DNA of 29,114 nucleotides from a virus, in the IMG/VR virus record IMGVR_UViG_3300042351_000642, positions 1-29,114 of that record. One strand, written 5' to 3'. This document shows, piece after piece, positions 1 through 29,114 of the stretch. The translations under genes were made by a program, and so were the position numbers. Below the pieces are notes generated by a model. The model had not been told where the DNA came from. It saw nothing but the letters and a program-made list of their open reading frames with translations, and ran no database searches. How positions within the stretch are numbered: the stretch's first letter is position 1; each line of letters starts with the position of its first letter.

Positions 1-197
1 AAACAGGCAAGCTGCGCGTCGAATCAAAGGAAAAGATGGCAGCGAAAAGTATGAAGTCACCGGACCGTGCGGACGCATTGCTTGCTTGCATCGCGCTTGG
101 CAGTCGCATCAGCGGAGCCATGACGGGCGCGGCATCAGTTACCACATCGAGGAACACATTCGCCAGTCGAACCGTCCGAGGGTTTAACGCTCTGTAA
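1..197 (+). CDS. terL: Terminase large subunit, C-terminal fragment
   Basis: Only the last 64 codons are present; the reading frame starts at base 3 and the gene is cut by the window edge. The protein packages phage DNA into the prohead as an ATPase/nuclease motor. The visible part carries MAAKSMKSPDRADALLACI (about base 36 on), which matches the 'SPD.ADAL' signature at the end of the terminase nuclease domain; its Asp residues belong to the metal site. The tail after it is low-complexity Ser/Thr/Ala. The next gene is a portal, the normal order. The assignment rests on a short fragment plus context. Confidence 0.8.
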   Translation, partial: TGKLRVESKEKMAAKSMKSPDRADALLACIALGSRISGAMTGAASVTTSRNTFASRTVRGFNAL

Positions 198-199
198 AT

Positions 200-1873
200 T
201 TGAGCTTGCCATTGGCTGCATTGCGTGCTATTGCCATGCTCACCATGACCGCAGACGAACGAAAGGGCATCGTAGCGCCTTTGCCAGCTTCCTACCGCAC
301 GCAGGACTATGACCTTGCCAATGTAACGCCAGAGCAAGTGCGCAGCATTCTACGCAACGTGCGCACCGGCAGGCTGGAGGATCAGGATCGACTTTTCCGA
401 ATGATGGTCGATTCTTGGTCGCGTCTGCGTAAGTGCATCAACGAGATCGCCGGTAATGTCACGGCGCTCGACATCGAGATCAAGCCAGGTATTCGCGAAG
501 GTGCCGAGGAACCGACACCGCAGGCATTGCAGATCCACGAAACAGTAGAACGAGCGCTTGAATCGTATGCACCACGTCCGAGCCATTGGGAACTCGACAC
601 GAAGGGCATGATGCGTGCGCTTATCGACGCCTACGCCAAGGGAATCAGCGTGGTGGAAATCATATGGCACACCGAAAACGGAATCGTTTCACCGCGCTGC
701 TACGCTCCAGTTCCAGCGAAGTATCTCGCCTATCCATCAGCATCGAACGAGATCGACCGCTTGATGATGGCACCGAACGGCGTCAACTACGACACCCTGA
801 TCGACTTCCCGCCTGACAAGTTTCTGATTGCCATCTGGCAGCAAGGGGGCTGTCATCCAATCCACTCGGCAAACCTTCGCGCGCTCACGAAGTTCTGGCT
901 CGGTGCGATTTATGGTCTCGGATGGTTCATGCAATACGCGCAGTTGTATTCGATCCCGTGGCGACATGCGGAAACCGACGGCAGTGACGAAGCAATGATG
1001 AAGGCACAGGAGATGCTGGAAAATATCGGAACGAGCGGCTACGCAGTTACCGGACCGGGTGTGAAGTTCTCGATCATGGACGGCATCAAAGGTGGCGAAT
1101 CGCTGCCACAGGTAGCTCTGATGAACGAGTCAGACAAAGCTTGTGATATTCTCATGCTGGGTCAGACGTTGACAACAGACGTGGGTGACAGCGGAAGCCG
1201 AGCGCTTGGCGATGTCCACGCGACAGTGCGCGGCGACATTCTGCAAGCGGTCGCGACATGGATCGGGCAGGTCGTGACAACACAGTTGATCCCTTCAATC
1301 GTTCGTATGAATTACGGCGCAGCGATCGCCAGCGAGGACATGCCCTATGCTGAAATCGTAATACCGAAGCCGAAAGATGAGAAGGCAATCGCCGAGCGCA
1401 TCAAGATCGTCACGAAGGACATCGGGCTTCCAGTCTCGAACAAATGGATCTACAACGAACTCGGCATTGCTGAACCGCAAGAAGGCGAGGCGCTATTTGG
1501 CGAAGTCGAAGATCCGCTCCCATTGCTCCCTGAAATCACCGAGGCGGCACGCGCTGACATTGACCTACGACCAACCGAGGACATGGCGAAGGCAGCACAG
1601 GATGCGCTTGAGATTCGCAGACAGAAGCCAGCATCAGAGCGCGGCATGACATCGGTCGGCATCGCACGAGCAAGGGACATCTCCAACCGTTCCGAGTTAT
1701 CAGCCGAGACGGTGAAGCGCATGGTGTCATTCTTTGCTCGCCATGAGATCGACAAAAAAGGCGAGACATGGGACGAGAAAGGCAAGGGCTGGCAAGCATG
1801 GCATGGCTGGGGCGGCGATGCTGGCAGAGAGTGGGCAAACGCAAAGCTCAAACAGATCGAAAATGACCGATGA
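200..1873 (+). CDS. Portal protein, Mu gp29/DUF935 family, with extra C-terminal module
   Basis: Forms the dodecameric portal through which DNA enters and leaves the capsid. The DUF935 core covers residues about 25-450. Family-typical stretches are GISVVEIIW, a Trp-rich central part, GQTLTTD and SRALGDVHATVRGDI. Residues about 484-557 form a separate module (VGIARARD, then RMVSFFARHEIDKK, then WGGDAGREWA) that I know from other phage head-gene proteins but is not part of the usual DUF935 portal. The chosen start is TTG two bases after the terminase stop; ATG at 236 (residue 13) is equally possible and no clear Shine-Dalgarno decides. The stop overlaps the next gene. Portal identity is secure; the role of the tail module is unknown. 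Confidence 0.88.
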   Translation: MSLPLAALRAIAMLTMTADERKGIVAPLPASYRTQDYDLANVTPEQVRSILRNVRTGRLEDQDRLFRMMVDSWSRLRKCINEIAGNVTALDIEIKPGIREGAEEPTPQALQIHETVERALESYAPRPSHWELDTKGMMRALIDAYAKGISVVEIIWHTENGIVSPRCYAPVPAKYLAYPSASNEIDRLMMAPNGVNYDTLIDFPPDKFLIAIWQQGGCHPIHSANLRALTKFWLGAIYGLGWFMQYAQLYSIPWRHAETDGSDEAMMKAQEMLENIGTSGYAVTGPGVKFSIMDGIKGGESLPQVALMNESDKACDILMLGQTLTTDVGDSGSRALGDVHATVRGDILQAVATWIGQVVTTQLIPSIVRMNYGAAIASEDMPYAEIVIPKPKDEKAIAERIKIVTKDIGLPVSNKWIYNELGIAEPQEGEALFGEVEDPLPLLPEITEAARADIDLRPTEDMAKAAQDALEIRRQKPASERGMTSVGIARARDISNRSELSAETVKRMVSFFARHEIDKKGETWDEKGKGWQAWHGWGGDAGREWANAKLKQIENDR

Positions 1874-2102
1874 GGAAATGCGTGAGGTGGCGGGGCAATG
1901 GCTCGCACCGGTGGATCAGATCTTTGCTGACCTGATCGACAAGAGCTATACCATGACCGCAGGCGCATTTCAAATTGAGGTTGAGCAAGTCATCGAACGC
2001 ATACCGCAGTTGTTTTTCATGCTCGACAAACGAGCGCTTGAAACGTCGCTGGAGAATGAGATCGGCGCGGCAATCGTCAAATCACTAGAGCGCGAACTAT
2101 GA
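1863..2102 (+). CDS. Small head protein resembling the C-terminal tail of DUF935 portals
   Basis: 79 residues, acidic and mostly helical. The start ATG at 1863 overlaps the portal's end by 11 bases; an in-frame ATG at 1734 would lie deep in the portal gene and is rejected. The pattern WLAPVDQIFADLID, then IERIPQLFFMLDKRALETSL, then AAIVKSLE resembles the helical end of ordinary gp29 portals (family pattern: LDP...LL, then RLPELL..MD..AL...L..A). The likely reading is that this tail has become a separate polypeptide beside the portal. Mu-type genomes have the F minor head gene at this place; I see none here. Confidence 0.6.
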   Translation: MTDEEMREVAGQWLAPVDQIFADLIDKSYTMTAGAFQIEVEQVIERIPQLFFMLDKRALETSLENEIGAAIVKSLEREL

Positions 2103-2704
2103 AAATCACAATTACGGCGACGGGACTTGATCCAGTCAAAGCATCCATGATTCGATTACAATCGGCATCGGTGCGTAAGATCGCTGTGATGACTGGAGCG
2201 CAAGACGCTTTGGAAGTCGTCGAAAAATACTACAACATGGGCGGCTCAAAGCTTTGGGAAAATCCATCGCTTCCGACACATGGACCGGGACGTAAGAAAA
2301 CGCAGTGGTGGCGAAAAGTGGCTGGCTCATGGTCAATCATGGGCGCTAGCGGATCAGGCGTGACACTACGCAGCAAGGGTGCCATTGGATTCTCGCACAA
2401 AGTAACCGGCGGCACGATCACAGCACGACGTGCAAAGTTCCTCACGATCCCCATCGTGCCAGAAGCGCACGGTCTGACAGCTCGCACATACAGTCGAACG
2501 ATTGCACCGCTATTCGCGGTCAAGGGTGTGCTAGCGCAGGCAGATGAGAACTCACCGACTGGTATTAAGCCGGTGTTCGTGCTGAAGAAATCAATCACGC
2601 AGAAGCCATGGCAAAACGCTCTGCCACCTGAGAAAACATATCTCGATGCGTTTACGAACGGGGCGCTACAAAGCATCATTGCACAGGTCGAAAGTGCTAC
2701 TTAA
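2099..2704 (+). CDS. Phage virion morphogenesis protein, Mu gpG-like
   Basis: 201 residues, ATGA-coupled to the preceding gene. The family acts late in head completion or as a tail-completion factor that joins head and tail. Evidence is the position (portal, small gene, this gene, protease, as in Mu 29-30-31-32) and the general pattern: an N-terminal helical part, a basic segment with GPGRKKTQWWRKV (residues about 62-75), then GAIGFSHKVTGGTI and RAKFLTIP, where gpG-type proteins have 'HQ.GG....RPFLG'. The family match is by pattern, so this is moderately certain. A 47-base gap follows before the protease gene. Confidence 0.6.
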   Translation: MKITITATGLDPVKASMIRLQSASVRKIAVMTGAQDALEVVEKYYNMGGSKLWENPSLPTHGPGRKKTQWWRKVAGSWSIMGASGSGVTLRSKGAIGFSHKVTGGTITARRAKFLTIPIVPEAHGLTARTYSRTIAPLFAVKGVLAQADENSPTGIKPVFVLKKSITQKPWQNALPPEKTYLDAFTNGALQSIIAQVESAT

Positions 2705-2751
2705 AGAAAAGTAATTACAAGCCGAAAGCGAGTGGTAATCTCTTACTCGAA

Positions 2752-3747
2752 ATGGCGAACGAAATCATCAGTGCATCATTCCAGACCGAAGTGGAAGCTT
2801 TGGCTGAGAGCATTGTATATCTCCCTGAAGGCGAGCATGAAATCCATGCTACTGTGAACGGCAAACCTGCCAAGCGCAAGGTGAAGGTCGATGAGTCGAT
2901 CCTCGCTTCGTTCACGAACGACTTGCAAGCTCGCCAATCTCGCAACGTGCGACCATTCGCAGGCTTCGATCACAAAGCTGGTCCTGCATCATTCATTCCT
3001 AAAGAGTTCCGCTATGAAACGGGCGTTGGGCTTGTGCTGGACATCGAATGGACACAAGCAGGCAAGAGCGCCGTCGAAGGCAAGGACTACTCCTATTTTT
3101 CCCCGAACTTTCTACTCGCCAACGGCACGCCAGCAGGTCTGCCGACACACGGCGAGATCGGTTCGCTCGTTAACGAGCCAGCATTCGAGGCGATGGAAAA
3201 GATCGCTGCATCATACAACGAAACCAATATGGACATCAAACCACTAATCGACCTTGGACTTGTTGCCGAGGATGTTGACCCTGAGAAAGCAATGGAAATT
3301 GCTAAGCTCGAAATCGAAGCCATGAAAAGCAAGATCGCTGAGATCGAAGCTGGTTACATGACGAAAGAAGCCGACGCAGTGCAAGCTGCTGCCAACCACG
3401 CCAACGAACTGGAGACAGTCACCGCATCGCGTGACGCTCTCGCTAGCGAAGTGGAAACGCTCAAAGCATCACTCGCTGAAATCGAGGACAAAGCTGCTGA
3501 CAGCGTGATCGACGAGGCCGTCAAAGCTGGTCGCATCGCTCCGCAAGATGAAAAAGCCAAGTCATTCTGGAAGGCACAAATCAAAGCTGACAAGAACTCT
3601 GTGGAAATTCTCAACGCCATCCCATCCAAGCCGGTTAACGGAGAAACCGTTCTCGCCGGTAAAGCTGAAGAAGGCACCAAACAAACCGAACTCAAAGGAC
3701 TCGCACTCGTCGAAGCATCCTTCAAAGCTCAAAACCAATCTCACTAA
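2752..3747 (+). CDS. Prohead protease with scaffold domain (Mu gpI/Z-like)
   Basis: 331 residues. The N-terminal part (about 1-145) matches the Mu I protease family: PFAGFDHKAG gives the conserved His (residue 74) and YSYFSPNF (113-120) the Ser-containing motif, followed by IGSLVNEPAF. Residues about 170-240 are a long Glu/Lys/Ala-rich helix with coiled-coil character, the scaffold part on which capsid subunits assemble. In Mu the scaffold is also made from an internal start (gene Z); candidate internal ATGs lie at residues about 160-190 (MDIKPL, MEIAKLE, MKSKIAE). The protease cleaves scaffold before DNA packaging. It directly precedes the capsid gene, as expected. Confidence 0.82.
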   Translation: MANEIISASFQTEVEALAESIVYLPEGEHEIHATVNGKPAKRKVKVDESILASFTNDLQARQSRNVRPFAGFDHKAGPASFIPKEFRYETGVGLVLDIEWTQAGKSAVEGKDYSYFSPNFLLANGTPAGLPTHGEIGSLVNEPAFEAMEKIAASYNETNMDIKPLIDLGLVAEDVDPEKAMEIAKLEIEAMKSKIAEIEAGYMTKEADAVQAAANHANELETVTASRDALASEVETLKASLAEIEDKAADSVIDEAVKAGRIAPQDEKAKSFWKAQIKADKNSVEILNAIPSKPVNGETVLAGKAEEGTKQTELKGLALVEASFKAQNQSH

Positions 3748-3759
3748 ACAAATAATACT

Positions 3760-4698
3760 ATGCCCAACAACCTAACTCTGTTAGACCTTGCCAAGCTCAA
3801 CGGACATGATCCCATCGTCGGTCTGATTGAGGAAGTCGCCAGTGCCTCACCTGAGGTAACAATCATTCCAGCTCGCACGATCCGCGGCACGTCCTACAAG
3901 ACTGTGACCCGCAACAGTCGCCCGAGCGTTGCATTCCGTCAAGCCAACGAAGGCACGGATGCGACCAAGTCGAACTTCACCGAACGTCTGGTTGAGTGCT
4001 TCATTCTCTCGGCTCGCGTTGAGGTCGATAAGGCTGTTGCTCGCGGTTACGAGGACGGTGCTGAGGCTCTCCAAGCCATCGAGGCAATGGGAGTTATGCG
4101 CGCTGCTCTGACCACAGTTGGAACTCAAACCATCTACGGCGACAACGCAAGCTCGAAAGGCTTCGCCGGTCTGCAAACATTGGTTAGCGCTCTAGGGAGT
4201 GACATCGTAGTTGATGCAGGCGGCACAACCTCAGCGACTGGTTCCTCGGTTTATGCCATCAAGGCAGGCAATACTGGCGTGCAATACGTCTACGGTAACG
4301 GCACAACCTTCGACCTCTCGCCATTCCGCGAAGGCGACGCAGTTGATGCAGACGCCAAACGCTACGCTGCATTCATCGCTGACCTCACCGCTTGGATCGG
4401 CTTCCAGTGCGTTAACAAGCACGCAATCGGTCGTTTGAAAAAGCTCACCGCAGACAGCGGCAAAGGATGCACAGACGCCAAGATTGCCGAGCTTCTCAGC
4501 AAGTTCCCAGTTGGCGAGCGTCCGACTCACTTGCTCATGTCGCGCCGTTCCGCATTCCAGTTGCAAGTCAGCCGGAACACAACCCCATCGACCAAGCAGG
4601 AAGCCTTCACCGGCATTCTTCCAGGTGTGCCAACGGAATCCTTTGGAGTTCCAATCATCATCACCGACTCGATCGTTGACACCGAAACCCTCAGCTAA
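3760..4698 (+). CDS. Major capsid protein (HK97-fold type)
   Basis: 312 residues. Builds the icosahedral shell. It lies directly after the protease/scaffold gene and before a cement-protein gene. Recognisable are LLDLAKLNGHDPIVGLIEEV at the N terminus, PARTIRGTSYKT, an E-loop-like region with FRQANEGT, the helix with AIEAMGVMRAAL (spine-helix candidate), YGDNASSKGFAGLQ, and GVPIIITDSI in the last strand. These fit a family of environmental phage capsids of about 300-330 residues. No Shine-Dalgarno is visible; the leader is AAACAAATAATACT. A product made in hundreds of copies therefore appears to rely on a non-SD start. Confidence 0.85.
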   Translation: MPNNLTLLDLAKLNGHDPIVGLIEEVASASPEVTIIPARTIRGTSYKTVTRNSRPSVAFRQANEGTDATKSNFTERLVECFILSARVEVDKAVARGYEDGAEALQAIEAMGVMRAALTTVGTQTIYGDNASSKGFAGLQTLVSALGSDIVVDAGGTTSATGSSVYAIKAGNTGVQYVYGNGTTFDLSPFREGDAVDADAKRYAAFIADLTAWIGFQCVNKHAIGRLKKLTADSGKGCTDAKIAELLSKFPVGERPTHLLMSRRSAFQLQVSRNTTPSTKQEAFTGILPGVPTESFGVPIIITDSIVDTETLS

Positions 4699-4716
4699 TT
4701 CTAACCATACAAAATC

Positions 4717-5118
4717 ATGAGCTTCGAATTTAACCGAAACATTCAAGACAAGAATTACACCTCCACTGTTGCGATTGCACAGGCTGGTGCAAACACCGCA
4801 GCATTTGACCTCGAACAAGCAGTTGGTGGCGACATCGAGCGAGTAGTTTTCTCGCTTTCTGCACCGACCGCTGCTGGCATCTCCGACACCAAAGTCGTGA
4901 CCTACGCACTGCAAGACAGCGCCGACGGTTCTTCATGGGCTGCCGTTGATCCAGCAATCAGCACGACTCAGACTGGTGCAGGTGGCGCTGGTATCGTTGC
5001 CAAAGAGGTTCGCTTCCGCGTTCCAGCTAACACCCGCCGCTATGTGCGCATCGCTCAAACGATGACTGCCACGGCTGGCACTGTTACTGGCAGCATGGTC
5101 GCCAAGCTTTTGTTCTAA
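4717..5118 (+). CDS. Capsid decoration/cement protein, Bbp16-like
   Basis: 133 residues, immediately after the capsid gene. A beta-rich protein with VVTYALQDSADGSSWAAVD, then FRVPANTRRYVRIAQT and a final LLF, the pattern of small Bbp16-type cement proteins that bind between capsomers and stabilise the filled head. No transmembrane segment or signal peptide. The start follows ACAAAATC with no Shine-Dalgarno. A strong hairpin lies just downstream, which may set the expression level of the capsid/cement pair. Head-decoration role is inferred from both pattern and position. Confidence 0.6.
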   Translation: MSFEFNRNIQDKNYTSTVAIAQAGANTAAFDLEQAVGGDIERVVFSLSAPTAAGISDTKVVTYALQDSADGSSWAAVDPAISTTQTGAGGAGIVAKEVRFRVPANTRRYVRIAQTMTATAGTVTGSMVAKLLF

Positions 5119-5139
5119 TCCGTTGGAACTTGTGTGCAA

Positions 5140-5174
5140 AGGGCGGCGGAGTTGGTAGTTTCCTCCGCCGCCCT
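5140..5174 (+). terminator. GC-rich hairpin after the capsid genes
   Basis: AGGGCGGCGGAG (5140-5151) pairs perfectly with CTCCGCCGCCCT (5163-5174) across an 11-base loop. The following bases are AAATTC, so there is no U-tract. It could be a partial terminator or a stop to 3'-exonucleases that protects the abundant capsid/cement mRNA. The next gene in the same direction starts 23 bases further and shows no promoter of its own, so full termination is unlikely. Confidence 0.65.
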
Positions 5175-5197
5175 AAATTCTTGAAACTCAAATCATC

Positions 5198-5650
5198 ATG
5201 GCTTGGCTCGCTCTAACATATTCCGCACTTCGTGACAGACTCTCAACCGAGGAGTTCAATCGTTTGCTTGCCGAATGTCCGACACCCGAGGATAAAGCGC
5301 AGGAGATCCTCACGAGCGTAGCACAAGACATTGCCTCACGCGTCAACTCAGGTCGTCGCAAGCGTGGATTGCCTCCAGTGGTCAACACTGGCTTGTATGT
5401 TCCACCGGGCGCACGCAGGCACGCATACAATCTCTCACGCCAAGAGCTTACAGATTCCTATCCATCGCTCGCAGAATTTAACGGCGATGATCGACGCAGA
5501 GCAGTTGAGGAAGCCAACAGCTATCTCGATGACCTTGCCAACAACAACGCAGACTCCGATGATACCGGAGCCGAATCATTCGCTGCTATTAGCGGCAGTT
5601 CTTTTCGTTATGGCGGCGCTGCTGTCATGAACTTTTCAGAATCACCATGA
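5198..5650 (+). CDS. Head-tail connector/adaptor, gp36-like
   Basis: 150 residues. The first gene after the head block and the first of a tightly spaced connector/tail series. The helical N-terminal part (WLALTYSALRDRLSTEEF) and the middle (RRRAVEEANSYLDDLAN) follow the plan of head-completion adaptors of the Mu gp36/DUF1320 sort, which form a ring below the portal. The last 30 residues are Ser/Ala/Gly-rich and probably disordered. The assignment depends largely on position and overall pattern. Leader AACTCAAATCATC, no Shine-Dalgarno. Confidence 0.5.
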   Translation: MAWLALTYSALRDRLSTEEFNRLLAECPTPEDKAQEILTSVAQDIASRVNSGRRKRGLPPVVNTGLYVPPGARRHAYNLSRQELTDSYPSLAEFNGDDRRRAVEEANSYLDDLANNNADSDDTGAESFAAISGSSFRYGGAAVMNFSESP

Positions 5651-6132
5651 GCCTCATACGTCAGATAGTCGAAAGCATGGCAAAGACGCTGAAAGATCAT
5701 GCGTATTTTCGCACCGTGCCGATTATTCCCGTGCTGGTTCAAGACCACAAAGACATCGACCGCGAGATCGAGAACGCAATGAGCAAGGCAGGCGCTTTCG
5801 TCATGGTCAACTTTTCACAGAGTGAGGCATCGTCACCCGACACGCCCGGACCATACATGGACTCAGCGACGTTCTCGGTTACTTGCTCGGAGATTCCAAG
5901 CGTCTGGAGACAGCAGGCTGGTAACATGTCAAAACCAAGCGCAACAGAGATCGGCGAGGCAGTGGCTCGCATTCTGCACCATCACAAACCACTTGACGCT
6001 AGCGGTGATTCACTCACAGGCGGCGTTCTCACTTTTGATTCCATGCAAGAGGACGCGACGCCTCCGATGCTTCAACAAATCATCACTTTCAATTGCCCCG
6101 TGGGGCTACAAAATACAACTCCAACACGCTAA
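5647..6132 (+). CDS. Tail terminator/completion protein (gp37-like)
   Basis: 161 residues, ATGA-coupled to the adaptor gene. It lies between the connector and the tail tube gene, where siphophages encode the protein that caps the tail and joins it to the head. Visible parts are LKDHAYFRTVPIIPVLVQD near the N terminus (alpha/beta start typical of 'minor tail' terminators), VMVNFSQSEASSPD, then FSVTCSEIPSVWRQ and a C-terminal ITFNCPVGLQ strand. No catalytic motif is expected. Function inferred from context and secondary-structure pattern. Confidence 0.5.
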   Translation: MSLIRQIVESMAKTLKDHAYFRTVPIIPVLVQDHKDIDREIENAMSKAGAFVMVNFSQSEASSPDTPGPYMDSATFSVTCSEIPSVWRQQAGNMSKPSATEIGEAVARILHHHKPLDASGDSLTGGVLTFDSMQEDATPPMLQQIITFNCPVGLQNTTPTR

Positions 6133-6138
6133 ACCATC

Positions 6139-7050
6139 ATGCCAACATTCGACAGAACCACCATCGTTCGCGGTCCTTGCAAAGTCACCTATGATTCGCA
6201 AACATTCTACTCCAAAGCTGGAGTAGTGCTGACCACGACCAACTCGACATTCGACAAAGAAACTGACGCTTACGGCATCGTGAGCAAGTCGAAAACCGAC
6301 TTCACTATCGTTGTTGAATTTGAGCCAGTTGGTGAAATCGAGGCGCTCGCAGTTCTCTTCCCGCACGGCAACACCGCAATGGGAGCCAGCATCTACGGTT
6401 CGACCGACAAGAACCTTGTCATCGTATCGGCTGATAAAACCTACACGATACTCAACGCTCAGATCACGCAGATGCCGACCATCTCGTGCAGCGCGACCAA
6501 GACCGCGTTCGGCTCGGTGCAGTTCACAGGATTGCTCAAGAAAGACGGCGACCCACAGAACATCGAGGACTACTACACGACCGCAGGCGGCGATAGCATC
6601 GGCACAGGATTCAACCCATCGTTGATCTACACCGCACCTTACACCGCGACACTTGGAGCACTTGATCCATTCATGAGCGCAGAAGGCTTTGAGATCAGCT
6701 TTGACCTTTCACTCAATCCAGTGCTCGTCGATGGCATCGGCACGGTGGACATGAGCATGGGAAATCTAGGCTGCAACATCACTTGCATTCCGACTGGCAT
6801 TGATCAACTTGACTTCGATACCTTCTTCGACAACCTCAGCGCAGGCGAGGACTTGGCAGTAAGCGCACTCGAAATCAAAACCACTACAGTGGGAGGATTG
6901 GACTTCGATGCAGCAGCGGTTCAAGTCACCGAGCTTCAACGCAACTTTTCTGCGAGTGATAACCGACTCGGCACGCTCACCATGAGCGCCAAGCGGACAT
7001 TCAACGCAGGCGCATCAGTCACCCTATTCCAAATCGGCGCAGTATCCTAA
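6139..7050 (+). CDS. Major tail tube protein
   Basis: 303 residues, beta-rich, no transmembrane segment. Segments GASIYGSTDKNLVI, YTILNAQITQMPTISCSATK and FGSVQFTGLLKKDGDPQN are characteristic of a tail-tube family in environmental siphophages; the middle 'QITQMPTI' strand and a later C-terminal half (EGFEISFDLSLNPV, GTLTMSAKRTF) fit two beta-sandwich lobes. It forms stacked hexameric rings around the tape measure. It sits after the tail terminator and two genes before the tape measure, as expected. Confidence 0.72.
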   Translation: MPTFDRTTIVRGPCKVTYDSQTFYSKAGVVLTTTNSTFDKETDAYGIVSKSKTDFTIVVEFEPVGEIEALAVLFPHGNTAMGASIYGSTDKNLVIVSADKTYTILNAQITQMPTISCSATKTAFGSVQFTGLLKKDGDPQNIEDYYTTAGGDSIGTGFNPSLIYTAPYTATLGALDPFMSAEGFEISFDLSLNPVLVDGIGTVDMSMGNLGCNITCIPTGIDQLDFDTFFDNLSAGEDLAVSALEIKTTTVGGLDFDAAAVQVTELQRNFSASDNRLGTLTMSAKRTFNAGASVTLFQIGAVS

Positions 7051-7053
7051 GCA

Positions 7054-7797
7054 ATGTTCGTAAGACTCCAGCGCGGCGCGATTGCTTACGACCTCGCCGG
7101 TGGCGATGGTCAAAGAAGCGAAACGTCCAACTTCCAAATCTCGGCTGAGCCGAACTTTCAGCAGGTGCAATACATCGAGGCTGACCAGTTCGATCAGTTC
7201 TTCCGTGGTGGATCTAGCACGACTGTCAGTTTTGACAGCGTGCTGACATTCACGTCACTAACCGATGCTGAGAACTACTTGCTCAACATGCCTCAAGGCT
7301 TGCTCTCACAGGCGAGCCAAACGGCGACGATTGGCAGGCTGACAGCGGCAGGCACAGTGCAATCCGAGACGCTAACTTGCGTCGGCACAACGACTGGAGC
7401 TGGTAACATCAACTGGTCCTTCACAAGCGTGGACGTGACAGCGAGCGGATCGACGGCGGTTCTATCAGGCGACACGCCGACACAATACGCGGCGAAGATT
7501 GCGACATCGCTTAACGCAAATTCAAGCATTGCATTTCGCTACATCATCACGAGTTCAGGTGCGACCGTTATCATCACAAAGCGCCAAGCAGAAGCCAATG
7601 ACGGCACGCTTGCACTTGTCACCACAAACGGCTCGCCATCGCCAGTTATCACAGGTGCAACGAGCGCAAACACAACGGCAGGAGTTGCACCGACAATCTC
7701 CAACTCGAAAACGCTCTCCAGCGTCTCATGCGTGGTAAATCTTGCGCAAAACGGAGTTTCGATCTTGCAAAACGTAACACTACTCGGTAAATACTAG
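7054..7797 (+). CDS. Tail protein with inserted beta domain
   Basis: 247 residues between tail tube and tape measure. The ends (1-100: YIEADQFDQFFRGGSSTTVSF and LTDAENYLLNMPQGLL; last 30: VSCVVNLAQNGVSILQNVTLL) look like one domain. Between them, residues about 103-213, lies a module I recognise from many phage tail proteins: a Thr/Val-rich stretch, GDTPTQYAAKIATSLNANSS, a 'GATVIITK' strand, NDGTLALVT, and ATSANTTAGVAPTI. In other phages that module occurs alone or in tandem in tail tubes and fibres. It may be a second tube or tube-adaptor protein with an exposed appendage. Tail-assembly chaperones would normally occupy this place. Confidence 0.5.
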   Translation: MFVRLQRGAIAYDLAGGDGQRSETSNFQISAEPNFQQVQYIEADQFDQFFRGGSSTTVSFDSVLTFTSLTDAENYLLNMPQGLLSQASQTATIGRLTAAGTVQSETLTCVGTTTGAGNINWSFTSVDVTASGSTAVLSGDTPTQYAAKIATSLNANSSIAFRYIITSSGATVIITKRQAEANDGTLALVTTNGSPSPVITGATSANTTAGVAPTISNSKTLSSVSCVVNLAQNGVSILQNVTLLGKY

Positions 7798-7799
7798 CC

Positions 7800-9386
7800 A
7801 TGGCAGCGAAGAACGTCGATATTAAGATCAACACAACTGCAAGCGGGACAGGCGCGAAGCAGACGGAAGATGGTCTAAAAAAAGTAGGCGAGGAGGCAGA
7901 AAAATCCAGTAAGAAAAGAATCTCTGCCGAAGAAAGAGCGGCACTAAAAGCCGAGCAAGCAGCACAAAAAGCTGCTGATGCAGCAGTTCGGGAGGAACAA
8001 CGAAAGACCGCAGCGACAGAAGCGGAAGCAGCGAAGCGAGTCAAAGCGGAACAAAAAGCTCAAGCGCAAGTAGAACAAGCTACAGCAAAATCAGCAAGTA
8101 GGCGCAGTCAGATGGCTGGGCAAGTTGGATTACAGGCTCAGGACATTGCGGTGCAGGCGCAGATGGGAACGAGCGCGGTCACGATCTTGGCACAGCAAGG
8201 CACGCAGATTGCCAGCATCTTCGGACCGCAGGGAGCCATTGTTGGCGCTCTCATCGGCGTCGGTGCAGTTGCGGCAAAAGTATTCTACGACATGGCTGTG
8301 GCTTCTGCGGTGACAGGCGAGGCGATGGAGGACATGAGCGACAAGCTCAAAGAAGCGTTTGACGATCAGGCGAAGAAATCAATCGAGGACTTCAACGCGC
8401 AGTTGCAAAATCAAACAAACATTGCGCAGTCATTGCGTGAAGTAGAAGTGGACTTGCTAGAAGCACGTTTAGACCGTCAAGAAGCTGACTCATCCATCAT
8501 TGCCTCACAATCAGCTCTGGAAGTGGCTGCTGTAAAATATCTCCAGACCATAGGGCAGACTGTGAACGCTGAAAAGCAACTGGCAGCAATCAGAAAATCA
8601 GAGGCAGAAGCACAAAAGGCTGCACAGATACAAGACATTGAGAATCAAGTGACAGTTGCGCGCGAGCGTTACAAGCAGTATTCAGATCAATATCAAGAAG
8701 TCCAAGGTCAGACCGATCAGGCACAAAAGCGACTTGCTGAACTTGAAAAAAGGCAGCAAGAACTCATGTCATCTTTGAATTTCAGCCGTAGAATGGACGC
8801 GCAAAGCCGAGACGCTGGAACGCTCGGACAAGATGAGACATCTGGCAAAACGAACGCTTTAACAGCGGAGATGGATGCGCTGAAAAAAGAAATAGGCGGC
8901 ATTTACAATATCATCAACAAAGCTCCTGAAAGACTCGCAGAGATCACAAATCAAGCGATTGTTTCAGCATCATCGCTGCAAAATCTAGTTGATGATTCGG
9001 CTTCACAGATTGCAAAGATCAACGAGAAATACAACCTGACGACAAAAGCGCAGGAACTCGGTGCGACGACAGAACTCATCACCAAGGGCGCGGCTGAAAT
9101 CGTCAAAGTCATCAGTGAATTCGATGCAGTGACACCTCTCCAGCAGCAGGCGAAGGCAGAAGCACTAGAAGCAGCAAGCGATGGAGTCATCACTGCACAA
9201 GAACAAATCAAGATTTCTGGCAATCTCAGAACTCTTATGAGTTCGCTCAAAACAGGGCAAGAAGGCAATCTGAAAACGCTACAAGATCTTTTGAAGCTCA
9301 ATGACACGATTGGAGTCAAGATGCAACAAATGTCGAATCAAATCAAAGGTCTAAAAGAAAAGATCAGTAACATCAAAATTTCATAA
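7800..9386 (+). CDS. Tail tape measure protein
   Basis: 528 residues. Sets tail length and is ejected with the DNA. Residues about 25-105 are an Ala/Glu/Lys coiled coil. Residues 107-155 hold the family motif GLQAQDIAVQAQMGTSA..ILAQQGTQIASIFGPQGA followed by a hydrophobic stretch (IVGALIGVGAVAAKVF, about 147-162). The rest is helical and Gln/Glu-rich (about 180-320, 360-528). At about 0.15 nm per residue, 528 residues predict a short tail near 80 nm. The stop overlaps the next start (TAATG). Identity is strong from motif, composition and position. Confidence 0.85.
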   Translation: MAAKNVDIKINTTASGTGAKQTEDGLKKVGEEAEKSSKKRISAEERAALKAEQAAQKAADAAVREEQRKTAATEAEAAKRVKAEQKAQAQVEQATAKSASRRSQMAGQVGLQAQDIAVQAQMGTSAVTILAQQGTQIASIFGPQGAIVGALIGVGAVAAKVFYDMAVASAVTGEAMEDMSDKLKEAFDDQAKKSIEDFNAQLQNQTNIAQSLREVEVDLLEARLDRQEADSSIIASQSALEVAAVKYLQTIGQTVNAEKQLAAIRKSEAEAQKAAQIQDIENQVTVARERYKQYSDQYQEVQGQTDQAQKRLAELEKRQQELMSSLNFSRRMDAQSRDAGTLGQDETSGKTNALTAEMDALKKEIGGIYNIINKAPERLAEITNQAIVSASSLQNLVDDSASQIAKINEKYNLTTKAQELGATTELITKGAAEIVKVISEFDAVTPLQQQAKAEALEAASDGVITAQEQIKISGNLRTLMSSLKTGQEGNLKTLQDLLKLNDTIGVKMQQMSNQIKGLKEKISNIKIS

Positions 9387-11365
9387 TGCCAGTCTGGACC
9401 ATAACAGGAGAAGCAGCAAAAGCTTGGGACACAACGTCCAAGACTCTGGCAGAGCGTGCAGTAGAAAACGCATCGCTCACGTTCCGCAGCGTCGGCACCG
9501 ATGAATTGGTGCTGAACATCTCACCAGAAAACATTGTTAGCTACACGGCGCCGACCTATGCGCAGAGGGTCGATCTTTTCCGCAACGGCACGCGGTTCTT
9601 CACGGGTTACGTCACAAATGTCCGAACGACATCGAACAACTCGATCACGGTCACGATCAGCAATGCCTGGTGGTTCATGGAACGGATCAACTACGTCACG
9701 AGCCAGACCGATGGATCTGGAGCAAGTGCGAATCGACTGACTGGAGTTTTCGGCAATGCAACAAGCGGGACGAATCTCACCACGGCGATACAGACCGCTA
9801 TTGATACGAGCGTTTCACTTGGCGTGCCGATGGCAAACATCACAGGAGGTAGCACGGTCGGGACGTATTTCGACATCCCGCGCGTCACGCTCAACCAGTC
9901 AACGTGCGCACAGGTTATCAGTGAGCTTGTAAGGCTCGTTCCTGACACGATGACCTATTTCGACTATACGAACTCGACTCCGACATTCAACGTCGTCAGG
10001 AGGGCAGCAGCGACCACTCGCACGCTCACGATCGGCACGTCACCCGTTGAGGATTTCGACGTCAACCCGATGATCGAACTGCAAGTATCGCAGGTGGTTC
10101 TACCATACGTCACACGAGACACAAACGGATTGACGAGCTACCAGACGCAATCGTCAGGCACAGCGGCAACGGGCAAGATCCAAGTGCTGACAATCAGCGG
10201 TCCAGAACTCGACACCTTCCTGCCGAGCGAGTATTTCGATTCTGCCACGCTGACAGGATTCCCGCTCGCTACGCAGTTCGAGGATTTCGTTTTATCGTCA
10301 TCGCAATTCGCTGGAGCGGTGGCAAACGGGCTTCGATTTACTAACATCAACATTCAACAGGGGCAGCGGCAATACAGCGGCTACAATTCAGGAAAGGGAC
10401 CAACTACTGGCACTTTCAGTCCGAACGTTCGATCTGTTCAATACACACAGCCAGCGGCATCTATTACCGACGACACGGGACAGCCTGCTTCACTTGGCTC
10501 ACAGTTGATCCTCTCCGACAACTTGCCAGAATGGGCAATTACGGCACACAATCTCAAGCCTATCGTTATCTCTGGACAATGGATTTACGAATGGAAAGAT
10601 CAAGTGTTTGATTTCGGAGATGGGTATGAGCAGAATGAATCATTGCCTCAATGGCTACCTTCATTAACTCGCGAACAAAAGGATTCATATTGGGATGGCG
10701 ATTTCCACTACATTCTGATCGGTGGCGAATACACCGTGCAAGGCTACACGACCAGCAGCTCGACGCTTCCTCACATGTATGGAACCACGCAAACTGGCAC
10801 GACCACGGGAACCTTGATCCTTGCATCGACAGCAAGCTCGATTAACGGCTTTTACACCGGCATGAGAATCGCCTACATGCAGAAGCCAGGGTCAGGAGGA
10901 CCAGACGGAGTAAATGACGTTTGGTATATCGCGACGATCACCGGTTACAACGGCACGACAAAGGCAGCGACATATACGACCTCAACAGGACCAGCGACAA
11001 GATCGGGCTTTCCGTATCGTATTCTCGGCACGAAGGTGTTTGCTCCCGCAGACTACTCTTTCATTTCTCCACCGGCGAACCTCGCGGCAAACTTGCTCAC
11101 AACGATGAATTTTATCCCCTACGAAGGCAGCGTGCGGATCACAGAACAGACGGCAGGCGGCACACGATACCGTGGATGCAAAGTCAACCTTGACAACACA
11201 CGCAGCGAGCTTGCCAGTATGGGAGCCATGGTCGCAGAGGAAACGCTCGACCTCAAGAACGGCACAACAGATTTGACGCTTGGCACTCCACCGAGGCTCG
11301 ACTACCGCAGCTTTACTGACAAAATCCGCAGGACTTCACAAGACAACATCGTTTTCAATCCATGA
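9386..11365 (+). CDS. Baseplate hub / tail-tip protein
   Basis: 659 residues directly after the tape measure. The N-terminal half (VDLFRNGTRFFTGYVTNVRTT, then ITVTISNAWWFMERI, then a helix with CAQVISELVRLVPDTMTYFDY) resembles the gpD/gp27-like hub fold of tail-tip proteins. The C-terminal region NFIPYEGSVRITEQ, then LGTPPRLDYRSFTDKI and RRTSQDNIV, is the end I associate with this type of phage hub. It forms the ring closing the tube and carries fibres. No hydrolase motif was recognised. There is no separate Dit gene before it, so this protein may combine Dit- and Tal-like roles. ATGA-coupled to the next gene. Confidence 0.65.
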   Translation: MPVWTITGEAAKAWDTTSKTLAERAVENASLTFRSVGTDELVLNISPENIVSYTAPTYAQRVDLFRNGTRFFTGYVTNVRTTSNNSITVTISNAWWFMERINYVTSQTDGSGASANRLTGVFGNATSGTNLTTAIQTAIDTSVSLGVPMANITGGSTVGTYFDIPRVTLNQSTCAQVISELVRLVPDTMTYFDYTNSTPTFNVVRRAAATTRTLTIGTSPVEDFDVNPMIELQVSQVVLPYVTRDTNGLTSYQTQSSGTAATGKIQVLTISGPELDTFLPSEYFDSATLTGFPLATQFEDFVLSSSQFAGAVANGLRFTNINIQQGQRQYSGYNSGKGPTTGTFSPNVRSVQYTQPAASITDDTGQPASLGSQLILSDNLPEWAITAHNLKPIVISGQWIYEWKDQVFDFGDGYEQNESLPQWLPSLTREQKDSYWDGDFHYILIGGEYTVQGYTTSSSTLPHMYGTTQTGTTTGTLILASTASSINGFYTGMRIAYMQKPGSGGPDGVNDVWYIATITGYNGTTKAATYTTSTGPATRSGFPYRILGTKVFAPADYSFISPPANLAANLLTTMNFIPYEGSVRITEQTAGGTRYRGCKVNLDNTRSELASMGAMVAEETLDLKNGTTDLTLGTPPRLDYRSFTDKIRRTSQDNIVFNP

Positions 11366-12300
11366 CACAATTTCTTTGCACAGTTGATTCGAACGGAAAC
11401 ATTCTCTGTAATGGCGGCTATGTCGTGGATCTCAAAGCGGCGACAAGCGGAATCTACATCGTGGGCGGAACTCCGACGTCATTACTGACAGCAACCGAGG
11501 ACTTGCGAACAAGCACGAGCGCTGCGCCGATCTTCCTCGGAGGCGGTGGTGGCAATGTCAAATCTTCTGGCACGATCACCGCTACGCTATCCCCAGTCGG
11601 CTGGTTCGGACAAACGGATACCGACGAATGGACCGATTCAGTGGGTAACAAAGTCGTTGCAGATTTCGGAGCAGGCACAGCGGAAATCGTTGACCCGACA
11701 AACACAGCAATCGCTACGTTCTCAGGCTCATTCACTTTCGCGCCGGTCGGCACCTTTACCGCTACAACGTTCGGAGAGGACACATACAACGGAGGCACGG
11801 CATTCACCCTCGACATCAGCTACGACGGCACGAGACGCACCAGCACGGCGAATGTGCTAGTATCGAGAGGCACAGCGCAGGGCGGCGAATATCCGCTGAC
11901 TGGATTTCGCGAATGGGCGAACACAACATGGCTTCTGACCACTAACTCAGACGGCACCGCGCAGATCAATGACGGCACCGATGACGTTGCGACACGATCC
12001 GCTGATTACTCACCCGATTCACCAAGTGGGACATACACATCGACCGCTTACGGTGAGACGACATACGGCGACTCACAGCCATTCAACATGGCGGTCACGC
12101 TCTCACCGGCATTCCCGAAACTTGGATACGTCTATGTCGAGATCGAGAAATCAGGATCGAACTTTACGGCGGTGACTGGTCCGTTCTTTTCGACTTCTCT
12201 ACCTGCTAATAGTTCGACTCTCGAATACGTGCCGATTGCATACAGTGACGGCAGCGGCTTACTAATTCAGATTCACGAAGGCTCAATCTTATGGCGCTAA
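11362..12300 (+). CDS. Tail-tip/receptor-interaction candidate with internal duplication
   Basis: 312 residues, unrecognised. The N-terminal 60 residues (FLCTVDSNGNILCNGGYVV) look like a structural beta cap. After a GGGGG linker (60-64) comes a beta-rich part with two degenerate copies of one unit: GTFTATTFGEDTYNGGTAF (130-148) and GTYTSTAYGETTYGDSQPF (223-241), 93 residues apart. The Thr/Gly/Asp-rich composition and location between hub and fibre suggest a virion surface protein of the tail tip. Its last 10 bases overlap the glycosyltransferase gene, so the two are co-translated. Confidence 0.45.
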   Translation: MTQFLCTVDSNGNILCNGGYVVDLKAATSGIYIVGGTPTSLLTATEDLRTSTSAAPIFLGGGGGNVKSSGTITATLSPVGWFGQTDTDEWTDSVGNKVVADFGAGTAEIVDPTNTAIATFSGSFTFAPVGTFTATTFGEDTYNGGTAFTLDISYDGTRRTSTANVLVSRGTAQGGEYPLTGFREWANTTWLLTTNSDGTAQINDGTDDVATRSADYSPDSPSGTYTSTAYGETTYGDSQPFNMAVTLSPAFPKLGYVYVEIEKSGSNFTAVTGPFFSTSLPANSSTLEYVPIAYSDGSGLLIQIHEGSILWR

Positions 12301-12998
12301 TTCCAGCTTGCATTTTCACCTACTCAGCAGATTCGCTTCCTTTGCGCGAGTGCGTCCGAGGAGCGAAAATCGCAGGACTTCTGCCAGTCGTGATCGACGA
12401 CGCAAAGCACCCGATGGGACATGCCGTCTGGTCATGGGTGGAATCACAAGGCGGCTTGTATTTCCAGAGTGACTTCAATCGCAGGGGCAATCTCAACGGC
12501 ACAGAATGCGCAGCAGGCATCGCAAAATGCTTGTATGAGGCAATGAGGCTCACGCACACGGCGCAGGCATTCAAGCTCGACAGTGACACGATCATTCAGC
12601 GAGTGGACAGCTTCCAAGGCATCAGCACGGGCGTATGCTCAAGCACGATGAACCGGCGCGAAGCTTTCGGCTGTTGCTATTCTCTGACCCGTGATGCAGC
12701 TCGCCGGGTTCGTGATGATCTAGTGGCGATGAATGATCCACACGGACCAGAGGACGTTCTCATCTGGAAATCAATCAAACGTTTGAACATCCGGCATAAG
12801 CTGCACGACTTCAACCCGAGCGGCGGCGCTTTTTCCGCAGTGCCGAAAACATTCGATCCAGTGGACTGTGCGAGGTTCGATGTTCTGACCTTTGGTAATC
12901 CACCATCAGACGGCTGGAAGGATCGAGCGCTTGAAATTACGCTCGCAATGCGGAGATTGAACGACTTCAACTTTAGGCTTGCAAATTCTCAGAAATAA
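12291..12998 (+). CDS. Predicted GT-A type glycosyltransferase in the tail cluster
   Basis: 235 residues. IPACIFTYSADSLPLRECVRG starts like a Rossmann-type GT-A fold. FKLDSDTII places a DxD metal/nucleotide-sugar motif at residues 97-99. GCCYSLTRDAARRV and PHGPEDVLIWKS (Glu/Asp at 154-155) fit the acceptor/catalytic part of GT-A enzymes such as the GT25 style 'Y.LS..AA..' and 'ED' motifs. It would transfer a sugar from an activated donor in the cytoplasm. It overlaps the preceding tail gene by 10 bases and is followed by baseplate and fibre genes, so a virion protein is the natural acceptor candidate. No signal peptide. Fold is fairly likely; substrate unknown. Confidence 0.55.
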   Translation: MALIPACIFTYSADSLPLRECVRGAKIAGLLPVVIDDAKHPMGHAVWSWVESQGGLYFQSDFNRRGNLNGTECAAGIAKCLYEAMRLTHTAQAFKLDSDTIIQRVDSFQGISTGVCSSTMNRREAFGCCYSLTRDAARRVRDDLVAMNDPHGPEDVLIWKSIKRLNIRHKLHDFNPSGGAFSAVPKTFDPVDCARFDVLTFGNPPSDGWKDRALEITLAMRRLNDFNFRLANSQK

Positions 12999-13017
12999 AA
13001 TATAACCCGTCAAAGTC

Positions 13018-13335
13018 ATGTTGCCAATTTACGAAGTATATAAAGGGGAGAACATCTCCATGAGCTTTACCGCTACGCTTGATGGCGCACCTTACAACTT
13101 GACGGGAAAAACCGTGCAGGGAGTCATGCGGTCATCGGTCAATGGTGAAGTGATTCTCAATCTTTCACCGACGATACCGATACCGGCGAACGGAGTGGTT
13201 CTCATCAACGTTTCAACATCCAGCATACCGGCAGGAATTTACGGCGCAGACGTGCAAATCTCGACTAGCACGGTGCCAGTCGTGATTCACCAGTGGACGC
13301 AAAAAATCAGACCAAAATACACCCCGAATTTATGA
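13018..13335 (+). CDS. Small baseplate protein, BppU-N-terminus-like
   Basis: 105 residues, single beta-sandwich. PIYEVYKGENISMSFTATL, then YNLTGKTVQGVMRSS, a short 'PANGVVLINVS' strand and IPAGIYGADVQIS follow the pattern of the N-terminal domain of upper baseplate proteins that attach fibres to the tail tip. The stop overlaps the fibre gene by ATGA, so adaptor and fibre are translationally linked. Leader CCGTCAAAGTC, no Shine-Dalgarno. Confidence 0.55.
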   Translation: MLPIYEVYKGENISMSFTATLDGAPYNLTGKTVQGVMRSSVNGEVILNLSPTIPIPANGVVLINVSTSSIPAGIYGADVQISTSTVPVVIHQWTQKIRPKYTPNL

Positions 13336-15431
13336 GCTTTGACAAAGTAGAAGTCCGCGTGTTCAGCGGTCCGGATCAGGTGCAAGTCGGCAGCAATACC
13401 GAGCCTGATCTCATCGTAATGAACATCGGACCGAAAGGCGATGCAGGAACATCAGCAACAGTAGCAGTCGGCACGACAACGACTGGCAACGCAGGGACAA
13501 ATGCAAGCGTTACAAACAGCGGCACGACTAGCGCGGCGGTGTTTAACTTCACGATCCCAAGGGGCGACACAGGCGCAGCAGGTGCTAGCGGTGGATCATC
13601 GACGGCTTGGAGATACCGAGCAAAAACCAATGCGACCAGCGGTTATCCTACCAACGGTCACTTGCTCTGGAACAACGCTACGCAAACTAGCGCAACGGAA
13701 ATTCTCGTTTCGCACCTCGACGATGAAGGAACTGACGTTGAGCTTTTGCTTTCGTTCTTTGCACAAGATCAAAAAATCTTCATTCAAAATCGTGATGACA
13801 GCTCGCAGAATCAAGTCTGGGAAATTAGCGGAACGCCAACGGTAACGGGTGCCAACACATCGACGGCATACTACACTTTTCCTGTGACTTTGGTATCATC
13901 GGCAGGGGCAGCATTTACAAACAACCACTCGATACTTTTTGGATCAATCGCAGCGTCTGTTAATGCAGTGACAAGCGCAACCACATCGGATGGCACGGCA
14001 AATTTATCAATTGCCGACTTGGAAGTAGTAGGCGGCGAGATTTACACAGACGGTGATTATTCACAAATTTACACGCAGGGGACAGATGCGCATATTTTTA
14101 CGCTTGGATCGGGGGCTGAAATTTTTACCGAAGGCGAACTAGCTCAAATTTACACTACTGGAGCATCAGCGCAAATTTACACAGCAGGAGCGGGAGCGAC
14201 AATTGGCACGCAAGGAGCAAATGCAACGATCTACACTCAAGGCGCAAACGCTACAATTTCAACCGCAGGTTCAGCGGCTCACATCCAGACATCGCACGCA
14301 AGCGCAGCAGTAAAAAGCACCAACTTTGCAGCAGTTGAAAGCGGCGGCGCATCGCTTGTCGATGGCAGTATGCAACCTTGCCTCACTTGGAGTGCAGGAG
14401 GGCGTAACTTAACCATACCAAGCGGGACAGCGACCACCTTTAACACCACAAGCTACACCTACGGCACAGGGTCAGCGGCAGCGCATCGCACGGCATTAGG
14501 GCTTACAACGCTCGCCACGACAACACCAGCAGCAAACGTAGCAAACTTCCTTGAGTTCCCGACCAGCGCAAACCTAGCATCGGCACTCACCGACGAAAAC
14601 GGAACAGGCGGCGGCTTTGTTCGAGCCGAGGGCGCGACTTTGACAACGCCAACTTTCACCGGATCAGCAGCAAGGGCGAACGGACAAAATGCCGTGCCAG
14701 CGACCGATGATGAAATAATCGTGCGCCAAAGGTCAGCAAAAGAATCGTTTTATTCTATCGGAACCGTTAGGAATATCGTTTACCCGCCCTCATTTGGTAC
14801 GAGTGGCACAGGTTCCGCAACCGCAATTACAGATGCGGGCAGCAGGCTTTTCTCACTAAACAGCGGCACGGCAAATAGCGGATGGGCAAGAGCTACATTG
14901 GCACGCGGAGTAAGTGCTGCACCAAACATAACAGGGACTGGAATTAACTACAACAAAAAACTAGGAATTTCAATCGCATTTACCACTGCCAAATCCAATT
15001 TTACTAACACTGGAAACGTTACTCGAATTGTTTTTGGAACAAACCAGACAGCAACCGCTGACGGAGTTGATCCACTTTCTGGTTTAGGTTTCGGCATTGA
15101 GTTTAAAGCCAACGGATCATCGCACGACATAAGAGTTTTTGGACATAACGGATCAAGTATAAATTATTCGGCATGGGTAAATTCTGGGTGTCCGAACTCA
15201 GTTGCATCCGGCGTACATACTCTTGGTGTCGAGTCAGATGGGGCTGGTAACATTTTTGGTTTTTTCGCGGTCAATAGCAGTCGAACACTTGTCACCGTTA
15301 CGGGAACAGGAGGGCCGACTGGAACTGGCACATCCGCAAACAGCTATGTTGACGTTCAATCCAGTAACAGCGCATCATCAACCACGAGTCAATTTGTCAT
15401 TGGATTTGACGCTAAAATTTACGTAGAATAA
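13332..15431 (+). CDS. Long tail fibre with collagen-like and solenoid repeats
   Basis: 699 residues from the ATGA-coupled start at 13332; an in-frame ATG at 13293 lies inside the previous gene and is rejected. Order: N-terminal attachment (1-32); collagen-type GPKGDAGTS (33-41) and IPRGDTGAAGASG (75-87) around a Thr-rich fibre linker; a beta domain (92-210, with HLDDEGTDVELLL and FIQNRDDSSQNQVWEISG) common in fibres of environmental phages; eleven 9-residue repeats (236-334); a spacer with LGLTTLATTTPAANVANFL; a C-terminal beta-sandwich head (about 490-699), probably the receptor-binding tip. No intramolecular chaperone motif was recognised. Confidence 0.8.
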   Translation: MSFDKVEVRVFSGPDQVQVGSNTEPDLIVMNIGPKGDAGTSATVAVGTTTTGNAGTNASVTNSGTTSAAVFNFTIPRGDTGAAGASGGSSTAWRYRAKTNATSGYPTNGHLLWNNATQTSATEILVSHLDDEGTDVELLLSFFAQDQKIFIQNRDDSSQNQVWEISGTPTVTGANTSTAYYTFPVTLVSSAGAAFTNNHSILFGSIAASVNAVTSATTSDGTANLSIADLEVVGGEIYTDGDYSQIYTQGTDAHIFTLGSGAEIFTEGELAQIYTTGASAQIYTAGAGATIGTQGANATIYTQGANATISTAGSAAHIQTSHASAAVKSTNFAAVESGGASLVDGSMQPCLTWSAGGRNLTIPSGTATTFNTTSYTYGTGSAAAHRTALGLTTLATTTPAANVANFLEFPTSANLASALTDENGTGGGFVRAEGATLTTPTFTGSAARANGQNAVPATDDEIIVRQRSAKESFYSIGTVRNIVYPPSFGTSGTGSATAITDAGSRLFSLNSGTANSGWARATLARGVSAAPNITGTGINYNKKLGISIAFTTAKSNFTNTGNVTRIVFGTNQTATADGVDPLSGLGFGIEFKANGSSHDIRVFGHNGSSINYSAWVNSGCPNSVASGVHTLGVESDGAGNIFGFFAVNSSRTLVTVTGTGGPTGTGTSANSYVDVQSSNSASSTTSQFVIGFDAKIYVE
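14037..14333 (+). repeat. Eleven 27-bp coding repeats (9-residue solenoid units)
   Basis: Inside the fibre gene, 297 bases equal 11 units of 27. The protein unit is x-I-x-T-x-G-x-x-A, for example QIYTQGTDA, EIFTEGELA, QIYTTGASA and TIYTQGANA; the last two units are degenerate. The first eight units keep Ile, Thr and Gly almost without exception. DNA copies are diverged, so the repeat is old and under protein-level selection. Confidence 0.85.
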
Positions 15432-15436
15432 AAATC

Positions 15437-15820
15437 ATGTCCCTACTCCAAACACTTCCGATCAATTATCAAAACGCTGCCATAGAGCAACAAACGCTCA
15501 AAGGCATCGTGCATCTCGCCACCGTGCTAACGGAATCATACGACCGTTTCTGGAACTTGAAGCCAGAGGTCAATGAGCTGCTAGGCTTTGTCGGTCGCAC
15601 GCCTGAAGCGATTGTTTCCGACTTGAACGCAGACTATGCACTTGCCAACGAACGCAACACCAAGCACTACATGATGGCAACAACCGTTAATGAGTGGCTC
15701 GCAGATGCAGGTCATGCACTACGCGTCCCGATTGCAATGCCAGAGGGTTACAGCAACGATGGCAAAGCGTTTTCATACAATCCACTAGTTATCATCATCG
15801 AGGAATCCATCGAACCATGA
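15437..15820 (+). CDS. Unknown protein after the fibre gene
   Basis: 127 residues, not recognised. N-terminal helices (QTLKGIVHLATVLTESYDRFW), a middle segment ELLGFVGRTPEAIVSDLNADYAL, and a short beta C terminus (YNPLVIIIEES). No membrane segment or metal motif. Located between fibre and lysis genes; fibre chaperone or minor tail component are possibilities, without direct evidence. Leader AATAAAAATC before ATG. ATGA-coupled to the membrane-protein gene that follows. Confidence 0.55.
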   Translation: MSLLQTLPINYQNAAIEQQTLKGIVHLATVLTESYDRFWNLKPEVNELLGFVGRTPEAIVSDLNADYALANERNTKHYMMATTVNEWLADAGHALRVPIAMPEGYSNDGKAFSYNPLVIIIEESIEP

Positions 15821-16023
15821 ATGAAGCAAATTTCACGATCCCAATCGGCTGGGCATTGACGGGTTTTCTCTCGCTCTGCGGCATCGTGGGCGCGCTTGGG
15901 AAGCTGATTTACTCATTGCTCATGTATCGCATACAGGCACTTGAAAAAGACGTTACACGATTGAGCGGCGGATGCGGAGCGCATGGGTGCTTTTGGAGAA
16001 AAATTCAATCACCTGACAAATGA
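15817..16023 (+). CDS. One-helix membrane protein, holin candidate
   Basis: 68 residues, start at the ATGA overlap. One strong transmembrane helix at about 8-31 (IPIGWALTGFLSLCGIVGAL and following), then RIQALEKDVTRLSGG with heptad character and a short Cys/basic tail (CGAHGCFWRK). Size, single helix and charged tail fit a small holin, which opens the inner membrane at lysis; a spanin-like or accessory role is also possible. Neighbours are a DUF1353-like gene and the candidate endolysin. Confidence 0.5.
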   Translation: MNEANFTIPIGWALTGFLSLCGIVGALGKLIYSLLMYRIQALEKDVTRLSGGCGAHGCFWRKIQSPDK

Positions 16024-16478
16024 TTAAGCTCGGCACAGACTACGCACGCACGACTGACAGCAATGTCTATCGCTTTGTGACGCGCAGGATCATCGCCACG
16101 CCGCTCCCGTTCTTCCATCGCAACGCGGCGTTCTGCGATGGCTCTGGTCGAGTCTGGGCAACGATCGAGGAGGGCATTCTCTATGTCTCACAAGGCTACG
16201 CTTGGAACGGGTGCAGTCCTAAGCGCAAGGTGCTAGGTGTGTGGCTAGGCACTCCAGATCATTCCACCAACGTCCACGCATCGCTAGTTCACGATGTGCT
16301 TTTCCAGTTCTCGGCGACGAAACATTTCAAGCTGACTTTCGAGCAGGTCAACGGGCTTTTCCGCTCGATCATGCGCAAGGATCGCTTTCCGCTTTCTGAG
16401 CCATATTATCAAGCGGTGATGGGATTCGGCTTGGATTTTTGGCAGAAGGACAAAAGCGTGCATTCAAAAGCATTATGA
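16020..16478 (+). CDS. DUF1353-like phage protein
   Basis: 152 residues, ATGA-coupled on both sides. ILYVSQGYAWNGCSPK (about 56-71), LGTPDHSTNVHASLVHDVLFQF (about 79-100) and PYYQAVMGFGLDFW match the DUF1353 pattern 'G...DG.S.P...A..vHD.LY'. The conserved His-Asp pair suggests a metal site, but biochemical function is unknown. The family often lies near phage lysis or tail genes, as here. Confidence is for the family, not for a role. Confidence 0.6.
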   Translation: MIKLGTDYARTTDSNVYRFVTRRIIATPLPFFHRNAAFCDGSGRVWATIEEGILYVSQGYAWNGCSPKRKVLGVWLGTPDHSTNVHASLVHDVLFQFSATKHFKLTFEQVNGLFRSIMRKDRFPLSEPYYQAVMGFGLDFWQKDKSVHSKAL

Positions 16479-16621
16479 GCAAAGAAGAAATCAACGCGTT
16501 GATTGCAAAACTAAGAACGGCAGTTGCTCACATGCCATCACATCAGCGCGAGCGCGAGCAGGGAAAATTACTGATTGAATCATTGCAAGCATTGATTGAA
16601 CTAACAGAAACGAAACCATGA
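16475..16621 (+). CDS. 48-residue unknown helical protein
   Basis: Starts at the ATGA overlap with the previous gene and ends in an ATGA overlap with the next. Amphipathic helix (MSKEEINALIAKLRTAVAHM) then KLLIESLQALIELTETKP. No membrane segment. Possibly an antiholin or regulator of the lysis block by position, but nothing in the sequence proves this. Confidence 0.5.
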   Translation: MSKEEINALIAKLRTAVAHMPSHQREREQGKLLIESLQALIELTETKP

Positions 16622-17157
16622 GCATCATTCCTAAATCGAAGCCACAAGCAAAGGCGCAGGAAATCACCAAGTTGATTCCGAAGGACATCGCAGAAAAATA
16701 TGCCGTTGTCCTTGTTGGTGTGCGCGGCTACTATCTCGACAGCATGGGAGCAGTTGGCAAGAATGACCGAGGGATTTACGATGACGCTATGTTTTTGGTA
16801 ACGCCCGACACATTCGCGAGCTTTAACGCTAACACCGACCCAAGTGTTTTCCGCAGGGGAATTTCAGTGCTGAAAAAAGGCGTGCATCTTTACCGCAAGG
16901 GCAAGCACAAGATCAACTCACCGAACGGCTACGCAGCTTTCCGACCAGCAACGAAGGATGAAGGCTTGCCAGTTACGCGAGACGGTCAAGGCGATAGCAT
17001 AGGCTACGCCATAAACATCCACAAAGGCAGCAACACGGGCACAAGCTCTCTCGGCTGTCAAACTATCCCGCCTGCGCAATGGGAGGCATTTAGAGCCATT
17101 ACATACGCAGCAATGGACAAGGCAGGGCAGAAAGTAATCCCTTACGTCTTAACCTAA
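16618..17157 (+). CDS. L,D-transpeptidase-fold protein, candidate endolysin
   Basis: 179 residues. The C-terminal part has YAINIHKGSNTGTSSLGCQT (130-149): His135 and Cys147 in an H...S.GC arrangement, the catalytic signature of the YkuD/L,D-transpeptidase superfamily. N-terminal RGYYLDSMGAVGKNDRGIYD fits a substrate-binding start, and LKKGVHLYRKGKHKI is an internal strand pair. Such folds cut or form peptide bonds in peptidoglycan. It follows a holin candidate in a coupled lysis cassette, and I see no other muralytic gene in the window, so it is the best endolysin candidate. No signal peptide, so export would need the holin. Confidence 0.55.
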   Translation: MSIIPKSKPQAKAQEITKLIPKDIAEKYAVVLVGVRGYYLDSMGAVGKNDRGIYDDAMFLVTPDTFASFNANTDPSVFRRGISVLKKGVHLYRKGKHKINSPNGYAAFRPATKDEGLPVTRDGQGDSIGYAINIHKGSNTGTSSLGCQTIPPAQWEAFRAITYAAMDKAGQKVIPYVLT

Positions 17158-17159
17158 AT

Positions 17160-17954
17160 ATGAAAACTACAAACAGGCTCATTCTGGTTCTAAGCGATCT
17201 CCACGTGGGGTCAACCGTGGGCTTGTGGCCGGCGGATTTTATCTCCAACGAAGGTAATCCCATCGGGCAGAATAATTTCCAGAAATGGCTGTGGAAGTGC
17301 TGGATCGACATGAACGGCTGGGTGGCGAAAATCACCGATGGTCATCCCTACGATATTGTAATCAATGGCGATATTGTGGACGGCATCCACCACAAAACGC
17401 TACAGGTCATGACGCCCGACCTCGGCGACCAAGTCACCGCAGTGAAACAGATTCTCGGCGCCCTCATGGAACGCTCATCGACAATCCACATCATCAAAGG
17501 CACGGAGAGCCACACGCTCAATCAGGAGATCGCGGTAGGACGCGCGCTCGGTGCCAGCAAAAACAAATCCAACGGGCAACACGCATGGGACGTTCTGGAT
17601 CTGGAGATGAACACCAAGCTCTACAACTTCGCTCACCACATCTCAGCCACAGCTCGGACATATCTTGAGGCATCGGCGCACAGCATCATGCTAGGCAATT
17701 TAACCCACGCACGGGCACGTGCTAAAAAGCGAGTTCCAGACGTGATGATCCGCGCTCACCGTCATCGACATGGGATCTGGCAGGACGGCAATCAGATCAG
17801 CGCAATCACCGGTGCATGGCAGGGGCTGACTCGCTACGGCTTCAAGGTCGTGCCAGACGCGATCCCGCAGCCGTCAGCAATCATTTTCGACGCTCGGAAT
17901 CAAGACAGAACCGAGCTGCCGATTGTTCACTCCAGAGTTTATACCGCAGATTGA
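17160..17954 (+). CDS. Calcineurin-like metallophosphoesterase
   Basis: 264 residues. Metal motifs in order: DLHVG (Asp13, His15), INGDIVDG (Asp71), KGTESH (114-118, in place of the usual GNHD/E), FAHH (159-160) and RAHRHRHG (His200, His202, the 'GHxH' site). Together these give a nearly complete two-metal phosphoesterase. The GTExH form is seen in a phage branch of the superfamily. Substrate unknown: nucleic acid ends or a nucleotide signal are options. It sits between the endolysin candidate and a winged-helix gene at the end of the late block, so it is probably made late. Confidence 0.75.
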   Translation: MKTTNRLILVLSDLHVGSTVGLWPADFISNEGNPIGQNNFQKWLWKCWIDMNGWVAKITDGHPYDIVINGDIVDGIHHKTLQVMTPDLGDQVTAVKQILGALMERSSTIHIIKGTESHTLNQEIAVGRALGASKNKSNGQHAWDVLDLEMNTKLYNFAHHISATARTYLEASAHSIMLGNLTHARARAKKRVPDVMIRAHRHRHGIWQDGNQISAITGAWQGLTRYGFKVVPDAIPQPSAIIFDARNQDRTELPIVHSRVYTAD

Positions 17955-17955
17955 T

Positions 17956-18192
17956 ATGAAAAGAATTGGAAACGCTGAAAAGCTCATGGCGCAGATGGGC
18001 GAACTGATGACAACCAAGATCAGACCCGATGAATTTACCTCGGAGGAGTTTTGCGCGAAATACAAAATGAACCCGAGAACAGCTCAGAATTTTTTGTCCA
18101 AGCAGGTCAAAAATGGAATCCTGAAAATGCGCAAAATCAGCCACAAGGGGAAGTCTGCAAACGCTTACTCGGACGCTACTGGCAAAGCGTGA
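17956..18192 (+). CDS. Small winged-helix DNA-binding protein
   Basis: 78 residues from ATG 17956, one base after the phosphoesterase stop; an upstream in-frame ATG at 17923 lies inside that gene. EFTSEEFCAKYKMNPRTAQNFLSK reads as helix-turn-helix followed by VKNGILKMRKISHKG, the wing with basic residues. Last gene before the terminator and close to the repeat cluster at 18453-18493, so it could bind there; this is an inference from proximity only. Confidence 0.55.
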   Translation: MKRIGNAEKLMAQMGELMTTKIRPDEFTSEEFCAKYKMNPRTAQNFLSKQVKNGILKMRKISHKGKSANAYSDATGKA

Positions 18193-18284
18193 TTATGCCT
18201 TGACTCCGCGCCCGATTGCGCTAGGTTTTCCCGCGACAGTGCTAGTTGCGCGACTCTTGCGAAGCGAACCAGACTTAGCCATTC

Positions 18285-18317
18285 AACCCCGCTAGCACCC
18301 ACTGGCGGGGTTTTTTC
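18285..18317 (+). terminator. Intrinsic terminator of the late operon
   Basis: AACCCCGC (18285-18292) pairs with GCGGGGTT (18305-18312); one further G-T and one A-T pair can close the loop. The stem runs straight into TTTTTT (18311-18316). A standard rho-independent terminator on the + strand; the - strand lacks a U-tract. Confidence 0.9.
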
Positions 18318-18337
18318 TATCAGTTTTGTGAAAAAAT

Positions 18338-18374
18338 ATCCCCCAAGTGTGCATCGTCGAGAGGCATGGGGGAT
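18338..18374. repeat. Inverted repeat downstream of the terminator
   Basis: ATCCCCCA (18338-18345) and TGGGGGAT (18367-18374) are perfect inverted copies separated by 21 bases. No T-tract follows. It could be an operator or a second RNA hairpin protecting or attenuating read-through. Confidence 0.5.
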
Positions 18375-18452
18375 CTGCTGTGAGGAGAATACCAGTCAGC
18401 GAGCGATTGTCAACTCACGCTTTACCGGTGTCATCGGACGTAAATCGCGCGC

Positions 18453-18493
18453 ATTTCCCGCAGATTTCCCGATCGGGAAGTGCAGATTTCCCG
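18453..18493. promoter_or_regulatory. Phased ATTTCCCG repeats with a palindrome, operator candidate
   Basis: ATTTCCCG occurs at 18453, 18464 and 18486. The spacing of 11 and 22 bases puts all copies on one face of the helix. CAGATTTCCCG is repeated exactly at 18461-18471 and 18483-18493. Between them an inverted copy completes the perfect 14-base palindrome TTCCCGATCGGGAA (18466-18479). The cluster ends about 60 bases upstream of the promoter -35, a usual place for a regulator. The binding protein is unknown. Confidence 0.7.
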
Positions 18494-18554
18494 CTCTGAA
18501 ACCCTTGTAGAATAAGGGAAAATGAAAAATCTGAAAAATAATTGCGATTTATGC

Positions 18555-18584
18555 TTTACACTTTGCAAGGTTTTCGACTATTCT
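18555..18584 (+). promoter_or_regulatory. Promoter P1 for the recombination block
   Basis: -35 TTTACA (18555-18560), 18-base spacer containing TTTGCAAGG, -10 TATTCT (18579-18584), then GCGCGTCAC at 18587. GCTTTACA and TTTGCAAGG recur at the same spacing in the promoter before 27096. Transcription would start near 18591, giving a short leader to ATG 18610. Confidence 0.65.
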
Positions 18585-18609
18585 TTGCGCGTCACCCGAC
18601 ACCAACGAT

Positions 18610-18777
18610 ATGAAAACTACTACTCTACTATTCAAAAACAACAACGGAACTTGGTCACTCGCTTCATTCAAAGGCGATACGATTCCATCGCTGGCATTCA
18701 AATCTGCAACTCAAGCCAAAACATACGCTCTCAAAAATGGATGGGCAGTAGTTCGTGACAAAAACTGTGACGCATAA
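18610..18777 (+). CDS. 55-residue unknown protein, first gene of the P1 operon
   Basis: Short gene directly under promoter P1. Sequence begins MKTTTLLFKNNNGTWSLA and ends GWAVVRDKNCDA. One small alpha/beta unit (SATQAKTYALKNGWAVV) with no membrane segment. First position after an early-type promoter makes a regulatory or host-takeover role plausible, but there is no sequence evidence for one. Leader CACCAACGAT, no Shine-Dalgarno. Confidence 0.55.
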   Translation: MKTTTLLFKNNNGTWSLASFKGDTIPSLAFKSATQAKTYALKNGWAVVRDKNCDA

Positions 18778-18794
18778 CCAACACAAGAAAACGC

Positions 18795-19034
18795 ATGAAC
18801 CTGCTACACTACCAGAAAACCGAGAACCCGAACGTCATAACCGTGGACGCAAAGACCAAGGAGGTGACAATCAAGAAACTGACTGGCACTTACTACCGCA
18901 TTGTGGCTCCATACAACGACAGAGCGCACTGGGTCATCACATGCAGCGAAATGCACCGTGACCGCTTTGCCAGTGCCGACGACTCAACCATGGTTATTTC
19001 AGCAAATCTCAGAAACCAACTTCTTTCTCTATGA
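18795..19034 (+). CDS. 79-residue unknown protein
   Basis: Not recognised. Beta-rich N-terminal half (NVITVDAKTKEVTIKKL) followed by YYRIVAPYNDRAHWVITCSE and a polar C terminus. No membrane helix. Lies 17 bases after the previous gene and overlaps the next by ATGA. Leader AACACAAGAAAACGC lacks a clear Shine-Dalgarno. Confidence 0.6.
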   Translation: MNLLHYQKTENPNVITVDAKTKEVTIKKLTGTYYRIVAPYNDRAHWVITCSEMHRDRFASADDSTMVISANLRNQLLSL

Positions 19035-19222
19035 TACCAAAAAACAAAAGAGGCGCGGTCACAATCGCGCTCGGACACGAAGGGCTTGCACAGCTACGCG
19101 CTGCTGCCAAGCTATGCAAAACCAAGCCAGCCAGCGTTGCCAAAGCACTGATTTTTTCAGGCATTGACAAAGTTCTGACTGGCGAACTCAAAATCCAAAC
19201 CAAACCAACACTGACAAAATGA
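19031..19222 (+). CDS. Small ribbon-helix-helix-like protein
   Basis: 63 residues. RGAVTIALGHEGLAQLRAAA followed by KPASVAKALIFSGIDKVL has the strand-helix-helix order and hydrophobic spacing of ribbon-helix-helix regulators (V-T-I strand, then 'PASVAK' turn). Basic N terminus. Coupled by ATGA to both neighbours. Possible repressor of the P1 block; target unknown. Confidence 0.5.
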   Translation: MIPKNKRGAVTIALGHEGLAQLRAAAKLCKTKPASVAKALIFSGIDKVLTGELKIQTKPTLTK

Positions 19223-19596
19223 GCAATCAACTACACAAAATCAACATTGATCTGATGAAGATCACGGGCGCAAGCAAAATCAAAGCCAAGGACGGTAAAG
19301 AATACCTTGCAATTGACCTAACCCAGAGCGGCGTTTTTGTCGGTCAAAAAGGCGGCGTTTATCTCAGCCTTGACATGCGCGAAAATCGTGATGGCGAAGA
19401 TCAATATGGTAATAGCCACATGGTCACAATCTCACCGACAAAAGAGCAACGTGCAGCCAAGGAGCGCACACCGATTGTTGGTAATGCCAAGACGCTGACA
19501 TTCGGCAGCACCTCGGCACCTAGCGCAGCACCACGGCAAACGGCGCAAAAAGACGCAAGCTGGATCGAAGATGATAGTCAAGACGTGCCATTCTGA
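19219..19596 (+). CDS. SSB-like single-stranded DNA-binding protein
   Basis: 125 residues. Residues 1-90 are beta-rich with KAKDGKEYLAIDLTQSGVF, then GGVYLSLDMRENRDGEDQYG and a VTISPTKEQRAAKERTP segment, a pattern of small OB-fold proteins in phages of Bacteroidota-like hosts. The tail after about residue 95 is Ser/Ala-rich and ends DDSQDVPF, the acidic-hydrophobic tip by which SSB proteins recruit partners (E. coli SSB ends DDDIPF). Next to RecT and an exonuclease, so it probably coats ssDNA in recombination or replication. No primary similarity to E. coli SSB is evident. Confidence 0.6.
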   Translation: MSNQLHKINIDLMKITGASKIKAKDGKEYLAIDLTQSGVFVGQKGGVYLSLDMRENRDGEDQYGNSHMVTISPTKEQRAAKERTPIVGNAKTLTFGSTSAPSAAPRQTAQKDASWIEDDSQDVPF

Positions 19597-19599
19597 CCT

Positions 19600-19701
19600 A
19601 TGAACGACAACCCACCAATACTAGGCATCATCGCCCTTTACGCCTTCGGAGTCGCTACCGGCTTCGGAATCGCCGCACTTTTTTACGCATTCGCATTCTA
19701 A
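19600..19701 (+). CDS. 33-residue single-helix membrane peptide
   Basis: MNDNPPILG followed by a hydrophobic helix of about 24 residues (IIALYAFGVATGFGIAALFY) ending AFAF. It begins 3 bases after the SSB-like gene's stop and ends 5 bases before RecT, so it is inside the recombination operon. GxxxG-like spacing (GVATGFGIA) suggests helix packing or oligomerisation. No Shine-Dalgarno; leader TTCTGACCT. Function unknown. Confidence 0.5.
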   Translation: MNDNPPILGIIALYAFGVATGFGIAALFYAFAF

Positions 19702-19706
19702 CTACC

Positions 19707-20477
19707 ATGACAACAGAAAATACACAAATTGCCAAGCCTCGGACACTCAAAGGATTACTCTCCGAGGATAACGTCAAAAACCAGTTCGCGCTGGCATTGC
19801 CAAAGCACCTGAGCGCAGACCGCTTCGCTCGCGTTGCAATCACCGCGCTGACACGCACGCCGAAGTTGCAGGAATGCACGCCTGAAAGCTTTATGCGTTG
19901 CTTGCTTGATCTTTCCGCGCTCGGAATCGAACCAGACGGTCGCCGCGCGCATCTGATCCCCTACGGCAAGGAATGCACTCTCATTCTCGACTACAAAGGC
20001 ATTGCCGAACTGGTCATGCGCAGCGGGACGGTCACGAGCATCCATGCCGACAAGGTGTGCGAGCAAGATCAATTCGTCGTCAATCGCGGCAAGATCGAAC
20101 AGCATGTCGTTGACTACAAAGGAGCGCGAGGCAATGCCTACGCTTTCTATGTCATCGTGACATTCAAAGACGGATCGGAAAAGTGCGAGGTAATGACGCG
20201 GGATGAGGTCGAATGCATCCGCAAGCGATCCCGCGCCGGTCAGTCTGGACCGTGGGTGTCAGACTTCGACGAGATGGCAAAAAAGACAGTATTTCGCCGC
20301 GCATCAAAATGGCTCCCGCTCTCGCCTGAGATCCAAGACGCGATCCGCACCGATGAAGATCGTGAGTTTGCACAAGCTCGCAACGTCACTCCGACCGTGC
20401 GCACGGAAGCAATCAATCCGTTCGCGCCAATGCTGCCAGCGATCGAAGCCACGACCGAGGAAGGAGGTGAGGCATGA
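19707..20477 (+). CDS. recT: RecT-family single-strand annealing protein
   Basis: 256 residues. Anneals complementary single strands during phage recombination, working with a 5'-3' exonuclease. Family hallmarks are RVAITALTRTPKLQECTPES (about 42-61), LSALGIEPDGRRAHLIPYG, CTLILDYKGIAELVMRSG, FYVIVTFKDGSEKCEVMTRDEV and the DFDEMAKKTVFRRASKWLP helix near 190-208. Length is usual for RecT. Pro-rich acidic tail. The YqaJ-type exonuclease lies three genes downstream. Strong assignment. Confidence 0.92.
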   Translation: MTTENTQIAKPRTLKGLLSEDNVKNQFALALPKHLSADRFARVAITALTRTPKLQECTPESFMRCLLDLSALGIEPDGRRAHLIPYGKECTLILDYKGIAELVMRSGTVTSIHADKVCEQDQFVVNRGKIEQHVVDYKGARGNAYAFYVIVTFKDGSEKCEVMTRDEVECIRKRSRAGQSGPWVSDFDEMAKKTVFRRASKWLPLSPEIQDAIRTDEDREFAQARNVTPTVRTEAINPFAPMLPAIEATTEEGGEA

Positions 20478-20650
20478 AAATTACAATTACAGCAGAAGGT
20501 TTTTACGGCAAAGTAACTGGAGAGTTTGATTTGACAAATTACGATCAAAACACCAGATCACTTGCTGACAGTTGCATCAAAGACGTACTAAATGCGGCAG
20601 GCATTGAAAATGATACTGAGGATGAAGAAGAAAGTGAGGTGACAGCGTGA
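20474..20650 (+). CDS. 58-residue acidic unknown protein
   Basis: Starts at the ATGA overlap with recT, behind a strong Shine-Dalgarno (GGAGGTGAG). A short beta start (MKITITAEGFYGKVTGEFD), a helix with SLADSCIKDVLNAAGI, and a highly acidic tail (NDTEDEEESE). Sits between the annealase and exonuclease genes, so an accessory or partner protein is possible; nothing more can be said. Confidence 0.55.
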   Translation: MKITITAEGFYGKVTGEFDLTNYDQNTRSLADSCIKDVLNAAGIENDTEDEEESEVTA

Positions 20651-20853
20651 TCGAGATTGACGATGGCGGCTTGGCGTTTCCGTCAGAATATTACGCTGAA
20701 CAAGGAATGACTCTGCGCGACTACTTCGCGGCGGCGGCTTTTCAGGGATTGCTGATAAATGGACATCACAAAAACGTCAGGTATTCTTTCATCGCCGAAG
20801 ATGCTTACAAGCTCGCAGACGCAATGATCGAAGCCAGAAAGGGGGATGCATGA
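20647..20853 (+). CDS. Small phage protein with 'MTLRDYFAA' motif, GTG start
   Basis: 68 residues. The GTG at 20647 overlaps the preceding stop (GTGA), and GAAAGTGAGGTGAC upstream contains a weak Shine-Dalgarno. GMTLRDYFAAAAFQGLL and AEDAYKLADAMIEARK are the two conserved blocks of a widespread small phage/prophage family of unknown function, usually near recombination or early genes. ATGA overlap with the exonuclease gene. Confidence 0.6.
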   Translation: MIEIDDGGLAFPSEYYAEQGMTLRDYFAAAAFQGLLINGHHKNVRYSFIAEDAYKLADAMIEARKGDA

Positions 20854-21476
20854 ACTACCACATCGTCAACCTCGACCAAGGCACTGAGGAGTGGCTCAAC
20901 GCTCGCAAGGGCAAATTGACGGCATCGCAGGCGGCAGGTATCATCACGCCGACAGGCAAGCTCGCAGCGGCATCGAAGGGACTCATGCGCAAGCTGGCGC
21001 GGGAATGCCTGCTGGACGATCCTCACGCCTTCGCCGGCAACGCAGCGACACAGTGGGGGCATGACCATGAGCCTATCGCTCGCTTGCTCTTTGAGGAGAT
21101 CACCGGTCACGCAGTCGATACCGTGGGCATGTTGCAATCTACTTTGCACCCATGCTTGGCTTGCTCGCCTGACGGGCTTTTCATGATCGACGAAGTTGTT
21201 CACGGGCTGGAGATCAAGTGTCCGAGCGTGGACACGCATGTCGACTACTTGCTCGACGGTGAGCTACCCGCCAAGTATCTCCCGCAGGTTCACTTCTCGA
21301 TGGCAATCACGGGTATCAAGACGTGGTATTTCATGTCGTTCTTCCCGGGGCTTCGACCGCTGATCCTGCCAGTGTATTGGGACGAATACACTGACAAAAT
21401 CAAGCTCGCCGCGCTCACATTCGCATCGGAATACGAGCAAGAAATGCCGAGAATCCTTAACGCGATCAGATTGTAA
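20850..21476 (+). CDS. YqaJ-type viral recombinase exonuclease (PD-(D/E)XK)
   Basis: 208 residues. Resects one strand of duplex ends to feed RecT. Motifs: QGTEEWLNARKGKLTAS (10-25), GHDHEP (70-75, Glu74), LACSPDGL (103-110, Asp108), GLEIKCPS (119-126, Glu121 and Lys123, the E-x-K of the active site) and YLPQVHFSMAITG (143-155, Gln146). All core catalytic positions are intact. Length is typical of the family. GGGGGATGC just before the ATG gives a Shine-Dalgarno. Confidence 0.92.
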   Translation: MNYHIVNLDQGTEEWLNARKGKLTASQAAGIITPTGKLAAASKGLMRKLARECLLDDPHAFAGNAATQWGHDHEPIARLLFEEITGHAVDTVGMLQSTLHPCLACSPDGLFMIDEVVHGLEIKCPSVDTHVDYLLDGELPAKYLPQVHFSMAITGIKTWYFMSFFPGLRPLILPVYWDEYTDKIKLAALTFASEYEQEMPRILNAIRL

Positions 21477-21661
21477 TGGGTGAAACGGAGACACTTGAGA
21501 AACTCCGCCAATGGTGGCAGGCTGCTCCAAAAGAGGAACGGCTTGCCATCAAAATCACCGCGGCGGCGGTAACAATCAACGACGAACGGGACAGGGACAT
21601 CGTGCAGCGGAGAATCGACGCGCACTGGAGGAGATTCATCAAAAAAGACTATACGAAATGA
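21476..21661 (+). CDS. 61-residue unknown helical protein
   Basis: Starts in a TAATG overlap with the exonuclease. Charged and helical: ETLEKLRQWWQAAPKEERLA, then INDERDRDIVQRRIDAHWRR. No motif recognised. Ends in an ATGA overlap with a zinc-ribbon gene. Possibly a DNA- or partner-binding accessory of the recombination set, from context only. Confidence 0.55.
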   Translation: MGETETLEKLRQWWQAAPKEERLAIKITAAAVTINDERDRDIVQRRIDAHWRRFIKKDYTK

Positions 21662-21864
21662 AGCGACAATTCGACATGCAGAGCATCCCAATTATCAAAG
21701 ACGCGCACTCACCAGACGGGCAAGCATTTTATGCACCTCCGAGCTTTGCGGATCTGCCAGACTGTCCCGTTTGCAAATACGGAACACCGATGGAGCGCAA
21801 CGGCAGGCTGGTCTGCATCGACTGCGGAGCCACAGTTGGATCAACAGACAAACAAACAAAATGA
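21658..21864 (+). CDS. Small zinc-ribbon protein
   Basis: 68 residues from the ATGA-overlap start. CPVCKYG (Cys36, Cys39) and CIDCGATV (Cys53, Cys56) make a four-cysteine zinc ribbon with a GRLVC strand before the second knuckle. The N-terminal 35 residues are unstructured in appearance. Similar ribbons bind DNA or proteins. Coupled by ATGA to the following winged-helix gene. Confidence 0.6.
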   Translation: MKRQFDMQSIPIIKDAHSPDGQAFYAPPSFADLPDCPVCKYGTPMERNGRLVCIDCGATVGSTDKQTK

Positions 21865-22061
21865 AACAAGCACTAACATACGAAGAAAAAAGAATTCTGC
21901 GCGATCTGAGCGCGGGGCAGTCCACAGTGGACGCGATAGCATTGCGATTCGGGCAGACGGCAAGCACGGTCCAGAAAATAATGGATCGGCTGGAGAAGCA
22001 ACGCATGGTGGCATCAAAAACAATCAGGAACGGGAAATTTACAGTCTATGAACTACGATAA
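21861..22061 (+). CDS. Small winged-helix DNA-binding protein
   Basis: 66 residues. EEKRILRDLSAGQSTVDAIA, then RFGQTASTVQKIMDRLEKQR (recognition helix) and TIRNGKFTVYEL (wing) follow the classical winged-helix order. It overlaps the RuvC-like gene by 14 bases. Likely a transcriptional regulator of the phage; target unknown. Confidence 0.6.
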   Translation: MKQALTYEEKRILRDLSAGQSTVDAIALRFGQTASTVQKIMDRLEKQRMVASKTIRNGKFTVYELR

Positions 22062-22557
22062 ATTAGACATAATCATCGGCATTGATAACGGCATCAGCGG
22101 CGCGTTGGTGGCTATCTCAACGCACCACGGGCTAGTCATCGACAAAATACTCATGCCGACACGACCCAGTGACAGAAGCAGGGAGTGTGACGCATCGGAA
22201 GTCTGCGAGTGGATCGAGCGATTTACCCGCACCGACGACATCGCCGTTGCGCTCGAAACGCCATCAAAACACTCGCCCGGCACACTTGCGCTTTGCTCGA
22301 TGTGGGACTGCTACGGAGCCATCCGCGGCATACTCGAATCATGCGGTATAAAGCACGTCAGAATCGCGCCTAGGACATGGCAGAGCGTCATACTGGGTGT
22401 CGTGCCGAAAGGCGAGACAAAAGCGTATGCAAGGGCAAAAGCGCGCGAAATATGGCCTGATGAGGATTGGCTCGCCACACCGCGCAGCAAGAAGGCTCAC
22501 GAAGGATTTATCGACGCGGCATTGATCGCGGAATTTTACAGAAGAAAACTACTATGA
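22048..22557 (+). CDS. RuvC-like Holliday junction resolvase
   Basis: 169 residues. RNase H-fold nuclease that cuts four-way junctions made in recombination and replication. IIIGIDNGISGALV (8-21) supplies Asp13, VALETP (67-72) Glu70, and AHEGFIDAALIAEF (150-163) the final acidic residues including Asp156, the pattern of phage RuvC-like enzymes. IAPRTWQSVILG fits the conserved central helix. Length matches the family. It completes an SSB/RecT/exonuclease/resolvase set. Confidence 0.82.
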   Translation: MNYDKLDIIIGIDNGISGALVAISTHHGLVIDKILMPTRPSDRSRECDASEVCEWIERFTRTDDIAVALETPSKHSPGTLALCSMWDCYGAIRGILESCGIKHVRIAPRTWQSVILGVVPKGETKAYARAKAREIWPDEDWLATPRSKKAHEGFIDAALIAEFYRRKLL

Positions 22558-23354
22558 TATTAAAGAATATGAATGAAGAAATACCACAGCAAAAAAAAAT
22601 CAAACATGAAATTTACAATGACCATTTCCAGAATTACAAACGCCACAATATACCGAAGGCGCAACTAGTAATAGCTGATATTCCTTACAATATCGGAATC
22701 AATGCTTATGGGAGCAACCCCGCATGGTATGAGGGCGGTGATAACAAGAACGGAGAAAGCGCATTGGCTGGCAAAGAGTTTTTTGATACCGACAAAGATT
22801 TTCGCATATCAGAGTTTTTGCATTTTTGCAGTCGCATGTTAAAGCCTGAGGACAAAAAAAAGACGGGAGTTGCACCCTGTATGATTGTTTTTTGCGCTTT
22901 TGACCAGCAAATGGAAATCATCGAAAAAGCTAAAGAGCATGGATTTATGAATTACATAAATCTCGTATTTGTGAAAAACTTTTCTGCACAAGTATTGAAA
23001 GCAAATATGCGAGTTGTTGGAAACTGTGAATACGGCTTGATTCTCTACCGTGACAAATTGCCAAAATTTAACAACAATGGAAAAATGATTTTTAACGCCA
23101 TGGACTGGCCACGAGATAATGAAAGTGAAAAAATTCACCCTACGCAAAAGCCAGTATTGCTCCTAAAACGTCTGATCGGACTATTTACAGATGAGGGAGA
23201 TGTTGTCATTGACCCATGCTGCGGAAGCGGATCAACAATCGTAGCCGCACATCACAGCAATCGTTCAGCCTACGGATTTGAAATTAAGAAGAATTTTCAC
23301 AAGGCGGCTGTTGAATGGCTTCAACATGAAAAAGCACAGCTAACACTTTTCTAA
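22554..23354 (+). CDS. Adenine-type DNA methyltransferase, beta-class order
   Basis: 266 residues from the ATGA-overlap start at 22554 (MILKNMNEEIP); ATG at 22569 is also possible. Catalytic motif IV is ADIPYNIG (41-48, the 'DPPY' site in DIPY form) and comes before the AdoMet site DPCCGSGST (220-228), the order of N6-adenine/N4-cytosine beta-class enzymes. HPTQKPVLLLKRLI (195-208) is also typical. No restriction enzyme gene adjoins, so it is probably an orphan enzyme protecting phage DNA or affecting expression. Clearly A+T-richer than the neighbours to its left, with many AAA/TTT codons, suggesting separate acquisition. Confidence 0.88.
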   Translation: MILKNMNEEIPQQKKIKHEIYNDHFQNYKRHNIPKAQLVIADIPYNIGINAYGSNPAWYEGGDNKNGESALAGKEFFDTDKDFRISEFLHFCSRMLKPEDKKKTGVAPCMIVFCAFDQQMEIIEKAKEHGFMNYINLVFVKNFSAQVLKANMRVVGNCEYGLILYRDKLPKFNNNGKMIFNAMDWPRDNESEKIHPTQKPVLLLKRLIGLFTDEGDVVIDPCCGSGSTIVAAHHSNRSAYGFEIKKNFHKAAVEWLQHEKAQLTLF

Positions 23355-23355
23355 C

Positions 23356-23730
23356 ATGACACCACTAAAACTACTACAACTTGTTATCCGCACGCCAAAA
23401 GGCGACATCTCACGCGAGCAAATCAAACATTTGATTTATGGCATGAGCATCTACCGAGCACTCTTCCTGCTGGAGCTGGCGCAATACGACACGCCTGTCC
23501 GTACGGGAGACATGCAAGCGGCATCTCAAAAATGCTGCGATCACAGATACCTCAAAGGCTGGAAAGGTCACGAGCGGTATATCATGAAGATCAAGCATGA
23601 GCAGTTCACAAATCCGCACAGTTTCTATACATATATTCTTACCGAGAAAGGGCGCGAGGAAGCTGCGGAGATCAGCGCAAACCTTCAGGGCATGATCGAC
23701 CAAATCGCCAAATCGAAAATGATTGCTTGA
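23356..23730 (+). CDS. Unknown protein with winged-helix character
   Basis: 124 residues. ISREQIKHLIYGMSIYRALF, then FYTYILTEKGREEAAEI near the end resembles the wing and 'LTekG' end of MarR-like winged-helix proteins. The centre has CCDHRYLKGWKGHERYIM. No known family assigned. One base after the methyltransferase stop, so it belongs to the same transcript and could regulate it. Confidence 0.5.
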   Translation: MTPLKLLQLVIRTPKGDISREQIKHLIYGMSIYRALFLLELAQYDTPVRTGDMQAASQKCCDHRYLKGWKGHERYIMKIKHEQFTNPHSFYTYILTEKGREEAAEISANLQGMIDQIAKSKMIA

Positions 23731-23757
23731 GAAATTGCACAAAATAGCGCATATTGC
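23727..23757 (+). promoter_or_regulatory. Promoter P3 before the small RNA / HNH region
   Basis: TTGAGA (23727-23732), 17-base spacer, CATATT (23750-23755; TATTGC when read as in P1), then GCGCGTCAC at 23758-23766. The nine-base GCGCGTCAC also follows the -10 of P1. The -35 region differs from P1 and P2, so this is a weaker match. Confidence 0.45.
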
Positions 23758-23763
23758 GCGCGT

Positions 23764-23874
23764 CACGACCGGACCCGTGATTAACCTTAAAAACATTTTC
23801 CCCGCCATGGGGTCAGTTCTGCAAATGCTCAGGCACGCGCAGGTCCGGACTGACAACGTGGCGGGATTTTTATT
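23764..23874 (+). ncRNA. Candidate structured small RNA or attenuator leader
   Basis: Between promoter P3 and the HNH gene, 23801-23819 pairs with 23847-23865 in a 19-position stem (17 pairs counting two G-U, two mismatches) around a 27-base loop, followed by ATTTTTATT (23866-23874). The helix is CCCGCCA..., then GTCAGTTC matched by GGACTGAC. With a promoter in front and a U-rich end, this could be an independent RNA of about 110 bases; it could also simply be the terminator of the upstream gene or an attenuator for the HNH gene. Confidence 0.5.
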
Positions 23875-23884
23875 GTCCAAAATT

Positions 23885-24322
23885 ATGAGCAAACAAACGT
23901 ATTACGAAAAACTAAAAGACCCAAGATGGCAGCGTAAGAGACTGGAAGTTATGAATCGAGCACATTTTTTATGTGAAAAATGTTATAATGAGAACAATAC
24001 ACTTAACGTGCATCACCTTTACTATATGAGCAAGCGTGATCCTTGGGATTATCCAGATTTTGCATTGATATGCATTTGCAATGAGTGCCACGCTGAAGAG
24101 CATGAAAATAAATTCAACACATTTGAAGAAACAATAGAGAGCCTAGTTGAAGATCAGTTTTTCAATCCTTACATTCTTGAAATTATAAATCAAATATATT
24201 TAGCGAGGGAAAGCGGTCTTGAAATGAGCAAATTTCTTTATGATTGCTTAGAATCAATTACAAATATCAGACAAAAGCTCGAAAAAATAAACCAGCACGA
24301 TAATGAGGATCAGAACAATTAA
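23885..24322 (+). CDS. HNH endonuclease
   Basis: 145 residues from ATG 23885; frames reaching further upstream run through the hairpin and are rejected. DPRWQRKRLEVMNRAHFLCE, then CEKCYNENNTLNVHHLYYMS (Cys30, Cys33, His43-His44), then LICICNECHAEEH (Cys65, Cys68, His69, His73) give a full HNH/beta-beta-alpha-metal core with a structural zinc. Helical C-terminal tail. A+T-rich. Could be a free-standing homing endonuclease or a nuclease aiding packaging or host DNA breakdown. Overlaps the next gene by 20 bases. Confidence 0.8.
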   Translation: MSKQTYYEKLKDPRWQRKRLEVMNRAHFLCEKCYNENNTLNVHHLYYMSKRDPWDYPDFALICICNECHAEEHENKFNTFEETIESLVEDQFFNPYILEIINQIYLARESGLEMSKFLYDCLESITNIRQKLEKINQHDNEDQNN

Positions 24323-25325
24323 ACCAGAATTTTGGGCGCATCCCGTGATGTCCAGACAATCAGACAGCACCAAGTTGCTTGCGATTGGATTATTGAACGT
24401 AGCAGATGACGAAGGCTATTTTTTCGCAGATGCGAGAATGATACGAAATCTAATCAGACCATTGGATGACGATTCCCGTATCACTACTGTATCAATACGG
24501 GAGCTGTCCGAAATAGGGTATGTCGAACTGCGAAAACATGAAAGCCATGGAGACATCGGCAGGATACCTAGTTTCCTTTTGCATCAGGTCATCAATAAGC
24601 CAAAAACAAGCAAGATAAAGGAGTTTTTCGACTACGGTAGCAATACCGTATCAATACGGGATGAATACCGTCTGGAAAGGAAAGGAACAGGGAGCAAGGG
24701 AACAGGTAAAGGAAAAGGAATGGAATTGATCTCTTGCCCGATTTCATCGGACGAAAGTGAGATTTTGAAAATGATCTGGTCTGGTTGCCCTAAAGAGGGC
24801 AGGGAAAGAAGCGGGAAACAAAAGCTTGCTGATGCTTGGCGAAAAATACCAGCAAAAGACAAACCGACAAAAGCCATAATTGAAAACGCTTTGACAGCTT
24901 GGAACGCGAGCAATAAATGGCAAACTGGATTTTGCGAGGGAATAGAGAAATGGGTCAAGAATCGACAATGGGAGAACTTGCCAGAATCACAAGGGATGAC
25001 ACCCACATCAATTCCAACCGACGACGACATTTTACTGATGGGCGCAATCGACAGCATCAGAACTTCATGGCAGAAAATTCCGTGGAACAATGAAGATCGA
25101 GCCGCGCTGACGAAATACAAAGAACAGCTCGCTGCGTTGACCGATGATGACTTGCAAATCTTGAAAGCATATTTTGAATCGACAGCCGAAGGATATTTTC
25201 GACCAGACAACCGCAGCAAGTTCTGCGAATCACTCAGCGGCATTTGGACAGCTTGCGAACGCTGGAAAAATGCCACAGGCTACCGCGCGCCAAACTCACG
25301 AGACTCACTCTACTACGGATCATGA
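24303..25325 (+). CDS. Replication-initiator-like protein (O/DnaD type)
   Basis: 340 residues. RIRTIKPEFWAHPVMSRQSD (2-21), LLAIGLLNVADDEGYFFAD (27-45), SIRELSEIGYVEL and IPSFLLHQVINKPK (about 88-101) are the conserved start of phage replication proteins that bind the origin by an N-terminal winged helix. A Lys/Gly linker (about 124-140: KGTGSKGTGKGKG) leads to a helical C-terminal part, probably the helicase/loader-contact domain. Iteron-like repeats lie in the part coding for residues 58-124. No helicase gene is in the window, so the host's may be recruited. Confidence 0.65.
   Translation: MRIRTIKPEFWAHPVMSRQSDSTKLLAIGLLNVADDEGYFFADARMIRNLIRPLDDDSRITTVSIRELSEIGYVELRKHESHGDIGRIPSFLLHQVINKPKTSKIKEFFDYGSNTVSIRDEYRLERKGTGSKGTGKGKGMELISCPISSDESEILKMIWSGCPKEGRERSGKQKLADAWRKIPAKDKPTKAIIENALTAWNASNKWQTGFCEGIEKWVKNRQWENLPESQGMTPTSIPTDDDILLMGAIDSIRTSWQKIPWNNEDRAALTKYKEQLAALTDDDLQILKAYFESTAEGYFRPDNRSKFCESLSGIWTACERWKNATGYRAPNSRDSLYYGS
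24475..24673. other. Candidate replication origin: 11-bp iterons inside the initiator gene
   Basis: 24641-24673 is three tandem 11-base units: CAATACCGTAT, CAATACGGGAT, GAATACCGTCT. A second cluster at 24480-24501 has ATCACTACTGT and ATCAATACGGG. GTATCAATACGGGA occurs exactly at 24489-24502 and 24648-24661. Inverted CCCGTAT/ATACGGG pairs flank both. Directly after follows a strongly purine-biased run (about 24674-24728, AGGAAAGGAACAGGGAGCAA and on). Iterons plus an asymmetric region in the initiator gene is the lambda ori layout. Confidence 0.5.
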
Positions 25326-25678
25326 AAACACACACCGAACTACTAAACCAACTGATCGACGCTGTTTACGCGCTGCCATTTACTACTTTCAAAGAAGCTC
25401 ACGACTTGCAAATGCTAGCCGCTGAGATCAAGGGGCAGATGATGGCTGCATGCGAGAATTGCGATAGTCCGCCATTTGCGCAACCTGATTACGCAACCAC
25501 TCAACCAGCCGATGACGGGTGGATTGAGAATACGGGGGTTATGCCTGAGTGTGATATTTCCGCTATACGTTTGCACGATGGGGAGGTTATAAAAGTGGCA
25601 AACGACAAGAATTGGGCATGGGGAATGAAGTCGCCAAATCCTGAAGAATTTAGTATTACCCACTACAAACCAGCATGA
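25322..25678 (+). CDS. Unknown phage protein with C-terminal 'GE.I...W.W' domain
   Basis: 118 residues from the ATGA-overlap start. Helical N terminus (TELLNQLIDAVYALPF, then LQMLAAEIKGQMMAACENC), a linker rich in Pro/Thr/Asp, and a compact C-terminal domain DGWIENTGVMPE, ISAIRLHDGEVIKVAND, ITHYKP. That last domain type is common in small early phage proteins of unknown function. ATGA-coupled to both neighbours. Confidence 0.6.
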   Translation: MKTHTELLNQLIDAVYALPFTTFKEAHDLQMLAAEIKGQMMAACENCDSPPFAQPDYATTQPADDGWIENTGVMPECDISAIRLHDGEVIKVANDKNWAWGMKSPNPEEFSITHYKPA

Positions 25679-26205
25679 AAACACAAATCAAACTACACAC
25701 TCGACCTTGCATCAACTGCACACGTCCAAGCTCACGCGGCATGTATTGCCGATCCTGCGATGCCGTCTGGCTCATCGCTGAACGTCTCGACAACTTCCAC
25801 AAAGATCCAAAAAACAGGCAAAACTTCATTGCCGACCTGCGAAAGAGTAACCTTTTCACACCGAAGGCAATCTGGAGAGATGGCGAAGCTCGAAAGGTCA
25901 AAAAGCTCATGATCCTCGGCGAGCAGATGTCAGGATTCGTTATGGGCTTCACAAGTGCCGAAATTCGCGATTTAGTGGCGCGGGGGTATAATCTATCTAT
26001 TCGAAACGCAGAACGCGAGGAAAAGCACGCTGAGGCTCAGCAAACGGCATACTACGCAGGGCGGCAGGAAGTGGACGCGCTACATGCGCAGATCAAAGAG
26101 CAAACCAGAGCGAAACTCGGTCACCTCGGCGATGGGCTGGACTTTCGATCCTACCTCGGCTTCGATCCGACGAAAACCGACACGGATGACAGCCCGAACT
26201 TTTAA
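25675..26205 (+). CDS. Unknown protein with N-terminal zinc knuckle
   Basis: 176 residues. PCINCTRPSSRGMYCRSCDA holds Cys12, Cys15, Cys25 and Cys28, a four-cysteine zinc site. The rest is charged and helical (IADLRKSNLFTPKAIWRDGE, EIRDLVARGYNLSIRNAERE, a Gln/Ala-rich helix, then GDGLDFRSYLGFDP). Position after the replication gene suggests a DNA-metabolism role, unproven. Followed by an 18-base gap. Confidence 0.55.
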   Translation: MKTQIKLHTRPCINCTRPSSRGMYCRSCDAVWLIAERLDNFHKDPKNRQNFIADLRKSNLFTPKAIWRDGEARKVKKLMILGEQMSGFVMGFTSAEIRDLVARGYNLSIRNAEREEKHAEAQQTAYYAGRQEVDALHAQIKEQTRAKLGHLGDGLDFRSYLGFDPTKTDTDDSPNF

Positions 26206-26223
26206 CCACAGAACCAAAACAAA

Positions 26224-26556
26224 ATGAACACAATACAACACCTAAAAAACGAAGGCTGGATAGAATTTCCTAACAGACTCAAGCCAACATCAAGATGCTT
26301 TTACAAGCGATTTGATACACCAACACGATGCAATTGCAATGATAACAAAGCGGGAATCCAAGTAGCCATTAACGTCTCACAATGGGAAGGTCGAGAATCT
26401 TTCGAGATTGAGCTTTGCGGAGAGGCTAAAGATGAAAGCTGGATTCAGGTGCTGAATTATGGCTATATCGTAGGCATTGAAGAAGGGTTAAAAACCATTC
26501 CAAGGTTGATTGCCATGTGGGAAGTTTTTGCAAACTACAAACCAACAGAACAATGA
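26224..26556 (+). CDS. 110-residue unknown protein
   Basis: Starts after AAACAAAATG-type leader without Shine-Dalgarno. Contains SRCFYKRFDTPTRCNCNDNK, then GIQVAINVSQWEGRESFEIE, a beta sheet with alternating hydrophobics, and a C-terminal helix (LKTIPRLIAMWEVFANY). Looks like a small alpha/beta domain; no family recognised. ATGA overlap with the next gene. Confidence 0.55.
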   Translation: MNTIQHLKNEGWIEFPNRLKPTSRCFYKRFDTPTRCNCNDNKAGIQVAINVSQWEGRESFEIELCGEAKDESWIQVLNYGYIVGIEEGLKTIPRLIAMWEVFANYKPTEQ

Positions 26557-26783
26557 ACACAGAATCAGACACGCCGAGGACGGATGAAGTTGAAGACGGA
26601 TGTATCAATCCCGTTGCGTGGGCAGACTTTGCTCGCCAACTAGAGCGAGAGCTAAACGATGCAATGGCAGCACTGCGGAACTTGACCGACGAGATCAGCA
26701 GACACGAAGGCGCGAGCATGATGCATCCACGGCTCACCAGAGCGATTGCGGCAGCAAATAGACTAACCACAGAAACAAAATGA
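26553..26783 (+). CDS. SDTPRTD-family small phage protein, copy 1
   Basis: 76 residues from the ATGA-overlap start. SDTPRTDEVED at the N terminus and ADFARQLERELNDAMAALRN are the two hallmarks of a very common short phage/prophage family. Helical, no membrane segment. A second member lies at 27949. Function unknown. ATGA overlap with the ribbon-helix-helix gene downstream. Confidence 0.6.
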   Translation: MNTESDTPRTDEVEDGCINPVAWADFARQLERELNDAMAALRNLTDEISRHEGASMMHPRLTRAIAAANRLTTETK

Positions 26784-26989
26784 GCAGACCAAAACTAAAA
26801 GCCGGTGCCAAGCGCGAGAACGTCACGCTCACGCTTCCGCCGGAGCTTATCGGCGAGGCAAAGGCGATCGCCGAGCTGGCAGGAATGAGCGTCTCAAAAA
26901 TAGTGGAAATCTTGCTGAAAGGTGCTTTCGACCAGCTAAAAAACCGCTACAACGGAAAAAAAGAGCAAGAAAAAACCATTGGTAAATAA
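26780..26989 (+). CDS. Ribbon-helix-helix DNA-binding protein
   Basis: 69 residues. KRENVTLTLPPELIGEAKAI, then AGMSVSKIVEILLKGAF gives strand, helix A, turn (GMSVSK) and helix B of the Arc/CopG fold. Lysine-rich tail. It ends just before promoter P2, so local autoregulation is conceivable. It probably represses transcription or controls copy number/lysogeny; there is no direct evidence. Confidence 0.65.
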   Translation: MSRPKLKAGAKRENVTLTLPPELIGEAKAIAELAGMSVSKIVEILLKGAFDQLKNRYNGKKEQEKTIGK

Positions 26990-27028
26990 AGGATAGAGAA
27001 CTATTTTCTCTTTTCTTGCAGAAATCGC

Positions 27029-27058
27029 TTTACAATTTGCAAGGAATCAGTGTATTGT
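27029..27058 (+). promoter_or_regulatory. Promoter P2, near-copy of P1
   Basis: TTTACA (27029-27034), 18-base spacer with TTTGCAAGG, TATTGT (27053-27058), GCGCG at 27061. GCTTTACA-N-TTTGCAAGG is identical to P1 except at one base, with identical spacing of -35, -10 and GCGCG. Drives the operon beginning at 27096. Confidence 0.65.
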
Positions 27059-27095
27059 GAGCGCGCCGCAGGGCAACAACCGAACACGCAACATT

Positions 27096-27287
27096 ATGAA
27101 ACTTACACCAGCAACAAAAAACGCAATCGCAAAATACGGAATCGAAATCTGCATTGCAGCATTTGAGCAGCACAACACGCACGGCGAAGGAGCAAGCACA
27201 GTGGCGCACAGTCACGCAATCCTGAAAGGTAACACTCGCATGGGTGACGCTGCAATCAACGCAGGACGCGAACTCGCAAGCAAGTAA
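27096..27287 (+). CDS. 63-residue conserved-looking small phage protein
   Basis: First gene under promoter P2; ATG 27096 chosen because the earlier in-frame GTG (27057) lies in the -10 box. TKNAIAKYGIEICIAAFEQH, then HGEGASTVA and TRMGDAAINAGRELAS form a compact helical protein. I recognise similar short proteins in other phages but know no function. Leader ACACGCAACATT has no Shine-Dalgarno. Confidence 0.6.
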   Translation: MKLTPATKNAIAKYGIEICIAAFEQHNTHGEGASTVAHSHAILKGNTRMGDAAINAGRELASK

Positions 27288-27339
27288 TAACCGCAATCAG
27301 GGGCGCGACTGCTACGCGCAAACTCAACAAACTACCACC

Positions 27340-27513
27340 ATGATCGAACACATCCAAAAACTAACCGAAGCCGAAGCCAAGCTCCTGCTGCTATTCGCAA
27401 TGCAGGATCTGCGCAAAGCAATATACAACCCATCACCAGCAAGCGACGCGATCACGCTCGGCTGGCTCACGCAGAAGATCGAAACCCTCAGCAAAGAAAA
27501 CTCAGAAAAATGA
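27340..27513 (+). CDS. 57-residue unknown helical protein
   Basis: Starts at ATG 27340 after AACAAACTACCACC. HIQKLTEAEAKLLLLFAMQD forms a long hydrophobic-faced helix, then ITLGWLTQKIETLSKENSEK a second. The helices are not long or apolar enough for a clear membrane span. ATGA overlap with the membrane-protein gene downstream. Confidence 0.5.
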   Translation: MIEHIQKLTEAEAKLLLLFAMQDLRKAIYNPSPASDAITLGWLTQKIETLSKENSEK

Positions 27514-27716
27514 CCACCATCGACCAAATCATCTTAACGATTGCGATCATCGCGATCCTGATTGCAGTCATTCACGCCGCGCTATGGCTGCGCGTGCTGA
27601 TCCATCTCTACCGCGGGGATGATACCAGCTATTGCTTGCCACCGACCGACCTCGACGGCATGGACGCGCAGGGAAGCGCATACGGTCAGAAAGGAGGGAG
27701 TGATGCACGGGACTAA
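27510..27716 (+). CDS. Small membrane protein with one N-terminal helix
   Basis: 68 residues. Transmembrane helix at about 7-31 (IILTIAIIAILIAVIHAALW and on), a basic loop (RVLIHLYRG) and a polar, Asp/Gly-rich tail likely in the cytoplasm. Adjacent to another single-helix gene overlapping by 14 bases. Function unknown; membrane-acting early proteins (superinfection exclusion, inhibition of host) are candidates. Confidence 0.6.
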   Translation: MTTIDQIILTIAIIAILIAVIHAALWLRVLIHLYRGDDTSYCLPPTDLDGMDAQGSAYGQKGGSDARD

Positions 27717-27801
27717 TCTAGACTGGAAAATCGGAGTCGTAATATTTACGGCAGTCGTTATTATTTATTCAATTCTAATTTCAATATTACACCAACGATG
27801 A
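27703..27801 (+). CDS. 32-residue single-helix membrane peptide
   Basis: Begins MHGTNLDWK then a helix of about 20 residues (IGVVIFTAVVIIYSILISIL) and a short basic end HQR. Strong Shine-Dalgarno AAAGGAGGGAG before ATG 27703. Overlaps the preceding membrane-protein gene by 14 bases and the next gene by 4 (ATGA). Small size and clean RBS argue that it is made. Confidence 0.6.
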   Translation: MHGTNLDWKIGVVIFTAVVIIYSILISILHQR

Positions 27802-27956
27802 ACGAAGAACTACTTAATAAATTGATCGAATACATTGATGCTCGAATCGAAGAGGCAAAACCACGAGAATTTGACGAAGATGACAATTTCTCGTCTTGCT
27901 CTCTACGTATTGAGCTGAGAGAACTTGTTGCCAAGAAAGGAGGCTCGCATGAGTGA
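27798..27956 (+). CDS. 52-residue acidic helical protein
   Basis: MNEELLNKLIEYIDARIEE followed by FDEDDNFSSCS and LRIELRELVAKKGGSHE; amphipathic, acidic, no membrane segment. Coupled by ATGA to the upstream membrane peptide and overlapping the next gene by ATGAGTGA. Its end contains the next gene's Shine-Dalgarno (AAAGGAGG). Unknown function. Confidence 0.55.
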   Translation: MNEELLNKLIEYIDARIEEAKPREFDEDDNFSSCSLRIELRELVAKKGGSHE

Positions 27957-28131
27957 TACACCGCGCACAGACGCAGCCTCGCGCATGGCTTTCTCTGGCG
28001 AATACATGGTGCCGATTCAGGACGCACAGAAGCTAGAATGCGAGCTATCCGACATGACAAAGCAGCGCGATGCGTTGGCTGAGGGATTAGACAAAGCTCT
28101 AGCAGCCTTGAAAGGAGAATTACATGAGTGA
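27949..28131 (+). CDS. SDTPRTD-family small phage protein, copy 2
   Basis: 60 residues from ATG 27949 (Shine-Dalgarno AAAGGAGG). MSDTPRTDAASR, then LECELSDMTKQRDALAEGL and KALAALKGELHE, a coiled coil. Same family as the gene at 26553 but without that protein's C-terminal HPRLTRAIAAA part. Overlaps both neighbours by eight bases reading ATGAGTGA. Confidence 0.6.
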   Translation: MSDTPRTDAASRMAFSGEYMVPIQDAQKLECELSDMTKQRDALAEGLDKALAALKGELHE

Positions 28132-28327
28132 ACGAGCACTAGAGCTAGCCACCGCGCTGGAGGCTGAGCTGCTGGCTCAATGCGACAAGCTTGAGGCGAC
28201 GATGCAGCGACCAGAGTTCGCATCGTTTCCAATCGACGAACGCAGTCAGATCGAGCGCAAGCAGGCAGAAATTAGCGGGTTATTGACGCAAGCGGATTTT
28301 ATGAAATACCAATTATCGAGATTATGA
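28124..28327 (+). CDS. 67-residue helical unknown protein
   Basis: Shine-Dalgarno AAAGGAGAA before ATG 28124. Helices LELATALEAELLAQCDKLE and ERSQIERKQAEISGLLTQAD suggest a coiled-coil hairpin. No motif known. ATGA overlap with the next gene. Confidence 0.5.
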   Translation: MSERALELATALEAELLAQCDKLEATMQRPEFASFPIDERSQIERKQAEISGLLTQADFMKYQLSRL

Positions 28328-28824
28328 CACCAGAACAACAACTATCGGAATCCCTGCTTGCTGCGTGCAAAGCAGCGGGGATTGAGAAGCCAAAATACAT
28401 TGCTCAGGACGAAGATGGAGCCGTTTGGCATTATGATGGAGAACCTGACACGACAGGCACGTCAGATGTTGGTATTTTTGCGTTTGATCCAGATATTGGT
28501 GAACACGCCATTAACCTAGACCACCCACCCTACGCCGACGACTGGAAAGAGAGCTTGATGGAGTGGGTTGAGCCACAAGGCGAGCCACTAGCGGACGTGC
28601 TAGCGCAGCATGCTAACCTTATCGGTGACGATACCGAAATGGTAATCCTTTATAATGTTGCTGAAACCAGCAAAAAGATTGATGACGCTTGCAAGATCGC
28701 GTATCAGAATCACCTCAGAAAAGGCGATGGCTTATGCTGGAGCCGTGCTGATTGTTACCGCGCTGCATGGCAGGATGCACTTGCATGGAAAGCTATAGCA
28801 GAGAAAGGAGGCGAGAAGCTATGA
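28324..28824 (+). CDS. 166-residue unknown protein
   Basis: Acidic. N-terminal part AACKAAGIEKPKYIAQDEDG, WHYDGEPD and ending DDWKESLMEWVEP looks like a small phage alpha/beta domain; after a linker at about 83-95 a second helical part contains KKIDDACKIAYQNHLRKGDG and CYRAAWQDALAWKAIAEK. Perhaps a fusion of two short phage modules. No family assigned. Its end carries the AAAGGAGGCGAG Shine-Dalgarno of the following gene. Confidence 0.55.
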   Translation: MTPEQQLSESLLAACKAAGIEKPKYIAQDEDGAVWHYDGEPDTTGTSDVGIFAFDPDIGEHAINLDHPPYADDWKESLMEWVEPQGEPLADVLAQHANLIGDDTEMVILYNVAETSKKIDDACKIAYQNHLRKGDGLCWSRADCYRAAWQDALAWKAIAEKGGEKL

Positions 28825-29012
28825 AATTTGATTTTCTAGATTGCGTTTTTTTGGTGTATATGGTCATCGTTCTTTGTGGCGGCGTGTATGTAATTATTAA
28901 TGACTATACTAGTGCTGACTTGCGCAAGCAAGCCATCGAGCGCGGACACGCTGAATATGCGGTTGACAGTGACGGCAAAACAACTTGGCAATGGAAGGAG
29001 AAAGGACAATGA
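28821..29012 (+). CDS. Small membrane protein with 'GHAEY...WKE' tail
   Basis: 63 residues from ATG 28821, ATGA-coupled. Membrane helix at about 8-27 (CVFLVYMVIVLCGGVYVIIN) followed by a soluble tail ADLRKQAIERGHAEYAVDSD and WQWKEKGQ. That tail (A...GHAEY..D..G...W.WKE) is a widespread short phage motif, here joined to a membrane anchor. Role unknown. Confidence 0.6.
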   Translation: MKFDFLDCVFLVYMVIVLCGGVYVIINDYTSADLRKQAIERGHAEYAVDSDGKTTWQWKEKGQ

Positions 29013-29114
29013 CTAACAAACAAAAGCAAGCGCGAGTATCTCATCTTTTCCGCAAGCGCAGGAGCTTCTGGTGGGTATTGCTAGCCAATCGGAACCCCGC
29101 ATGGGAAAGAGCCT
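29009..29114 (+). CDS. Unknown protein, N-terminal fragment
   Basis: Starts in an ATGA overlap with a Shine-Dalgarno (AAGGAGAAAGGAC) and runs off the window after 35 codons. Basic start: MTNKQKQARVSHLFRKRRSF then WWVLLANRNPAWERA. Nothing can be said of function. Confidence 0.45.
   Translation, partial: MTNKQKQARVSHLFRKRRSFWWVLLANRNPAWERA

Follow-up and report, generated by a model that had tools for sequence, protein, structure and literature searches.

Organization of the locus

The window (the whole stretch of DNA analyzed, 29,114 nucleotides of IMG/VR virus record IMGVR_UViG_3300042351_000642) contains a siphovirus-type structural operon, in which a Mu-type portal, a protease, a major head protein, two tail-tube-like genes and a tape measure are followed by hub-like, tip-like, glycosyltransferase-like (GT), small adaptor-like and fibre-like genes. 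Of these names, those of the portal, the protease, the head protein and the tape measure are backed by database matches; the names tail tube, hub, tip, adaptor and fibre reflect gene position. The genes from the tape measure to the fibre-like gene lie on the + strand. The tape measure protein (7800-9386) matched phrog_8892 (E 3e-11) and TMP_2. Next to it is the tail hub-like gene (9386-11365, 659 aa), homologous to a protein of 700-735 aa upstream of the GT gene in Akkermansia phages, and then a T-rich distal tail (tip-like) gene (11362-12300, 312 aa), whose stop codon falls within the start of the GT gene. The tape measure showed 27 to 98% identity between phages whose neighboring tail genes were more than 90% identical, which suggests module exchange. 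The window also encodes a RecT and YqaJ-type exonuclease recombination pair (19707-20477 and 20850-21476) and a phage N6/N4 DNA methylase (22545-23354).

The GT gene itself (12291-12998) has an ATG start and encodes 235 aa. A sequence-only reading of the window had reported this ORF, its 10-base overlap with the tail-tip gene and a GPEDVLIW motif at residues 152-159, and we found all three as described; the DSDT motif that it placed at residues 96-99 lies one residue later, at 97-100. Downstream are the adaptor-like gene (13018-13335, 105 aa), with a weak match to phrog_1084, whose function is not assigned in PHROGs, and the fibre-like gene (13332-15431, 699 aa), which is S/T/G-rich, contains collagen-like G-x-y stretches and is hypervariable among relatives. 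The sequence-only reading had likewise placed the GT gene before adaptor and fibre; these two names are positional only, and both ORFs match only PHROGs of unknown function.

Strong purifying selection acts on the GT gene (dN/dS 0.05-0.10 against homologues 80-96% identical), and the same six residues are found even in diverse relatives at about 20-40% identity. The ORF is therefore a real gene.

Distribution and conservation of the family

More than 50 homologues of the 235-aa protein were detected. All those with a known host belong to Verrucomicrobiota, including inducible Akkermansia prophages. IMG/VR contained 11 related loci in a direct search and 43 in an alignment search. In addition, nine bacterial-genome contigs carried relatives, all from Verrucomicrobiaceae, Akkermansia or Akkermansiaceae, and many relatives are located in prophages of Akkermansia genomes. 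Of 387 genomes sampled from the phylum to which an Akkermansia genome belongs, 18 matched the family profile at E <= 0.01, several of them with four to seven matches; the weakest matches in these 18 genomes were GT31-type proteins rather than family members. Three named Akkermansia phages (Chambord, Chantilly and DTMo-2021a) encode unannotated homologues (e.g., WAK79013) that share 28-31% identity with our protein and whose genes come immediately behind the tail hub gene. Of these phages, Chambord and Chantilly are listed in PMC10197239 as prophages induced from a mouse gut consortium.

An alignment of 50 members (A4), reaching about 18-25% identity, contained only six invariant positions (D37, R64, K95, D97, D99 and E154); P41, G66, N67, L68, G70, G76, G127, Y130 and D155 were nearly invariant. 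Based on the family alignment and on the profile matches to GT31 and GT2 with their controls, the motifs of the protein are GNLNG (66-70), a DXD within K95-x-D97-x-D99, and E154-D155 (ED). Four proteins from Akkermansia genomes (L086, L110, L111 and L112) were kept out of A4 because their active-site motifs are lost, and the invariance count thus holds for members with intact motifs. These proteins represent a second, degenerate paralogue that lacks both GNLNG and DXD and is located 7-15 kb from the intact copy in several genomes; it is possibly a pseudo-enzyme with another role.

Relationship to known glycosyltransferases

Neither single-member nor alignment searches linked any member to a Pfam or PHROGs family, none of 37 members matched the PF01762 Galactosyl_T model, and the family had no single significant match in PDB. 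A Kazal_3 match (E 0.09) covered 20 residues and was dismissed. The assignment to the GT-A class comes from sequence-profile comparison by hhalign, whose E-values apply to single pairs only, with templates collected as families from the same phylum (GT31, GT2, GT-B, nucleotidyltransferase and methyltransferase). With a smaller alignment (A3), E was 7e-5 for GT31 and 4e-4 for GT2; with the 50-member A4, GT31 improved to 1.6e-6 and GT2 weakened to 0.003. The control families gave 0.10 (methyltransferase), 0.43 (nucleotidyltransferase) and 0.49 (GT-B), the reversed family 0.11 or worse, and the best of 60 column shuffles 0.065 for GT31 and 0.075 for GT2. Two or more orders of magnitude therefore separate GT31, and in the smaller alignment also GT2, from all controls. 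The GT31 alignment runs from DXD to ED with both motifs in register, and the GT2 alignment from the N-terminal half to DXD; jointly, they thus cover much of a GT-A domain.

Searching whole genomes with the family profile yielded 11 weak matches outside the family (E 2e-4 to 9e-3, ORFs of 589-1252 aa). Eight of them overlapped PF01762 Galactosyl_T found independently, scanning Pfam directly confirmed a ninth (L077), and the remaining two are from genomes apparently outside the PF01762 sample; PF01762 was found in none of 14 control genomes. Verrucomicrobial proteins of 600-800 aa at L077 (289-2757) and L087 (259-2154) combine an N-terminal Gly_transf_sug/Gb3_synth-like region with a C-terminal GT31 region, and are possible two-domain glycosyltransferases. 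In a PDB profile search, the best of 177,635 sequences was C1GalT1 (7q4i, GT31), with DXD and ED in register with the family at an E-value, 0.26, that is not significant alone.

The protein is very probably a glycosyltransferase of the GT-A class, as judged from these profiles. This part of the sequence-only reading gains from a profile kinship above the null controls and from an intact active-site pattern (D97 and D99 were kept in 50 of 50 A4 sequences), although no Pfam, PHROGs or PDB match was significant. In the family, K-x-D-x-D-T, G-x-x-Y-x-L-S and G/P-E-D follow one another as they do in GT31/PF01762 proteins (e.g., C1GalT1 7q4i), with similar spacing, and its residues (D-S-D-T, G-C-C-Y-S-L and P-E-D) agree only partly with the GT31 motifs (DDD-type DXD, GG-x-GY-x-(L/M)S and ED). 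However, it differs from GT31 in having no Pfam match, in an N-terminal half and GNLNG motif that do not align, and in being a stand-alone phage protein of 235 aa. The N-terminal half aligns with GT2/PF00535 (E 4e-4 to 3e-3), running through a V-x-DD strand as far as the DXD aspartates, whereas the C-terminal half does not align and a Pfam match is again absent. By sequence, the family lies outside GT31 as Pfam defines it. It is a family absent from the libraries searched here, and its probable kind of function is already known from mycobacteriophage virion glycosylation.

Neighborhood of the gene in different phages

Close relatives keep the order hub, tip, GT, adaptor and fibre, and in most loci the GT start overlaps the stop of the upstream distal-tail gene by 4, 10 or up to 16 nt. 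In Akkermansia phages, the hub homologue of 700-735 aa is located directly 5' of the GT gene; hhalign matched the 659-aa hub to it with E 9e-11 for the Chambord type and 7e-9 for a second type. Unlike in the window, neither a tip nor an adaptor was recognized as a gene of its own in these phages, and the gene next after the GT gene in the Chambord type is tape-measure-like. Two more divergent loci (L054 and L062) carry a tandem pair of family members after tail genes, and their upstream proteins were not recognizable by hhalign as the same hub. Almost every architecture thus has a hub or tip gene ahead of the GT gene, but adaptor and fibre are not shared, which makes the upstream distal-tail gene the most constant neighbor.

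We also identified eight related contigs that have hub, tip and adaptor and lack the GT gene; they represent seven lineages, L283 and L284 being nearly identical to each other. In these relatives the adaptor directly follows the tip, with an estimated start 51-83 bases past the tip stop, too close for another gene to fit into the slot. The eight records, possibly fragmentary, contained no family member at any other place. Trees for the hub and for a tail-tube-like protein required five and four presence changes, respectively, and at least three are forced by well supported branches. The GT gene is therefore an accessory gene with three to five gains or losses at a fixed slot, and it is not needed for tail building.

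Discussion

Our preferred explanation, which we consider somewhat better than even, is that the gene encodes a soluble, GT31-like GT-A enzyme, expressed late and coupled to the distal-tail gene, that glycosylates the hub or tip as an optional tuning module. The conserved place in the tail operon argues for such a virion-directed role. With regard to donor sugar, acceptor and benefit, we infer the following. The enzyme, soluble and closest in sequence to GT31, would depend on a metal and a sugar nucleotide; a host nucleotide sugar would be bound with a divalent metal at D97/D99, and E154/D155 would form part of the catalytic site. Expression would be late and translation coupled to the upstream distal-tail gene, and the sugar would be added to that phage's own hub or tip protein, made just before, ahead of or during tail assembly. 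Gain and loss of the gene at a fixed slot suggests that the sugar would adjust tail-tip properties (adsorption, stability or defense evasion) and be dispensable for building the tip.

The sequence-only reading had proposed that the enzyme acts on tail or fibre. Tail remains the better candidate, and fibre is weaker than the upstream distal-tail protein because adaptor and fibre are not common to the different architectures. We set aside the fibre as the common partner, since no fibre gene was recognized beside the GT gene in Akkermansia phages. The main acceptor candidate would be the tip-like protein (11362-12300), followed by the hub-like protein (9386-11365), with the fibre less likely. S and T content is similar in tip (26%), hub (23%) and fibre (25%), so composition does not single out an acceptor. 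The earlier suggestion of an effect on receptor choice or immune evasion is speculative.

Several other functions could be considered. Phage glycosyltransferases of the Gtr kind modify the host surface (seroconversion), and an enzyme of this locus could likewise act on, e.g., LPS or capsule, either during lysogeny or at a late stage of infection, blocking superinfection or helping progeny release. That relatives are often Akkermansia prophages fits this precedent, and a late operon position could equally serve a surface target. However, the gene is embedded in the tail operon, where it overlaps a tail gene and is away from attachment/integrase genes, it adjoins neither a flippase nor a membrane partner, its product has no obvious membrane segment when the sequence is read by eye, and it tracks the distal-tail gene through otherwise different tail architectures; we regard a host-surface target as unlikely. 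Slightly less credible is a protein that kept the GT-A fold as a non-enzymatic virion part, binding a sugar or nucleotide at the tail tip. A location among distal-tail genes would suit such a part, and degenerate paralogues without DXD and GNL in some Akkermansia prophages indicate that non-catalytic members may exist, but the DXD and the ED glutamate are invariant in 50 diverse members, and relatives without the GT gene retain the remaining tail operon, implying that the protein is no obligatory structural part.

It is improbable that the protein is no glycosyltransferase at all and that its DSDT and PED motifs arose by chance. Single-sequence searches without a significant match to known glycosyltransferase families are what this explanation would predict, whereas the distance of the GT31 and (smaller alignment) GT2 profiles from the controls and the invariance pattern of the six residues speak against it. 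Glycosylation of modified bases in phage DNA is the least probable function: phages such as T4 do encode DNA glycosyltransferases, but among the window proteins scanned no hydroxymethylated-base pathway was found, only the N6/N4 DNA methylase, and the gene is placed in the tail operon.

Glycosylation of the phage's own distal tail, which we favor, has a partial parallel in mycobacteriophages: according to work cited in PMC12363180 and PMC11256854, these phages are reported to glycosylate the capsid and tail tube of their own particles. Mycobacteriophage Che8 also encodes glycosyltransferases (gp108-110). Unlike the present family, these match GT2 and GT25 and are located near the right end of the genome, outside the tail operon, and gp109 and gp110 gave no profile match to the family (E 0.097 and 0.25, with single-sequence templates). 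We therefore regard ours as a separate enzyme, encoded elsewhere in the phage genome, whose purpose may be similar. A literature search on glycosyltransferases in phage tail modules returned nothing about this family.

A broader proposal, which we advance tentatively and with slightly less than even confidence, is that these proteins are an undescribed GT-A family specialized in glycosylating the distal tail tips of Verrucomicrobiota phages, including those of gut Akkermansia, and that the gene is swapped at one slot as a switchable modification of receptor binding. Self-glycosylation of particles is documented for few phage systems, and mycobacteriophages are those found here. Inducible prophages of the gut bacterium Akkermansia carry members of this enzyme family. 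If our interpretation is true, proteins now listed as hypothetical would gain a name, and a tail-tip enzyme at a slot that occurs with and without it would allow the part that tail glycans play in adsorption to be tested directly on natural pairs.

Follow-up and report, generated by a model that had tools for sequence, protein, structure and literature searches.

Origins of replication embedded in the gene of their own initiator have been described in several systems. The initiator gene O of phage lambda holds its own iterons in the codons that separate the DNA-binding domain from the C-terminal part, and a strand-asymmetric tract comes next (PMC7466680, PMC4488673); O/ori specificity by lineage is a known lambdoid theme (PMC4488673), and lambdoid O/ori hybrids are cited in PMC6022878. 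Likewise, the RepA_N initiators of pSK41 and pTZ2162 combine about 120 N-terminal residues that form a winged-helix domain, an origin located in the linker codons and an exchangeable C-terminal part, and in the natural chimera pPR9 domain and origin have been exchanged as one block (PMC5703833). Gene 38 of phage SPP1 is a phage replisome organizer gene with an embedded origin, oriL (PMC6316719), and a gene-embedded origin has been proposed likewise for ORF20 of the staphylococcal phage 80alpha (PMC5499656). The stretch of viral DNA analysed here (29,114 nucleotides, hereafter the window) carries a replication initiator gene with a comparable organization, in which two arrays of short iterons are found, the second directly followed by a purine tract. 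To judge from the parallels with lambda O, SPP1 gene 38 and pSK41 Rep, the origin most likely consists of array 2 together with the purine tract. In the open-access literature gene-internal origins of other families are present, and no description of these iterons was found.

The earlier note on this DNA had recognised a lambda O/ori logic with a new iteron sequence. The logic stands as far as the arrangement is concerned, with iterons inside the initiator gene and then a strand-asymmetric tract, but kinship with lambda O was rejected, no match to the Pfam family Phage_rep_O being obtained and hhalign assigning lambda O a probability of 0.1%. A further likeness to lambda is the P-type gene often located 3' of the initiator in relatives of the window gene. 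Nevertheless, the iterons of lambda are 18-19 bp long and placed at 20-24-bp steps, whereas those of the window gene follow each other at 11-bp steps, and lambda has an AT-rich element whereas the window gene has a purine tract of average AT content. When lambda O was given the same treatment as the window gene, no iteron-like array was detected 5' of ori (best 9/12; shuffles average 9.9). A search with nine family members gave no match to RepA_N (PF06970) at E-values up to 10, and, in contrast to the window gene, no second array in helix codons is reported for pSK41 and pTZ2162 in the passages of PMC5703833 consulted. The SPP1 system, whose likeness to the window gene is considered here at the level of organization, differs in two respects: it possesses an AT-rich unwinding element, and a further origin is located at a distance of about 13 kb (PMC6316719).

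The coordinates of the features are compiled in Table 1. Three PHROG profiles, each annotated "replication initiation protein", match the N-terminal domain (1408, E 3e-21; 16167, 3e-18; 2149, 4e-13). No significant match was obtained in a Pfam profile search of the 340-aa protein, and NCBIfam and PDB sequence searches returned no match to any model or chain. The AlphaFold2 model of residues 1-122 (m1b5c78dd41ca) places helices at residues 21-33, 44-51 and 58-70 and wing strands at 75-79 and 83-87, and the best fold matches in the PDB, weak as they are (E 5e-3, TM about 0.44), include N-terminal domains of RepA_N plasmid initiators (the initiator/Rep entries 4pt7, 4pql and 5kbj). In the full-length model, which is of low confidence (mean pLDDT 58), the presumed recognition helix begins at residue 65 and residues 53-62 have a pLDDT below 50. 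The linker codons predicted to be disordered span most of array 2 plus the purine tract. The C-terminal part, presumed to recruit a helicase or a loader, displays a weak match to PHROG 9327 (primosomal, E 0.007), and its residues 245-333 are matched by positions 10416-10703 of the Akkermansia phage CP084202.1, a sequence likeness that hints at a Verrucomicrobiota host. An HNH endonuclease-like ORF (23723-24322) is located directly upstream and overlaps the start of the initiator gene.

Table 1. Features of the initiator gene, in positions of the window.
Feature	Position	Strand	Remarks
Replication initiator gene	24303..25325	+	340-aa ORF; winged-helix N-terminal domain, linker, helical C-terminal part
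Winged-helix DNA-binding domain, residues 1-105	24303..24617	+	Predicted; AlphaFold2 model, mean pLDDT 85
Codons of helix 58-70, presumed recognition helix	24474..24512	+	AlphaFold2 domain model
Iteron array 1	24474..24502	.	Cores TCCCGTA 24474, TACTGTA 24485, TACGGGA 24496; 11-bp steps
Iteron array 2 (presumed core origin)	24633..24672	.	Cores TACGGTA 24633, TACCGTA 24644, TACGGGA 24655, TACCGTC 24666; 11-bp steps
Linker codons, predicted disordered, residues 115-148	24645..24746	+	pLDDT <50 in low-confidence full-length model
Purine tract, strand-asymmetric	24674..24725	+	Directly 3' of array 2
C-terminal helical part	24747..25322	+	Common to relatives with different N-terminal domains (L004, L007)

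The iteron unit comprises 11 bp, a near-palindromic 7-bp core (TACNGTA) plus 4 bp. Array 1 sits on the codons of helix 58-70 of the AlphaFold2 domain model, its first core beginning with the first codon of that helix, and array 2 sits mainly in linker codons. The sequence GTATCAATACGGGA is present in two exact copies (24489-24502 and 24648-24661), and a search of the whole window with CCGTATCAATACSG, allowing up to two mismatches, retrieved six matches where 0.14 are expected (0/100 shuffles reach six), five of them inside the initiator gene and the sixth, a weak one with two mismatches, at 9796. The repeats pointed out in the earlier note are accordingly real, as is the concentration of matches in the initiator gene that it had led us to look for; it had counted three tandem 11-bp units, however, and array 2 has four. 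It had also placed all repeats between the DNA-binding and C-terminal parts, whereas the cluster that it had seen as a second, partial one is array 1, which lies inside the DNA-binding domain; the location of this array in recognition-helix codons and its concerted change by lineage had been missed. Cumulative GC skew, another check proposed there, proved uninformative on this fragment, its minimum lying near 20 kb and not at 24.6 kb.

Repeats within a coding sequence may be a by-product of a repeated peptide, here TVSIR, and of codon usage. In fact, the 159-nt offset between the two copies amounts to whole codons, so that both encode TVSIR in frame. Nevertheless, an 11-bp unit sets successive units in different reading frames, and the similarity was found to exceed that of synonymous-codon shuffles of the window gene (5,000-10,000, protein and codon usage unchanged). 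The 29-mers of array 1 and array 2 are identical at 24/29 positions, while the shuffles average 16.3 and reach at most 23 (0/10,000 reach 24); lag-11 matches amount to 21/30 in array 2 (shuffle mean 11.1, P<1e-4) and to 14/20 in array 1 (shuffle mean 7.3, P=6e-4). Moreover, relatives with different peptides carry their own 11-bp arrays, made of other iterons, at the same places. The codon explanation was rejected by these tests, and we regard it as scarcely credible.

Relatives were gathered from phage records with tblastn, from viral contigs by scanning and from 84,980 genomes in a single scan. This yielded 312 genes, 227 of which have distinct N-termini, and a non-redundant set of 168, all but one of them complete; the source genomes span at least eight bacterial phyla. 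Across the 167 relatives the autocorrelation at lags 11, 22, 33 and 44 exceeded that of synonymous shuffles both in the linker region (z=17.4, 11.3, 7.1 and 4.2) and in the helix-wing region (z=11.4, 8.0, 3.9 and 4.0), values that express an excess over coding constraint among related sequences and not a count of independent origins. The letters of the iterons vary by lineage (TCANTGA, TCGNCGA, TACNGTA and TCC-type), and those of the window are specific to this phage lineage, as the claim of a new iteron sequence had it. A clear purine tract is present in 130 genes. With core thresholds set after inspection of the data, the half-site classes of array 2 in these were TCA (34), TCG (25), TAC (12), TCC (4) and others (five), and in about 50 of the 130 the 7-bp palindrome template picked out no array or no clear class. 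On a poorly resolved tree, from which the helix columns were left out, parsimony calls for at least 15 changes of iteron type against 39 when types are shuffled; thus, iteron type follows the domain yet switches often. Three relatives (L163, L291 and L298) display an HNH-like motif (RD..IC.LCG) directly 3' of the winged-helix domain, at the usual place of the linker and array 2.

The purine-biased stretch noticed previously turned out to be the top purine-biased segment of the + strand of the window (score 34.5; next 22.5), and none of the pyrimidine segments scored across the window rises above 14. When the maximal purine segment was compared with that of synonymous shuffles, the tract of the window gene was in excess (P=0.005), as were those of 62% of the relatives at P<=0.05. 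Glycine and arginine codons within the tract were also counted, but this measure was set aside, since purines define the tract in the first place and the argument would be circular. In two distant phages, Marinomonas P12026 (L014) and Micromonospora pMLP1 (L015), the tract is a near-perfect GGGAACA repeat. Its AT content in the window is 55%, compared with 54.5% for the gene, and neither the window nor an alignment of 126 relatives revealed an AT-rich block on the 3' side of the iterons; in the alignment a modest AT excess (5-8%) is located 5' of array 2. An AT-rich unwinding element, as part of a lambda-like origin, is therefore not supported, and the proposed opening of the strands rests on analogy, since no such element follows the iterons.

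The relationship between domain and arrays is illustrated by natural exchanges. The L003 protein, 85% identical to that of the window, has its C-terminal half in common with L004, which carries another winged-helix domain and ACGCGT-type arrays at both places. Up to and including the purine tract the DNA of the two genes is about 50% identical, and over the remainder of the gene the identity rises to 87-100%; the recombination junction lies at the purine tract, and the domain and both arrays were swapped as one block. In L007 a related C-terminal part stands behind a third kind of domain, accompanied by an 11-bp GGGTATCCATA array and a GGTAAAG tract, and C-terminal parts of the window type are fused to unrelated N-terminal domains in L007:4281-5357 and L008:4416-5297. 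The block swap between L003 and L004 and the joining seen in L007 indicate that domain and arrays move as one cassette.

Initiators often bind operators, and the arrays might instead serve in autoregulation or as a transcription roadblock, with the origin elsewhere. The position of array 1 within the coding sequence, 5' of array 2, and the lack of a visible AT-rich element would be in accordance with such a role. However, apart from the weak match at 9796 no iteron is found outside the initiator gene, array and purine tract are conserved as a pair that travels together with the domain, and position and architecture fit the origins known from within lambda O, SPP1 gene 38 and pSK41 rep (PMC7466680, PMC6316719, PMC5703833). 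We consider operators without an origin function quite unlikely.

Within a genome the two arrays share their type. Array 1 matches array 2 of its own genome better than those of other genomes (9.8 vs 7.3; maximum 8.0 in 10,000 permutations), with own-iteron matches peaking at residues 55-67 and none 3' of the purine tract. Among 80 genomes, with core thresholds likewise set after inspection of the data, own-type core pairs were detected in the helix codons of 36 (8.1 expected from synonymous shuffles), in the wing codons of 19 (5.3 expected) and in codons 84-99 of none, and the type matrix is nearly diagonal (own type 39/75, foreign types 7/225). The register of the helix cores is also conserved, 95/104 lying at gene nt 161, 172, 183, 194 or 205 (161+11k) over four iteron types, as in the window (TCCCGTA-TCAC-TACTGTA-TCAA-TACGGGA), L014 (TCAGTGA-GCAT-TCACGAA), L023 (TCGACGA-TAAC-TCGACGA) and L057 (TCCAAGA-AGAT-TCCCGGA). 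The distance between the arrays is 5-6 mod 11 in 30/49 genomes, relatedness being uncontrolled in this figure. Own-type cores were also observed in the codons at the beginning of helix 1 (residues 18-23) in 7/80 relatives (1.1 expected); in the corresponding stretch of the window gene (24354-24384, codons 18-27) no own-type core is evident.

With a second copy of the target in the recognition-helix codons, the reader may change in concert with its target. We tentatively put forward, as a possible explanation, that the target itself encodes the recognition helix. An ancestral array would be held in codon register there, its letters varying jointly with those of the origin array; one DNA stretch would thereby specify both the reader and a site that it reads. 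The part of this helix in setting specificity is suggested by the structural model, and helix 3 may not be sufficient to determine it, since L014 and L017 have the TCANTGA type in common despite quite different helix-3 sequences. Alternatively, array 1 may be unbound: it could be a remnant of array 2 or have arisen from it by recombination, or it could be the place where recombination lands when domains are exchanged. This explanation covers array 1 alone and is compatible with the replicator reading of array 2. In some relatives array 1 is displaced to wing codons or missing, and thus it is not essential everywhere; the block exchange between L003 and L004 would fit a recombination role, and conversion could account for the concerted letters. 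Nevertheless, a register kept over four iteron types is not expected of a decaying relic, and the exchange junction was found at the purine tract rather than at array 1. An unbound array 1 seems to us doubtful, if worth serious consideration.

We hold it highly probable that the window gene is a self-contained replicator, in which the domain binds its own iterons, the tract opens and the C-terminal part recruits, and it is best read as one of the lambda-O/pSK41-Rep kind within a family lacking a Pfam or NCBIfam model. In this replicator, the winged-helix domain would bind the 11-bp iterons of its own lineage, one core per helical turn and chiefly at array 2, and the resulting protein array would distort the DNA and open the adjoining purine tract, to which the C-terminal part would bring a helicase or loader. 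Array 1, about 159 bp (about 15 turns) upstream, would be a second binding array whose register is fixed and which keeps pace with array 2, most likely for looping or handcuffing with it or for self-limitation of gene expression. Replication protein P genes are located 3' of same-domain initiators in Klebsiella ST512-KPC3phi13.3, Enterobacter Tyrion and Marinomonas P12026, the last with a replicative DNA helicase gene as well, and in Gordonia Gsput1 a helicase gene follows the initiator gene. In the window, the scan of the ORFs 3' of the initiator gene began with the second of them, 25675-26202, which had no Pfam or PHROG match; given that no P-type or helicase gene was recognised directly 3', the C-terminal part probably recruits the host helicase or an unrecognised loader.

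For a very large family of phage and prophage initiators without a Pfam or NCBIfam model, the origin would become predictable from the gene alone, by a grammar of one 7-bp near-palindrome every 11 bp and then a purine tract, and origin typing of prophages and phage satellites could follow. The family also offers dozens of natural reader-target pairs from which the reading of DNA by winged helices may be learned, and it makes testable the idea that a binding site can encode the very helix which recognises it. If the helix is indeed encoded by its own target, these phages would possess a built-in route to new, mutually incompatible replication specificities.
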